Assembly (NCBI GenBank): GCA_010365215.1
Contig: JAAFGT010000055.1
Location: forward strand, 1-53,053
Source: Acidipila sp.
GTDB lineage: Bacteria; Acidobacteriota; Terriglobia; Acidiferrales; UBA7541
DNA: 53,053 nt
Reading direction: 5' to 3'
In this document: in pieces, positions 1 through 53,053 of the stretch
Numbering within the stretch: the first letter of the stretch is position 1
How the letters are laid out: every line of letters begins with the position of its first letter
The notes under the pieces: model-generated
Seen by the model: the letters and a program-made list of their open reading frames with translations, nothing else
Databases searched by the model: none
Told to the model about the DNA's origin: nothing
Program-made: the position numbers and the translations under genes

Positions 1-1948
1 TCGCCGGACGCGCCGCGGCATTCCCGCCGGCACGGCCTCCAGTGGAAGATAGCGTGCCCACGGCGCAGCTTTCGTTGCGCGCCGCATATAAAATTTTTTC
101 ATTAGTGGCACCCGAAACCACCCTACCGGCAACATCCACTTTGCCCGACCCCTCCAAGGTTTTATCGGGACGCAACTGCAGCGAAAATGGCCCGGCAGGA
201 TTCGCAACCTTCACCGTCAACTGCCCGCCCGCATTTTCCACTTGGTATGGCATGGCCACATGAGCCTGTCCGCAATCCACGGTTGCCAGGTCAGTTCGAA
301 ATTCAATGTTCAGGCCGCTCTGTCCGGCATAAGTTCCCAGCAGCCGTAGCCCCATGGGCAACCCTTTGGCCTTTTTGTCAGGGGGGCCAACTAATGACTG
401 AATGCCCTCCGTTAGCGTAACTCGTGGGGTGCCCGTCAAGACGCCTGCGCTACAGCGCTCAGTTTTAGGGGCGGTAATTACGACCGCGCGTTTTGATGGT
501 GTCGGCCATGCGGGTTCGTACGTCGTACTAGTAGTCTGCTCCGAGACGGTAGACTCCATGCCATTCTGGTGTACTGTGCCCGCGCTGTAATTCGGAACAT
601 CCGCCGCGGCGATCTGTCTTTCCGTGGTGGTTGTCTGCGTATGCGCCTCGTATCCCCCTGACGAACCCGCACTGCCGGTCCGGTGGCCCACTACTACGCG
701 CCCGGCGACGTCAAAACTTGCTGGTGGGCCCACCATCTTGCCATCCGATATCAGCGTCAGATCAATTGGCTTGGGCGAAGTGCCAACTCGCACCACTACT
801 TGGTTGCCCTTCTGCTCCACCGTATACTCATACCCGTCGGGAACCAGCGTGCCGCAGTAGAGTACAGCCGCCGTATCGTGGAAAAACAGCTTAAATCGAT
901 CTCCACCGTAAAAGCCGCTCAGGCGCAATTGCGCCGGACCAGCGGACATTCCTCCGGTTCCGGGAAGGTCATTGCCCATCGCGCCGCCCAGCACCGGCCC
1001 CATAAGATCATTCAAGCCGGTTTTCAGGCCTTCCCCAATGCACTCCATTTCGCTGCGCCCGGATTCGACACAACGGCGAGCCGCCAGCGTGCCCGGATCG
1101 TTTCGTATAAACTGAGGACCACCATTTCCAGGCGCTTCACTTGCATTAGGTTCGCGAGCGCGAGCTGCCGTCTGCCGATCTTGCGCAACTTTGGCCGCGC
1201 GTCGCGCGTTATCCGCCCCGGTGATTTGCGTGAATTGCGCCTGGAGCTGGGGTGAGAAAAACAACTGAAACACCGGGAGGCCCTGGACTCCGAACCTCGC
1301 ATCCCACCGGCTGTAGTGATAAGGAATATTCTCGCTGACTTTCTTCTCGTTTTTATACGGTCCCGGAAATGCAGCATCTATCGCCAGCCCCACCTTGTAT
1401 TGAGCGGTGGCGTACTCTGTCAAAACCCGCGTTTCATCGGGTGTGAAACTGCCAAATTCGCGGGGCCCGGACAACGTTTTGATAATTTCCATCAGCTCGT
1501 AGAACGCGCCCATCTGGCGCAAGGCTGTCTCGCGTGGATCGGCCGTCTTCATCGCGGTCATGACGCGCTCGACCGAAGGCATTTCACTGAGGTAGGCTGG
1601 GTTGAGCGGACCGTTGACCGGGCCGTTGGACGGCCGTGCCGCTGGTGTCGCGCCCGGCACCGCACCCCGAGCCGCGCTATCGGGAGGGCATGGCTTCAGC
1701 CGGCCGTACATCTGCGTGCGGACACTAACCGCATCAACCACCAATTGCCCGTTCTTTTCTTCGCGCCAGGCGCACATTTCGCCGCCGCGCGCGTTCTTCT
1801 CGCAGCGCTGGATGATGTAAACCGTTCCGTCGGCGCACCGGTAGGGCACATTGAATTGCAGCGGCTCTTGCGCGGCCAGGACCGCAGCGCAGGTCATGGT
1901 CCCCAGCAGTAAAGCTGCGACGCGAGTAAAGTAGATCGGAAGCGACAT
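1..1948 (-). CDS. Secreted protein with duplicated beta-rich domain (partial, C-terminus off window)
   Basis: The reading frame is open from the ATG at 1948 to the left edge, about 649 residues, with no stop, so the C-terminus is missing. Residues 1-26 form a signal peptide (hydrophobic AALLLGTM, then AVLAAQ). After a Cys-containing N-terminal segment and a Pro/Ala linker, a domain of about 85 residues occurs twice, at roughly 337-425 and 531-620. Both copies run LRL-G-Y, an internal Cys, Y-VE-G-Q/V-V, and end in FDVAGRVV or VDVAGRVV. The same pattern is in the lipoprotein encoded just upstream, which suggests an operon of related envelope proteins. The function is not recognised. The gene is last of three minus-strand genes, 52 bp after the lipoprotein gene. 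Confidence 0.8.
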   Translation of the reverse strand, partial: MSLPIYFTRVAALLLGTMTCAAVLAAQEPLQFNVPYRCADGTVYIIQRCEKNARGGEMCAWREEKNGQLVVDAVSVRTQMYGRLKPCPPDSAARGAVPGATPAARPSNGPVNGPLNPAYLSEMPSVERVMTAMKTADPRETALRQMGAFYELMEIIKTLSGPREFGSFTPDETRVLTEYATAQYKVGLAIDAAFPGPYKNEKKVSENIPYHYSRWDARFGVQGLPVFQLFFSPQLQAQFTQITGADNARRAAKVAQDRQTAARAREPNASEAPGNGGPQFIRNDPGTLAARRCVESGRSEMECIGEGLKTGLNDLMGPVLGGAMGNDLPGTGGMSAGPAQLRLSGFYGGDRFKLFFHDTAAVLYCGTLVPDGYEYTVEQKGNQVVVRVGTSPKPIDLTLISDGKMVGPPASFDVAGRVVVGHRTGSAGSSGGYEAHTQTTTTERQIAAADVPNYSAGTVHQNGMESTVSEQTTSTTYEPAWPTPSKRAVVITAPKTERCSAGVLTGTPRVTLTEGIQSLVGPPDKKAKGLPMGLRLLGTYAGQSGLNIEFRTDLATVDCGQAHVAMPYQVENAGGQLTVKVANPAGPFSLQLRPDKTLEGSGKVDVAGRVVSGATNEKILYAARNESCAVGTLSSTGGRAGGNAAARPA

Positions 1949-2000
1949 GGACCACACTCCTGCGAGGTGCCGTGCTGATTCCGGCAACCGGACCGGCCGA

Positions 2001-2324
2001 TTATTTTTTCTTTGTCAATCGCGCCACAAAACCGTCCGGCGGCCCGATCAGCGAGCCCTCATCGTCAACGGTGAACTCCAATGGCTTTCCTTCACAAACC
2101 AGCGTGACCTTGTTTCCGCTCTCCGTGTAAGTGCATGGGGTTGAGACCGGCCCCGTCGCGATAAAGGCTTTCCCGCCGGATTTGAACTCAACTACGACAA
2201 TACCTCCGTTGCCCGTGTAGGTATTGCCTTGCACTTTCCCGCCGCAAGCAGCGAGCGAGAATGCAACCATTCCAACCATCGCCAGCACCACGGCGTCCGC
2301 CCGGCTAAATTTATTTTTCATCAA
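2001..2324 (-). CDS. Small lipoprotein, single copy of the neighbouring beta-rich domain
   Basis: The protein has 107 residues. The N-terminus is a lipoprotein signal with lipobox LAAC (Cys27), so the mature protein should be lipid-anchored. The rest is a single small domain: G-N-Y, then EF, an internal Cys, YTES-GN-VTLV, LEFTV, and GPPDGFVARL. This matches the repeat in the downstream gene, where the equivalent motif is MVGPP-FDVAGRVV, so I infer common ancestry. There is no catalytic motif. It sits 18 bp after the membrane-protein gene at 2343-2699 and 52 bp before the large secreted gene, consistent with co-transcription. Function unknown; a structural or ligand-binding role is a guess. 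Confidence 0.75.
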   Translation of the reverse strand: MMKNKFSRADAVVLAMVGMVAFSLAACGGKVQGNTYTGNGGIVVVEFKSGGKAFIATGPVSTPCTYTESGNKVTLVCEGKPLEFTVDDEGSLIGPPDGFVARLTKKK

Positions 2325-2342
2325 ATGGCCTCGCTCCTTGCT

Positions 2343-2699
2343 TCAAATACTTTTCTGAAGGTCGCCGACACCGGTAATGTCGCTTCGCGAAGACCCGGCA
2401 TATTCGGCGTACCCGGCCTCCACAGCGGCAATGTTCTTCGCGCTATAGTTCCACAACCACCACCCAAAAAGGACGATGGGGATGCCAAAAAACGCCATAA
2501 ATATCGTGAGCGTCAGCAGGCCGCCGCACGCAAAACAGATGATCGCCAACATTTTCAGGTTTTTGGGGTGCGCCAGCATTCTTTCTTTCTGCGCGTGAAG
2601 AACATCCGGATCGCGCGACCCGGTAGCTTTCAATATCCCGATCACGCCTTGCTTGTCGAGTTTGGTGAATGGACTTGCACCTTCGGGCATTAATCCCAT
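2343..2699 (-). CDS. Small membrane protein, two TM segments
   Basis: The 118-residue protein has a charged N-terminal half (residues 1-46), a long hydrophobic stretch at about 49-82 that could make two transmembrane helices with a short turn (ACGGLLTL and FGIPIVLFGWW), and a polar C-terminal tail. No family was recognised. It is the first gene of the three-gene minus-strand set with the lipoprotein and the large secreted protein. Upstream lies a region without genes, so the operon promoter is probably around 2720-2800, though no clear boxes were seen there. Confidence 0.6.
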   Translation of the reverse strand: MGLMPEGASPFTKLDKQGVIGILKATGSRDPDVLHAQKERMLAHPKNLKMLAIICFACGGLLTLTIFMAFFGIPIVLFGWWLWNYSAKNIAAVEAGYAEYAGSSRSDITGVGDLQKSI

Positions 2700-3045
2700 A
2701 TCGAACTTCCTCCCCGCCGTGGGGACGGGCGTCCCAGCGGCATTTTAAATTTGTTCCCAAGGGTCACGGATTTGCTGCGTAAAACTGCTTACATCTCGGC
2801 GCAGCCTAAATCCTGTTCACCTTTCAGTCAAGCGGAAATGTATCGGTCATCGCCGCCGGCTGTTTTCAAGCCTATTTTTGGAGAAGCTCGCAAACCGCAC
2901 CTAAGCTCACCCCTTCTTAGATCCATCCCGAACAAACCGGTCGAGTGAACTCCCGCAATTCTATTGACACGTTGATATCACAAGATATGATTCATTTACG
3001 AGCTTGGTCCTGCCCTCCATACGTTTCAGACAAAACAAGGTCGAC
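2700..3045. other. Intergenic region between divergent transcription units
   Basis: No convincing gene. GC content falls toward the right side, where the promoter of the DGQHR gene lies at 2964-2991. A GC-rich inverted repeat (GGGACGGGCGTCCC) is visible near 2721-2735, just upstream of the minus-strand operon. Confidence 0.5.
2964..2991 (+). promoter_or_regulatory. Sigma70-type promoter of the DGQHR gene
   Basis: TTGACA (2964-2969), a 16-nt spacer, then TATGAT (2986-2991) is close to consensus and sits in a locally AT-richer stretch. The predicted start of transcription is about 2998. An ATG inside the -10 box (2987) therefore cannot be the start codon, which favours the ATG at 3046. Confidence 0.7.
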
Positions 3046-4017
3046 ATGTATATCGCGGTTGTACCCGTTAGCAAGCTTGATTCCTTTTCTATAGATTGGT
3101 GGGATCCAAAAAACGTAGTGAAGAGGCGAGGATACCAACGGAAGCCTGACGATAGGCGAGTTAAGAGCATAGCCAAATACTTCGAAAAAAAGACCTCACT
3201 TATGCCCGTTGCGGGCCTCGTCAACGTACGCGAGAGCGGAAAGTTAAAATACAATAACAAGAAGAAAGAGCTGGTAATCCCTGATGGTGTAAACATCTGG
3301 GTCGTAGATATGCAGCATCGATTAAAAGGTTTAGTCAAAGCGCGCGAAGATGGCCTGGTGAAGGACGACTTTCTGTTTCCGGTCGTCATAACGGAAGGCA
3401 TGGACCAGGTCCGGGAAGCGGCGCAATTTTACATTATCAATACAAAATCAAAGAAGATGGATGTTGCCCTGACTAGGCGACTTCTCATCGAGAACGATCT
3501 GATCAAGGATATCTCAGACGCGAAACCATGGGAGATCGAAGCAGTCCAAATCACGATCGATATGAACCAGTCCTCGGCGTTACGCGAGAATCCATGGCAC
3601 GATGCAATCCGTCGACCAAACGAGGAAAAACGGAATCCGCATGTCGCTACGGAAAAATCATTCGTGTCGTCGCTTCGCCAACTCCTAATAGCTGGAAAGT
3701 ATAAGCAGCCGCATCAGGTGGCGAAGCGACTCGCTAATTTCTGGTCCGCGATCAGGGAGAATGTTCCAGAGGCGTTCGACGATCCTCGTCGCTATATGAT
3801 TCAAAAGACGTCTGGAATGTTTGCTTTCAATTTCTTCATCGCTCCACTGTTCTTTAGTAAATATGAGGACAAGGAATTTGCTAAACGCTTGGCTGGGTTG
3901 AAGCGCCTGAAAGCGGATTTCTGGAAAAGATCGAATAAGCGCGGCGCACGTCGCTTCGGTACGGGGATAGGCGGATACTCTAATCTTGCACAATTCGTGC
4001 AAAAGCATTTGGGTTAG
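3046..4017 (+). CDS. DGQHR-domain (DndB-like) protein
   Basis: A 323-residue protein if started at ATG 3046, which has AAGG five bases upstream. A TTG at 3004 would add 14 residues but lies only about 6 nt from the predicted transcript start. The hallmark is V-D-M-Q-H-R-L at residues 87-93, a variant of the DGQHR motif. It is preceded by GYQR near 29-32 and RVKSIAKYF near 38-46, and followed by FPVVI and FYIINT, the usual order in DGQHR/DndB-like proteins. DndB proteins are associated with phosphorothioation and other DNA-modification or defence loci. Here no dndACDE genes are present, and the partner is the small gene starting 12 bp downstream. Base composition is clearly more AT-rich than the neighbours, suggesting horizontal acquisition. 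The Gly-to-Met change in the motif is unusual. Confidence 0.75.
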   Translation: MYIAVVPVSKLDSFSIDWWDPKNVVKRRGYQRKPDDRRVKSIAKYFEKKTSLMPVAGLVNVRESGKLKYNNKKKELVIPDGVNIWVVDMQHRLKGLVKAREDGLVKDDFLFPVVITEGMDQVREAAQFYIINTKSKKMDVALTRRLLIENDLIKDISDAKPWEIEAVQITIDMNQSSALRENPWHDAIRRPNEEKRNPHVATEKSFVSSLRQLLIAGKYKQPHQVAKRLANFWSAIRENVPEAFDDPRRYMIQKTSGMFAFNFFIAPLFFSKYEDKEFAKRLAGLKRLKADFWKRSNKRGARRFGTGIGGYSNLAQFVQKHLG

Positions 4018-4029
4018 AGCCCGTATCCT

Positions 4030-4389
4030 ATGGCGGAACTCCACGAATCAACGCTTGTCTCCTTCAGGAAGAAGTTCTTGAAGAAGGGGTTTCAGGAAAA
4101 AAAATCACCTATGCCCGACTACAGGCCGGATGTTTTTGCCCAAAGAGTTTCTAAGCGAGGCGCAGTCAAAGATGAAATCATTGCCGAGGCCGAAATCGAA
4201 TCGACCTTATTCAAAGATCATACTTCGGAGCAACTGGCGAAAATGGAGAAATACCTCGATCACCGGAAGCGAGATCATGTCATTGTGAAAGCGTATCTTG
4301 TTGTTCCAACGGGCAAAAGGATAGGCGCACTCGCGCAGTCGTTATTGGACAGCCTGACGACCAAGAAGATCAGAGTTGTTCAGCTTTAG
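4030..4389 (+). CDS. Putative PD-(D/E)xK-like nuclease-fold protein
   Basis: The protein has 119 residues and follows the DGQHR gene by 12 bp on the same strand. After a basic N-terminus, residues P33-D34 (RPDVFA) are followed by DEIIAEAEIE with E53, E55 and E57, then SEQLAKMEKYL, a beta strand (AYLVVP) and a final strand (IRVVQL). The PD...ExE...QL..Y...LVVP order resembles small restriction-endonuclease-like domains, with Glu where the canonical Lys would be. This assignment comes from motif order only. Codon use is AT-rich like its partner. I infer a two-gene module, perhaps for defence. A second possible start at 4111 would delete the N-terminal helix. No Shine-Dalgarno sequence is obvious, so translation may be coupled to the upstream gene. 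Confidence 0.6.
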   Translation: MAELHESTLVSFRKKFLKKGFQEKKSPMPDYRPDVFAQRVSKRGAVKDEIIAEAEIESTLFKDHTSEQLAKMEKYLDHRKRDHVIVKAYLVVPTGKRIGALAQSLLDSLTTKKIRVVQL

Positions 4390-4453
4390 AAGATTGATCC
4401 CTTAGAACCCCTCGTTCGTGCTTGCCCCTGCGGGATGCCCTGTCTACAACATC

Positions 4454-4471
4454 ATCTACAGTGCTGTAGAT
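4454..4471. repeat. Perfect 18-bp palindrome ATCTACAG-TG-CTGTAGAT
   Basis: An 8+2+8 perfect dyad in the gap between the DGQHR module and tRNA-Arg. It could be an operator, part of a weak terminator or a recombination site; the sequence does not decide. Confidence 0.5.
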
Positions 4472-4508
4472 AAAAGACCAGTAGGCCGAGGTAAGTGTTT
4501 GAAAAATA

Positions 4509-4585
4509 TGGCGCGCCCTGAGAGATTCGAACTCCCGACCTTCTGGTTCGAAGCCAGACGCTCTATCCAGCTGAGCTAAGGGCGC
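4509..4585 (-). tRNA. tRNA-Arg (anticodon TCG)
   Basis: The reverse strand folds as a full cloverleaf: acceptor GCGCCCT/AGGGCGC, D-arm GCTC/GAGC, anticodon stem TCTGG/CCAGA with loop CTTCGAA (anticodon TCG, reading CGA), T-loop TTCGAAT, discriminator G and encoded CCA (4509-4511). It is nearly identical to the tRNA-Arg at 25199-25275. Its 3' end points toward the DGQHR island, the usual side for integrated elements. Confidence 0.95.
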
Positions 4586-4727
4586 GCCGTGTACAAACAT
4601 GGGGCGTGATGGCTCACACCTTTTCGACGAACCGAGTATATTCCAAAGTGATGGCCTGAGGGTGGCAGAATTATTCGCGAAAAACTTGCGCGCCGTCGGC
4701 GGCGCAACCCGTATGGGGGGAGAGCAG

Positions 4728-4982
4728 ATGGAACTTTCAGCGCTGGTTGGCGGAGCCGCGGCGGTATGCACGACACTCGCTTTTATTCCGCAAATTATCA
4801 AGATCCGAAAACAGGGCGGCAAAGATCTCTCGTATTCCATGCTGTTTCTTTATCTCGCCGGAGTTCTTTTCTGGCTGTTCTACGGCCTTCTTCTGCACGC
4901 TCCAGAAATCATCTGGGCCAATGCCGTAACCGCACTGCTGGTAGTGATCGCCCTCGGGCTAAAGGCCACCCAACGCGCGTAG
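4728..4982 (+). CDS. SemiSWEET sugar transporter
   Basis: The 84-residue product has the size and pattern of bacterial SemiSWEETs, three-helix half-transporters that dimerise to move sugars across the inner membrane. Visible are helix 1 ending in the PQ signature (FIPQIIKI, about residues 21-28), the polar loop GGKDLSYSM, helix 2 (LFLYLAGVLFWLFYGLLL) and helix 3 (NAVTALLVVIALGLK). I chose ATG 4728 because GGGGGGAGAG lies just upstream and the product then has the family length. A longer frame from 4599 would add residues unlike any signal. The gene converges with cusA, leaving 52 bp between their stops. Confidence 0.85.
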   Translation: MELSALVGGAAAVCTTLAFIPQIIKIRKQGGKDLSYSMLFLYLAGVLFWLFYGLLLHAPEIIWANAVTALLVVIALGLKATQRA

Positions 4983-5034
4983 CGCGTGCTACGGAAAACT
5001 GCAGGGAAAAACGAGGTAGGCAGAGGCAGTCCAA

Positions 5035-8000
5035 TCAGTCCTGTTCTGTGGCGACTTTGGTGATCAGAGTGCCTGCGCGCAGTGCTCGTTCCTTCATCAG
5101 GGCGAAGAATACTGGAACGAGAATCAGGACGTGAATCGTCGAAGTGATCATGCCCCCTACCATCGGGGCGGCAATGGGCTTCATGACGTCGGAGCCGATT
5201 CCACTTTCCCAGAGTATTGGTATGAGGCTTGCCAGAACCGCTGTGACCGTCATCAGCTTTGGACGCAATCGCTTTACGGCGCCTTCGATCGCGGCCGCTT
5301 CGATATCTTCATGTTTGACGGGTACTCCCGAGGCGATGCGTTTGTCGAGCGCCTCATGGAGATAGACCACCATAACCACGCCAGTCTCGACGGCGATTCC
5401 AAAGAGGGCGATGTAGCCCACCCAGACGGCGACGCTGAAGTTGTAGCCCAGCAAGTACTGGAGAATCAGGCCTCCGGTCATAGCATAAAAAGTGGGGAAA
5501 ATTAAGACCGCGGCTTCCGTAAAGGAGTGAAACACCATATAGAGCAGCAGGAAGATCGCAAAAAACACGATTGGCACGATGAATTTCAGTCTTGCTTTGG
5601 CGCGCACCTCGAACTCGTACTCACCCGACCACCGGTAACTGAAACCCGCGGGCAAGCGCAGTTTTTCATTGAGGAGGCGATTGGCTTTATCGACGAAACC
5701 ACCGTAATCCTTTGTTGCCAGATCCAGATAGACGTACCCCGTGAGCAGACCATCCTCATCGCGAATCATGGCGGGCCCGCGGGAGAAATAAACCTTGGCC
5801 ACTTCCGAGATGGGAATTTGCGCGCCGGTGGGTGTAGCAATAATCACCCGCTGAAGTTGCGTGATGTCGCCACGAAAATCCCTGCTGTAGCGCACATTGA
5901 TCGGGTAACGCTCGCGGCCTTCGATATTTTCAGCGATGTTCTCGCCACCGATTCCCGATGTTACCGCGCGTTGTACATCGGCCACGGTGAGTCCATACCG
6001 CGCTGCTTCCAGGCGGTTAACCTCCACGTTGATGTAAAAGCCTTCTGCCACGCGTTCGGCGAACACAGATCGTAATTCAGGAATCCCCCCAAGGATCTGT
6101 TGCACCTGAGCGCCCGCTTGCTGGATGCCCTCGACGTCCGGGCCTTGTATCTTGAGTCCTACGGACGTTTTTATGCCGGTGAGCTCCATGTCCAGACGGT
6201 TTTGCACGGGCATTGTCCAGGTATTCGTCAGACCTGGAAATTGGAGCTTCTCGTCCATCTCGCGAATCAGTTTTTCGTAGGTCATGCCTGCGCGCCACTG
6301 TTCGCGCGGTTTGAGCATGACCGTGGTGTCGTACATATCGAGCGGAGCATTGTCGGTGGGGCTTCCAGAGCGCCCCACGGCGCCAAAAACGCTCTCCACT
6401 TCAGGAAAAGACTTTATGATGCGGTCCTGTTGCTGCAGCAGCGTGGAAGCCTGGTTGATGGAAATGCCCGGTAGAGCGGTAGGCATGTAAAGCGCGGACC
6501 CTTCATAGAGCGGCGGCATGAACTGACTGCCGATGCGCCAGGCCAGCGGGAGCGTCACCACCAGGAAAATTAAATTGAGCAGCAGCGTGGTCTTCCGGTG
6601 CCGCAGACAGAATCGCAGCACCGGCAGATAGAGAGCCTGCGTCCATCGCGAGAACGGATTTTCGGATTCCGGTCTGAGCCTGCCGCGAATAAAAATCACC
6701 ATCAGGACGGGAACCAGGGTGATGGCAAGGATCGAGGAAAATCCAACGGAGAGCGTTTTGGTCCACGCCAGCGGACGAAACATCCGCCCTTCCTGAGCTT
6801 CGAGAAGGAATACCGGCAAAAACGACACCAGGATAATGAGCAAGGAAAAGAAGATGGCCGGGCCAACCTGTTTTGCCGCGCCCATCAGAATGCGTCGCCG
6901 CTCCTTTTCTGTCAGCTTGGTCCCCGTGGCTCCGCTTGCGTCAACGTGTTCCGAGAGGTGGCGGTAACCGTTCTCGACCATAACGATGGCCGCGTCGATC
7001 AGCACGCCTACGGCCAGAGCCAAACCGCCAAGCGACATGATGTTGGAGCTGACATTCAGGAAGTACATGGGTATGAAAGCGGCCAAGACCGCGATGGGCA
7101 GAGTCAGAATGGGGATCAGGGCAGAACGGAAATGGAACAAGAAAGCTATGGTCACGAAGCTGACGATGATCGCTTCTTCGATGAGGTCGCGTTGTAGCGT
7201 CTTTATGGATGCCTGTATCAATCCGGAGCGGTCATAACCGGAGACAATCTCTACGCCGGGAGGAAGGGACGGTTTGATTTCGGCGAGCTTTTTCTTCACA
7301 CCGTCGATCACTTGCAGAGCATTCATCCCGTAACGCATGACAATAATTCCGCCGACGGTCTCGCCCTCGCCGTTCCACTCCACCACGCCCTCGCGAATGT
7401 CCGGACCAAACGCCACCGTTCCCAGGTCGCGCACCAGGACCGGCGTGCCGTTCTTCGTCGCTACCGGCACAATCTCCAGATCGTGTGTCGAATGCAGGTA
7501 ACCGAGCCCGCGAATCATGTATTGCGCGCCGCCCATCTCCAGCACGCGGCCGCCAACTTCGTTGGTGCTGTCACGGACACGGTCGATCACCATCGAGAGT
7601 GGAATGTTGTAGGCGCGAAGTTTGTTGGGATCCAGATTCACCTGGTACTGGCGAACGAATCCTCCAATGGAAGCAACTTCCGCGACACCAGGGACCGTTT
7701 CCAGCTGATACCGGAGATACCAATCCTGAAGGGCGCGCAAGTCCGAAAGGCTGTGCTGATGGGAGCGGTCAATGACCGCGTACTCGTACACCCATCCCGC
7801 ACCGGTGGCGTCGGGCCCAATCATCGGAGATACGTTTTTTGGCAAGACCCCCTGGAGTTGTTGGATATATTCAATTACGCGCGACCGCGCCCAGTAGAGG
7901 TCAGTGCCATCTTCAAAAACTGCGAAGATGTAGGCGTCTCCAAACATCGTTTGCGCGCGGACCGCCTTCACATGCGGTGCGGCCAGCAGCGTCGTTACGA

Positions 8001-8205
8001 TCGGGTAGGTGACCTGGTCCTCAATAATGTCGGGAGGCTGCCCTGCCCAGGGGACGTGCACGATCACTTGCACATCGGAGATGTCCGGCAGAGCATCCAG
8101 CGGAATCTTCCTGAGCGACCAGATCCCGGCGAAAACGAGCAGCAATGTTCCGGTGAATACCAGGAACCGGTTGCTCGCGCACCAGTCAATGATTCGGGAG
8201 ATCAT
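5035..8205 (-). CDS. cusA: CusA/CzcA-type heavy-metal RND efflux pump
   Basis: The 1056-residue product is full length for the HME-RND family. It starts MISRIIDWCASNRFLV and has the hallmark N-terminal DALPDISDVQV, PWAGQPP and VTYPI motifs, two large periplasmic loops and twelve hydrophobic segments. The TM4 proton-relay motif GVLIDAAIVMVEN lies near residue 405. The motif RLDMELTGIKTSVG resembles Cu/Ag-type pumps (CusA, SilA) more than Zn/Co/Cd CzcA, so a monovalent copper/silver substrate is likely but inferred. It exports metal from periplasm or cytosol through the CusB adaptor and CusC channel encoded directly upstream (2-bp gap to cusB). A G-rich Shine-Dalgarno lies within the end of cusB. 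Confidence 0.92.
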   Translation of the reverse strand: MISRIIDWCASNRFLVFTGTLLLVFAGIWSLRKIPLDALPDISDVQVIVHVPWAGQPPDIIEDQVTYPIVTTLLAAPHVKAVRAQTMFGDAYIFAVFEDGTDLYWARSRVIEYIQQLQGVLPKNVSPMIGPDATGAGWVYEYAVIDRSHQHSLSDLRALQDWYLRYQLETVPGVAEVASIGGFVRQYQVNLDPNKLRAYNIPLSMVIDRVRDSTNEVGGRVLEMGGAQYMIRGLGYLHSTHDLEIVPVATKNGTPVLVRDLGTVAFGPDIREGVVEWNGEGETVGGIIVMRYGMNALQVIDGVKKKLAEIKPSLPPGVEIVSGYDRSGLIQASIKTLQRDLIEEAIIVSFVTIAFLFHFRSALIPILTLPIAVLAAFIPMYFLNVSSNIMSLGGLALAVGVLIDAAIVMVENGYRHLSEHVDASGATGTKLTEKERRRILMGAAKQVGPAIFFSLLIILVSFLPVFLLEAQEGRMFRPLAWTKTLSVGFSSILAITLVPVLMVIFIRGRLRPESENPFSRWTQALYLPVLRFCLRHRKTTLLLNLIFLVVTLPLAWRIGSQFMPPLYEGSALYMPTALPGISINQASTLLQQQDRIIKSFPEVESVFGAVGRSGSPTDNAPLDMYDTTVMLKPREQWRAGMTYEKLIREMDEKLQFPGLTNTWTMPVQNRLDMELTGIKTSVGLKIQGPDVEGIQQAGAQVQQILGGIPELRSVFAERVAEGFYINVEVNRLEAARYGLTVADVQRAVTSGIGGENIAENIEGRERYPINVRYSRDFRGDITQLQRVIIATPTGAQIPISEVAKVYFSRGPAMIRDEDGLLTGYVYLDLATKDYGGFVDKANRLLNEKLRLPAGFSYRWSGEYEFEVRAKARLKFIVPIVFFAIFLLLYMVFHSFTEAAVLIFPTFYAMTGGLILQYLLGYNFSVAVWVGYIALFGIAVETGVVMVVYLHEALDKRIASGVPVKHEDIEAAAIEGAVKRLRPKLMTVTAVLASLIPILWESGIGSDVMKPIAAPMVGGMITSTIHVLILVPVFFALMKERALRAGTLITKVATEQD

Positions 8206-8207
8206 GG

Positions 8208-9824
8208 CTACGATCCCCCTTCGGCATTCAGGCGCAACTGCTTGTTCGCGAGCACCACGCCATTCTTCATCGCCGTGACGGTGATCTGCCAGGTGCCACC
8301 GCTGTCAAGAGTCACCTGGCCTTCGTATACGCCGCCATTTTTCTCGCTCAGGGGCGTCACCACATTCATCGAGGCCATGCCCATTTGCGGCATGCCGGCC
8401 ATATAGCTGCGCACGCTGACCTGCGCGCCGGTGACCGCAGAGCCATCTGCGGCGGTGAGTTTCACACGGTACACGTTCGCCCCCTTACGGGCTGTCGCCG
8501 GATCGCTGGAAAATTCGATTTGGCTTGCACCAGGCGGTGCGGCACCATTCAGTTTCGTGCCATTCAATGTAGTGCCATTCGGTATCGTGCCATTCGGTGC
8601 TGCTGCTTCGCTTGCACCAGGAGGGGGAGGAACAAACGAACCGATGGCGGCTTGCAGCTGGCTTTCCGAGTCGATCAGGAAGTTAGCCGAGGTAACGATG
8701 CGCTCGCCGGCTTTCAGTCCTTTGAGCACGATGTATTGATCCCCGGCCTGAGGTCCCAAGAGCACGTCACGCGGCTCCAGGTAACCCTCGCCTCGGTCGA
8801 CGAAAACAATTTGCCGCGTCCCTGACTGCAGCACTCCGCTGAGAGGAATCACCAGTTGTTTGCCGAGCGCCACCTGCACGGCCACATTCACGTACATTCC
8901 AGGCTTCAGCGTGAGACCGGGATTGTTGACCACCAGGCGTACTCTCGCCGTGCGCGTCGTCATGTCCACGTCGGGATATATGAAATCAACTTTTCCTCGA
9001 AGCACGCGGCCCGGGTAGGAATCCATAGTGAGCGACGTTTGCGCGCCGACTTTTAGGCGGCCCAGGTCGTTTTGCAGGATTTGCGCCAGCACCCATACGG
9101 TGGAAAGGTCCGCGATGGTGTACAGCCGCGTGTCCGGTTGCACCAGGAGGTTGGGAAAAGCAATCCGCTCGGTGATATAGCCGGACGCGGTCGAGTCAAT
9201 TTCCAGCGTATGGGCAACCTCGCCTGCGGCTTCGAGGCGGGCGATCTCCTGTTCGGGGACGTTCCATTGCTCCAGGCGCTGTTTCGAGGAGTCCAGCAGC
9301 GACGCAACGCCTTCGGAAACTCCCGGCACGGTGCTTTGTGACATGTTCTTGGCATTCTGCCTGGCCAGCAAGTATTCGCTTTCGGCTACCACCAGCTCTG
9401 GACTGTGAATCGTGAACAGCGGCTGACCTTTGCGTACGTACTGGTAGGTGGCATTCGCAAAAACCTTCTCGATGTGGCCGGAGATTCGCGTCTGAATGTA
9501 GGAAAGCCTGGTTTCGTCGATAGCCACAGTTCCCGTTGCGCGGATTTCGTCCTGCACCATTTTCCGCTCCACCACTCCAAACTTCACGCCGATGGATTGC
9601 AGTCGCTCGATGGACAGCTGAATGGGAACAAGCGCCGTCTCTTTTGCCGGCGGCGCCGCAACGGGCGAATTGCTCTCAACAGCAGGCACGGGATTCGATG
9701 CGGCATTGGCGGCTTGTTGCTTCGCGCCAGACCTTCGCGCGGTCCACCAGACGCCAGCCAGAATGCCGATGAAAATAATGTTTCCCGCGAGTGCAAGAAA
9801 GAATGCCCGTCGAAAATTCGTCAT
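8208..9824 (-). CDS. cusB: CusB-type membrane-fusion adaptor with C-terminal YtkA-like domain
   Basis: The protein has 538 residues from ATG 9824, which has GGGAGTG upstream; a GTG at 9848 directly abutting the cusC stop is the alternative. It has an N-terminal membrane anchor (LALAGNIIFIGILAGVWW), then barrel-sandwich, helical-hairpin and beta-barrel segments typical of efflux adaptors (ATGTVAIDE, G-PLFTIHSPEL, RIAFPNLLVQPDT, VFVD). The C-terminal approximately 100 residues form an extra Ig-like module (DPATARKGANVYRV, AQVSVRSYMAGMPQMGM, GTWQITV) resembling YtkA-type domains. Its Met-rich loop (MAGMPQMGMASM) could bind Cu(I)/Ag(I). A linker made of four 15-bp repeats (8542-8601) joins the two parts. 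It bridges CusA and CusC in the periplasm. Confidence 0.9.
   Translation of the reverse strand: MTNFRRAFFLALAGNIIFIGILAGVWWTARRSGAKQQAANAASNPVPAVESNSPVAAPPAKETALVPIQLSIERLQSIGVKFGVVERKMVQDEIRATGTVAIDETRLSYIQTRISGHIEKVFANATYQYVRKGQPLFTIHSPELVVAESEYLLARQNAKNMSQSTVPGVSEGVASLLDSSKQRLEQWNVPEQEIARLEAAGEVAHTLEIDSTASGYITERIAFPNLLVQPDTRLYTIADLSTVWVLAQILQNDLGRLKVGAQTSLTMDSYPGRVLRGKVDFIYPDVDMTTRTARVRLVVNNPGLTLKPGMYVNVAVQVALGKQLVIPLSGVLQSGTRQIVFVDRGEGYLEPRDVLLGPQAGDQYIVLKGLKAGERIVTSANFLIDSESQLQAAIGSFVPPPPGASEAAAPNGTIPNGTTLNGTKLNGAAPPGASQIEFSSDPATARKGANVYRVKLTAADGSAVTGAQVSVRSYMAGMPQMGMASMNVVTPLSEKNGGVYEGQVTLDSGGTWQITVTAMKNGVVLANKQLRLNAEGGS
8542..8601 (-). repeat. Four 15-bp in-frame repeats in cusB linker
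   Basis: Plus-strand unit GTGCCATTCGGTATC and variants repeated four times. On the coding strand they encode an Asn-Gly-Thr/Ala rich linker (NGTIP, NGTTL, NGTKL, NGAAP) between the adaptor body and the C-terminal domain. Confidence 0.8.
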
Positions 9825-9848
9825 GAGCTCACTCCCACGCTGCGCCAC

Positions 9849-11129
9849 CTAGCGCAGCGATAGTCCCGTTGCCGCCTCGATTTGCGCCAATGCCGTTTCG
9901 TGTTCCGAAAGCGTCTGCCAGTACTCCTCGTCGAGCTTGAGCACATCCAGGAAAGAAGCGAACAGGGCCTGAAAGTCCTCGCGACTCGATTGATAGGAAG
10001 TCATGCCCGCCTGCAGCCCTGCGCGCGCCTGAGGAATTAGCCCTTCGCGGTAAATCTTGAGCAGCTCGGAAGATTTCTCAACACTCAAGTACTGCTGTCG
10101 CAGTTGCAAGGCGATCTGCTGCGTTTGCATCTCAACTTCGCTTTTCGCGCGCCGATGGTCCGCTTCGGCTTGGGCTAACTCCGGCTGTTGCCGTCTCCCC
10201 CGATAGATGGGAAATCGCACGCCCAGCGTCACGGAGTAGTAAGCGCGGAATTGAGTTGGGTCCGTCCGCTGCCACATGTATTGAAGATTGAAATCCGGGT
10301 AGAAGTCTTTGCGGGCCAAATCCACCTGTAGACCCTGCCGCTCCACCATTTTTTGTGCTCCGGCGATCTCCGGGTTGTTGGCGCTCGCCGCAGCCAGCAG
10401 TTGCTCGAACGTGTAGGAAGTCGCGGTCTCGGAGAGCTCGGCGGTTTCGATGTCGGGCGATGATTGCGATCGATTCAAAAGATGTTTCAGTTCGGCCTGA
10501 AGTCTTCCCGCTTCCAGTTCCGTGGCGGTTATTTCGCGTAGCAGCCTGGTACGTTCGAGCTGCCCCTGCAAAACGCTCAGCTGACTTCCCACTCCGTTTC
10601 GATAATGGGCTTGCGCGGATTGTTCCACCTGTTGCAGCAACTGTCCGTCCCCTTCCAGTATGGTTTGCCGCTTGGCCAGATAAGCGATCTGGAAGTAGGC
10701 CATCTTCACCGCTGCGGCAATTACCCTGCGGAGACTTTCATACCGCTGTTGGGTCACATCGGCATCTTTCTGGGCGATGGCGCCGCGAAGGTGTAGCTTT
10801 CCCGGGTAGGGAAGATCCTGCGATATGCCGAAGCCCACGTATGCGAAATCACTATTGGAATAGCCCGCGAATGGCAGCGGGCTGCCCACGCTCATATGCT
10901 GCACCACGAATTGCGGGTCAGGGAGCGTGGAGACTTGTGTCGGGACCTGCTTCGCCGAATCCCAGCCATAGCGCGCGGCTTGGATCTGCGGATTATTCCG
11001 CTCGGCTTCGGCTAGTAGCGCAGCAAGCTCCACTGTCTGAAGCTGTGGCCGTGCTTGTTGCGTCCAGGCGGGCGTGACCTGCAGGAAAAGATAAAAACAT
11101 GCCAGTAACAATGAAAAGTTGAGATTCAT
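9849..11129 (-). CDS. cusC: TolC-family outer-membrane efflux protein
   Basis: The 426-residue product has a signal peptide (LLLACFYLFLQVTPAWTQ) and two internally similar halves rich in long amphipathic helices (LAALLAEAERNNPQIQAAR in the first half, LLAAASANNPEIAGAQ in the second), the duplicated outer-membrane-efflux repeat. PLPFAGYSN and ISQDLPYPGKL are motifs usual in CusC/CzcC relatives. It should trimerise into the outer-membrane and periplasmic channel for CusBA. The gene overlaps nothing; its stop abuts the possible GTG of cusB, and it follows the small Cys-rich gene by 120 bp. No lipobox is seen, unlike E. coli CusC, which is lipidated. Confidence 0.9.
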   Translation of the reverse strand: MNLNFSLLLACFYLFLQVTPAWTQQARPQLQTVELAALLAEAERNNPQIQAARYGWDSAKQVPTQVSTLPDPQFVVQHMSVGSPLPFAGYSNSDFAYVGFGISQDLPYPGKLHLRGAIAQKDADVTQQRYESLRRVIAAAVKMAYFQIAYLAKRQTILEGDGQLLQQVEQSAQAHYRNGVGSQLSVLQGQLERTRLLREITATELEAGRLQAELKHLLNRSQSSPDIETAELSETATSYTFEQLLAAASANNPEIAGAQKMVERQGLQVDLARKDFYPDFNLQYMWQRTDPTQFRAYYSVTLGVRFPIYRGRRQQPELAQAEADHRRAKSEVEMQTQQIALQLRQQYLSVEKSSELLKIYREGLIPQARAGLQAGMTSYQSSREDFQALFASFLDVLKLDEEYWQTLSEHETALAQIEAATGLSLR

Positions 11130-11249
11130 GATGCTGTCCTTTCCCGGTCCGGGCTGATTCTCTCGTTGCGTTCAGGGAACGTGAGCTTGACTTGACCTAT
11201 TCTGCGCCAACGGAACAGACAGGTGCTGCCAAGGCCGATGAGGACAGTC

Positions 11250-11648
11250 TTAAATCAGGAATGTGCAGAGAAGAGATTGCGTTCGAGGAGGGAGGAGCTT
11301 CTGCGCGTCGAGAATAGCCGGCGCCTGCCGGACCGGGGTCACTTCACCTGTCAGGCCGGGAGATGTTGCCACCGTGCTTGTGGGGGAAGTGAAGCGCGCC
11401 TTATCTTGAGGGTCCTGTAGCCCACCCTGCGTGAAATGACAGCAGGCTACCGCCGAGCCAATCAGAGTTTGAGGACTACCCTCGTCTGCGTTCACGCGGC
11501 TGCAACAGGACTCCGCGTCTCCAGCCGCGCATCGCCTAGCCGGTGACGCGAGCACCCCACAATCCGACAAAGGCAAGGGCACTAATCCTGCCACGCTCAA
11601 AGCAATGGCAATAATAATGATGCGCCGTATTTGGTCCGTGCTTGTCAT
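11250..11648 (-). CDS. Small Cys-rich secreted protein heading the cus operon
   Basis: This 132-residue protein has an N-terminal export signal (IIIIAIALSVAGLVPLPLS) and seven cysteines: C30, C40, the pairs C48-C49 and C69-C70, and C127 in the C-terminal LLCTFLI. It is the first gene after a putative CRP-type promoter and lies 120 bp before cusC on the same strand. Paired cysteines in a small periplasmic protein next to a Cu/Ag pump suggest metal binding or sensing, but this is inference. No known family (CusF, CopZ) was recognised; the Met/His signature of CusF is absent. It might instead be a secreted lipid-free scaffold. Confidence 0.65.
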   Translation of the reverse strand: MTSTDQIRRIIIIAIALSVAGLVPLPLSDCGVLASPARRCAAGDAESCCSRVNADEGSPQTLIGSAVACCHFTQGGLQDPQDKARFTSPTSTVATSPGLTGEVTPVRQAPAILDAQKLLPPRTQSLLCTFLI

Positions 11649-11681
11649 CTTTGACTAGGTTTGACTGGGTGATCCTTACAA

Positions 11682-11687
11682 ATCATA
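11682..11687 (-). promoter_or_regulatory. -10 box TATGAT of the cus operon
   Basis: Reading leftward, TATGAT lies 34 nt before the first ATG (11648). Its first base is 28.5 bp from the centre of the nearest CRP-type site, placing that site at about -41 from the predicted start near 11675. Confidence 0.55.
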
Positions 11688-11707
11688 CACCTTCTTCCAT
11701 CGGTCGC

Positions 11708-11723
11708 TGTGATAACCGTCACA
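11708..11723 (-). promoter_or_regulatory. CRP-type site TGTGA-N6-TCACA (proximal, cus promoter)
   Basis: A perfect match to the CRP consensus half-sites, TGTGA-TAACCG-TCACA. It is centred about -41 relative to the predicted cus transcript start (class II position). A second site lies exactly 22 bp upstream. Confidence 0.65.
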
Positions 11724-11729
11724 AAGCCG

Positions 11730-11745
11730 TGTGATTTCGCTCACT
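11730..11745 (-). promoter_or_regulatory. CRP-type site TGTGA-N6-TCACT (distal, cus promoter)
   Basis: TGTGA-TTTCGC-TCACT, one mismatch to consensus, two helical turns (22 bp) beyond the proximal site and centred near -63, a typical class I position. Confidence 0.6.
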
Positions 11746-11796
11746 CTCAACGCAAAATAGGAAGAGCGCCGGTCCACGCCAATCGCCGGCCTAGAG

Positions 11797-11913
11797 TCAC
11801 CTCAGTCCCTCGATGTAAGCGATAAGGGCCCTCAAGTCTTCTTCTTTGAGATCGACGTACAGGCCGACAATTCCTTTTTCGTCAGGATTCGTTCGGCCCA
11901 GAATCCATCGCGA
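11797..11913 (-). pseudogene. C-terminal fragment of a c-type cytochrome domain
   Basis: A frame without a start codon reads GRTNPDEKGIVG, then LYVDLKEEDLRALIAYIEGLR and a stop at 11797. The last part is the terminal amphipathic helix of class I cytochromes c (compare the ending LKPEQIKDLVAYIREL of the intact gene at 12846-13175). No CXXCH remains, and the frame closes at a TGA inside the preceding small membrane-protein gene. I read it as the remnant of a deleted cytochrome or of a cytochrome-tailed oxidase subunit at the end of the electron-transfer operon. Confidence 0.4.
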
Positions 11914-11923
11914 GCAGCGATCT

Positions 11924-12157
11924 TCAACGATAGGCAGAGCGGGAGGGAAGCAGCGAGAAAAGATAAAGAAGAATTCCGACGGCCATCAGCAATCCGCCGA
12001 TCCCGACGAACACGATAAACGCCACCGGGCGCGACCAGACCAGGCTGAATGTTTCCACCAGCAGGCCGAGAATCAGCAGAATCCCCGAGCGGCGGAGACG
12101 ACGCTGCCCCACTTCCGCGCGCCGGTTGTTTCCCTGCGCCGTCGTTTCAGTGCTCAT
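11924..12157 (-). CDS. Small two-TM membrane protein at the end of the cytochrome operon
   Basis: The protein has 77 residues from ATG 12157; that ATG overlaps the stop of the tetraheme gene by 11 bp (ATGAGCACTGA), suggesting translational coupling. A longer frame from 12187 would start inside the tetraheme gene. A basic N-terminus (RRAEVGQRRLRRSG) is followed by two hydrophobic segments (ILLILGLLVETFSLVW and VAFIVFVGIGGLLMAVGILLYLF). There is no heme or metal motif. Position suggests an accessory to quinol oxidation or assembly of the tetraheme cytochrome; no family recognised. Confidence 0.65.
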   Translation of the reverse strand: MSTETTAQGNNRRAEVGQRRLRRSGILLILGLLVETFSLVWSRPVAFIVFVGIGGLLMAVGILLYLFSLLPSRSAYR

Positions 12158-12767
12158 CCGGCGGCCTCCAGAACTTGACCGTGCCAAGCCCGGCGATGTT
12201 GTGCACCGTGTCGTGGCAACCGCCCAACAGGCAGGACATATTGTTGCTCTTGAGTTCCTGCATCATGGCCTGATGCGTAGGTCCTTCTTCGAATGATCGC
12301 GCTCCCGCGTGGCAATGCAGGCATTCGCGGTTGTTGTACGGCGTGTAGAGCTTGATGGGGTTCATCGGCGTGCCGAAATAATAGATGCGCAGATGCTCAA
12401 GGCCTTTCAGCTTCGCATGCAGATCGCCGTACATCGTGTAATCAGTGTGGCAGGTAAAGCAGGCCTGATCCCGGGGCACGCGGTGGTTCTGGAAGTGCGC
12501 CCCGGCAAGATACGCTTTGTCGTCCACGTACAGGCTCTTCCCGAATGGCTCCATGTTGTGGCAGGAGAGGCAGAACTCGGTGCGCTTGGAATGCTCCATG
12601 TGCGCGGAGAGCCCGGCGAAACCGGTGAGCACGGGAAGAGCGAACAGCGCGAAGAAAGCAAGAATTTTCCCCTCGCGCGAATCGGTGACCGACGGCCGGA
12701 AGACCAGCAAGGCGCACAGCACGATGCTGGCACCCAGCAAAATGAACAGCGGGGTTTGTTCACTCAT
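12147..12767 (-). CDS. NapC/NirT/NrfH-like membrane tetraheme cytochrome c
   Basis: The 206-residue protein has two N-terminal hydrophobic segments (residues 5-24 and 35-53). Four heme sites follow: CLSCH (66-70, followed by NMEPF as in NrfH/NapC), CFTCH (103-107), CLHCH (149-153) and an expanded CX4CH, CLLGGCH (179-185). Family members oxidise menaquinol or ubiquinol at the inner membrane and pass electrons to periplasmic cytochromes; CymA does this for the Mtr system. Its place downstream of a decaheme, barrel and monoheme set supports the same role here. The CX4CH spacing is uncommon and might need a dedicated heme lyase, which I do not see in the window. Confidence 0.85.
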   Translation of the reverse strand: MSEQTPLFILLGASIVLCALLVFRPSVTDSREGKILAFFALFALPVLTGFAGLSAHMEHSKRTEFCLSCHNMEPFGKSLYVDDKAYLAGAHFQNHRVPRDQACFTCHTDYTMYGDLHAKLKGLEHLRIYYFGTPMNPIKLYTPYNNRECLHCHAGARSFEEGPTHQAMMQELKSNNMSCLLGGCHDTVHNIAGLGTVKFWRPPDEH

Positions 12768-12845
12768 GGGAAGTGCGCCTCGGGGCAGAGACGCACGAGC
12801 TGGACATTGTCTGGGCGTGGTGTCCGCGGCCGCCGCCTGGAACCA

Positions 12846-13175
12846 TTAGTTTTTCTTTCCGAGTTCGCGGATGTACGCGACCAGATCCTTGATCTGTTCG
12901 GGTTTGAGACTTTTCTCGTAGCCCGGCATCTTGTTCTTGCGCTTGGCGATGGCTTCCGAGAGTTGCGCGTCCGTCCGCTTCTGGACGTCGGGCGAAGTGA
13001 AATCGTGTGCGCCCATCTTCTTGCCCGCGGGCGTGTCGCCTTTGCCGTCGGGCCCGTGGCAGGTTGCGCATTTTGTCTTATAAAGCGTTTCCGTGGCGCT
13101 GTCTGCCCGCGCAGGTACAGCGAGCAGGGCCGCGGTCACCAGCAGTCCTGCACCGAGAAACCAGAGTTTGCGCAT
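12846..13175 (-). CDS. Periplasmic monoheme cytochrome c (class I)
   Basis: A 109-residue product with a cleavable signal (LWFLGAGLLVTAALLAVPARA), one CATCH heme site (36-40) followed by GPDGKGD, a likely axial Met83 in NKMPGY, and the terminal helix PEQIKDLVAYIREL. It has the size and order of small soluble class I cytochromes. GGGGGAAC lies before the ATG. It sits between the barrel gene (68-bp gap) and the tetraheme gene (78-bp gap) on the same strand. It would fit as the periplasmic shuttle between the quinol-oxidising tetraheme protein and the decaheme conduit. Confidence 0.88.
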   Translation of the reverse strand: MRKLWFLGAGLLVTAALLAVPARADSATETLYKTKCATCHGPDGKGDTPAGKKMGAHDFTSPDVQKRTDAQLSEAIAKRKNKMPGYEKSLKPEQIKDLVAYIRELGKKN

Positions 13176-13243
13176 CGCTTGTTCCCCCTTACTGCAAAGA
13201 TAATCAAAATCCCGGCCGCCATGCCACCATTGCGAATCGAGTC

Positions 13244-15679
13244 TCAGAAGGCATAGCGCACGGAGAGCGTCGCCATATTCCCGCGGTAATTGCGCGGGGC
13301 AAATAGATCCTGAGGCACGGAATTCATGTCTTCGTGATAGCCGTAGTAATTCCAGTAGGCTTTTCCAGTCACGCCTTTCACGATTACGAGTTCAAAGCCG
13401 CCATACGGCTTATAGAAGTTGGAATTCAGGGTCCCCGAGGGCGCCAAGGGATTGACATTCAGGGCGCTGCCGGTGGTGCCGGTCATATTGGTGCCCACGC
13501 GCGTTGTCAGCCGCTTGAAGGGCGTAAAGGTGAGGTCGAAATAACCGAAGTGCGACTTGTTGGTGTAGGTCGAGAGCTGTTCGCCCAGCCCCGTGCCCCC
13601 GGGACACGCATTCAGCCCCCGCGGCTTGGGTGTGGCCGTATAACAGATCTGGATCTGTGAAAAAATGTCGCTGTAATCGTAGCCGAGCTCTAGGCTAAAT
13701 TTCTGGTTGGGGTCGAAACTCGCGGAGAATCCGTACCCGCGAGTGTGCTGCAGGTTGTTGACATCGGTCACGTTGTTGCGGCTTTCGAGGATGTTTACGG
13801 ACCCGCTCACGTTCATCCAGGCCACGGGCTTGTAGCTACTCCGGATGCGGTACTCCTGCAATTGCCGCGGGCTGATGCGGGTAAAAGAATTGTCCGCACT
13901 CCTCAATTCCGTGTCGAAGCTGATGCGGAAGTTTTGCACTGGGCGCGCCCAGAGTCCGAGCACTGCTGAGTGCTCGTTAATCGGAATATTGGACGAATCA
14001 ATAAAAGGTGCAGGAGTGACTATGCAAGTGAGGTCGGCGAGGTTGTTCGCCACGGGACAAGTCACCGAGGAGAAGGGAGCGAGAGGCGAGCGGGCGTTCT
14101 GCTTGGTTGGGAAAAACACGAATGTGGCGGTATCCGTGTCCCTTTCCCCGATGCTGCGAGCGCGGTAGCGATACCCCAGACGGGCTCCGAAGCGCTGGCT
14201 GAACCGGTAATCCAGCTCAACGAGATTGGTCTTTGAATCCATGGTCAGCAGCCGGGACGTGGTGCCCACAGTGATGTCCGGGCCGGAGGAACCACCGTGA
14301 GTGGGCGTTCCGGCGGCGGCACCCGCCGGAGCGGTACACTTCGCCGGCAGGGTACCGATGGAGGTAAACATGGTCGGCGCCGTCAGCAGGGACGAGGGCG
14401 CCCCGAAAAATTGACAGAGCGTGGAGTCAAACGCAACCGGGTTATGGAAATTGGAGTAATGAAAGGTCTCGAGGAAGCTGAGCTTGTCGGTCACATGCAA
14501 CGTGGCGCCGAAATCCCCACTCGCGGTCACGTGGCGGCCGAGGACGGGCCCGGAGGTCGTCGCGTTTCGAAGGGAGGTGCGCGACTCGAGGCCGTTAAAG
14601 TTCGAATTCCAGCCGGAAACTTTCACATCTCCGCCGCTGTAGCTGAAGCGGCCGGAGAGATCCAGGCGCTGAAAGTAATTCGATTGAAAGCTGAATTGCT
14701 CGGTCGGGATCCGTGTCCGCGACCGCCCGTGCTGCGTGTAGCTCAAAAACCCGTTGCATGTAGGGTTGACGGCGCTGGGTGGCGCCACCAAGAAGGTTCC
14801 ACCGCACGGCTGGTTCGCGCTTGCGTTCAGCGAGACGCCGATATCCACCGGCACGCCGTTGGCCAGCGTGAACAACTGATGTTGGTCGGTGATGCCCGTA
14901 TCCCCCTTGTAGTAGCTGAAGAACTGGTCGTAGCTGAAGCTGGTGCGCGGGGCCATCCTGAAGTCAAAGCCGACGCGGTAGGTGTCTCCCGTAGTGCTCA
15001 CGTCCTGGAGGAGAAGCGCCTCCGTCCCCTGGTGAAGCGTCGTAAACGCCGGACCCTGCGTGGCACTGCGTGAAAAGCCTAGCCGGAAGCGCACCCGCGA
15101 TTGCGGCAGCAGTGTCAGGTTGTAGTCGCTCAAGTGGCGCACCGTCGCGAACAGGTGAGGTGACGAACCGATGACCGGAGTGAATCCTGCGGGCGCGTTC
15201 GCGAAAGCGGGAGTCACCGGGTTGAGCGGGTTGGCCAGCAAGGAATAGTCGAAAAAAGATTGGTCCCGGCGGAAGGTGGTATCAAAGTTGTACCACTTGT
15301 CTTTGCTTATCCGTAGCCGCGAGACGTCATTGGGGTCACCACCGTAGCCATAATTGGTGATGTAAAAACGGTCGAAAAGCATGCCCTGATGGTTGAGGGA
15401 GCGCATCTCCACCGTGAAATTCAGGAGACGCGGGCCCTGCTGCAGGTTGATCATGGAGTCGTAGGCTTGCCGGTCACCCGAGAAGTCTGTGAAACGGTAA
15501 CCGATCTCCGCCGACTGCTTGATATTGTAATTCCCGCTGTCGACACCTTGTGCCTCCGCGTCCTGCTGGGCAAACGCACGCGGCCCGGCCAGGAGCAGCA
15601 GCGCCGGCAGCCAGGCCAGGAGGATCCACGCCGGTCCCCGGGAGGATTGAAAAGGCTTTGCGATGATTCGCGTCCGCAT
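13244..15679 (-). CDS. MtrB/PioB-like outer-membrane beta-barrel
   Basis: The 811-residue protein starts with a signal peptide (LLAWLPALLLLAGPRAFAQQ). The rest is a long series of amphipathic beta strands ending in aromatic residues and closing with LSVRYAF, the terminal Phe expected for Bam-dependent barrels. Strands such as SAEIGYRFTDFSGD, YDSMINLQQGPRLL and LELGYDYSDIF recall the MtrB/PioB family, whose 26-28-stranded barrels hold a decaheme cytochrome across the outer membrane. The decaheme gene lies only 9 bp upstream, the usual pairing. Family assignment rests on size, strand pattern and partner rather than a strict motif, so another large porin cannot be excluded. Confidence 0.75.
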   Translation of the reverse strand: MRTRIIAKPFQSSRGPAWILLAWLPALLLLAGPRAFAQQDAEAQGVDSGNYNIKQSAEIGYRFTDFSGDRQAYDSMINLQQGPRLLNFTVEMRSLNHQGMLFDRFYITNYGYGGDPNDVSRLRISKDKWYNFDTTFRRDQSFFDYSLLANPLNPVTPAFANAPAGFTPVIGSSPHLFATVRHLSDYNLTLLPQSRVRFRLGFSRSATQGPAFTTLHQGTEALLLQDVSTTGDTYRVGFDFRMAPRTSFSYDQFFSYYKGDTGITDQHQLFTLANGVPVDIGVSLNASANQPCGGTFLVAPPSAVNPTCNGFLSYTQHGRSRTRIPTEQFSFQSNYFQRLDLSGRFSYSGGDVKVSGWNSNFNGLESRTSLRNATTSGPVLGRHVTASGDFGATLHVTDKLSFLETFHYSNFHNPVAFDSTLCQFFGAPSSLLTAPTMFTSIGTLPAKCTAPAGAAAGTPTHGGSSGPDITVGTTSRLLTMDSKTNLVELDYRFSQRFGARLGYRYRARSIGERDTDTATFVFFPTKQNARSPLAPFSSVTCPVANNLADLTCIVTPAPFIDSSNIPINEHSAVLGLWARPVQNFRISFDTELRSADNSFTRISPRQLQEYRIRSSYKPVAWMNVSGSVNILESRNNVTDVNNLQHTRGYGFSASFDPNQKFSLELGYDYSDIFSQIQICYTATPKPRGLNACPGGTGLGEQLSTYTNKSHFGYFDLTFTPFKRLTTRVGTNMTGTTGSALNVNPLAPSGTLNSNFYKPYGGFELVIVKGVTGKAYWNYYGYHEDMNSVPQDLFAPRNYRGNMATLSVRYAF

Positions 15680-15688
15680 GGCCGCCTC

Positions 15689-16648
15689 CTACTTAAAGAA
15701 GAACTGGTCGAAGTTCGAACCATGGATCTGCGTGTGGCAGAGGGTGCAGGCCTGATACTTCTGCGCCTGGTTGTGGAAACTCGGAGTAACCGGTATGGGC
15801 TGGTCGACCGTGAACGAGTGGCATTCGAGGCACAGCAGATTTACCTGGCTGCGCTTCAGAAGTCGGGCGTTGGATGATCCGTGCGGGGTGTGGCAGGAGA
15901 CGCAACCTTCAACCTTCACCGCAGGATGCTCGTACACGAAGGGCCCGGCCTTTTCCTGGTGGCACTTGAAGCAGAGCATGTCTTGCGCGGCGGTGGCCCG
16001 CAACTGCCGCGCGAGGAACCCGCCGTGCGGATTATGGCAATCGCTGCACTTCACCAGGCCTTCGTTAACGCGATGGTGGAACGGCCGACTGAACTGCTGC
16101 TTGGTTTCCAGGTGGCAGCCGTAGCACAACTGCGGCTGGGCTGCCTTCATCAGATGCTGGCTCTCCTTGGCGTGGTGAGGGGAGTGACAGTCGATGCAGC
16201 TCACGCCGTTCAGGAGGTGAGCCGAGCGCGCGAAGTTGCTGTGTTCCTCGCCGTAAGTGTGGCAGGTGAGGCAGCGCTCGCTGATTTTTGCGGCTGAGGC
16301 ATCGTTGAACCTGAAGATCTTTGTCTTGTCCCCGCCGCCCTCCACGTGCGCCTGGCCCGGCCCGTGGCAGGCTTCGCAGCCCTGCTTTTCCGGACCCGCG
16401 TCGGTGCTGTAGGTAGTTTTCCAGTGAGGAGTCTTCTCCCAATTCTTGTACATGTCTTCGTGGCAGGTTTTACAAGTTTCCGAGCCCACGTATTTAGCGG
16501 TAGCGGCCGGCTGGCTTGGCGCCTCTTTTTGGCTCGCCGCCTCCTGAGGAGAGGCGTGCGCGGGAAGCCAATTTACGAGGAGCAGGCATAAGAAAAAGGC
16601 GAAAGTTGGAATCCCGACCGGTGTCCTAGAGAGTCGCAACAGCTTCAC
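15689..16648 (-). CDS. MtrA/DmsE-family decaheme cytochrome c
   Basis: The 319-residue protein, close to MtrA in length, has a signal peptide (FAFFLCLLLVNWLPAHA) and ten CXXCH motifs in order: CKTCH, CEACH, CLTCH, CIDCH, CYGCH, CSDCH, CFKCH, CVSCH, CLECH and CTLCH. The segments SHLLNGVSCIDCHSPHH-like and DMLCFKCH are typical of the DmsE/MtrA family. Such proteins sit inside an MtrB/PioB barrel and carry electrons between periplasm and cell surface. No surface cytochrome (MtrC/OmcA) or DMSO reductase genes are in the window, so electron acceptor or donor is unknown. It is the first gene of the operon, with a CRP-type site about 110 bp upstream. Confidence 0.9.
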   Translation of the reverse strand: MKLLRLSRTPVGIPTFAFFLCLLLVNWLPAHASPQEAASQKEAPSQPAATAKYVGSETCKTCHEDMYKNWEKTPHWKTTYSTDAGPEKQGCEACHGPGQAHVEGGGDKTKIFRFNDASAAKISERCLTCHTYGEEHSNFARSAHLLNGVSCIDCHSPHHAKESQHLMKAAQPQLCYGCHLETKQQFSRPFHHRVNEGLVKCSDCHNPHGGFLARQLRATAAQDMLCFKCHQEKAGPFVYEHPAVKVEGCVSCHTPHGSSNARLLKRSQVNLLCLECHSFTVDQPIPVTPSFHNQAQKYQACTLCHTQIHGSNFDQFFFK

Positions 16649-16731
16649 GATTCACCCCATGCCACTTTCGCGCGCGCCAAGGGAGTCTTTAATTCATCAT
16701 TTGTGCGATTGTGAACTCTGCCCGATAGCAA

Positions 16732-16737
16732 AGGATA
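16732..16737 (-). promoter_or_regulatory. -10 candidate TATCCT of the decaheme operon
   Basis: Reading leftward, TATCCT lies exactly 20 nt after the CRP-type site, the same spacing as at the cus promoter. Predicted transcript start near 16725, giving a leader of about 75 nt before ATG 16648. Confidence 0.45.
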
Positions 16738-16757
16738 GCGCGCACGTCACACGTCGA

Positions 16758-16773
16758 TGTGACGCAGCTCACT
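16758..16773 (-). promoter_or_regulatory. CRP-type site TGTGA-N6-TCACT (decaheme operon)
   Basis: TGTGA-CGCAGC-TCACT, centred 28.5 bp before the -10 candidate, about -41 from the predicted start. A further TCACA half-site at 16747-16751 faces it. Confidence 0.6.
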
Positions 16774-17076
16774 AGAAACTCTTGATTGGTGTTCGTCGAC
16801 AAGAAGATGAGCGTAATGCGTTTCACGATCTCGAAACTGTCCAATATTGGACGCTTTTGCAAATGGAGCAGAGCAACGACGCAGAATCTTTCTTACTGCG
16901 ACTCTTGCAGCAGTCGAACTGGGAGGGAGATTTCGGGCGAGTAACGGGCAACTCTGAAGCTATGGGCTGGGACGGCCTCCCGACTGCGGGCCAGGAGGCC
17001 GGTTGAAGGAAATGCGGCGCTACGAAGATCGCCAGGAGGAACGCCACAGTAGCTCACGACGCCGATTCCACCCCGC

Positions 17077-17102
17077 AAAAAAGCCGCTGATCGCTCAGCG
17101 GC
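17077..17102 (-). terminator. Rho-independent terminator of the NTF2-like gene
   Basis: On the minus strand GCCGCTGA, loop GCGA, TCAGCGGC, then TTTTTT: a perfect 8-bp stem with a U tract, 16 nt after the stop at 17119. Confidence 0.9.
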
Positions 17103-17118
17103 CCCAGCAAAACCAACC

Positions 17119-17610
17119 TCAATCGCCGATCTTCTGGCCCGCCTGCGAACTGTGCGACGCCGCTAGCTTCCACACGCCCTTCTCGTTGACCCAGGTGTCC
17201 GTCGTCAGGATCGTGCGCGCGCGATGCTCGCCCTTGATCATCAGGTCGTAGGATTCCTTGTATCTCGCGATCGCCGTGTTGTTGCCATAGACGGTTACCT
17301 TGATATCGCTGATATCCCGCTTGGTCGACTTGTTCTTTGCGGTATCGGCGGCATCCTTCTGCAACTCGGCGTTGGCCTCCCATGCTCCCCAGCTGGTGCC
17401 CATCGTGTAATCGTCGGTGTTGTGCGCCTTCATCCACGACCCGTTCTGCCCGGCCAAGTCCGCCTTCCTCGAATCCATCTCCAGCTTGGTGATGGTCGCT
17501 TCCACGCTCTTGGTATCCGCCTTCTTGGCCAGCGCAGCCGGAACCACCGTGGCCATCACCACTACCACGGACAATACACCTACGGACCACTTCCATCTTT
17601 TATTCAACAT
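17119..17610 (-). CDS. Secreted NTF2-like (SnoaL/DUF4440-type) protein
   Basis: The 163-residue protein has a signal peptide (VGVLSVVVVMATVVPAALA). The rest follows the cone-shaped NTF2-like fold: an N-terminal helix (VEATITKLEMDSRKADL), the motif NTDDYTMGTSWG, then strands IKVTVYGNNTAIARYKESYDL and RARTILTTDTWVNEKGVWKLAASH, where the closing W-x-L-x-SH is typical of SnoaL/DUF4440 proteins. Members serve as small enzymes or ligand binders; the substrate cannot be told. It is a single gene with its own terminator, divergent from the GntR/ABC operon at 17888. Confidence 0.75.
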   Translation of the reverse strand: MLNKRWKWSVGVLSVVVVMATVVPAALAKKADTKSVEATITKLEMDSRKADLAGQNGSWMKAHNTDDYTMGTSWGAWEANAELQKDAADTAKNKSTKRDISDIKVTVYGNNTAIARYKESYDLMIKGEHRARTILTTDTWVNEKGVWKLAASHSSQAGQKIGD

Positions 17611-17744
17611 ATCCTCTCCTCCTTTACGCTTTTACTAAATGTGCGGTGCTTCAGCCAGCGGACTTTAGTCCAATTGCCCAAAAAGGGCAACTTGCCAGGC
17701 GCTAATTCGCGCTGCTCAAACCCCCAAGGCGGATAAGAAAGCGC

Positions 17745-17780
17745 TTGACACCTGAATTAGTGTTGTAGTTAACTATAACA
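17745..17780 (+). promoter_or_regulatory. Promoter with palindromic operator for the GntR-ABC operon
   Basis: TTGACA (17745-17750) is followed by a 20-bp near-perfect palindrome TGTTGTAGTTAACTATAACA (17761-17780, one mismatch pair) that covers the expected -10 position. This layout fits autoregulation by the YtrA-type GntR repressor encoded at 18496-18879. Confidence 0.6.
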
Positions 17781-17887
17781 GTATAGGGCGAGGGAGCTGG
17801 TTACTACGGATTCGACCGAAAGTGAGTGACCAGCGAATAACCCGCCCGGAGATCAGGAAGAAATAAACTTTCTTAAGGAGAATGAAA

Positions 17888-18457
17888 ATGAAACCCCTCC
17901 GTTTTGTGCTGTCCTTTTTTCTGATGTCGCTCTCCACCGTGGCTTTCGCGCAGTCCGACGCGCAAAAGTCCGTCGACAAACCCGCACCGTCCGAGGCGCA
18001 AAAATCTTTCGACACCATGAAGACGTTCGCGGGTGAGTGGGAAGGCCCCGTGACAGTCCCCGAAGTGCCCGAGATGAATGGCGGCAAGCCCATGCACCTC
18101 TCGCTTCGCGTGACTTCCAGAGGGACCGCGGTCGTGCACGAATTTCAGGAAGCCAACACGCCGTTGGATCCGGCCAAGTACGACCATCCGGTCACCATGC
18201 TTTATGTGGATGGCGACCAGCTCAACCTGATCCACTACTGTGACGCGGGCAATCGGCCGCATATGACCGGCAAGATGTCACCCGACGGCAAGACCGTGGA
18301 GTTCGGATTGGTGGAGATCTCCGGGAGCACGGAACATGGCCATATGCATCACGCCGTGTTCACTTACATCGACGCCAACCATCACACCGAAGACTGGACG
18401 TACATGATGGGAGACAAGCTCATCCACGCGCACTTCGACCTGACGCGCACAAAGTAA
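17888..18457 (+). CDS. Secreted protein of unknown function (DUF1579-like)
   Basis: The 189-residue protein has a signal peptide (FVLSFFLMSLSTVAFAQ). I start it at ATG 17888 because AAGGAG ends 7 nt upstream; the ATG at 17882 is only 1 nt from it. The mature part contains MKTFAGEWEGPV, RGTAVVHEFQE, HPVTMLYVDGDQL and LIHYCDAGNRPHM, a lipocalin-like beta pattern resembling DUF1579 proteins, plus a His-rich C-terminal half (TEHGHMHHAVFTYI, NHHTEDW). It is the first gene behind the palindromic operator and precedes the GntR regulator by 38 bp, so it is probably controlled with the ABC exporter. The histidines might bind metal; this is speculative. Confidence 0.65.
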   Translation: MKPLRFVLSFFLMSLSTVAFAQSDAQKSVDKPAPSEAQKSFDTMKTFAGEWEGPVTVPEVPEMNGGKPMHLSLRVTSRGTAVVHEFQEANTPLDPAKYDHPVTMLYVDGDQLNLIHYCDAGNRPHMTGKMSPDGKTVEFGLVEISGSTEHGHMHHAVFTYIDANHHTEDWTYMMGDKLIHAHFDLTRTK

Positions 18458-18495
18458 CGGACAGCAACATTCGCAAAGGCAATCTGGAAAACCTG

Positions 18496-18879
18496 ATGGA
18501 CCGTGAGTGGAACGACAGTCAGCCGATTTACCGCCAGCTGCGGGACCGCGTCGTGGCCATGATCCTCGACGGGGTACTCAAAGAAGGCGATCCGCTGCCA
18601 TCGGTGCGCAATGTTGCCGCCGAATTTCGGGTCAATCCGCTCACCGTCCTGAAAGGCTATCAGCAGCTGGTGGACGATGGGCTTGTCGAGAGCAGGCGTG
18701 GCCTCGGCATGTTCATCAATCAAGGCGCGCGCAATCTGCTGCTGCAAGGCGAGCGTCAGAAATTCCTCGGCGAAGAATGGCCCAGGATTCACGCAACCAT
18801 TCAGCGGCTGGGCCTCACGCCGGAAGAGCTGCTCGACGGTACCGCAAAACGCCGGTCGAAGCCGAAAGTCGAAGAGTAG
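18496..18879 (+). CDS. YtrA-subfamily GntR transcriptional regulator
   Basis: The 127-residue protein has an N-terminal GntR winged helix: QPIYRQLRDRVVAMILDG, EGDPLPSVRNVAAEFRVNP-TVLKGYQQL, DDGLVESRRGLGMFI. The short C-terminal part (about 45 residues, two helices) defines the YtrA subfamily, usually repressors of adjacent ABC transporters that bind palindromic operators. The gene starts 38 bp after the secreted protein gene, and the ABC ATPase begins 13 bp after its stop. The palindrome at 17761-17780 is the likely target. The inducer cannot be deduced. Confidence 0.9.
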   Translation: MDREWNDSQPIYRQLRDRVVAMILDGVLKEGDPLPSVRNVAAEFRVNPLTVLKGYQQLVDDGLVESRRGLGMFINQGARNLLLQGERQKFLGEEWPRIHATIQRLGLTPEELLDGTAKRRSKPKVEE

Positions 18880-18892
18880 GAGCACCCAAGCT

Positions 18893-19768
18893 ATGGCATG
18901 CATCGAAGCACGCGGTCTCCGTAAGGCGTTCGGCACAACGATCGCGGTGGACGGCATCAATTTGAGAGTCGAAGAGGGCCGCATCCTCGGACTCATCGGC
19001 CCCAACGGCGCAGGCAAGACCACCGCGCTCAACGCAATTCTCGGACTCACCCCCTATCAGGGAGAGCTGAAGGTGCTCGGACGCGACCCCTGGACCGAGC
19101 GCGATCAGCTGATGCGCGATGCCTGCTTCATTTCGGACGTCGCCGTGCTGCCGCGCTGGCTGCGGGTTTCGCAGGCGCTGGACTACCTCGCCGGCGTGCA
19201 TCCTCGATTCGATCGTGCCAAGGCGGAAGGCTTTCTTGCGAAGACCACCATCAGGCGTTCCAGCAAGGTCAGGGAATTGTCGAAGGGCATGGTGGCGCAG
19301 CTGCACCTCGCTCTGGTCATGGCCATTGACGCGAAATTGCTGGTGCTGGACGAGCCCACGCTGGGCCTGGACATTCTGTATCGCAAGCAGTTCTACGATT
19401 CGCTGCTGAACGACTACTTCGATCGCAGCCGCACCATCGTGGTGACCACACATCAAGTGGAAGAGGTTCAGGACGTCCTCACCGATGTCATGTTCATCAA
19501 CCGTGGCCGCATCGTATTCGATTGCAGCATGGAAGAATTCGAGTCGCGCTATCTGGAAGTGATGGTGAATCCCGAGCAGGTCGCCGCGGCACGGGCGCTG
19601 AAGCCGATTCACGAACGCCAGGTGTTTGGGCGCACCATCCTGCTGTTCGATGGTGTCGAGCGCCAGCAACTCGCCGCGCTCGGCGACGTGCGCACGCCCA
19701 GCATCGCCGACTTGTTTGTTGCCATGCTCGGCAATCAAAGCGGCGCGGCCCACGGAGCATCTAGATGA
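18893..19768 (+). CDS. ABC transporter ATP-binding protein
   Basis: The 291-residue protein starts at ATG 18893 (GGAG 10 nt upstream). Walker A is GPNGAGKT, the Q-loop region follows, the signature is a degenerate LSKGM in place of LSGGQ, Walker B is LLVLDEP, and the switch His lies in TTHQ. The degenerate signature is common in YtrB-like ATPases associated with YtrA regulators. It energises the permease encoded next; the ATGA at 19765-19768 gives a 4-bp overlap with the permease start, implying coupled translation. The C-terminal approximately 80 residues form the extension seen in this subfamily. Export of an antibiotic or lipid-like molecule is inferred. Confidence 0.9.
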   Translation: MACIEARGLRKAFGTTIAVDGINLRVEEGRILGLIGPNGAGKTTALNAILGLTPYQGELKVLGRDPWTERDQLMRDACFISDVAVLPRWLRVSQALDYLAGVHPRFDRAKAEGFLAKTTIRRSSKVRELSKGMVAQLHLALVMAIDAKLLVLDEPTLGLDILYRKQFYDSLLNDYFDRSRTIVVTTHQVEEVQDVLTDVMFINRGRIVFDCSMEEFESRYLEVMVNPEQVAAARALKPIHERQVFGRTILLFDGVERQQLAALGDVRTPSIADLFVAMLGNQSGAAHGASR

Positions 19769-20697
19769 ATACGCCATCGAACGTCATGCCCGGGTCTCCC
19801 CAGCAATCGCAAGTAATTCCACCCGCGGTCATCACCGCGACCGGGCGCCTGTACTGGGCGGTGCGACGCGAGCTTTGGGAGTACCGTTCGATCTATCTCG
19901 CGCCGCTGGCCGTCGCCGCCGTTTTTCTGTTCGGCTTCCTGATCCGCTTGATTTACCTGCCTGCCGAGATGCGTGCCGCGTTCAGGGTCAACCCGGTGCA
20001 GCACCAAGACTTGATCTATCAGCCCTACACCCTCGCGGCGGCTCTGATCATGGGCACGGCTTTTATCGTCGGGATTTTCTACACTCTCGACGCGTTGTAC
20101 GGCGAGCGCCGCGATCGCAGCATCCTCTTCTGGAAGTCGCTGCCGGTTTCCGACCTCACCACCGTGCTTTCAAAGTTCACTGTTCCCCTCATCATTCTGC
20201 CGCTGCTCAGCTTCGCCATCGCCGTTGTCACCCAGTTCGTCATGCTGCTGCTCAGCAGCGCGGTCCTGCTGGGCAGCGGCCTGAGTGTCGGGACGCTTTG
20301 GGCACGGATGTCGTTCTTCCACATGTCACTGATCCTCCTCTACCACATTCTGACCGTTCATGGCCTCTGGTACGCGCCCATCTACGGCTGGTTGCTGCTG
20401 GTTTCAGCTTGGGCGCCGCGCGCGCCATTTATGTGGGCGTTCTTGCCTCCGTTCGTGATCTGGGGAGTCGAGAAGATTGCGTTCCAGACTTCGTATTTCC
20501 TCGCCATGCTGCAGTACCGCTTGACCGGGCCAGCGCCTTCCACCCCCGCAGCGCAGGGCGGAAACATGATGGAAATGCTGTCAGCGCTGACTCCGGCGCA
20601 ATTTTTCAGCACGCCGGGTCTATGGGGAGGGCTGGCAGTCGCCGCGATATTCCTGGCCGCAGCGGTGCGGCTACGGCGGTACCGCGAACCAATCTGA
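19765..20697 (+). CDS. ABC transporter permease
   Basis: The 310-residue protein has a short cytosolic N-terminus and six hydrophobic segments (IYLAPLAVAAVFLFGFLI, ALIMGTAFIVGIFYTL, FTVPLIILPLLSFAIAVV, FFHMSLILLYHIL, WAFLPPFVIWGV and a final LAVAAIFLAAAVRLRRY). The loop YGERRDRSILFWKSLPVSD is characteristic of ABC-2 type permeases in acidobacterial and firmicute YtrC/D-like systems. It overlaps the ATPase gene by 4 bp. Together with the GntR regulator it forms a simple exporter operon likely induced by its substrate. Confidence 0.85.
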   Translation: MNTPSNVMPGSPQQSQVIPPAVITATGRLYWAVRRELWEYRSIYLAPLAVAAVFLFGFLIRLIYLPAEMRAAFRVNPVQHQDLIYQPYTLAAALIMGTAFIVGIFYTLDALYGERRDRSILFWKSLPVSDLTTVLSKFTVPLIILPLLSFAIAVVTQFVMLLLSSAVLLGSGLSVGTLWARMSFFHMSLILLYHILTVHGLWYAPIYGWLLLVSAWAPRAPFMWAFLPPFVIWGVEKIAFQTSYFLAMLQYRLTGPAPSTPAAQGGNMMEMLSALTPAQFFSTPGLWGGLAVAAIFLAAAVRLRRYREPI

Positions 20698-20757
20698 TGC
20701 GCTGCTCGCTTCATTCAGTCCCTGGTGTAGGGAAAAACGAATAGGAGCACAACTGAA

Positions 20758-21474
20758 ATGGTGGAACGGATTACAGAAACGTCGCCGCGTCTCAAGGCCA
20801 GGATTGCGGGTGTGTTGTATCTCCTGGCCATGCTGACGGGAATATTCGCCCAGGGTTTCGTGAGCGGCAGCCTGGTGGTAGACGGCGACGCAGCGGCTAC
20901 AGCGAGGAACATACTGGCACACCGGGGCTTCTTTCAGTTGGGTTTCGCAGTCTACCTAATCGAAATGGCGTGCCAGATCGCTCTGACAGCTCTCTTTTAT
21001 GACTTGCTTAAGCCGGCGGGCCGGAGCGTCTCTTTGGTTGCCGCGTACTTAGGCCTCACCGGTTGCATAATCAAGACTGTTAGCCGCCTCTTTTTTATCG
21101 CCCCCTTGTTTATCTTGGGCGGCGCGCACTACTTGAGTGTGTTCAGCACGGAACAGTTGCAGGCGCTGGCGCTCCTCTTTCTCCGGGTGAATGACCATGG
21201 GGCCGCGATCGCCCTGGTATTTTTCGGATTCTATGCACCCCTGACGGGCTACCTCATTGTCAGGTCTACCTTTCTGCCGCGGATCCTGGGCGTGTTTTCG
21301 ATGGTTGCCGGTGTAGGCTGGCTGACCTTCCTGTATCAGCCGCTCGGATACCGTCTGTTCCCCTACATTGCCATCCCCGGCCTCCTAGGGGCAGTGTCGC
21401 TAATGCTGTGGCTCCTTCTGTTCGGCGTGAACGAACAACGATGGAAGGAGCAGGCCAGCGCAGCAGGGGAATAG
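20758..21474 (+). CDS. DUF4386-type membrane protein
   Basis: This 238-residue integral membrane protein begins with the family-typical RLKARIAGVLYLLAMLTGIFAQ, followed by a small extracytoplasmic loop and six or so hydrophobic segments (FFQLGFAVYLIEMACQIALTALFYDLLKP, LVAAYLGLTGCII, AIALVFFGFYAPLTGYLIV, LPRILGVFSMVAGVGWL). The pattern matches DUF4386 proteins, whose function is not established. An AGGAG lies upstream of the ATG. Its 3' end carries the 14-bp sequence that recurs near the ends of the next two genes. No operon partner is obvious. Confidence 0.8.
   Translation: MVERITETSPRLKARIAGVLYLLAMLTGIFAQGFVSGSLVVDGDAAATARNILAHRGFFQLGFAVYLIEMACQIALTALFYDLLKPAGRSVSLVAAYLGLTGCIIKTVSRLFFIAPLFILGGAHYLSVFSTEQLQALALLFLRVNDHGAAIALVFFGFYAPLTGYLIVRSTFLPRILGVFSMVAGVGWLTFLYQPLGYRLFPYIAIPGLLGAVSLMLWLLLFGVNEQRWKEQASAAGE
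21447..21460 (+). repeat. 14-bp repeat GGAGCAGGCCAGCG, copy 1
   Basis: Near the 3' end of the DUF4386 gene, encoding part of EQAS in its C-terminus. Identical copies at 22564 and 23066. Confidence 0.5.
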
Positions 21475-21550
21475 TTTATCTGCGCACGCAGGACACAGGT
21501 GAAATGGACCTTCAGTAGATTGGATTGGGCTTCAACCCTGCAAGGGACTT

Positions 21551-22609
21551 ATGAAAGCTATTGTCTATCACAACTATGGTTCACCAGACGTTCTGAGATG
21601 TGAGGAGATTGACGCGCCGGCCCCCCTGGACAATGAAGTCTTGATAAAAGTTCGGGCAGCTTCCGTCAATCCACTGGACTGGAAGTTAATGAAAGGCGGA
21701 CCGCTCCCACTTCGCATACTGCTCCGGCTACTTCAACCAAAGATCAAACGGCCCGGCGTTGATGTGGCCGGCCGGGTTGAAGCGGTTGGCAGGAATATAA
21801 CGCAGTTCAAAGCGGGCGACGAAGTGTTCGGCGCGTGCCGTGGGGCGTTTGCCGAGTATGCCTGTATTCCCATATCGGCGTCGGTACGGAAACCGGCGTT
21901 GGTCATGAAACCGACCAACGTGACGTTTGAGCAAGCAGCTTCTGCACCGGTGGCGGCGTTCACTGCATTGCAGGGTCTTCGCGACAAGGGACGGATTCAG
22001 CCGGGACAGGCGGTCCTGATTAACGGTGCGGCAGGAGGCGTGGGTACGTTCGCTGTGCAGATCGCCAAGTCGTTTGGCGCGGATGTGACCGGCGTATGCA
22101 GCACCCGGAATGTGGAGATTGTCCGATCCATCGGCGCGGATCAAGTCATTGATTACACCCAGGAAAATTTTACCAGGAGTGGGCGACGTTACGACCTCCT
22201 TCTCGACTGCGTCGGGAACCATTCGTTGTCGGCATGCCGGCGCGTCTTAACCCCCAAGGGAATACTCGTCATGGTCGGAGCCCCAAGCAACGCTGGCTTG
22301 ACCAGTATTCTGGCTAGGTTGATCGGAGCGCTTGTGGTGTCACGGTTTGTGAGCCAGAAACTGGTCTCGTTCATGGCGAAAATCGACAAAGGGGACCTGA
22401 CCATCGTGCGTGATCTCATGGCCTCTGGAAAAGTGACACCGGTGATTGACAGGCGCTACAGGTTGAGTGAGGTTCCCGATGCTTGTCGGTATCTGGAAGA
22501 AGGGCACGCTAGAGGGAAAGTAGTAATCACGTTGGAAGAAAATGGCCCGCTGGGCGGTTCCCCGGAGCAGGCCAGCGCGGCACTGTCAACCGGTCTTGTG
22601 CCTCACTGA
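21551..22609 (+). CDS. MDR-family NAD(P)-dependent oxidoreductase (quinone-oxidoreductase-like)
   Basis: The 352-residue protein begins MKAIVYHNYGSPDVLRCEE, typical for zinc-free medium-chain dehydrogenases. It shows AASVNPLDWKLMKGG, the GroES-like region ending in GDEVFGACRGAFAEY, AAFTALQGL, and a Rossmann motif GAAGGVGTFAVQIAK near residues 157-171. The Zn-ligand Cys cluster of alcohol dehydrogenases is absent. Such enzymes reduce quinones or activated double bonds with NADPH; the substrate is unknown. It precedes a membrane protein gene and the aldehyde-oxygenase pair on the same strand, but the link may be accidental. The C-terminal tail (EQASAALSTGLVPH) includes the 14-bp repeat. Confidence 0.85.
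   Translation: MKAIVYHNYGSPDVLRCEEIDAPAPLDNEVLIKVRAASVNPLDWKLMKGGPLPLRILLRLLQPKIKRPGVDVAGRVEAVGRNITQFKAGDEVFGACRGAFAEYACIPISASVRKPALVMKPTNVTFEQAASAPVAAFTALQGLRDKGRIQPGQAVLINGAAGGVGTFAVQIAKSFGADVTGVCSTRNVEIVRSIGADQVIDYTQENFTRSGRRYDLLLDCVGNHSLSACRRVLTPKGILVMVGAPSNAGLTSILARLIGALVVSRFVSQKLVSFMAKIDKGDLTIVRDLMASGKVTPVIDRRYRLSEVPDACRYLEEGHARGKVVITLEENGPLGGSPEQASAALSTGLVPH
22564..22577 (+). repeat. 14-bp repeat GGAGCAGGCCAGCG, copy 2
   Basis: Near the 3' end of the MDR oxidoreductase gene, again encoding EQAS. Confidence 0.5.
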
Positions 22610-22639
22610 GGGCCACACAAATCTAATGGAGAATATTCG

Positions 22640-23041
22640 ATGAAGCACAACAGCATTTTAACCATCGCCTCCCTGCTCTCGATCCTCTTGATGACGCTTC
22701 ACCTGACGAGCGATACCGTCCACGCCAGGTTCGGGACGGACGAGGCAGGGGGCTCAACCCTGGTTCTGGTGCCCATCCTGGTCGTCTGGTTATACGGAAC
22801 GTTGCTGCTCGCCGAACGGCGGTCGGGCTACCTCATCATGCTCGTCGGATCGCTCTTTGCGGCGGGCATGCCCGTCATCCACGCGATGGGAGCGGGAGGC
22901 GTTTTTCGCGGCCAGATCGCCAAGTCCAGCCCAGCCTTCCTGTTCGTCTGGACGCTTCACGCGCTCGGCGTGACTGGATTGTTCTCCCTCATCCTCTCGG
23001 CTCGCGGACTGTGGAGCCCGCAATGGGGCCAGTCCCGGTAG
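22640..23041 (+). CDS. Four-TM membrane protein of unknown function
   Basis: The 133-residue product has four hydrophobic segments: SILTIASLLSILLMTLHL, LVLVPILVVWLYGTLLL, YLIMLVGSLFAAGMPVIHAM and FLFVWTLHALGVTGLFSLILS. A histidine lies in or near three of them (LHLTSD, VIHAMG, TLHALG), which could be functional. GGAG lies 8 nt before the ATG. It follows the MDR gene by 30 bp and precedes the oxygenase gene by 141 bp. Not recognised as a named family. Confidence 0.65.
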   Translation: MKHNSILTIASLLSILLMTLHLTSDTVHARFGTDEAGGSTLVLVPILVVWLYGTLLLAERRSGYLIMLVGSLFAAGMPVIHAMGAGGVFRGQIAKSSPAFLFVWTLHALGVTGLFSLILSARGLWSPQWGQSR

Positions 23042-23065
23042 TCCGGCAAAAAGAGAACGTTGCAA

Positions 23066-23079
23066 GGAGCAGGCCAGCG
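23066..23079 (+). repeat. 14-bp repeat GGAGCAGGCCAGCG, copy 3
   Basis: In the intergenic space 25 bp after the stop of the four-TM gene. Here it is non-coding, yet still identical to the two coding copies. Confidence 0.5.
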
Positions 23080-23182
23080 TCCATGAAAGCCGGTGCACAA
23101 GCAATCTTTATTCAGCGCTTCGCGTAATAGAAAACGCGTGGAAACACAGCGGTAAAGTTTAATTATCTGTTCAGGAGAAAAC

Positions 23183-23941
23183 ATGGAACCACTGATTGAT
23201 GTTAATTGCTCATCGACGGAATGTACTTCTCTCTCTCCCAGTGCCCCGATCTGGCAGGACATCCTGGCACAGGCCATGACCGGGGAACTCCTCGCCGCCA
23301 TGAACTACACCTCTTTATCGGAAATCTGTGACGATCCCGCGGAAGCAGCCGATGCCTTGGAGCACTCGCAGTGTGAACGCGGCCATGCCGCGGCGTTCGC
23401 TGCCGAGGGCCGCAAGATTAGCGTGGAGGTCTCCAATAACGTCGACGCCAGGCATTGGAAGCGGCTCCGTGAAGCATTCCTGCGCTGCATCACCGAGCGC
23501 GACTTTATCGGCTGCCTGATCGTTCAGGAAATCATGCTGGAATCTTTTGCCGTCGCCAGCTATGCCCGGGTCGGGAGGGTGGGGCCGGGGAGTCTGGGCC
23601 AGACCTTTGCACGCATCGCCGCCGAGGAAGGGGAGCACGTCGATCACGCGATGTCGATACTCAGGGCGGAGCGAGCCTTGGACCCGCAGCGCTTCGACGA
23701 TAAGGTCTACCGCCTGCATCTTGACGTGATGACCACCCTCGCGCAGATGCTGGCCAAGGAATGCAAGGATGGACACTGCGAAGTGTGCCACGCCAGCTGT
23801 GTGAAGCCGTCGCTGTTCGAGGTCAGCTTGTCTGCGGCCGAGCTTCGCGGCGCGTCACTGCAACAATATCTGAAGACGCTGGACATGCTGGGAATACCCG
23901 GGGAGGTAACACTTTCATGGGTGGCTCAATTGCCGGTGTAG
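23183..23941 (+). CDS. ado: Aldehyde-deformylating-oxygenase-like ferritin-fold di-iron protein
   Basis: The 252-residue protein aligns by eye with cyanobacterial ADO, which converts fatty aldehydes to alkanes plus formate. All six di-iron ligands are recognisable: E35 (TGELLAAMNY), E65 and H68 (CERGH), E120 (LESFAVASY, against IECFAIAAY in cyanobacteria), E149 and H152 (EEGEH). GRKISV parallels GKNLSV. The C-terminal part differs: it holds a cysteine patch, C194, C199, C202 and C206, including a CEVCH sequence, absent from cyanobacterial ADO as I know it. There is no signal peptide, so heme attachment is unlikely and metal binding is possible. AGGAG lies before ATG. The acyl-ACP reductase gene starts inside its 3' end, which strongly supports a joint pathway. 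Confidence 0.8.
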   Translation: MEPLIDVNCSSTECTSLSPSAPIWQDILAQAMTGELLAAMNYTSLSEICDDPAEAADALEHSQCERGHAAAFAAEGRKISVEVSNNVDARHWKRLREAFLRCITERDFIGCLIVQEIMLESFAVASYARVGRVGPGSLGQTFARIAAEEGEHVDHAMSILRAERALDPQRFDDKVYRLHLDVMTTLAQMLAKECKDGHCEVCHASCVKPSLFEVSLSAAELRGASLQQYLKTLDMLGIPGEVTLSWVAQLPV

Positions 23942-25185
23942 CGAAGCGAGCGCCGGCGAGCGAGGTCGATTTCGCTCTGATCGGGCATCAGGAGAGTTGG
24001 AGAGCGGCCGCGGACGTGCTCGCTGTCCTGCGCGGACCCGGACGCACGCCACTGCCGGACGATGAGATCCAGGACATTCTTCCTTGGATTCCTCCCCGCG
24101 CAGTCTGCCATGTCGACATCGTTTCCGTCACCGGCGCGAAGGCGCGCGGCCTTTACATCGACTCCTTCATCCCTCCCGGCCGTCTGGAAGCCGCTAACGT
24201 GCACGAGAACATCGCCCGCGTTCGAGCGGCGGCGGCCTGCGCCATCAATGCAGGAGCGAAAATCGTGAGTCTCGGCGGCTTCAGCTCAATTCTGATCGAA
24301 GGCAACTTCGATCTGCTTCCGAACAAAAACGATCTGCTTTCGAAAAACCTCGATCTGCATTCGACAAAATTCGATCAGCTTCCAAAAAAACTCGACCGGC
24401 TTCCGGAAAAAAACGAAACGGTCTTCACCACCGGCAATACCTTGACCGTTGGTTTCATCGTTCAGGGCATCCAAAAGATGTGCGCGCGGGAGAGTCGAAA
24501 CCTCTCGAAATCAACGCTGCTCGTCGTTGGAGCAACCGGAGATGTAGGCTCCGGCTGCGCCCGTTGTCTGGCGCCTGCCGTCAGGCGCGTGCTGCTCAGC
24601 GCGCGCAATCCAGACCGGCTGCGCAGGCTCGCAGCGGAGTTGCAAGCCGATGGAATTCAGGTGGAGATCGCCACGGATCTCCAGCGATTCTCCGTCGAGG
24701 CCGACGTCGTGATCTGCGCCGCGAGTCTGCCGTCCCCTTCGCTGCTATTGGACCGCGTCGCGCCCCACGCCATCGTTTGCGATGCCGGTTATCCCAAAAA
24801 CCTCTCTCCCAGCGCAAAGATGCTTGGCGCCAAAATCTTCTTCGGAGGTCTGGGACAGATCACCGGAGGAATGAGGTTCGCGCCCGATTTTCATGGAATT
24901 CTGAACCGGCATCCGTTCCCCGATGTGGTGCATGGATGTCTGCTCGAAGGCATGGCTCTTGCTCTGGAGGGCCGGTTCGAATCCTTTTCTCAAGGAAGAG
25001 GGTTCATCTCTCGGGGCAGGGTCGAGGAGATGCTGGCCATCGCGGCGCGGCATGGGATCTATCTCGCACCGCTTTACAACGCCGATGGACCAATAGAGGA
25101 CGAAACTTCATCGCCAGACGGAATGGACCTGAGCATGAGTGCCGGCCCCACCATGGGTGTGGGCCGGTTTCCGAGCTGTCCGTAA
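23917..25185 (+). CDS. aar: Acyl-ACP reductase (AAR)-like protein with heptad-repeat insert
   Basis: A 422-residue protein from ATG 23917, which has GGGAGG 10 nt upstream and overlaps the ado gene by 25 bp. It follows cyanobacterial AAR: FALIGHQES at the start, DIVSVTGAKARG, LGGFSSILIE, FTTGNTLTVGFI, Rossmann motif GATGDVG (205-211), SARNPDRLRRL, CDAGYPKNLS, and VHGCLLEGMAL, where Cys341 corresponds to the catalytic thioester-forming Cys. AAR reduces fatty acyl-ACP to aldehyde with NADPH, the substrate of ADO. Just before FTTGNT, five perfect 7-residue repeats (131-165) enlarge a loop that is about 18 residues in cyanobacteria. The final 40 residues also extend past the usual end. Confidence in the family is high; activity is inferred. 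Confidence 0.85.
   Translation: MGGSIAGVAKRAPASEVDFALIGHQESWRAAADVLAVLRGPGRTPLPDDEIQDILPWIPPRAVCHVDIVSVTGAKARGLYIDSFIPPGRLEAANVHENIARVRAAAACAINAGAKIVSLGGFSSILIEGNFDLLPNKNDLLSKNLDLHSTKFDQLPKKLDRLPEKNETVFTTGNTLTVGFIVQGIQKMCARESRNLSKSTLLVVGATGDVGSGCARCLAPAVRRVLLSARNPDRLRRLAAELQADGIQVEIATDLQRFSVEADVVICAASLPSPSLLLDRVAPHAIVCDAGYPKNLSPSAKMLGAKIFFGGLGQITGGMRFAPDFHGILNRHPFPDVVHGCLLEGMALALEGRFESFSQGRGFISRGRVEEMLAIAARHGIYLAPLYNADGPIEDETSSPDGMDLSMSAGPTMGVGRFPSCP
24307..24411 (+). repeat. Five 21-bp tandem repeats inside the AAR gene
   Basis: Units begin at 24307, 24328, 24349, 24370 and 24391; consensus TTCGATCTGCTTCCGAAAAAA. They encode heptads FDLLPNK, NDLLSKN, LDLHSTK, FDQLPKK and LDRLPEK in frame. 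The tract is AT-richer than the rest of the gene. Confidence 0.95.
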
Positions 25186-25198
25186 GCACTTGAAAGGG

Positions 25199-25275
25199 TG
25201 GTGCGCCCTGAGAGATTCGAACTCCCGACCTTCTGGTTCGTAGCCAGACGCTCTATCCAGCTGAGCTAAGGGCGC
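25199..25275 (-). tRNA. tRNA-Arg (anticodon ACG)
   Basis: The same cloverleaf as the tRNA at 4509-4585, with loop CTACGAA (anticodon ACG, first base expected to become inosine by TadA, whose gene is at 37502), discriminator A and encoded CCA at 25199-25201. It differs from the other copy at only two positions, the wobble base and the discriminator. Confidence 0.95.
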
Positions 25276-25344
25276 GCCGCGGTGGGAAATGAGAAGAAAA
25301 TCATAGCACAGCAACGCTTCAGCAGAAACGAGAAGCCCTCTGCG

Positions 25345-27192
25345 TTATTTCGGCAATCCCGGCACAGGTTCTGTCGCCGCTTCCGGCGCCGGCTCACGCC
25401 AGGACTGGCGCGAGATCTCCCGGTAGATCAGCCCGGCGCAGACTCCGGCCACCGCGAGCAGCGCAAACCCCTGGGCAAAGCGCTTGAAGCACAGATCGCC
25501 GATGCCGAAGAGCGTGGCGTAAACCATCGCGCAACCCAGCAACCACGCGCGCAGATTGGCGGCCAAGTCGTGCGACTCCGGCACCTCCGGCGCCAGCCGT
25601 GCCACCGGACGCCAGCCACCGACATGCGGGCGAACGCGGCGATAGAAGCGCAGCAGCACTTCCTGAGATTCAGGCGGCGTCAAATATGTCACCGTTACCC
25701 ACACCACCGTGGTGAAAGCTGTCGTGGTAACCGCATCTTTGGCGAACACCAGCAGCCCCGCGCCCTGGTACAGCGGAACTTGGCGCAGAGCAAGCGAAGC
25801 CACCAGCGCGGCGGCCATGGCCGAGATTTCACTCCACGCATTAATTCGCCACCAGTACCAGCGCAGGATATAGACGGCTCCGGTTCCTGCGCCAACTTCG
25901 AGCACGAACTTCCATCCTTCCACCACCGAGCCGAGCTGAGCCGCCACCCACGCCGAAACAATCACCAGCAGCGCCGTAGCCGCACGCGAAGCCATTACGT
26001 AATGCGCCTCCGTCCCATCGCGGCGTAAAAATCTCCGGTAAAAATCCGTCACCAGATAGGAACTGCCCCAATTGAGCTGGGTAGCCAGCGTGGACATGAA
26101 AGCGGCAAGAAATCCGGCGATCAGCAGCCCGCGCAAAGCGTGCGGCAGGTGCGTCACCGCCACCAGCATATAGCCCGACTCCGGATGCTGCAGCTTGGGA
26201 TAGAGCACCACCGCCGATAGCGCGGTGAGAATCCAGGGCCAGGGACGCAGCGCATAGTGCGCCAGGTTGAACCACAGCACGCTGAGCAGGCCGTTGCGCT
26301 CGTCGCGCGTGGCAAAAATGCGCTGCGCGATGTATCCGCCGCCGCCCGGCTCGGCCCCGGGATACCACGCTGCCCACCACTGCACGCCCAGGTTCACCAG
26401 GAACACCAGCACCGGCAGCGTCCACAGCGCCTCGTTCGAAAGCCCGCGCGAAAAATCAGGAAAATAAGCGGTGATATCGCCTGCGCTCGCGGCGCCGCCC
26501 GAAACAGTTGCTTCCGCGCGCGCGGCCGCAAGCTTGGCCACCAGCGCATCGATCCCGCCGACGGCGGCCACTCCATAAGCGGCCACGGCGATGACGATGC
26601 CCATTTTCAGCACAAACTGGAACAGGTCCGTCCACAGCACGCCCCACAGCCCGCCAAGCGTCACGTAAAAACCCGTAAACGGAATCAGGAAAAAGACGCA
26701 GATCAAAAGCGCGGTGTGTTCGGTAACTCCCAGCGCCACCGCGGTGATGCTGGTCATCGCCTTGGTCACCCAGCCAAGGATCAGGCAGTTCATCATCAAT
26801 CCCAGATACAGCGCGCGAAACCCGCGAAGAAAAGCGGCGGGACGCCCGGCGTAGCGAAATTCCGCGAACTGAACATCGGTGAGCAGCCCCGATCGGCGCC
26901 ACAACCGTGAAAAAAGGAAGACCGTCATCATGCCGGAGGGCAGAAAGCTCCACCACAGCCAGTTCCCGGCTACCCCGTAGGCATATACCAGGCCGGTGAC
27001 TGCGAGCGGCGTGTCCGCGGCGAACGTCGTCGCCACCATGGAGGTGCCCGCAAGCCACCAGGAGACTTCGCGGCCGGAGACGAAATAATCTTCCGTGCTG
27101 CGGCCGGACCGCCGGCGGAAGTAAAGACCCAGCGCCAGTGTGATGGCCAGGTAGGCAACGATGGCCCACCAATCGGATAACGCGAGCGTCAT
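25345..27192 (-). CDS. Sodium:solute symporter (SSS family)
   Basis: The 615-residue membrane protein carries the SSS hallmarks: DWWAIVAYLAITLALGLYFRRR, STEDYFVSGREVSWWLAGTSMVATTFAADTP, and later GLLIAGFLAAFMSTLATQLNWGSSYLVTDFYRRF with the conserved Ser/Thr-rich TM segment that forms the sodium site. There are about thirteen to fourteen hydrophobic helices and a C-terminal cytosolic tail. Substrates of the family are sugars, amino acids, nucleosides or vitamins; the sequence does not tell which. GGAAG precedes the ATG. It stands alone between tRNA-Arg and an intergenic region. Confidence 0.9.
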   Translation of the reverse strand: MTLALSDWWAIVAYLAITLALGLYFRRRSGRSTEDYFVSGREVSWWLAGTSMVATTFAADTPLAVTGLVYAYGVAGNWLWWSFLPSGMMTVFLFSRLWRRSGLLTDVQFAEFRYAGRPAAFLRGFRALYLGLMMNCLILGWVTKAMTSITAVALGVTEHTALLICVFFLIPFTGFYVTLGGLWGVLWTDLFQFVLKMGIVIAVAAYGVAAVGGIDALVAKLAAARAEATVSGGAASAGDITAYFPDFSRGLSNEALWTLPVLVFLVNLGVQWWAAWYPGAEPGGGGYIAQRIFATRDERNGLLSVLWFNLAHYALRPWPWILTALSAVVLYPKLQHPESGYMLVAVTHLPHALRGLLIAGFLAAFMSTLATQLNWGSSYLVTDFYRRFLRRDGTEAHYVMASRAATALLVIVSAWVAAQLGSVVEGWKFVLEVGAGTGAVYILRWYWWRINAWSEISAMAAALVASLALRQVPLYQGAGLLVFAKDAVTTTAFTTVVWVTVTYLTPPESQEVLLRFYRRVRPHVGGWRPVARLAPEVPESHDLAANLRAWLLGCAMVYATLFGIGDLCFKRFAQGFALLAVAGVCAGLIYREISRQSWREPAPEAATEPVPGLPK

Positions 27193-27541
27193 TGCGGCGT
27201 CTTCCCTTCCGCATACCAGTGCGGGCGAAACGCGGGACGCTCAGTGTTGCGGGCGCGTGGCCAACTGTCAAACTAAAAATCAGCACGGCAGTATCTGTGC
27301 GTGAACCGCTGGGGGAGTCGGCGACGGAGGCAAGGGGACGTTAGTGCAGGATCAGCTTGAAAGCCGGCGCCACAGGAAAAATTTGCAGAAAAAAAATCCC
27401 TGGGTCGCCGGGGGGAGCGACCCAGGGGTGGGGGGTTGGGGTGGGCTTGGAACGTCGGTGAAGCTAGAAAGTCGAATCGCTGTATTCAGCGTTCTTGCCA
27501 AAATGTTGCCAAAATTTTGCCAAATTACTGCCAAAGTCTTG
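27193..27541. other. Intergenic: promoter side of symporter, terminator and 11-bp repeats
   Basis: Holds the strong minus-strand terminator at 27389-27427 and the five-copy 11-bp repeat ending at the stop codon of the next gene. The part from 27193 to 27380 shows nothing else that I can support. Confidence 0.6.
27389..27427 (-). terminator. Strong rho-independent terminator
   Basis: CCCTGGGTCGC (27398-27408) pairs perfectly with GCGACCCAGGG (27417-27427). On the minus strand the stem is followed by eight T (27389-27396). It ends the transcript of the small gene at 27542-27745, leaving about a 115-nt 3' region that contains the 11-bp repeats. Confidence 0.9.
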
Positions 27542-27549
27542 CTAGGTTA
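27495..27549 (-). repeat. Five 11-bp phased direct repeats
   Basis: TTGCCAAA-type units begin at 27495, 27506, 27517, 27528 (CTGCCAAA) and 27539 (TTGCTAGG, decayed), exactly 11 bp apart. The last overlaps the stop codon of the small gene. One-turn spacing suggests a protein-binding array. Confidence 0.85.
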
Positions 27550-27745
27550 CGTTCATCCAGCTGTCTTCCTCGACCGCGAGAACCATAGTCTTGAATATGT
27601 CCACGTCCCAGCCGCTGCCCACACGCACGCGCAGCGCATCGTCGGATTCTCCAACAATCGTGCCGCGAAGAGGCACGCGGGTGATCCCTGCAGCCACCTG
27701 CAGAATGACCGGCTGCCCACGCCAAACCGCGAATGCGCTGGTCAT
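27542..27745 (-). CDS. Small conserved-looking protein, SH3/Sm-like beta fold
   Basis: The 67-residue product starts at ATG 27745 because GAGGAGG lies 7 nt upstream; an ATG at 27775 would add ten residues and lacks such a site. The protein is almost all beta: QPVILQVAAG, RVPLRGTIVGE, ALRVRVGSGWDVDIFKTMVLAVEED. The pattern (strand, G-T-I-V-G-E-S-D-D, strand, GWDVDIFK, strand) resembles small SH3-like or Sm-like barrels. It is a single gene with its own terminator and a repeat array in its 3' region. No named family recognised; an RNA- or DNA-binding role is possible only by fold analogy. Confidence 0.65.
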   Translation of the reverse strand: MTSAFAVWRGQPVILQVAAGITRVPLRGTIVGESDDALRVRVGSGWDVDIFKTMVLAVEEDSWMNVT

Positions 27746-28060
27746 TTGCTGGCCCTCCTCTGTCTTGGTGATCATGTATACGAGTCTGCCGGAGAGCGCT
27801 GCCGGCGGCTATGGTACAGGGGCTATATTCGCGTTAGTGCGAGGGTACTGCCCCAAACTGGTACCCGCGGGTAAGCCGGAAATTCGCCTCTGGTATCAAT
27901 AGGGATTGGCGAGAGTCGCGGCGCGATCAGAAGTGTTCGGGTGCATGCGCGCTAAACTCCGCCGAAGCAAAAGGTCGCGAGCTTTCCGCCAGTTCTGATA
28001 ATCTGAAGTTTGCAGGTAACGCGAGCGCCCTTCAGGGTGGCATCGTAAAAAAGAGGCTTG
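27746..28060. other. Intergenic region between divergent genes
   Basis: No gene that I can support. It should contain the promoters of the small protein (leftward) and of dedA (rightward). A GATAAT at about 27996-28001 is a weak -10 candidate for dedA. Confidence 0.4.
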
Positions 28061-28705
28061 ATGATCGAGTGGCTGAAGCACGCGTTTCATTACTTGAGTG
28101 ATGTCGAAGGAATTATCCGGGCGGGAGGCTTGGCGGTCATCTGTGGGATTGTCTTTGCCGAGACTGGACTTTTCGTGGGGTTTTTTCTGCCCGGTGATTC
28201 CCTGCTGGTGACCGCGGGAATCCTGGCCGCGGCTGGGCATCTAAGTCTTGTGGCGCTGCTTACGCTGGTCACCTTATGCGCGATCCTGGGCGATCAGCTC
28301 AATTATTTTGTGGGGCGCAAAGCCGGGGAGGCGCTCTACAGCCGAAAAGATTCAGTTTTCTTCAAGCGTAAGCATCTCGTGCATGCGCAGGAATTCTATA
28401 AAAAACACGGCGTGAAGACCATTATTCTGGCGCGCTTCATACCCATCGTGCGGACGTTCTGCCCCGCCGTGGCCGGCGCGGCGCGCATGCACTACCGCAC
28501 CTATCTTACCTACGACATCCTGGGCGGGATTTTCTGGGTCTTCACTACAGTTCTCGGCGGATATTTCCTGGGCCGTTCCGTGCCCAACGTCAACAAACAT
28601 CTGCATATCGTGATCGCCATCGTGATTTTCGTCTCCGTGCTGCCGGCCATTATTGAAGTGCTGCGCACCCGCGCCAAAGCTCGCCGCCTTCCCGAGCAGG
28701 TGTAA
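28061..28705 (+). CDS. DedA-family membrane protein
   Basis: The 214-residue protein starts at ATG 28061, with AGAGG just upstream; a TTG immediately before it is in frame but less likely. It has the DedA/SNARE-associated signature: AVICGIVFAETGLFVGFFLPGDSLL in the first half and ARFIPIVRTFCPAVAGAARMHYRTY in the second, with the conserved Arg and Pro residues, plus flanking hydrophobic helices. DedA proteins act in membrane homeostasis; some are flippases for undecaprenyl phosphate or phosphatidylethanolamine. The next gene begins 7 bp after its stop, so the two are probably one transcript. Confidence 0.9.
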   Translation: MIEWLKHAFHYLSDVEGIIRAGGLAVICGIVFAETGLFVGFFLPGDSLLVTAGILAAAGHLSLVALLTLVTLCAILGDQLNYFVGRKAGEALYSRKDSVFFKRKHLVHAQEFYKKHGVKTIILARFIPIVRTFCPAVAGAARMHYRTYLTYDILGGIFWVFTTVLGGYFLGRSVPNVNKHLHIVIAIVIFVSVLPAIIEVLRTRAKARRLPEQV

Positions 28706-28712
28706 CCGCGCA

Positions 28713-29528
28713 ATGCTTCCGTCCCCCCTGGTGATTTTCACGGAACCGCTCGGCCTGCTGATCACCGGCGGGCGCCTCACTCTCGAGGGCGCCGAAGACG
28801 CCTTGGCCGAGCTCGACCGGCGCAAGGTGCCGCTCATATTCTCGAGCCGCGCCACGCGCATGGAGCTGGAATTCCTCAGGCGCGCGCTCGAGAGCGAGCA
28901 TCCCTTCATCACTGAAAATGGCGGCGGCCTTTTCATTCCCCACGGGTATTTTTCGCCGCGCATCCCCGATGCCGTCACCACCAGTCGCGACTACCACAGC
29001 ATTGCGTTCGGTCGCCCGTATGAAGAAGTGACCGAAGCTCTGGAAGACATCGCCAAGCAGGCCCGTGTCGAAGTTGTCGGCTTCCACCAGATGAGCGCGC
29101 GAGAGACTGCCGAAAATACCGGCTTGCCCCCCAAGGCGGTTCGCGAGTTCGACGAGCCGTTTTTCATAGCCGGCGAAACACCTCAAGCGGTCAGACGCTT
29201 TCAGGCCGCCGCCGCCGAGCGCGGCTTTCAATGCACGCGCGGAGACCGTTTCTGGCATCTCTCTTCCGGAGCCGATGCCGGGCGCGCAGTGAAACGGTTG
29301 ATGACTCTTTACCGCGAAGAGCGGCGCGCGCGGGTGCGTGGAGTGGCCATCGGTTCCCATGCCGGCGAGTTGGCGGTGCTGGCTGCTGCCCCTCAAGCGG
29401 TACTGCTGCCCGGAAAAGATGGTGAGATCGACAAAGAACTGCGGGGCCGGCTGCCAGGCGCTAAAGTGGGCGCCTCAAGCGGCGCCGCCGGGTGGGGCGA
29501 AGTGGTGCTAGAGTTATTGGATCATTGA
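28713..29528 (+). CDS. MPGP-like HAD protein lacking catalytic residues (pseudo-phosphatase)
   Basis: The 271-residue protein follows mannosyl-3-phosphoglycerate phosphatase (HAD subfamily IIB) along its length: VIFT, PLIFSSRATRMELEFL, FITENGGGLFIP, REFDEPFFI, GDRFWHLSSGAD-GRAV. Every catalytic position is changed, however. Motif I DxDGT is E11-P-L13-G-L, the motif III Lys in GADKGRA is Ala189, and motif IV GDSxND is G214-S-H-A-G-E219. It therefore should not act as a Mg-dependent phosphatase. The rest of the fold is intact and the frame is undamaged over 271 codons, suggesting selection for a non-catalytic role such as binding a glycerate-type ligand. It sits 7 bp after dedA. Confidence 0.75.
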   Translation: MLPSPLVIFTEPLGLLITGGRLTLEGAEDALAELDRRKVPLIFSSRATRMELEFLRRALESEHPFITENGGGLFIPHGYFSPRIPDAVTTSRDYHSIAFGRPYEEVTEALEDIAKQARVEVVGFHQMSARETAENTGLPPKAVREFDEPFFIAGETPQAVRRFQAAAAERGFQCTRGDRFWHLSSGADAGRAVKRLMTLYREERRARVRGVAIGSHAGELAVLAAAPQAVLLPGKDGEIDKELRGRLPGAKVGASSGAAGWGEVVLELLDH

Positions 29529-29538
29529 AGGGGGAGAA

Positions 29539-29841
29539 ATGACCAGGCATACGATCCTTGCAGGCGTCCTATTACTGGCTTCATCGCCACTGTTCGCGCA
29601 ACCGCAGGATTCCACAACGCCACCCGATAGCCGGGCGACGCCGGAGCAAAATCACAACTCGCCGGAGCAAAATCACAACTCGGTTGACGGGGAATCACAC
29701 CGGGAATCACAGGAAGCGAAGTCGCGGCGGCGGCGCCGCTACCACCGGAGACGGCACCGGCGGCATCATCGGCATCCGGTATCGCTTCATGGGGTGAATC
29801 AGCAACCGCGTCCCGAACAGGCCGGAGGGAAGTCAGCCTAG
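29539..29841 (+). CDS. Small secreted Arg/His-rich protein
   Basis: The 100-residue protein has a strong ribosome site (GGGGGAGAA before ATG) and a signal peptide (ILAGVLLLASSPLFAQ). The mature part is polar and low-complexity: a duplicated PEQNHNS (15-bp DNA repeat), then a dense basic tract of about 19 Arg, His and Tyr residues at 62-80. There is no recognised domain. It could bind anionic polymers, nucleic acid or metal at the cell surface; this is only inferred from composition. It starts 11 bp after the HAD gene and is followed by terminators. Confidence 0.55.
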   Translation: MTRHTILAGVLLLASSPLFAQPQDSTTPPDSRATPEQNHNSPEQNHNSVDGESHRESQEAKSRRRRRYHRRRHRRHHRHPVSLHGVNQQPRPEQAGGKSA

Positions 29842-29913
29842 CGCCTCTTTGACTCGCCCCAAGGACCGTGTCCCCTGTGGATGGTCCCAAGGCGGAAATG
29901 TGCGGCTACAAGC

Positions 29914-29943
29914 AAAACGGGGAGCCTGGCAGCTCCCCGTTTT
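29914..29943 (+). terminator. Hairpin with A/T flanks (bidirectional terminator)
   Basis: AAAACGGGGAGC, loop CTGGCA, GCTCCCCGTTTT: a perfect 12-bp stem. It lies about 70 nt after the Arg/His-rich gene. Confidence 0.75.
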
Positions 29944-29989
29944 GCCTTCTGTTAGCCGTCGCGCTAGCCGAAGGCTTGCGAACGGCCAG

Positions 29990-30013
29990 CACCGCGAAAG
30001 CGGTGTTCTTTTT
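29990..30013 (+). terminator. Second rho-independent terminator with GAAA tetraloop
   Basis: CACCGC-GAAA-GCGGTG followed by TTCTTTTT. Between this and the first hairpin lies another stem (GCCTTC at 29944 with GAAGGC at 29970), so the 100 nt form three consecutive hairpins. Confidence 0.75.
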
Positions 30014-30145
30014 AAACCTGGTTCAATTCTGGTCCGGTGGAGTCATGCCCCTCCGTACCTCACATCTCCGAAATACTCCCCTGCGATCGGAAAAGCAAGA
30101 AAAATTCTTACTCCGAGAAAACTTTCTTGCCCTGCGGTAAGGCGG

Positions 30146-30844
30146 CTAGCGGGTAAAAAGCACTTCACGAATCTGGTCGCGCCCCACAAAGCTCTTGGAA
30201 GAACGGAACTTACTGAAAAGATTGAGGATCTCGCGGTTTGGAAGCACCCGCCCGTAGGGCACTGGAGCGGCGCAGGGCAGATATTCAACCGCTGCTGCGT
30301 TCAACACCCGGTAGCGGTGAAAGCGCTCCGGGATGCGGTTATGAAAAATTGCCAGTGCTGCTCCGCCCGGCCGCACCAGCCGGTGCAGCCGTGCCACCAG
30401 CAACTGAACTAATTCCGGCGGAAGGTAGTCGATCAAATCCCAGGCCAGCACTCCGTGAAATGATTCCTCCGGATAATCCAGTTGCGCGTCAAGAAAGCGC
30501 GACGCGCGTTCGGATGGTGCCGGGCGTTCCGCTTCTTTCTTCTCCCCCACGCCTGCGGCCATCAGCGCGGCCAGCTCCGCGGCGAGAAAATCCTGCCAGG
30601 CGCGCAATAAATCCTCGCTGTAAATCCGGTAGCGCTGCCCGGTAAAAAAGTCGACGGTGGCTTGCGACACCGGCCCCAGATCTAGCACCCGCGCGTTATC
30701 CGGCATTCCCAGGTGGCCGAGAAATTCCTTCAGGCCATTGGACGGCCGCAAGTTCTCGCCATTGGCGTGTGCGGGCGCTGCAGCAGCGCCGGCGCCGCCG
30801 TTTCCTGTTCGAAGTTTCGGGAGCAATCCCATTGGTTTTAACAT
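30146..30844 (-). CDS. SAM-dependent methyltransferase-like protein
   Basis: The 232-residue protein has a Pro/Ala-rich N-terminus and then a class I methyltransferase core: RVLDLGPVSQATVDFF (motif I, with the Gly-rich loop reduced), YSEDLL, FHGVLAWDLIDYLPPELVQLLVARLHRLVRPGGAALAIF (motifs IV-VI), and a C-terminal strand pair. The substrate is unknown. Its gene follows the bactofilin gene by 42 bp. The weak motif I (G-P-V-S instead of GxGxG) is common in diverged members but leaves the activity uncertain. Confidence 0.75.
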   Translation of the reverse strand: MLKPMGLLPKLRTGNGGAGAAAAPAHANGENLRPSNGLKEFLGHLGMPDNARVLDLGPVSQATVDFFTGQRYRIYSEDLLRAWQDFLAAELAALMAAGVGEKKEAERPAPSERASRFLDAQLDYPEESFHGVLAWDLIDYLPPELVQLLVARLHRLVRPGGAALAIFHNRIPERFHRYRVLNAAAVEYLPCAAPVPYGRVLPNREILNLFSKFRSSKSFVGRDQIREVLFTR

Positions 30845-30886
30845 TTAGGCGCCAGTGCATCACGCGCGCGGATCGAGCACCCCACG

Positions 30887-31684
30887 CTAATTTACCGAAT
30901 CACTCGCAATCGCCGTTTCATCTCGCCAGGATTTGTCCGCATCCTTGGGAGCCGCACTCGCCGAAGCAGGTGCCGCCGGCGCGGCGGGCTGGGCGGTCTG
31001 CTGGGCTGTCTGCTGACCCATGCGAGTCTCGGGCTTGGTTTCAGGCTTGGCATCAGCCTTAGTTTCAGGCTTAGCATCAGCCTTAGCATCGGGCTTGGCC
31101 TCGGCTCTCGCATCCGGCCTGGCGTCAGCACGAGCGCCCGCGCGCGCGGCTCGGCTGGCATCATTACTCCGCGCGACCATGTCGGCACGCAGAACTTCCA
31201 CCGTCCCGTTGAACACCGCACCATCTTCTATGGCGATGCGCTTGGCCGTCGCATTTCCCTTCACTTTGCCGGTGCGGCCGATTTCAATGCGCTCTTCCGC
31301 CTGCACGTCACCGCGCACCTCGCCGTGCACCACAATCTCCCGGGCGGAAATCCCGGCGCGAACGCGCCCGCTAGCGCCGACGATCACGCGCACGCCCGCC
31401 AGCCGCAATGTGCCCTCCACTTCCCCATCGATGGACAGATCTTCGCGCCCGGAAATCTCTCCGCGCACCGTAATGCCGCGGCTGACGCGCGACGCGGTGG
31501 AAACCGCGGGAACCCCCGCAGCCGCAACAGGGACGGCGGGCGCAGGGCTGGCCGGGCCGTTCCATTGCTCCACCGGGGCAACGGCGGCTTGCACCGGTGC
31601 CGCGGGAACGGCTGCGGGCGGCGTAGAAGTTTGGCTCTCGGAAGACGCTGGAGACTTCTGCTCGTTCTGTTTGAACCATGCCAT
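30887..31684 (-). CDS. Bactofilin (polymer-forming cytoskeletal protein)
   Basis: The 265-residue protein starts at ATG 31684 (GGAGG 9 nt upstream). A flexible Pro/Ala-rich N-terminus begins MAWFKQ. The bactofilin core spans about residues 65-165: ITVRGEISGREDLSIDGEVEGTL, ASGRVRAGISAREIVVHGEVRGDV, RIEIGRTGKVKGNATAKRIAIEDGAVFNGTVEV, the regular G-x-V repeats of a right-handed beta helix. The tail is a tract of about ten degenerate tetrapeptides (DAKP, ETKA) and then an Ala/Pro-rich end. Bactofilins polymerise without nucleotide and help place envelope machinery. It is followed by the methyltransferase gene. Confidence 0.9.
   Translation of the reverse strand: MAWFKQNEQKSPASSESQTSTPPAAVPAAPVQAAVAPVEQWNGPASPAPAVPVAAAGVPAVSTASRVSRGITVRGEISGREDLSIDGEVEGTLRLAGVRVIVGASGRVRAGISAREIVVHGEVRGDVQAEERIEIGRTGKVKGNATAKRIAIEDGAVFNGTVEVLRADMVARSNDASRAARAGARADARPDARAEAKPDAKADAKPETKADAKPETKPETRMGQQTAQQTAQPAAPAAPASASAAPKDADKSWRDETAIASDSVN
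31029..31132 (-). repeat. Degenerate 12/24-bp in-frame repeats in bactofilin tail
   Basis: Plus-strand units such as TTGGTTTCAGGCTTGGCATC recur with small changes and encode alternating acidic and basic tetrapeptides. Confidence 0.8.
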
Positions 31685-31828
31685 GAGAAACCTCCGCGAA
31701 GTGGAACGTCGAGCCGCACGAATCCGGGCAGGCTCCCGGGGCTGGGTTGGGGAAACGCAAAAAACTATAGAACAGGGGGTTGGGTTTAGCAAGCTTTCCC
31801 GCAAGCACTGGACCTATCGAAGCAACAA

Positions 31829-32506
31829 CTATTTCGAGCCGGATAGCTCCCAAGCGGCGACGCAGATGCTCACCGACTCATACAGAAAGGTCTTCAGGCC
31901 GTCGCGTGTGTGCCACCATGCTGAGGGATCGTAGTTGACGTCGTTAGCGGAAATGACGCGGAATTCCGATCCCGGCGGCCACACCCGGCGAAAGATGTAG
32001 CGTGTGCGTCGGGTGTGAAAATTCGAGGTGACCACCAGCACGTGGCGCCAGTGCCGGTCGCCGGCAAGTTGACGCAGGTCCTTGGCTTCTTCCAGTGTAT
32101 TCGCGGCGCGGTGCGGAAAAACCACTACGGCGCTGGCGGGAACACCCCGCTCGGTCAGGTCGCGCTGCATGAGTTGAGCAATGCTCGCGTAGGGACGCAG
32201 GTAGCGTCCGCTGGCCACCACCAGCGGCGCCCATCGCCCGCGATAGAGCTCGGCGCCGCGCGTGGCGCGGTCCGCCTCATAGTTGTCGTCGCCCAGAATC
32301 ACAATGGCGTCGGCCGGAGCCGGCTCATCGCTGACAACCCAGAATCCCCCGGCAGCGCCTAGCAGCGGGTAGCGGAAAATATACAGCCCGCCCAGCAGGG
32401 CGATTAAAAACAGAACGGAGACCAGCTTCCCGATGATGCCGCCGCGTTCCGGATTCCGCGGCGCCGCATTGCGCGAAGAACCACGAGTGGCCACGGGCGA
32501 TCTCAC
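31829..32506 (-). CDS. YdcF/SanA-like DUF218 envelope protein
   Basis: A 225-residue protein with one N-terminal membrane segment (LVSVLFLIALLGGLYIFRYPLLG) and a DUF218 domain: ADAIVILGDDN, RATRGAELYRGRWAPLVVASG, ANTLEEAKDLRQLA, HVLVVTSNFHTRRTRYIFRRVW. This matches YdcF/SanA-type proteins, implicated in envelope integrity or lipid-carrier cycling. The start overlaps the stop of the upstream GalT-like gene by 4 bp, which indicates coupled expression. Confidence 0.85.
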   Translation of the reverse strand: MRSPVATRGSSRNAAPRNPERGGIIGKLVSVLFLIALLGGLYIFRYPLLGAAGGFWVVSDEPAPADAIVILGDDNYEADRATRGAELYRGRWAPLVVASGRYLRPYASIAQLMQRDLTERGVPASAVVVFPHRAANTLEEAKDLRQLAGDRHWRHVLVVTSNFHTRRTRYIFRRVWPPGSEFRVISANDVNYDPSAWWHTRDGLKTFLYESVSICVAAWELSGSK

Positions 32507-33483
32507 GGATTCGGATCCAGCGCACGCAGGCGCTCAGCGGCCTGCTCGGGAAACATCTGATTGAAGTACACCTCTTTGAGCGCGTAGGAGCGCCGCCCCG
32601 CCGGCAGGATGGGCATCACCTCCATGTGCCAGTGGTAGTCATCGGCAATCGTCTTCCAATATTCCTGCAGCTCGCCGCGCCTTTCCCGCGTGTTTGGGCA
32701 GGTGTGCAGCACCATGTGATACGACTCGGAAATTTTTTCAAATCTCCGCAGCAGACGCCCCAGCAGCGTGGCCAGGTTGCGACGTTTGCTGCCGGTGCGC
32801 GGCGCCTCGAATTCATGGTTATGCTTGCGCGACATGATCCAGGTCTCGAACGGCACGCGGGAAGCGTAAGGACAAAAGGCCACATAATCGCCCTGCGTAT
32901 CAATCACGCGTTTGCCCTGCTTTTCCTCCTGCCGCACGATATCGCAAAAGACGCAGCGCTCTTTCTGCTGGTAGTAGGTGCGGCAGGCGCGCAACTCGTA
33001 AAGAATGCGCCGCGGCACGAACGTCGTCGCCGTCACCTGGGAATAGGCATGGCTCCAGTCTGCCCCGGCTGGCTCGCCCTGGTTCTTGAACACGGTGACG
33101 TACTTAAAGCGCGCGTCGCGTTTCAAATCAACAATGCGCAGCGAATAGGCCGAGAGCACCAGCTCGATCTCATCGTCGGTCAGCCGCGAGAGCGGCCGGT
33201 TGTGATCCGGCGTCTCGATGATAATTTCGTGGGCGCCCACCGCGCGCATGCGGTCGTAGATGCCTTCCGCGGCGCGCCCCAGGTCGCCTTCAATCTGGTA
33301 AAGCGGCGCCAGGTGAGGGCACACCCGCACGCGCCACGGCTCTGTCCCGACAGGCAAAGCCAAAAGCGTCTGCGCGCCCGGGGTTCCCGGACATAGCGGG
33401 CACGGATCAGGCGAGGGCGCGGCATCGCTGCCCGGCCCGATAACCACCCAACTGCGCGTGATGGGATCCTGGCGAAGTTCCAT
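32503..33483 (-). CDS. galT: GalT-like nucleotidyltransferase with altered active site
   Basis: The 326-residue protein resembles galactose-1-phosphate uridylyltransferase: MELRQDPITRSWVVI at the start, zinc-type Cys pairs C28-x2-C31 and C177-x2-C180, HEIIIETPDHNRPLSRL, and HWHMEVMP near 284-290. The usual HPHGQ or HxHSQ, whose second His is the covalently uridylylated nucleophile, reads H145-A-Y147-S-Q149. Tyr replaces the nucleophile, so standard chemistry is doubtful; the protein may use another residue, act as a different nucleotidyltransferase or be inactive. It overlaps the DUF218 gene by 4 bp. No galK or galE is nearby. Confidence 0.75.
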   Translation of the reverse strand: MELRQDPITRSWVVIGPGSDAAPSPDPCPLCPGTPGAQTLLALPVGTEPWRVRVCPHLAPLYQIEGDLGRAAEGIYDRMRAVGAHEIIIETPDHNRPLSRLTDDEIELVLSAYSLRIVDLKRDARFKYVTVFKNQGEPAGADWSHAYSQVTATTFVPRRILYELRACRTYYQQKERCVFCDIVRQEEKQGKRVIDTQGDYVAFCPYASRVPFETWIMSRKHNHEFEAPRTGSKRRNLATLLGRLLRRFEKISESYHMVLHTCPNTRERRGELQEYWKTIADDYHWHMEVMPILPAGRRSYALKEVYFNQMFPEQAAERLRALDPNP

Positions 33484-33628
33484 AGTATTGAATGTTCAGA
33501 AAGCGAGAACGACTGAGGCTGAATTCAGAATCGTGTGCACGCTGAAGTTATAACGCACGCACCCAGCGCACGCAACTGTCGCGCGCGGCCCGCATCCTTG
33601 CACAAAAAAGTTGGCATTCCGAATTTGT

Positions 33629-34087
33629 TCAGCGAGTGTAGTGCGCAGGCGTAGGTCCCTGCTCCAGGCGATTGCGGTCCCAAATCGCGCCTTCGCGCGA
33701 GTAACTGGCCATTTCGAAGTCCTGGGTCAGCTCCAGGCAATCCGTAGGGCAGGCATCTTCGCACAGCCCGCAAAACATGCAGCGCGAAGTGTCGTAGGTA
33801 AAATGCGTTAGAACCTTGCGGCGCGTAGCGTCATCGCGCTGCCAGCCCACTACAATCAGATTTTCCGGGCACGCCAGCGCGCAAAGATTGCAGGAAATGC
33901 ACAGCGTCTCTCCGGTTTCAGGATTGATATTCAGCCGCGGCGCCCCACGGTAGCGCTCCGCCACCATGGGCCGCTCCTGCGGGTACTGCTCGGTGTAAAT
34001 GTACTTGGGATTCTGATACGAAAACGTCAGACCCATGCCCTTGATCAGGTCCACAAGAAAAATTCGCCGCAGCAGCTGTTTCAGCAT
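33629..34087 (-). CDS. nuoI: NuoI-like 2x[4Fe-4S] ferredoxin subunit
   Basis: The 152-residue product is started at ATG 34087 (MLKQLLRRIF); an upstream in-frame ATG at 34126 is less likely. It has NuoI features: LIKGMGLTF, ERPMVAERYRGAPRL, then two cluster motifs CISCNLCALACPENL and CMFCGLCEDACPTDCLEL with Cys spacing C-x2-C-x2-C-x3-C. In complex I this subunit carries N6a and N6b between the NADH or ferredoxin module and the quinone site. No other nuo gene is in the window, so this is an isolated copy, possibly the partner of an incomplete nuo operon elsewhere or of another oxidoreductase. Confidence 0.85.
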   Translation of the reverse strand: MLKQLLRRIFLVDLIKGMGLTFSYQNPKYIYTEQYPQERPMVAERYRGAPRLNINPETGETLCISCNLCALACPENLIVVGWQRDDATRRKVLTHFTYDTSRCMFCGLCEDACPTDCLELTQDFEMASYSREGAIWDRNRLEQGPTPAHYTR

Positions 34088-34227
34088 GACCCTAGTCTGC
34101 GAAGTTGCGCGCGCATTGTCAAGCAAACAGGCCGGCAGCGTCCGGGGCGGCTTCAGAACTGATCGGTTCGGTCAGCCGGCTAATGGCTTCCGTAGGAGAT
34201 AACCACACCATCTTCCTTGTGTCGGGC

Positions 34228-34233
34228 TATAAT
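34228..34233 (+). promoter_or_regulatory. -10 box TATAAT close to the kinase start codon
   Basis: A perfect TATAAT whose end is 13 nt before ATG 34247, so the transcript would begin about 6 nt before the start codon. No clear -35 box and no Shine-Dalgarno sequence are seen. Confidence 0.5.
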
Positions 34234-34246
34234 TCCGGGAATCTTC

Positions 34247-36892
34247 ATGCCTATCGCCGCAGGAACTCGCTTCGGGCCCTACGAGATAATTTCCGCTGCC
34301 GGTGCTGGCGGCATGGGCGAAGTTTATCGCGCCAAAGACACCCGCTTGGACCGCATCGTGGCGGTGAAGGTATTGCCCTCCGAGCTTGCCAATAATCCAG
34401 AGAAGCAGCAACGGTTTGAACGAGAAGCGCGATCTATCTCAACGCTTTCCCATCCGCACATCTGCACATTGCATGACATTGGACAACAGGATGGAGTGGA
34501 CTACCTGGTATTGGAATATCTCGAAGGCGAGACCCTGGAGAAGAAACTGGAAAAGGGTTCACTGTCCGTCCAGGACGTCCTGAAATTCGCCATCGAGCTT
34601 GCGGATGCTTTAGATAAAGCGCACCGGCAAGGGATCATCCATCGGGACATCAAGCCGGGCAACATCATGCTCACCAAATCGGGTGTGAAGTTGATGGACT
34701 TCGGATTGGCGAAGCTCAAATCTGAAGCAGTGCCCGCCGCTGACGCTCTCACGGAAATGACTTCGGACAAGAAGCTCACGGCCGAAGGCACCATCCTCGG
34801 CACCTTCCAGTACATGGCGCCCGAGCAGTTGGAAGGGCGCGAAGCGGACGCACGAACCGACATCTTCGCCTTCGGAGAAGTGCTCTACGAGATGGCCACG
34901 GGCAGGCCGGCGTTCACCGGGAGAACCAGAGCCAGCCTGATCGCGGCGATTCTCTCAGTCGACCCCAAACCGATTGCGGAGCTGGCGCCGGCGACACCGC
35001 CAGCGCTGGATCGTGTGGTCAAGCGGTGTCTTGCCAAAGATCCCGACGACAGGTGGCAAACCGCATGCGATCTGGGAGCAGAGTTGAAGTGGATTGCCGA
35101 GAGTGGCGGGCAGGCCAGCGGGACAGTGCCATTGGCCGCGAAGGGAAAGACTCTAAAAGTATTACCTTGGCTCATCTCCTGCGCTTTGCTCGTCACCCTG
35201 ACGGTTACGGTCGTTTTGTGGCGAAGGTCCAAGCCGCCGGAGCAAACGATGCAATTTTATGCACCGCTGCCGTTTCCGGCGCGGGACATTGCCATAGCCC
35301 CAAACGGCCACACTATCGCCGTAGTGGGGTACCGGGAATCTGCACGGAAAAATGTGCTGTGGATCTACGAACTGGGAACGCAAGACGCGAAAAGCATCGC
35401 TGATTCCGAAGGCGCTACCTATCCGTTCTGGTCGGCTGACGGGCGATCTCTGGCGTTCTTTGCAGACGGAAAGTTAAAGAAGCTGGAGGTAGCAGGTGGC
35501 CCGGTGCAGACGATCTGTGATGCGCCCTCGGGACGTGGCGGTACTTGGAACAAGGACGGCGTGATCGTTTTCACGCCGGACGCGAGTCCGGGCGTAGGCT
35601 TGCATCGAGTCTCGGCCTTGGGCGGAACACCCACGCAGATCAGCAAACCGGATGCGGGCCGGGGCGAAACCACCCATCGCTGGCCCATGTTTCTGCCCGA
35701 CGGTATGCGCTACCTGTATATGGTAGCCAATTTCTCCGGGCAGAAAGGCGTAGATGCCATCTTCGTGGGTTCGCTGGATTCGAACGAAAAGCACTTCGTC
35801 GTTGAAGCGACTGCGAACGCGGCCTATGCCGCGCCAGGCTACCTGCTGTTTTACCGAGACAAGACTCTGATCGCCCAGCGATTCGATCTGAAGCGACTCA
35901 CATTGACAGGAGAACCAACGACCATCCAGACGGAGATCGAATATCAGCCACAAGTCGCCAGGGCAGTCTTTGCAGTCTCCGATAACGGCCTGCTGGTTAG
36001 TAAAACTGGAAGCGGGGTGGCACTTTCGCAGCCCATCTGGTTTGACCGTACGGGCAAGGAAGCGGGAGCGGTGGGCAAGCCCGACGTCTATGGCAACGTC
36101 TCCATAGCGCCGAATGGAAGATCGGTGGCGGTAGACAAGACCGACATGGGGAGCCTGAACAGTGACATTTGGACGTATGATTTGCAGCGCGACAGCGCCA
36201 TGCGACTCACTTTCGGCTCCGGCTTTGATTTTCTTGCGATGTGGAGCCCGGACGCCGCGCAGTTGGTATTTGGGACTAATGGGCAACTCGGCCGGGGCCT
36301 GTATATAAAGAACTCCGATGGTACGCAAGAAGAAAAGAGCATCGCGCAGAATGACTTCGACAAATATCCGGACGACTGGTCCAGAGACGGAAAGCATATC
36401 CTCTATAATCGGGTCGGTGACTTGTGGTTTGTGACGTTCCCGGAACTAAAGAGCCGTCTGTTCCTGAAAGCGGTTTCCGTCCTCAGGAACGGCCAATTCT
36501 CCCCGGACGGAAAATGGGTTGCTTATTCATCCAATGAGACCGGGAAATGGGAAATTTACGTGACCTCCTTTCCGGATGCACGCGGCAAGTGGGAAGTCTC
36601 GACGAGGAGAGGAGAGCAGCCCCGCTGGCGTGGCGACGGCAAAGAGCTGTTCTACCTTTCTTCGGATGGCAAGATGATGGCTACGCCGGTGACCGCTGGG
36701 AACAAGTTCGATGCCGGTACGCCCGTCTCGCTCTTCCAGGCCACTCCCCGGCAGGCAGTCTCAAGCACGGACATGTTTGTTTACGACGTGAGCCGAGACG
36801 GGCAGAGATTTCTAATAATCACGCCAATCAAGCAGGCGGAGGCCTCGCCCATGTCCGTCGTCCTGAACTGGACCGCAAAGCTGAACAAATGA
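34247..36892 (+). CDS. Membrane Ser/Thr protein kinase with TolB/WD40-like propeller
   Basis: The 881-residue protein begins GTRFGPYEIISAAGAGGMGEVYRAKD (Gly-rich loop) with VAVKVL (ATP-binding Lys), IIHRDIKPGNIML (catalytic loop), MDFGLAKL and APEQLEGREADARTDIFAFG, a complete kinase domain over about residues 1-275. A single TM segment (LPWLISCALLVTLTVTVVLW, about 305-325) is followed by about 550 residues of repeats with DG-SLAFFADG, DGVIVF, SPDGKWVAYSSNETG and similar TolB/WD40 motifs that should form beta propellers outside the membrane. This architecture is abundant in Acidobacteriota. It likely senses an extracellular ligand; target unknown. Started at ATG 34247, where the family N-terminus begins. 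Confidence 0.9.
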   Translation: MPIAAGTRFGPYEIISAAGAGGMGEVYRAKDTRLDRIVAVKVLPSELANNPEKQQRFEREARSISTLSHPHICTLHDIGQQDGVDYLVLEYLEGETLEKKLEKGSLSVQDVLKFAIELADALDKAHRQGIIHRDIKPGNIMLTKSGVKLMDFGLAKLKSEAVPAADALTEMTSDKKLTAEGTILGTFQYMAPEQLEGREADARTDIFAFGEVLYEMATGRPAFTGRTRASLIAAILSVDPKPIAELAPATPPALDRVVKRCLAKDPDDRWQTACDLGAELKWIAESGGQASGTVPLAAKGKTLKVLPWLISCALLVTLTVTVVLWRRSKPPEQTMQFYAPLPFPARDIAIAPNGHTIAVVGYRESARKNVLWIYELGTQDAKSIADSEGATYPFWSADGRSLAFFADGKLKKLEVAGGPVQTICDAPSGRGGTWNKDGVIVFTPDASPGVGLHRVSALGGTPTQISKPDAGRGETTHRWPMFLPDGMRYLYMVANFSGQKGVDAIFVGSLDSNEKHFVVEATANAAYAAPGYLLFYRDKTLIAQRFDLKRLTLTGEPTTIQTEIEYQPQVARAVFAVSDNGLLVSKTGSGVALSQPIWFDRTGKEAGAVGKPDVYGNVSIAPNGRSVAVDKTDMGSLNSDIWTYDLQRDSAMRLTFGSGFDFLAMWSPDAAQLVFGTNGQLGRGLYIKNSDGTQEEKSIAQNDFDKYPDDWSRDGKHILYNRVGDLWFVTFPELKSRLFLKAVSVLRNGQFSPDGKWVAYSSNETGKWEIYVTSFPDARGKWEVSTRRGEQPRWRGDGKELFYLSSDGKMMATPVTAGNKFDAGTPVSLFQATPRQAVSSTDMFVYDVSRDGQRFLIITPIKQAEASPMSVVLNWTAKLNK

Positions 36893-37501
36893 CGTTGGGC
36901 ACCGTCCGGGCGACCTACGTATTGCTGCCCCTTATCACAAGTTGACGCCACACAGGCGGGTGGCGCACCCACAGGATCAAGCACGATTCGGGTGCCGCAT
37001 CCCTTTCCGTCCGCGGAAAGAGTGCGGGTTTTGATTTTCCCAATCCCTCGCCTGGCCCCAATCCACTGCGCCCACTCACCTCGGCCCACCACCTTCCTGC
37101 CTCGAATTATTAGCCTATTCTAACTTGACTCTACGTAACAAGTTGGTACTATGATCATAAGTGAACTGATATGCCATTTGTCGCCCAGAACGTTCGGAAC
37201 AGCCAGACAAGTCGCCAGCGCTCCAGCCTATCCTCTTTGCAATCTGCACTTACAAAAGTTGCTCCCGTAACCCCGTTTCAATTCTGCACTTACACCGCAA
37301 CCGCCACGCACATCTTTCTATGTGCCTTCGAATGAACACTTAGACGTACCCCGGGGAGGGGGGTACCCCTACCCGAATCCAACCACAACCTAAAAAGAGA
37401 TCGCCAATGAGTACGGAAGTTAGCCAAGCAACGCGGAATCACAGATCACCGTGCAAACGCTCCGCTTTCCCGCTTCCCTGCCGCCTGTTATCCTCGGCCC
37501 C
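36893..37501. other. Intergenic region with an isolated promoter and short repeats
   Basis: No convincing gene in 609 bp. It contains a promoter-like pair (TTGACT at 37125, TACTAT at 37147), a 54-codon frame at 37171-37335 without a ribosome site, a repeated TCTGCACTTACA (about 37240 and 37284) and a G/C run with inverted symmetry (GTACCCCGGGGAGGGGGGTAC) near 37347. It may hold a decayed gene. Confidence 0.45.
37125..37152 (+). promoter_or_regulatory. Promoter-like sequence without a clear gene
   Basis: TTGACT (37125-37130), 16-nt spacer, TACTAT (37147-37152); the overlapping TATGAT at 37150 has a 19-nt spacer. Located about 350 bp before tadA. Confidence 0.4.
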
Positions 37502-37954
37502 ATGGACGCTAGGGATATTGAATTCATGCGCATGGCGCTCGCAGAAGCGCGCGCGGCCGAGCGCGCCGGTGAAGTGCCCATCGGTGCAGTGGTTACTCAA
37601 GGAGGTGAAGTGATTGCTCGCGCCGGCAACCGCACCATCACCGACTGCGACCCCACGGCGCACGCGGAAATCGTCGCGCTACGCCAGGCCGCCCGCGCGG
37701 CGCGCAACCATCGCCTCGGCGGCGCAACTATTTACGTGACCATCGAGCCCTGCGCGATGTGTGCGGGAGCCATGGTGCAAGCGCGAATTGAGCGCCTGGT
37801 CTACGGCGCAGCCGATCCGAAAGGCGGCGCGGTGAGCTCGTGCTTCGATGTGCTGAATCATCCGCAACTCAATCACCGCGTTACCGTCACTGCGGGAGTC
37901 CTGGCGGAAGAATGCGCGGCGCTGCTACAAACTTTTTTCGCCGCACGCCGCTGA
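37502..37954 (+). CDS. tadA: tRNA-specific adenosine deaminase
   Basis: The 150-residue protein starts at ATG 37502 ([16 protein letters not shown]). It carries the cytidine-deaminase-fold zinc signature H54-A-E56 ([10 protein letters not shown]) and P83-C84-A-M-C87, and the tRNA-binding [10 protein letters not shown]-like segment ([22 protein letters not shown]). TadA converts the wobble adenosine of tRNA-Arg(ACG) to inosine; that tRNA gene is at 25199-25275 in this window. Upstream in-frame codons from 37451 are unlikely to be translated. The gene is followed by the tRNA-Ser-derived repeats, which are transcribed from the opposite strand if at all. Confidence 0.93.
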
Positions 37955-37989
37955 CGATCTGCGAAAGAAGCGGCTAATAAGAATTATTC

Positions 37990-38088
37990 TGGCGGAGAGA
38001 GTGGGATTTGAACCGACGAGCACGCCCCGTCCCGCATCGCGGGACGAAGCAATCGATGTCCCAGGCCACCCGCCTTCGGTGAGTGCTT
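37990..38088 (-). repeat. tRNA-Ser 3'-half derived repeat, unit 3 (distal)
   Basis: 99 bp. On the minus strand it ends in a T-arm, acceptor strand and CCA nearly identical to tRNA-Ser, with one T-stem mismatch. The variable arm is replaced by a hairpin (CGTCCCGC/GCGGGACG), and the anticodon stem-loop remnant (CCGAAGGCGGGTGGCCTGG) lies at the 5' side. Confidence 0.9.
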
Positions 38089-38187
38089 TGGCGGAGAGGG
38101 TGGGATTTGAACCGACGAGCACGCCCCGTCCCGCATCGCGGGATGATGCAATAGATGTCCCAGGCCGACCGCTTTCGGTGAGTGCTC
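38089..38187 (-). repeat. tRNA-Ser 3'-half derived repeat, unit 2
   Basis: 99 bp, same organisation as the flanking units, with point changes in the hairpin arm (GGGATGATGCAATAGA) and the anticodon remnant. Confidence 0.9.
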
Positions 38188-38285
38188 TGGCGGACAGAGT
38201 GGGATTTGAACCAACGAGCACGCCCGTCCCGCATCGCGGGACGAAGCAATCGATGTCCCAGGCCCACCGCTTTCGGTGAGTGCTT
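38188..38285 (-). repeat. tRNA-Ser 3'-half derived repeat, unit 1 (next to tRNA)
   Basis: 98 bp, directly abutting the CCA end of the intact tRNA-Ser gene. It again ends in a CCA preceded by T-arm and acceptor sequences. Confidence 0.9.
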
Positions 38286-38378
38286 TGGCGGAGAGGGTGG
38301 GATTCGAACCCACGAGCCCGGTTTTACCAGGCCACCCGCTTTCGAGGCGGGCTCCTTCAACCACTCGGACACCTCTCC
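38286..38378 (-). tRNA. tRNA-Ser (anticodon CGA)
   Basis: A 93-nt class II tRNA: acceptor GGAGAGG/CCTCTCC, D-arm with GAGTGGTTGAAGGA, anticodon stem CCCGC/GCGGG with loop CTCGAAA (anticodon CGA, codon UCG), a long variable arm, T-loop TTCGAAT, discriminator G and encoded CCA (38286-38288). It is intact, unlike the three derived repeats directly downstream of its 3' end. Confidence 0.95.
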
Positions 38379-38466
38379 GCGCGCTGCGAGGCTTGAGAAA
38401 AGCGTAACAGACGTACGAGGGCCCGACAAGTTGTCAAACGACAAGACGTCACGCGGCGCGACCCCA

Positions 38467-39642
38467 CTACGGGCGTTTCTTAGCCGGACGTTTGCCTGCA
38501 GCCGTGGCAGGAATGCCGGTAAGTTTTTCCTGAGCCGGTCCCTTGTAGGCGCTGTCGACCGAGGCCGCCTCAGCGAAGGCTGCGCGAGCGTCGGCCATGC
38601 GTTTCAAGTTGATGAGCGCAAAACCCATGCGGTACTGGTTGCGGGCGTAGCTGAAATTATCGGATTTCAGCAGCGGCGATGCAGTCTTGAACGCCTCGAC
38701 GGCCTGGGCATTCTGTTTCCGCTGCAAGCGCACCTGCCCGATGGACGACCACGCCAATCCCTGCTGCACCGACTTCTGTTGCGCCCACTGCGCATCGCTC
38801 AGTGTTTCGGTTTCGGTGCCCTCCGGCTTCGCGGCCTTGCCCAGCAGATCGAGCGCGCGGTGCGCATTTTCCTCGGCCTTGTCGAGATCGATGCCGCGCT
38901 CGCTCGCGTCGTCGGCAAGCAAAAGCAGCATGCCCACGTTCGCCGGATCGCGCGTAAGAATTTTTTGAGCGAACGCCTGCATTTTGCGATAGTCCTTAGC
39001 CTGCTGATACGCCGAGGCCGCGAGCGACTGCGCGTTGGCCGCGTACGGCGAATCGGTAAAGCCCGCGCCATAACGCTCGAGGAGCGCAGCCCGGCGCGCG
39101 GGGTCGGTTTGCTGATTCGCGGCTTGGAAAAGCGCGTATTGCACGTAATTTACATTTTCTTTGACCTCGGCCAGAGCCTCGGCCTGCCGTTTTTTCCACT
39201 GATCGGCTCCCATGCCTGCCGGCGCCGGGCGCGCTTTGAATCGCGCGACGATGTCCTGGAGGCGCTCGCCGTAGGTAAACATTTTTTCAGGATCTTTTTT
39301 CTCTTGCGCTATCTGGAACAGCTTTAAGGCCGTGGCAAAGCTGTCGGGATCGACGGCGAACATTTTGTCGCCCATGGCGAAAGCTTGATCGTAGTTTTTC
39401 TGGGAGGCGTATGCGGCGATGTAAAGTTCGTAAGCGGCGATGGCCATATCGCCTTTGCCATAGTCGGCCAGAAATTTATCGAGCAGCGCGATCTTCTGCC
39501 CAGGGTCAGTGGTCTCGTTGATCGTTCGCAGCGCTTTGTCTTCCGCGGACCCGGCGGAAACAATGATGTCCTTGCCGATCTGCGCCGCGGCAGCTTGACT
39601 AAGAAGGAGGGCCATCGTCAGGACGAAAATCACACGCCGCAT
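38467..39642 (-). CDS. Secreted TPR-repeat protein
   Basis: The 391-residue protein has a signal peptide (VIFVLTMALLLSQAAAAQ), then helix pairs typical of tetratricopeptide repeats: AIAAYELYIAAYASQKNYDQAFAMGDKMFAVDP, SLAASAYQQAKDYRKMQAFAQKILTRDPANV, AWSSIGQVRLQRKQNAQAVEAFKTASPLL, YRMGFALINLKRMADARAAFAEAASVD, and a Lys/Pro-rich tail. TPR proteins scaffold protein complexes; the partner is not known. GGAGG lies before the ATG. It is followed downstream by tRNA-Ser and lies next to a small membrane-protein gene on the same strand. Confidence 0.85.
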   Translation of the reverse strand: MRRVIFVLTMALLLSQAAAAQIGKDIIVSAGSAEDKALRTINETTDPGQKIALLDKFLADYGKGDMAIAAYELYIAAYASQKNYDQAFAMGDKMFAVDPDSFATALKLFQIAQEKKDPEKMFTYGERLQDIVARFKARPAPAGMGADQWKKRQAEALAEVKENVNYVQYALFQAANQQTDPARRAALLERYGAGFTDSPYAANAQSLAASAYQQAKDYRKMQAFAQKILTRDPANVGMLLLLADDASERGIDLDKAEENAHRALDLLGKAAKPEGTETETLSDAQWAQQKSVQQGLAWSSIGQVRLQRKQNAQAVEAFKTASPLLKSDNFSYARNQYRMGFALINLKRMADARAAFAEAASVDSAYKGPAQEKLTGIPATAAGKRPAKKRP

Positions 39643-39672
39643 AAGCTACCTCCGAAAATTCTTACCAGGCGA

Positions 39673-39891
39673 TCACGGCTGCAGGCTTTCTTTCTTGCCA
39701 CCCAGACCGAGCATGGCGCGAACCACGCAGAATCCGATCAAGCCTTCTACCAGCACGGCGGCTCCAATGATAACCAACACATCCCGAGTGAGCCCCGGAG
39801 CAGCATAAAAGATTCCCCAAATGACTAGCACGCTGCCGGCAATGATATAGCCGAGCCGCAAGGGCCCGGCGAGGTTGGGTGGAGGGTTCAT
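39673..39891 (-). CDS. Small DUF2892-like membrane protein
   Basis: The 72-residue product (from ATG 39891; an ATG at 39903 is an alternative) has two hydrophobic helices, LGYIIAGSVLVIWGIFYAAPG and DVLVIIGAAVLVEGLIGFCVVRAMLG. The arrangement N-L-A-G-P-L-R-L-G...LTRDVLVIIGAAVLVEGLIGFC resembles YgaP-type DUF2892 proteins, which often neighbour rhodanese or thiol-redox genes, not seen here. The gene is divergent from the M1 peptidase gene and precedes the TPR gene by 30 bp. Longer frames reading into the divergent gene are shadows. Confidence 0.6.
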   Translation of the reverse strand: MNPPPNLAGPLRLGYIIAGSVLVIWGIFYAAPGLTRDVLVIIGAAVLVEGLIGFCVVRAMLGLGGKKESLQP

Positions 39892-40012
39892 ATCTGGGAG
39901 CATCTTAGGGGAACGGCGACCTCGTGCGCAAATTAAAACTCGGCGCGTAAGGCCCACCCTGCCTTCATGAATCACGATGGTAGTATGGAAGATTGTTGGG
40001 AGGATCGATCGA

Positions 40013-42535
40013 ATGGCAATGCTTCCGGTTTTCGCGGCTGCACGTTGCGTCCAGCGCAGGTGGCCAAGAACAATTCTGCGGTTAACGCCAAGCCGGTGCC
40101 TGTTCTTCCTCATACTCCTTGCACCCGGCGCTCTCCGAGCCGATGAACCGTATGGCAGAGACTGCAGCTACCAGCTTCAACACGCACAGATCAGCGTGCG
40201 ATTCAGCGTCGAGCAGAAAAAAATATTTGGCGAAGTGACCCATCGCATTGTGGCGCTGAGGGATGGGCTCAATCGCATCGATCTCGATTCCGTGAATCTG
40301 AACATCGAGTCTGTTACGGTGAACGGAACGGCCGTTAAATTCGAAATAACGCCGACCAAGCTGCTGATCCCGCTTCTTCCGCCGGCGCATGCCGGCCAGA
40401 CCAGCGAGGTCACCATCCGCTACGACGGGCGCCCGCGACGCGGACTCTACTTCGTTTTACCGGACAAGGACTACCCAACACGTCCCGCGCAAATCTGGAC
40501 GCAGGGCGAAGCCGAGGATACGCGCTACTACATTCCCATTTACGATTACCCCAACAATCGGCTGACCACTGAAACGTTCATCACCGTGCCCGCAAGCTGG
40601 CAGACGGTTTCAAACGGCCGGCTCGCCGCGACCAGCGACGCCGGCGGGGGACAGAAGACCTGGCACTGGGTGCAGACGCTGCCGCTTTCCAGCTACTTGA
40701 TCTCAATCGTCGCCGGGGAACTCGACCGCGAGGAGGAGAGCTGGAAGGGAAAGCCGCTAACCTACTTTGTGCCGCGCGGATTGGGGGAGCGCATCGCCCC
40801 CACATTTTCGCGAACCCGGGCGATGCTGGATTTTTTTTCCGAAACGCTCGGCGTGGCCTACCCGTGGGATAAATACGCGCAAGTGGATGTAGACGATTTT
40901 GTAGTGGGTGGAATGGAAAACACCAGCGCGACGACGCTGACTTCCAGTTCGCTGCTTCATCCGCGTATCGCTGCCGAAATTCATGAGGGTTCGGATGCCC
41001 TGCTCTCCCATGAGCTGGCCCATCAGTGGTTCGGCGATCTGGTAACTTGCCGGGACTGGGGAAACCTGTGGCTCAACGAAGGCCTGGCCACCGCTTTCGA
41101 ATATTTCTGGGAAGAGAAACAATACGGCGCTGACGACTTCGCCTACACGGTATTCCTCAGGGGACGCACGTGGATGCTCGAGAGAAAAATGTTCCCGGTG
41201 CCGATTGTTTCGCGTAATTTCACCGACACCACGGAATACACGGAAAATATTTATACCAAGGCCGGCCTGGTGCTGGTGATGTTGCGCAACGAACTGGGAC
41301 CGGCAGATTTCTACCGTGGTCTGAAACACTACCTGGAAAAATACCGCGGCGAGAATGTGGTGACCGCCGATCTGCAGAAGGCCCTGGAGGAAGCCACCGG
41401 GCGCAATGTGGATCGTTTTTTTGAGCAGTGGATCTATCGCGCCGGCGCACCGGAATTTGAGGTGACCGAAACGTACGACGAAATGACGCGCCAGCTCAAA
41501 CTCGGCGTTCGCCAGACACAGAAAATTGAGGGCGATGTCCGGCTATTTCGTGTGCCCGTCGAAGTGGAAGTCACCACCTCAACCGGTAGCAAGAGTTACC
41601 CCATCCTGATTTCCAAAGCGCAGGAGGAGTTCACGTTTGCCGTTGACGCGCGGCCGGTGATGGTGCTGTTTGACCGCGGCAATAAGATTCTAAAAAGCGC
41701 CAATTTCAAGAAAACCTGGCAGGAGTGGGTCTACCAACTGGCGCACGCCGCGACGGTGCCCGACCGCGCTGCGGCCGCTGACGCGCTGCGTGGATTCCGC
41801 GACAACCCGGATGTAGTCGGCGCGCTCGGCGACGCCGCGCAACACGATGCTTTCTGGGGCGTGCGCGCAGAAGCTCTCGAAGCGCTGGGACGTATCGGCA
41901 GCCCGGGAGCGCGGGATCGCGTGCTGGCGGCGATCGACGGCCAGCAGCCATGGACGCGCCGCGTCGCTGTGCAGCAGCTGGGATACTTCCACGATGACGG
42001 CGCCATCGCCGCGCGGCTCGAAAAAATATTCCGCGAAGAGCAGACTTTTCTGGTGCGCGAGGCGGTGCTGGATTCGCTGGCGCAGTTAAAATCAAAAAAC
42101 GCCTTCGACGTGTTGCGCGCTGCATTGCAGATGGATTCGCCGGACGATCGCCTGCGTGCCACGGCGCTGAACGGCCTCGGGAGTTTAGGCGACGATCGCG
42201 GCGTCTCCCTGGCGATCGAATGGTCGGGCCCGGGTAAACCCCTGGAATCCCGGCCGGCAGCCATACGCGCGCTCGGCCGGGTGGGAAGAAAAAGTAAACA
42301 GCTCACCTCGCGGCTTATCGGATATCTGGCGGAGCCGGTGTTCGATGTCCGCGAAGCCGCCATGCAAGCGTTAGGCGAACGCGGAGACCCAGAAGCTGCC
42401 GGCCCTATCGAGGCGCTGGCGCGGAGCGGTGAACTCTACGAAACGTCGCGCATCGAAGCGGAGCGCATCGTCAAAATGTTGCGGGGTTCGGAAGATAAAT
42501 CACCGCAGGCTGGCTCCGCGTCACCAACACCCTAG
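40013..42535 (+). CDS. Secreted M1-family aminopeptidase with C-terminal HEAT repeats
   Basis: The 840-residue protein starts at ATG 40013 with GGGAGG 9 nt upstream. After a long signal region (CLFFLILLAPGALRADE) comes the M1 fold: GGMEN (299-303) for substrate amino-group binding, H333-E-L-A-H337 and the third zinc ligand E356 in LWLNEGLAT, with a downstream Tyr (ENIYTKAGLVL). Residues about 590-830 form HEAT repeats (RAAAADALRGFRDNPDVVGAL, VRAEALEALGRIG, VREAVLDSLAQL, VREAAMQALGERGD). The catalytic residues are intact, so it should cleave N-terminal residues of peptides in the periplasm. The HEAT tail may bind a partner. Confidence 0.92.
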   Translation: MAMLPVFAAARCVQRRWPRTILRLTPSRCLFFLILLAPGALRADEPYGRDCSYQLQHAQISVRFSVEQKKIFGEVTHRIVALRDGLNRIDLDSVNLNIESVTVNGTAVKFEITPTKLLIPLLPPAHAGQTSEVTIRYDGRPRRGLYFVLPDKDYPTRPAQIWTQGEAEDTRYYIPIYDYPNNRLTTETFITVPASWQTVSNGRLAATSDAGGGQKTWHWVQTLPLSSYLISIVAGELDREEESWKGKPLTYFVPRGLGERIAPTFSRTRAMLDFFSETLGVAYPWDKYAQVDVDDFVVGGMENTSATTLTSSSLLHPRIAAEIHEGSDALLSHELAHQWFGDLVTCRDWGNLWLNEGLATAFEYFWEEKQYGADDFAYTVFLRGRTWMLERKMFPVPIVSRNFTDTTEYTENIYTKAGLVLVMLRNELGPADFYRGLKHYLEKYRGENVVTADLQKALEEATGRNVDRFFEQWIYRAGAPEFEVTETYDEMTRQLKLGVRQTQKIEGDVRLFRVPVEVEVTTSTGSKSYPILISKAQEEFTFAVDARPVMVLFDRGNKILKSANFKKTWQEWVYQLAHAATVPDRAAAADALRGFRDNPDVVGALGDAAQHDAFWGVRAEALEALGRIGSPGARDRVLAAIDGQQPWTRRVAVQQLGYFHDDGAIAARLEKIFREEQTFLVREAVLDSLAQLKSKNAFDVLRAALQMDSPDDRLRATALNGLGSLGDDRGVSLAIEWSGPGKPLESRPAAIRALGRVGRKSKQLTSRLIGYLAEPVFDVREAAMQALGERGDPEAAGPIEALARSGELYETSRIEAERIVKMLRGSEDKSPQAGSASPTP

Positions 42536-42570
42536 AAAGGCGGCGTGGCCCAGAACATGCAAGACAAAAA

Positions 42571-42606
42571 AAAGCCTGCGGGAGCAAAAACGCGCCCGCA
42601 GGCTTT
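42571..42606. terminator. Bidirectional terminator between convergent genes
   Basis: AAAGCCTGCGGG and CCCGCAGGCTTT form a perfect 12-bp stem with a 12-nt loop, flanked by A-rich sequence on the left. It serves both the M1 peptidase and the BNR-like gene. Confidence 0.85.
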
Positions 42607-42622
42607 CTAATTCAGCGCTGGA

Positions 42623-44302
42623 TTACCACTTAATGTCTTGCGTCCAGATTTGCTGGCTGGCGCCGTCTCGCGTATCGGTCCAGGCGGCATGCACTACGCC
42701 GTCAATTCCAGCCACGAGTTGGACATAATCTCCAAAGAACCCGCATCCGGGGAACCCGATGCACGGATTGAAGGAAACATCGTTGACGGCGCTCTGCTTG
42801 GGAAACGTTTTGCCGCCATCGGTGGACTTCCCCACGAAATAATCTACTTTGGTATTGAAAGGATCGTTGCGGTTATCGTACCAGCCCACATAAACCGCGC
42901 CCCCGGGCGTTGTCGTAGCCCAGGCGAAGAAGTGGTCTTTCCCGTTTCGCGGACGATCGTTATTGACGCGGTGAATCGAGGAGGCGCCAGTGGCAGTGTG
43001 GACCACGGCCAGGTAAACGCTGGGAGTTTGCTCGGGGCGTCCGGTTCCCACTTGATTGGCCGAAAAGGCGCAATAGGCTGTGTTGCCGTGGATGCCGCAG
43101 CCCGGTGCTTCCGCTCCGAACGAACGGAAACCCCAGTTGAAATTGTTGAGGCCGTTGAAGGTGAAGCTGGCAACCGGCTTGGCCGAAACCACCCAGTTGC
43201 TGCCCACCAATGTGGATTCCCACATGTTGGTCTGCGGATTGGTAAAATCATCGAAGAAAATGTGCGGAGTTCCGCTGCTGTCGATCACCATGCTGGAGAA
43301 TTGAGTATTCGATAGAGAACCGCTGACCAGCGCAGGAGCGGAAAATGGCAGCCCCGGCCCTGCGGAATGCGCTTCCAAAATCACGGACGAAAACCCGGGG
43401 ATGCTGGTGGCCGAGCCGTCAGAACAACCGGTGGAGACCAGGCAAAACAGCGTGTAATAAACATACGTGGTGCCATCTGTCGATGTGCCGGAATTGTCCG
43501 TAGTGATCAAAGGCTTATCGAGCGTGGCATCGCACGTGAACAAAGGTCCGAAGAGCTGGCCGTTGCACGGCTGATCATCGATGGGGATCGGAAGCAGATC
43601 GGCGTACGTGCCGTTGGCGAAGCCCGGTGCCAGCTCGATTTCAGTGTCGTTATTGAAGTAATTGTTGCCGAAATCGAAAATGAGATTACCTGAGATGGTA
43701 GACAGGTAGCTGTGGCCTATGCTGTCGAAGGACACTCCCGGGTCACTCTGGAAGTTCCCAGGAAGAAAACCGGTCGAGGGATGGGCTCCGCCAACCATGG
43801 AATCGTCTGTCCAAACGGTTCCGCCATTTGTAGAGACATGGAAAAACTGGTGGTCAAAGTTCATGCGGAAGTCGTTGGACATCACCACATAATTTTGCCC
43901 GCTGGTAGGGTCGGTCGCCGACGCGATCTCGGACTTGGGCCAGGGATTGCGGTCTTGATTGACCAGAACGTTTGTAAACGGCGCGCTTGCGACAGTGCTC
44001 TTCCCTAGCAGGGCCGCATTTGCTTGGCTCTTCTTTAGAGCTTGGGCGCCGCCTTTGGGCAGCTCCGCGCCTTCACGATCAAAAGGCGCCTTGTGAGTTG
44101 ACTGAACCCACTTGACGAAGGAATCCAGATCCTTGAAGGGCTTATTCTGAGCGGCGGCGAGCGGCGCCCAAACAAAAGAAGCTAACAGCAGTAGCCCGGC
44201 AGCGCCGAGCACAATGGGACTTCCAAGTCTACGATTTGAAGACGGATGCTTCACAGTATTAGGACTAGTGAAGGAATGGTTTTGCCACTCGCAGTTGTTC
44301 AT
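42623..44302 (-). CDS. Secreted sialidase/BNR-like beta-propeller protein
   Basis: This 559-residue protein has a long signal region (VLGAAGLLLLASFVWAPLAAAQ). The rest has propeller blades with Asp-box-like turns (STNGGTVWTDD, STDGGKTFPKQ), DGVVHAAWTDTRDG and GAVYVGWYDNRND, as in exo-alpha-sialidase-like and BNR-repeat proteins. Six cysteines probably form disulfides. The catalytic Arg triad of true sialidases is not evident, so I do not call an enzyme. AGGAG precedes the ATG. It is monocistronic between a terminator and an intergenic gap. Confidence 0.75.
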   Translation of the reverse strand: MNNCEWQNHSFTSPNTVKHPSSNRRLGSPIVLGAAGLLLLASFVWAPLAAAQNKPFKDLDSFVKWVQSTHKAPFDREGAELPKGGAQALKKSQANAALLGKSTVASAPFTNVLVNQDRNPWPKSEIASATDPTSGQNYVVMSNDFRMNFDHQFFHVSTNGGTVWTDDSMVGGAHPSTGFLPGNFQSDPGVSFDSIGHSYLSTISGNLIFDFGNNYFNNDTEIELAPGFANGTYADLLPIPIDDQPCNGQLFGPLFTCDATLDKPLITTDNSGTSTDGTTYVYYTLFCLVSTGCSDGSATSIPGFSSVILEAHSAGPGLPFSAPALVSGSLSNTQFSSMVIDSSGTPHIFFDDFTNPQTNMWESTLVGSNWVVSAKPVASFTFNGLNNFNWGFRSFGAEAPGCGIHGNTAYCAFSANQVGTGRPEQTPSVYLAVVHTATGASSIHRVNNDRPRNGKDHFFAWATTTPGGAVYVGWYDNRNDPFNTKVDYFVGKSTDGGKTFPKQSAVNDVSFNPCIGFPGCGFFGDYVQLVAGIDGVVHAAWTDTRDGASQQIWTQDIKW

Positions 44303-44480
44303 TCGTTCTCCTTTTCGCTAGGCGGTGAGGGAAAACTGATTCTGGGGCGGATTATTCGCCTGCCAAGGGGCGTTGTCAACCACAAGGGACAGTAGGGCGA
44401 GAGTACGGCCGTCGATGAAAAGAGAAGACGAAAATCCGGGCGGCCCTCCACGGTAGACCTGTGGCGTGACACCTGCCGCG

Positions 44481-45809
44481 TCACGGCCTGAGCAGTAAAA
44501 TCCGCAGGTCGCGCAGGTTATTTCCGGTTGGCCCGGTAACAATCGTGTCGCCGAGCCGTTCGAAAAAACTGTAGGCGTCGCTCTGCTGGAAGTAATCGCT
44601 AGGGTCCAGACCTAGCGCGCGAGCGCGTGCAAGAGTAGTACCGTCGGCCACGGCGCCGGCTGCGGGGCTATTACCGTCAACGCCGTCTGTGCCCGCGCTC
44701 AGTACGGCGATGGGTTGGGCAGAAATTTTCTCCACGCAAGCCAAAACAAAAGCCGAATTTCGTCCGCCGATTCCCTTGCCCATGACCGGACTGGAAACCT
44801 CGCCGTCGGCAATAACGCACACCGGGCGCCCGGGCTGCCATGAGCCGAGCGCGCGAAGCTGCGCCAACAGAAAATCAACCGCCTTCGCAACCGGCCAGTC
44901 GTCGGTGGTGTTGTCGCAGATGGTATAAAAGCCTGCAGCCTCGGCGATTCGATGCGCCTGATGAAACAGTTCGTGCATCCCCAGCACCAGCGAAAAACGG
45001 GCGCGCGCGAATGCCGCGTCGCCGGCCTTGGGAGTTTCCGGCAGAGCGCGCGCCTCGAGGCGTGAGCGCAATCCCGGCGCGAGCTTCGGCGCCAGCGAAT
45101 ATTCCGCGGCGATGCGGTAGACATCTTCCACCGTCGTGGGGTCAGGCAAAGTGGGACCCGAGCACAGCGCGGACTCGCGGCCGGGCGGCACATCGCTCAC
45201 GCCCAGCGCAATTTTGAGCGCGCGCGGTGCCGCTGCCGCCAGGCGGCCCCCCTTGACCGCCGAGAAGTGTTTACGTACCGCATTCATTTCGTCGATCGGC
45301 GCGCCACAGGTAACCAGCCCACGATGCATCGCTTGCATGTCCTCCAGGCTGACGTCTGCAAAGAGCGGCTGCTCGACCAGCGCGGAGCCGCCGCCGGAAA
45401 GCAGAAAAAATACCAAGGTGCGCTCGTCGCAAGACGCAAGGAGTTGCAAGATTTCCCGGCCCGCGGAAAAGCTGCCATCGTCGGGAACCGGGTGACCCGC
45501 TACGATGGTTCGCAGGCCCGGCAGATCGCGCGGCGGCGGCGCCGAAACCACCATCACTCCTTCGCAGGGAAACTCGTCCCCCAGCACGCTCAGCATGCCC
45601 TCGGCCATCGCGAAACCCGCCTTCCCGATGACCACCATACGCAGTTTCGAAAACGCGGCAAGATCGGCGCAGATGTTTTCGGGATGGTCCCCGAGCAGAT
45701 CCAGGCGCGAGCCGGAGCGCAGGAGATTGCGCGTCAGCGCCGCACGGATATCCACGCCATTGAGAGTGGCGTGAAAAATTTCTCGACAGGAGTTGGAAAG
45801 ATCGGTCAT
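44481..45809 (-). CDS. gckA: Glycerate 2-kinase (MOFRL/GckA family)
   Basis: The 442-residue protein shows the glycerate-kinase type II pattern: MVVIGKAGFAMAEG, LVFFLLSGGGSALVEQP, EMNAVRKHFSAVKGGRLA, LGVSDVPPGRESALCSGPT, VMGKGIGGRNSAFVLA and VLSAGTDGVDGNSPAAGAVAD (MOFRL domain at the C-terminus). It makes 2-phosphoglycerate from glycerate and ATP in the cytosol. Together with the dehydrogenase at 46372-47358 it would carry carbon from glycolate oxidation into glycolysis. It is last of three minus-strand genes, 40 bp after glcG. Confidence 0.92.
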   Translation of the reverse strand: MTDLSNSCREIFHATLNGVDIRAALTRNLLRSGSRLDLLGDHPENICADLAAFSKLRMVVIGKAGFAMAEGMLSVLGDEFPCEGVMVVSAPPPRDLPGLRTIVAGHPVPDDGSFSAGREILQLLASCDERTLVFFLLSGGGSALVEQPLFADVSLEDMQAMHRGLVTCGAPIDEMNAVRKHFSAVKGGRLAAAAPRALKIALGVSDVPPGRESALCSGPTLPDPTTVEDVYRIAAEYSLAPKLAPGLRSRLEARALPETPKAGDAAFARARFSLVLGMHELFHQAHRIAEAAGFYTICDNTTDDWPVAKAVDFLLAQLRALGSWQPGRPVCVIADGEVSSPVMGKGIGGRNSAFVLACVEKISAQPIAVLSAGTDGVDGNSPAAGAVADGTTLARARALGLDPSDYFQQSDAYSFFERLGDTIVTGPTGNNLRDLRILLLRP

Positions 45810-45849
45810 AGCGGCGGAGTGATGATAGGGACGTTCAGTTCAGTTTAGT

Positions 45850-46302
45850 TCAGGTCTTCTTATCCGTGGCACAGGCGGCAGCGAGCGCTTCCACCCCGGC
45901 GCGCGCAACGTCCGTGTCCTGGTCCTCGCTTCCGTTGCTTACACCAATAGCGCCTACCGTCTGGTCGTTCACTGTCAATGGCAGCCCTCCGCGCAGAGGC
46001 GTCTGCCGGGCACCGCTGCCGATTGCCAGCCCCAATGAAACGCGAAGATTTTCGTGACCGTCTTGCATCACCGGGCCGGTGGGCTGGCGGCGGATAGCGG
46101 CGCAGTGCGCTTTATTAATCGCGATGTCTATGGATGAAAGTTTAGCGCCGTCCATGCGGATAAATGCGAAGAGGTGCCCGCCGTCATCGACGATGGCTAT
46201 GTCCATGGGCACGCCAACGGCAAGAGCGCGCGCTTCGGCGGCGTCCAGAGCGACGCGCGCGCCTTCAAGTGTCAGCTTCGGGGCTTGATACGTTCTGGGC
46301 AT
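45850..46302 (-). CDS. glcG: GlcG/HbpS-family protein
   Basis: The 150-residue protein carries the GlcG pattern: LTLEGARVALDAAEARA, PMDIAIVDDGGHLFAFIRMDGAKLSSIDIAINKAHCAA, RGGLPLTVNDQTVGAIGVSNGSEDQDTDVARAGVEAL. The family includes GlcG of glycolate operons and heme-binding HbpS; biochemical function is unclear. Its location between glycerate kinase and the dehydrogenase, opposite glcDEF, supports a role in glycolate use. No signal peptide is present. Confidence 0.9.
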   Translation of the reverse strand: MPRTYQAPKLTLEGARVALDAAEARALAVGVPMDIAIVDDGGHLFAFIRMDGAKLSSIDIAINKAHCAAIRRQPTGPVMQDGHENLRVSLGLAIGSGARQTPLRGGLPLTVNDQTVGAIGVSNGSEDQDTDVARAGVEALAAACATDKKT

Positions 46303-46371
46303 CCGGTCGACTCACGTCAAACGCAAACTCACCTGAAACTCACGGCGAACTCACTTCAAGCCCGCTTCCCT

Positions 46372-47358
46372 TCAACTCTTCGCAGCGAGCACGTCGGGAT
46401 TCAGAATGTTTGGCGGGCGGCGGCCATCAAACAACGCCACCACATTTTCTGCCGCCATGCAGGCCATCTTCGTCCGCGTCTCCAGCGACGCGCTGGCGAT
46501 GTGAGGCGCCAGCACTACGTCCTTGCGCGCGATCAGTCCCGGATGCACCTGCGGTTCGCGCTCGTAAACATCGAGGGCAGCTCCAGCAATCTTTTTCGCC
46601 TCGAGCGCGGCCACCAGAGCGGCTTCATCCACCACCGGCCCGCGTGAGGTGTTAATGATATAGGCGGTCGCCTTCATTTTAGAGAGCGTGGCGGTAGAAA
46701 TCAGGTGGTGCGTATCCGGCAGCAGCGGAACGTGGAGGGAGATGAAGTCAGCGACGGCGAATAATGCGTCGCGATCGATGAATTCGGCATGCAGCTCTTC
46801 CTCGACTTCGCGAGGCGCGCGCACCGCGTCGGAATAAAGCACACGCATCTTAAAACCAATCGCGCGACGCGCCACCGCCCGGCCGATGCGCCCGAAACCG
46901 ACTACGCCCAGCGTCTTGCCGGAGACATCGCCGCCGCAGAGCTGATCGAGGTCCCAACCCTTCCACTGGCCGGAGCGTATTAACTGTTCGCCTTCGCCGA
47001 TGCGGCGCGCGACGGCCATGAGGAGCGCCCAAGCAAAATCGGCAGTGGTCTCGTCGAGGACTCCAGGAGTGTTGCTGGCGGCCACGCCGCGCCGGGTGCA
47101 AGCTGCAACGTCGATGTTGTCGTAGCCCACGGCCACGTTAGCGACCATTCGTAGAGTAGGCGCGGCGGCCAAAAGCTCGTCGTCTACTTTTTCGGTGAGC
47201 AAGCAGACCATGGCATCCCGTCCGGCGGCGCGGGCCAGCAGTTCCGCGCGCGGGATACGCTCGGGATTTTTCCAGTAGTCCATGTCGCAAGGTGCATCGA
47301 GGATGGTCCGGGCAGCAGGAAATAGCGGGTGGGTGGAAAGGACTTTCGGTCTGGGCAT
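46372..47358 (-). CDS. D-2-hydroxyacid dehydrogenase (glyoxylate/hydroxypyruvate reductase)
   Basis: The 328-residue protein has the D-isomer dehydrogenase fold: NVAVGYDNIDVAACTRRGVAASNTPGVLDETTADFAWALL, the NAD(P) motif GVVGFGRIGRAVARRA (GxGxxG), ISLHVPLLPDTHHLIS, INTSRGPVVDE, GAALDVYEREP, and the catalytic His in LAPHIASAS. This matches GhrB/GRHPR-type enzymes that reduce glyoxylate and hydroxypyruvate to glycolate and glycerate. AGGAAACC precedes ATG. It is the first gene of the leftward glycerate operon and diverges from glcD. Confidence 0.9.
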   Translation of the reverse strand: MPRPKVLSTHPLFPAARTILDAPCDMDYWKNPERIPRAELLARAAGRDAMVCLLTEKVDDELLAAAPTLRMVANVAVGYDNIDVAACTRRGVAASNTPGVLDETTADFAWALLMAVARRIGEGEQLIRSGQWKGWDLDQLCGGDVSGKTLGVVGFGRIGRAVARRAIGFKMRVLYSDAVRAPREVEEELHAEFIDRDALFAVADFISLHVPLLPDTHHLISTATLSKMKATAYIINTSRGPVVDEAALVAALEAKKIAGAALDVYEREPQVHPGLIARKDVVLAPHIASASLETRTKMACMAAENVVALFDGRRPPNILNPDVLAAKS

Positions 47359-47450
47359 GGTTTCCTCGAAGCTGCGGCCGCATCGCCTCCGACGGTCGAC
47401 GCCAAGTTACACAGGCCCGGGGCGAGTGTCAACGCGCGAGGGGCCTTCCG

Positions 47451-47479
47451 TTGACGCCCGGTTCGACGCTGGCTATAGT
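47451..47479 (+). promoter_or_regulatory. Promoter of glcDEF
   Basis: TTGACG (47451-47456), 17-nt spacer, TATAGT (47474-47479), both one base off consensus. The predicted start near 47486 lies about 19 nt before ATG 47505. Confidence 0.7.
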
Positions 47480-47504
47480 GGCCTCGAGTGAGTGCTTTCA
47501 TTCC

Positions 47505-48941
47505 ATGATGGATCCAACCCTGATCGCCGAGCTCGAGCAGGCGCTCGGACCCGCCAACGTTTTCTCGAAGCCGGAAGAGCTTCTGCTCTACGTATACGAC
47601 GGCTCCGTAGAGCACGGCCGGCCGGATTGCGTGGTTTTCGTGCGCACGACGGGCGATGTGGTGGCGGTGGCGCGCTTCTCGAACCAGCGTGGCGTCCCCA
47701 TCGTTGGCCGGGGGGCGGGCACCGGCCTATCGGGGGGCGCGCTGGCGCGGAATGGCGGCGTGCAAATCGTGTTTTCGCGCATGAACCGTATTTTGGGAAT
47801 CGACTTCGAAAATCAACGCGCCGTGGTTCAGCCAGGCGTAGTGAATTACGAACTGACCCGCGCTGTGGAACACGCCGATCTGTATTACGCGCCCGACCCT
47901 TCGAGCCAAAAGGCGTGCACCATCGGCGGAAACGTTGCCGAAAATGCCGGAGGGCCACACACGCTGGCGTACGGCGTGACCACCAATCACGTGCTCGGAT
48001 TGGAGTTGGTGCTGCCCGATGGCGAAGTGGTGCGCATCGGAGGTAAAACACCGGACACTCCGGGCTACGATTTGACCGGACTGCTGGTGGGCTCGGAAGG
48101 CACGCTGGCGCTGATCACGGAAATCACCGTGAAGCTGCTGCGCAAGCCGGAAGCGGTGAAAACTCTGCTGGCGGTCTACGACGCGGTGGACGACGCTACG
48201 GAAACCGTCGCGGAGATTACCGCGCGCGGGATCACTCCGGCGGCATGCGAGATGCTCGACGGCTGGACGCTGCGCGCCGTAGAGGCCTACGTGCACGCCG
48301 GTTTTCCGCTCGATAGCGCGGCGGTGCTGCTGATCGAAATCGAAGGTTTGCGTGAAGCCACCGAAGCGCAGGCGCTCGCCGTAGCCGAGGTCTGCCGCGC
48401 GAATAAGGCGCGCGAAGTGCGCGTGGCCCGCGATGACCGCGAACGCGAGCTGCTCTGGAAGGGCCGCAAGAACGCTTTTGGCGCGGTGGGGAGAATTTCT
48501 CCGAGCTACTACGTTCAGGACGGGGTGATCCCGCGGTCCAAACTTCCCGCTACGCTGCGCCGTGTGAACGAAATCGGCACGAAGTATGGATTTGAGATCG
48601 GAAATATTTTTCACGCGGGAGACGGCAACCTGCACCCCATTATTTTGTTCGACCCGCGCGACCACGAGCAATTTAAACGCGCCGCCTCCGCCGCGCATGA
48701 AATTATGGAATGGTGCGTGAGCCTGGGAGGCTCCATCACCGGCGAGCATGGCGTAGGAATGGAAAAAAGCGAAATGATGCCGGCGCTTTTTTCGCCGGCG
48801 GACCTGGACGCCATGAAACGCATCCGCGACGCCTTCAACCCGGCCGGCCTGTTGAACCCGGGGAAAATGTTTCCGCTGGGCAAAGGCTGCGGAGAAACGC
48901 GCGTGCGTCCCTTGCCCGTGGGAACGAGCGCCGTTTCATGA
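47505..48941 (+). CDS. glcD: Glycolate oxidase subunit GlcD
   Basis: The 478-residue protein starts at ATG 47505 (MMDPTLIAELEQALGPANVF). It has the FAD-binding type 4 fold: VGRGAGTGLSGGALA, GCTIGGNVAENAGGPHTLAYGVTTNHVLGLELVLPDGEV, LLVGSEGTLALITEITVKL, and the C-terminal signature NIFHAGDGNLHPIILFD with GEHGVGMEK. GlcD is the flavin subunit that oxidises glycolate (or D-lactate) to the keto acid and passes electrons to GlcF and quinone. Its stop overlaps the start of glcE (ATGA). The long frame beginning at 47292 includes promoter sequence and is not the true start. Confidence 0.94.
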   Translation: MMDPTLIAELEQALGPANVFSKPEELLLYVYDGSVEHGRPDCVVFVRTTGDVVAVARFSNQRGVPIVGRGAGTGLSGGALARNGGVQIVFSRMNRILGIDFENQRAVVQPGVVNYELTRAVEHADLYYAPDPSSQKACTIGGNVAENAGGPHTLAYGVTTNHVLGLELVLPDGEVVRIGGKTPDTPGYDLTGLLVGSEGTLALITEITVKLLRKPEAVKTLLAVYDAVDDATETVAEITARGITPAACEMLDGWTLRAVEAYVHAGFPLDSAAVLLIEIEGLREATEAQALAVAEVCRANKAREVRVARDDRERELLWKGRKNAFGAVGRISPSYYVQDGVIPRSKLPATLRRVNEIGTKYGFEIGNIFHAGDGNLHPIILFDPRDHEQFKRAASAAHEIMEWCVSLGGSITGEHGVGMEKSEMMPALFSPADLDAMKRIRDAFNPAGLLNPGKMFPLGKGCGETRVRPLPVGTSAVS

Positions 48942-50314
48942 GCGTCCTGGCTTCCGCGGCGTTGCAGCAGATCGAAAAAATTGTTGCCTCGGCGAATTTT
49001 GTCACCGACCCCGCCGCGCTGGCGCCGTACGAGGTGGACGGTTGGCGGCCCACTGCTGTGGCCCGGCCCTATTCGCCCGAAGAGACGGCGGAAATTGTGC
49101 GCGTTGCCGCAGCGGAAAAACTGGCGGTGATTGCCTCAGGCGCGCGCACCAAGCTGGGCATCGGCGCCCCGCCCAGCCAGTATGATCTGGCGCTCGATCT
49201 GACTCGCCTGCGGCGCGTAATCGCTTACGACCCAGCCGACTTGACACTCAGCGTCGAAGCCGGTATTCGCGTCGCCGACTTGCAGAAAGTTCTCGGCGAG
49301 CAGGGCCAGTTCCTTCCCTTCGCCTCGCCGTTCGCAAAAAGCTGCACTGTGGGCGGAGTGCTGGCCTCGAATGCTACCGGCCCGCTGCGTCACTCGTACG
49401 GTACCGCGCGCGATTTTACCTTGGGGATGGAGTTCGTCGACGGTTCGGGCACGCGCACGAAGAGCGGCGGGCGCGTGGTGAAAAACGTCGCGGGGATGGA
49501 TCTGCACAAACTGATGATTGGATCGCTGGGCACGCTGGGCGTGATCACCAGCGCGAATTTCAAAACCTTCCCGCTGCCGCAGGCTTCAGGAACCTTCGTG
49601 ATTTCTTATCTCCGGTTGGCCGATGCGCTGGCCCTGCGCGCGGCGCTGGCCGCTTCGGTGCTATCGCCGCAGGTCTTGGATATTGTTTCGCCCGATGCAG
49701 TGCCATTCCTGGATTCCGGCAGCGGTCAACTCCCGGCGGAGCGATGGTCGGTGATCGTGGCGGCGGGTGGAGATCAACGCGTGGTCGAGCGGCATGCCGC
49801 CGACATCGAGCAAATGGCCGCCCAAACGGGAGCGGACAATTTCGCAGCGCTGGAAGAAGTGGCAAGGCAGGGGCTCTGGGAGGCGGTCCGGGAGCTTCCG
49901 GCAACGCTGCTGGCCACCAGCAAGCGCGTAGTATTCTGGAAGATAAGCTCGCTCCCCGGCTCGTTCGCGGCAGTAGTCTCCGAAGTGGACCGCATCGCCC
50001 GGGAAAATTCGCTGCGCGCAGCCACTTTGATCCGAGCGGCAGGGCTGGTCTACGCCGCGCTCTTGCCCACCGAGGTGGATCCGGAAGATGATCCGGCGAC
50101 GATGAATCGTTTGCAACGGGCCGTTGCTCAACTTTTTGCGCGCACCGCGGACGTAGGGGCGCGCGCGGTAATCGAATGGTGCCCGCTCGAGCTGAAGCGG
50201 CGCGTCAGCGTTTGGGGCCCTCCCGGCGAAGACGCTGAACTTATGCGCCGCGTGAAAAAGGTCTTCGATCCCCAAAATATTCTCTCGCCCGGACGGTTCG
50301 TGGGCGGGATATGA
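48938..50314 (+). CDS. glcE: Glycolate oxidase subunit GlcE
   Basis: The 458-residue protein starts at ATG 48938, overlapping the glcD stop by 4 bp. FAD-domain motifs are present: YSPEETAEIVRVAAAEKLAVIASGARTKLGIG, LTLSVEAGIRVADLQ, GCTVGGVLASNATGPLRHSYGTARDFTLGMEFVDGSG, and VKNVAGMDLHKLMIGSLGTLGVIT. The C-terminal part with LELKRRVSVWG and FDPQNILSPGRFVGGI matches GlcE. It is the second flavin-type subunit of the membrane-associated glycolate oxidase. Confidence 0.92.
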   Translation: MSVLASAALQQIEKIVASANFVTDPAALAPYEVDGWRPTAVARPYSPEETAEIVRVAAAEKLAVIASGARTKLGIGAPPSQYDLALDLTRLRRVIAYDPADLTLSVEAGIRVADLQKVLGEQGQFLPFASPFAKSCTVGGVLASNATGPLRHSYGTARDFTLGMEFVDGSGTRTKSGGRVVKNVAGMDLHKLMIGSLGTLGVITSANFKTFPLPQASGTFVISYLRLADALALRAALAASVLSPQVLDIVSPDAVPFLDSGSGQLPAERWSVIVAAGGDQRVVERHAADIEQMAAQTGADNFAALEEVARQGLWEAVRELPATLLATSKRVVFWKISSLPGSFAAVVSEVDRIARENSLRAATLIRAAGLVYAALLPTEVDPEDDPATMNRLQRAVAQLFARTADVGARAVIEWCPLELKRRVSVWGPPGEDAELMRRVKKVFDPQNILSPGRFVGGI

Positions 50315-50422
50315 ACAGCAGCTTTGCCCACCGGTTGGTTAATTAAGTAGAATTATCAGGCTTCCGCGGCGCCTTGAAAGCCAGACGATGACCGGCACGG
50401 ACGGTCTAACACCGTAGCTTTG

Positions 50423-51841
50423 ATGGATACTCCAAACCAAATAACGACTGCTGTGAAAACGGCGAGCGCCACGCCGCAGTGGGAGGACTACGGCCGTTGC
50501 GTACACTGCGGCCTCTGCCTCAACCACTGCCCCACCTATCGCCTCGACGGTCTGGAAGCAGATTCTCCGCGCGGGCGCATACGCCAAATGCTTCTGGTCG
50601 ACGAAGGCAAGATGGAGCTGGGCGATACGTTTGTGAGCCACATCGACCAGTGCCTGGATTGCCGGGCGTGCGAGACGGCCTGCCCCTCAGGCGTCGAGTA
50701 CGGGCGGCTGGTGGAGTACGCGCGAGAAAATATCGAAGAGAACTATCCGCGGCCCGTGCTCGCGCACCTGGCGCGCTGGCTTTTTCTGCGGCACTTATTG
50801 CCGCATCCGCACCGCATCGCCGCGGCGGCGCGGGCCGTGCAGTTCTACCAGCGCACGGGCCTGCAAGCGCTGGCGCGCCGCTCTGGACTGCTGCATGCGC
50901 TGGGCCTGGCCGAACGCGAACGATTGCTGCCCGCGATCGACGGCCACTTTTTTTTCTCGCAGCTCGGGAAAACATTTCCCGCGCGGGGAAAGAGGCGCGC
51001 CCGGGTGGCCCTGTTTGCCGGGTGCATCGCCCAGGTTACATTTACCGCGCTGCACGAAGCCACCATCCGCGTACTGACGGCGAACGGCTGCGAAGTAGTC
51101 GTGCCGCGACAGCAGCGCTGTTGCGGAGCTTTAGCCGTCCATGCCGGTGTACGCAAGACCGCGCGATCCCTGGCGCGAATCAATATCGAAGCGTTCCTGC
51201 GTGGAAAGTCCCGCGGAGTGCCCGGTGGCGCGTACGACGCCATCATCGTAAATGCCGCCGGCTGCGGCTCCACTCTAAAGGAATATGCGCGGCTGGCCGA
51301 CGGCACGCTCGGGGCGCCCGACTGGGATGAGCAGGCGCGCGGGGCGGCTGCATCGTTCTCCGCCAAAGTCCGCGACGTCACGGAGTTTCTAGCCGAACTG
51401 GGTCTGGTAGCACCGCTGCAGACACTCCCCCTGCGCGTCACTTACCAGGATTCCTGCCATCTGCTGCACGCGCAAAAGGTGCGCGAGGCGCCGCGCAAAT
51501 TAATTCGCGCCATCCCTGGCGTGGAGCTGGTGGAAATGCCTTTGGCGGATTACTGCTGCGGCTCGGCAGGAATTTACAACGTCACGGAAACGGAAAACTC
51601 GATGCGGATTCTCGACGAAAAAATGCGCTATGCAACGTCCACGAATGCCGCCGCGATCGTCACGGCGAATCCCGGCTGCATCCTGCAGCTTCGCGCCGGA
51701 GTGGCCATGCACGGCACGGGACAGGACGTGTTGCACGTCGTAGAACTGCTGGATCGGGCGATGAACGGGGCGATGAACGGGGCGATGAGCGGGGCCAAGA
51801 ACGGCACCGTCAACGGCGTCACGAACCGCGATGCCGGGTAA
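50423..51841 (+). CDS. glcF: Glycolate oxidase iron-sulfur subunit GlcF
   Basis: The 472-residue protein (ATG 50423) has two [4Fe-4S] motifs, CVHCGLCLNHCPTY and CLDCRACETACPSG, followed by two CCG-type domains (QRCCGALAVHAG, TYQDSCHLLHAQ, ADYCCGSAGIYNV). It transfers electrons from GlcDE to the quinone pool at the membrane. It starts 108 bp after glcE on the same strand. The C-terminal approximately 22 residues are an NG-rich repeat (MNGA, MNGA, MSGA, KNGT, VNGV) encoded by 12-bp tandem repeats, not a usual GlcF feature. Confidence 0.93.
   Translation: MDTPNQITTAVKTASATPQWEDYGRCVHCGLCLNHCPTYRLDGLEADSPRGRIRQMLLVDEGKMELGDTFVSHIDQCLDCRACETACPSGVEYGRLVEYARENIEENYPRPVLAHLARWLFLRHLLPHPHRIAAAARAVQFYQRTGLQALARRSGLLHALGLAERERLLPAIDGHFFFSQLGKTFPARGKRRARVALFAGCIAQVTFTALHEATIRVLTANGCEVVVPRQQRCCGALAVHAGVRKTARSLARINIEAFLRGKSRGVPGGAYDAIIVNAAGCGSTLKEYARLADGTLGAPDWDEQARGAAASFSAKVRDVTEFLAELGLVAPLQTLPLRVTYQDSCHLLHAQKVREAPRKLIRAIPGVELVEMPLADYCCGSAGIYNVTETENSMRILDEKMRYATSTNAAAIVTANPGCILQLRAGVAMHGTGQDVLHVVELLDRAMNGAMNGAMSGAKNGTVNGVTNRDAG
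51758..51817 (+). repeat. Five 12-bp tandem repeats at the 3' end of glcF
   Basis: GCGATGAACGGG twice, GCGATGAGCGGG, GCCAAGAACGGC, ACCGTCAACGGC: in-frame units of increasing divergence, encoding an Asn-Gly-rich tail. Confidence 0.9.
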
Positions 51842-51880
51842 TTTATTTTTTGCGGTCAGACACGGAGGCGGAAACGGGGT

Positions 51881-51909
51881 GCCGGCGTTCGCGAAAAGCG
51901 GACGCCGGC
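51881..51909. terminator. GC-rich hairpin between convergent genes
   Basis: GCCGGCGTTCGC and GCGGACGCCGGC pair with one mismatch around a GAAAA loop region. There is no strong T tract, so this is a probable rather than certain terminator for glcF and the opposite gene. Confidence 0.5.
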
Positions 51910-51933
51910 GTGGGGCTGGGCTAGTGGGAACTC

Positions 51934-52788
51934 TTACGCGCCGGGCGGCCGGTGCATCATTTTGTGTCCGCCGAAACCATGACCTTCCTTAACCGTGTAG
52001 TCGGAGGGAACGGCAAACAGTGACGCAGCCGGTTCCTCGCGGCGGATGTTGGTTAAACGAAAGATCGTCTCGCCCATGCGTGGATCGCTGTGCTTGGACA
52101 TCACCACGGTCTGGAGAGCCTGGGAGTACCAGCGCTCGGACACGATTACCAGAGGACGGTCATTGCCCATCTCTCCGGCGGGAATCGTCATGGTCTTTCG
52201 AGTGCCCTCGGCTTCAACGCCCTCAATCGTCTGCTTGCCAAGCGACTCGATTTGCGGCTGCTGGCCCTGGGCAAAGCCGTGTCGCGGGCCTTCGGCAACG
52301 TGAGGCATATCCGCGGGGTGCGCCTTTATCGTGCGCGCAATTTTCTCCTGCTCTTCCAGCACGTAGCGAACACCGGCCACCGGATCGTTGATGAACGCAA
52401 TCTGCGGCGTCACGCCCGACGACACAGAAGCCCCAATTGCGGGGAACGAACTTTCGCGGCGTGTGCGCCCCTCGCTATCGCGAAATATCTGCCCGGTCAT
52501 TTTGCGATAAATGCGGTTGCCGTCGGCCAGCACTTGGGTGGTTTCAGTGGTAGATTGCGCCGAGTAAGGCGCACCCTTGACTACTTTGTCGCCGAGACCG
52601 TGCTCCATCCCCAGGTAGGAAAAAAACATTTCGTGCTCCGGCCCCATTGGCCGGTCTGCCATGAAGGCTTGATCCCCGCCGTGCGGCGGAGGTGGCGGCG
52701 CCGGCGACTGAGCCAGTGCCGTTGCCCCCAGAGTTAGAACTGCCAGTGCGCTGCCTAAAAAGTGCGAATAGTTTTTTGCGAGCTTCAT
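51934..52788 (-). CDS. Secreted protein of unknown function
   Basis: The 284-residue protein starts at ATG 52788, where GGAGG lies 4-5 nt upstream and a signal peptide follows (FLGSALAVLTLGATALAQ); a frame from 52848 would put 20 polar residues before it. The mature part has a Pro/His stretch, then beta-rich segments: YSAQSTTETTQVLADGNRI, GQIFRDSEGRTRRESSF, TPQIAFINDPVAGVRYVLE, TIEGVEAEGTRKTMTIPAGEMGND, LVIVSERWYSQALQTVVMSKHSDPRMGETIFRLTNI. This resembles outer-membrane lipoprotein-sorting-like or RseB-like folds seen in acidobacterial secreted proteins. Function unknown. It lies 74 bp after the partial gene at the right edge, possibly one operon. Confidence 0.7.
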   Translation of the reverse strand: MKLAKNYSHFLGSALAVLTLGATALAQSPAPPPPPHGGDQAFMADRPMGPEHEMFFSYLGMEHGLGDKVVKGAPYSAQSTTETTQVLADGNRIYRKMTGQIFRDSEGRTRRESSFPAIGASVSSGVTPQIAFINDPVAGVRYVLEEQEKIARTIKAHPADMPHVAEGPRHGFAQGQQPQIESLGKQTIEGVEAEGTRKTMTIPAGEMGNDRPLVIVSERWYSQALQTVVMSKHSDPRMGETIFRLTNIRREEPAASLFAVPSDYTVKEGHGFGGHKMMHRPPGA

Positions 52789-52862
52789 ATGTCCTCCATC
52801 CATGCAATCGTTCTCATGCATTCGTTCTGTCGTTACGAAGAAACTCATTACGAAAATGCGAT

Positions 52863-53053
52863 CTACTGGCGGGGAAAACGAATGGCGCGAGGCTCCCCAT
52901 CTTCTCCGAGCAATACCTGCGCGATAAAAGCCTCTCCGGCGCGGTCGCCCTCCACCGGATAGCCCATCGCCGCCAGGGACGAGCCGGTTAACTTAACGCG
53001 CACAATCTCCCCATTCTCGAATGGTCTGGGAATGCCGCCTGCCGGATAGGGCA
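52863..53053 (-). CDS. C-terminal part of an unidentified protein (partial)
   Basis: The frame is open from the right edge to a TAG at 52863, giving the last 62 or so residues: GGIPRPFENGEIVRVKLTGSSL, MGYPVEGDRAGEAFIAQVLLGEDGEPRAIRFPRQ. The end of about 60 residues with VRVKLTGSSLAAMGYPV is reminiscent of C-terminal parts of acidobacterial envelope or anti-sigma-like proteins, but this is not enough for a call. The gene's start is outside the window. Confidence 0.6.
   Translation of the reverse strand, partial: PYPAGGIPRPFENGEIVRVKLTGSSLAAMGYPVEGDRAGEAFIAQVLLGEDGEPRAIRFPRQ

Follow-up and report, generated by a model that had tools for sequence, protein, structure and literature searches.

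A tandem array of tRNA-Ser(CGA) tail copies in an acidobacterial genome shares the layout of the E. coli rtT repeats

The rtT locus of Escherichia coli is the known example of a layout in which the tail of a tRNA gene is repeated behind the gene. In strain MG1655, three units of 178 bp lie behind tyrV, each ending in the last 19 nt of the tRNA, and the locus is annotated as the small RNA RttR. Partial tRNA copies are also left by integrated islands, for which Islander (PMC4383910) gives the anticodon loop, the T loop and the T-acceptor junction as the crossover subsites within tRNA genes. Our limited search of open papers, by title and the start of the abstract, found no literature on such arrays outside enteric bacteria; Boesl and Kersten (1991) is among the entries of the reference list of PMC11623569.

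We analyzed a 53,053-nt stretch of an Acidipila genome, hereafter the window, in which the first-pass annotation had described three tandem units of 98, 99 and 99 bp behind tRNA-Ser(CGA). Their lengths and positions are as it claimed, and the features of the locus are as follows.

38286..38378, minus strand: intact tRNA-Ser(CGA), CCA encoded (ARAGORN; Rfam RF00005, 58 bits)
38188..38285, minus strand: unit 1, 98 bp, partial tRNA-Ser copy from the anticodon arm to CCA with an insert in the variable arm
38226-38242, minus strand: hairpin of unit 1, GTCCCGC-GAT-GCGGGAC
38089..38187, minus strand: unit 2, 99 bp, with the hairpin arm at 38128-38144 (one mismatch)
37990..38088, minus strand: unit 3, 99 bp, with the hairpin at 38029-38045
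37505..37954, plus strand: cytidine/adenosine deaminase family gene, convergent to the tRNA (PF14437, PF00383)

The units lie head-to-tail and without gaps behind tRNA-Ser(CGA), end in CCGCCA at 38188, 38089 and 37990, and are 91.8, 93.9 and 92.9% identical in pairwise comparison. TRF reported the array with a period of 99, 3.3 copies, 90% matches and a score of 551, ranking it first among 12 rows for the window; the other rows include short tandem repeats at 24304-24416 (period 42/21), 29639-29682 (period 21), 31032-31099 (period 12/24) and 51756-51804 (period 12). The earlier comparison with rtT is apt in layout, as the locus has CCA-to-CCA tandem units directly behind a tRNA gene and these units end in the 3′ end of that tRNA, just as in MG1655. 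The array also has the combination that marks an integrated genomic island, an intact tRNA with a downstream 3′ fragment in the same orientation, but island DNA with an integrase is absent between them, the units abutting the tRNA and each other. Downstream of the last CCA comes the convergent deaminase-family gene, presumably tadA. No terminator was found on the minus strand in 37850-38600, and a promoter-like match on this strand at the end of unit 3 fits only 9 of 12 consensus positions. Two long open frames, 38182-39327 (plus strand, 381 aa) and 37974-38444 (minus strand, 156 aa), span the tRNA and the array, and both are probably spurious. The source genome is a 91-contig draft, which might raise the suspicion of an assembly artefact; this explanation is hardly credible, because the three copies differ from one another at several positions, all inside one 53-kb contig, and the same layout occurs in the single-contig genomes G419 and G104 (contigs of 6.5 and 2.4 Mb; G and L numbers are our working handles for genomes and loci).

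The units derive from the tRNA. The first 27 nt of each align without gaps with tRNA nt 26-52, that is, the anticodon arm and the start of the variable arm, with a score reached by none of 1000 shuffles for any unit, and the final 32 nt of unit 1 align with the T arm, the acceptor strand and CCA. The description of the array as made from the 3′ half of tRNA-Ser was thus correct but incomplete, since about 35 nt in the middle of each unit, which replace the variable-arm loop and contain the hairpin, are not tRNA sequence. The first 25 nt of the tRNA are missing, leaving the units without the 5′ acceptor strand and the D arm. The hairpin CGTCCCGC/GCGGGACG, which had been proposed to replace the variable arm throughout, is perfect in units 1 and 3 but mismatched in unit 2, where the arm reads ATCCCGC with one A.C mismatch at the hairpin base and the minimum-energy fold lacks this hairpin. 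The T stem is mismatched in all three units (GTTGG or GTCGG against CCCAC), and no compensatory changes were seen among them. The fold z-scores of the interiors against shuffles were −1.60, −0.24 and −1.79 for units 1 to 3.

Processing of the tRNA type requires a paired acceptor stem and T arm. The units do not form a tRNA cloverleaf and were called as tRNA neither by ARAGORN nor by RF00005 at the gathering score. The suggestion that RNase P/Z-type enzymes process them is therefore poorly supported: the 5′ acceptor strand and the D arm are both missing, and the T stems are mismatched. A related proposal is a selected RNA element like the RttR proposed for E. coli, with CCA-ended tail RNAs or decoys made from the tRNA-Ser transcript. 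It would account for the CCA ends kept in three diverged units, which could also mean selection, and the layout matches that of rtT with its annotated small RNA; nevertheless, we regard it as improbable, given the above z-scores, the hairpin of unit 2 broken without compensation, the mismatched T stems, the lack of any Rfam family besides tRNA at gathering score, interiors that mostly look unrelated between lineages and, in a genus described below, eight of 14 genomes with neither unit nor stub. We found no evidence of tRNA-like processing or of a selected RNA.

Within the source genome, the array is unique. Rfam gave 45 tRNA matches, and among the 44 distinct tRNA genes examined, several of which had less than 1 kb of searchable downstream sequence near contig ends or stretch edges, only tRNA-Ser(CGA) has its 3′ 25 nt recurring close downstream, neighbors in tRNA clusters aside; one weak exception is a match with 8 mismatches 839 nt behind tRNA-Ser(GGA). 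The only other genomic match of the array is to 30 nt of the tRNA-Ser(GGA) 3′ end. A 75-nt unit core matched well in the source genome only among 95 genomes of the order, which include no other member of the window's genus, and the next best match was 21 nt long (E 3e-4). Likewise, the unit sequence was not found in other genomes among the matches listed, and there was no exact pattern match in genome_contigs and no plasmid match, in collections that may omit the records of the source genome. One phage record, from a collection with the same possible omission, matches the unit over 30 nt that cover the T-arm end.

Several other identities of the unit were considered and set aside. Origin from a phage or plasmid is not favored by the lack of a plasmid match and a sole phage match confined to 30 nt at the T-arm end. 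A scattered mobile repeat does not fit a hairpin whose only occurrences in the genome are the three units and one further site with two mismatches. As for known RNA families, no Rfam family besides tRNA reached the gathering score at the locus, and the best non-tRNA match below it, sX4, scored 27.6 bits against a cut-off of 70 and overlies the tRNA. The Rfam RtT model (RF00391) gave four matches in the E. coli locus as a positive control, none in the window and none in 13 array loci, so that the array does not belong to the RtT family. The fourth match in MG1655 (L426 2164-2295) sits in the tyrT-tyrV spacer, besides the three behind tyrV. A coding repeat is not supported either, as many of the units in the different lineages have lengths not divisible by three (98, 94, 104, 97, 77, 91).

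We then searched more widely, not for the unit sequence but for 3′ ends of tRNA-Ser in tandem, with patterns that required 18-19 nt. Of 89 genomes from the window's family, three matched (G000, G004, G040), and in G041 a single degenerate copy separates tRNA-Ser(CGA) from the tadA-like gene. In a draw from the phylum, 12 of 396 genomes matched: units that are not tRNAs follow tRNA-Ser(CGA) in G000, G104, G262, G308, G436, G419 and G473, the last with such a unit also behind a tRNA fragment, and ordinary tRNA-Ser pairs account for G413, G294, G420, G412 and G332. In genome_contigs, 36 stretches matched, of which 21 carry ordinary tRNA-Ser clusters (22 clusters in all) and 15 hold non-tRNA units (L194, L195, L198, L199, L201-L204, L208, L209, L211, L213, L218, L222 and L223). 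The tRNA preceding the unit in these 15 loci is Ser(CGA) in eight, Ser(GGA) in three, Ser(GCT) in one and not intact in three, a bias towards tRNA-Ser that is partly due to the search patterns, since the survey outside the source genome covered tRNA-Ser only. By record title, the sources are Acidobacteriota and MAGs labeled Alpha- and Gammaproteobacteria, Rhodospirillales, Binatia and Latescibacterota, labels that, like the binning, may err. Arrays of the same layout thus exist in other lineages. The prediction that the unit would be found beside other acidobacterial tRNA-Ser genes failed for its own sequence, while different units with the same layout are present there.

The interiors mostly look unrelated between lineages. 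Fold z-scores of 23 interiors ranged from −3.81 to +1.87, a spread that rules out a universal strong hairpin as the hallmark of these arrays. In G104 (L121 / L074), a short frame past a partial third unit resembles, in translation by eye, the truncated start of a GIY-YIG nuclease. The frequency of ordinary tandem tRNA-Ser pairs, in 5 of the 12 genomes and 21 of the 36 loci above, would suit an origin of the units from decayed full-length tRNA-Ser genes that lost their 5′ ends. Such decay is very unlikely in the window, where the first 25 nt are gone from all three units and each carries the same insert, so the 5′ loss must have preceded the copying; moreover, most of the other arrays hold just 19-26 nt of tRNA.

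A tandem duplication of the tRNA tail with its trailer predicts a partial last copy, in which the unit start recurs past the last CCA. We compared 15 arrays for this trace, leaving out the g92-type arrays L194, L199, L201, L203 and L209 (of which L201 and L203 resemble G262 and G436), L204, L211 and L222, which have no intact tRNA directly before the unit, the degenerate G041, and G004, which has the same sequence as the included L208; the three g92 arrays within the set are not independent. The unit start recurs in four of the 15 (G104, G419, L198 and G262) at 10-12 of 12 nt, against 8 of 12 nt for the best of 210 cross-pairs as background. The remaining 11 arrays have no partial last copy, including that of the window, where 3 of 12 nt agree. 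The copied block usually has its start in the T arm, at 19-29 nt from CCA in 11 of the 15 arrays; the search patterns themselves impose the lower limit of 18-19 nt, and a binomial value for these starts assumes that they are even and independent. The block in the window, 32 nt plus the anticodon arm, is longer than most.

The genus g92 reveals how such units vary between species. Among 14 g92 genomes, the interval between tRNA-Ser(CGA) and rpmH (L081-L083, L357-L371) contains an 84-bp unit in three, a stub of 12-36 bp in three (36 and 33 bp in G211 and G220, 12 bp in G404) and no unit in eight, and the one genome of genus g123 compared has no unit. G262 has the unit and an extra 36-bp stub. 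The variants with and without the unit are joined at CCA, and presence and absence thus differ between species of one genus. The variable arm of the unit equals that of the same genome's tRNA in G262 and G436 but not in G308, a pattern in sequence that suggests occasional gene conversion.

In relatives, tRNA-Ser(CGA) is occupied by integrases and islands. Phage_integrase genes begin 121 nt (L017) and 79 nt (L024) past this tRNA in the window's family, and these were the two integrases among nine downstream proteins of family loci run against Pfam; AIPR and BrnA genes lie behind it in L006 and L007. The tadA-like gene is convergent to tRNA-Ser(CGA) in 5 of 20 family loci (L128-L147, within the stretch examined), at a distance of 1.9-3.1 kb in G037, G049 and G083 versus 0.2-0.3 kb in G041 and the window; G419 and G473 instead have it upstream, on the strand that carries the tRNA. 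In a viral search that reported at least 120 stretches, 80 loci with a core were analyzed; 71 core matches fall inside predicted tRNAs, and 20 are fragments. Sorted by eye, 12 of the 20 tRNA-Ser fragments start at the anticodon loop (10 of CGA and 2 of TGA type), whereas the other 8 start in the T arm, two of these looking identical. The earlier idea that the array records repeated insertion at a tRNA 3′ end thus held insofar as tRNA-Ser(CGA) is an integration site in relatives; the window locus itself shows no integrase and no element end.

Tandem islands bounded by the tRNA 3′ core occur at tRNA-Ser(CGA) in G473 (L119), G492 (L421-L422, which includes L222) and G219 (L417-L420). Many of them have a conserved end of about 95 nt, containing TCTGTAA-TTACAGA, directly next to the 26-nt tRNA core, and a second type of island end is found in G219 and G492. 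The cargo of the G473 islands includes HigB, an IrrE-like gene, pP_pnuc_1, a protein with a NACHT C-terminal domain and NTP_transf_2/HepT, and none of eight G473 proteins run against Pfam is an integrase. These islands bear on the main rival explanation, that the units are attachment-site scars: islands with two cores about 97 bp apart would enter via one core and leave via the other, and every cycle of integration and exit would deposit one core-to-core unit behind the tRNA. Behind three of the four exact cores in G473 (the tRNA included) and two cores in G492 there is indeed a unit of 92-97 bp with a second core at its end, a recombinase with PF00589 is encoded in one G492 island, and the homology in the window starts in the anticodon arm, near the start of 12 of the 20 viral fragments. 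However, no core-unit-core pair was seen at the tandem-island locus of G219, the g92 units were gained and lost with no island seen, and the window has no island, integrase or conserved element end, nor does its unit have evident sequence in common with the island units. We consider such scars possible but unlikely.

On balance, and with modest confidence, we favor an rtT-like array that arose by tandem duplication of the tRNA tail and trailer at an integration hotspot, followed by growth in copy number. DNA from inside tRNA-Ser(CGA) into the 3′ trailer would have been duplicated once in tandem, giving a partial copy from the anticodon arm to CCA. This first duplication was probably favored by the tRNA 3′ part being a crossover site of tyrosine integrases, whose involvement, here and elsewhere, we infer. 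Since all three units carry it, the hairpin-bearing insert would have taken the place of the variable arm before the copy number rose. The CCA-to-CCA segment may then have grown to three copies via unequal recombination or slippage, after which the copies would have drifted 6-8% apart. If cotranscribed with the tRNA, the units would form a long trailer that is trimmed off, presumably with no selected function. For the window itself, the duplication is our reading of the repeat structure, and it has to be set against the missing partial last copy, integrase and attR-like end.

Overall, the array looks more like a recurring accident at a favored site of DNA insertion than like a new machine. Several lineages have arrays behind tRNA-Ser whose interiors are unrelated, and these, together with g92 species with and without the unit, make the origin of such repeats accessible to comparison; the common T-arm start of the copied block would tie the arrays to the sites where integrases cross over. 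In annotation work, tails of this kind explain probably spurious open frames beside tRNA-Ser genes. A bolder notion, which we think doubtful, is that tRNA-tail arrays are a recurrent class of selected elements in bacteria, E. coli rtT among them. Short CCA-ended tails would time and again be assembled and retained behind tRNA-Ser(CGA), where they would either act as tail RNAs or shield the tRNA gene by offering integrases a spare landing site.

Among known arrangements, tandem tRNA-Ser gene pairs resemble the array in their common 3′ ends at a spacing of about 90-120 bp, but the window units lack the 5′ acceptor strand and the D arm and are not called as tRNAs. The attR fragments of islands and prophages, as catalogued by Islander (PMC4383910), are likewise displaced 3′ fragments that lie past an intact tRNA, share its orientation and start at the anticodon loop or in the T arm. 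In contrast to them, the window has three similar copies with no island or integrase between tRNA and fragment, and its 99-bp spacing is far below the 2-kb limit of Islander. The rtT/RttR repeats of the tyrT-tyrV locus also consist of three tandem units directly behind a tRNA, each ending in its 3′ end with CCA. However, the rtT units are 178 bp long, include no more than 19 nt of tRNA-Tyr and form a stem with the loop GCA, whereas the window array has units of 98-99 bp that copy tRNA-Ser in a block of 32 nt plus the anticodon arm.
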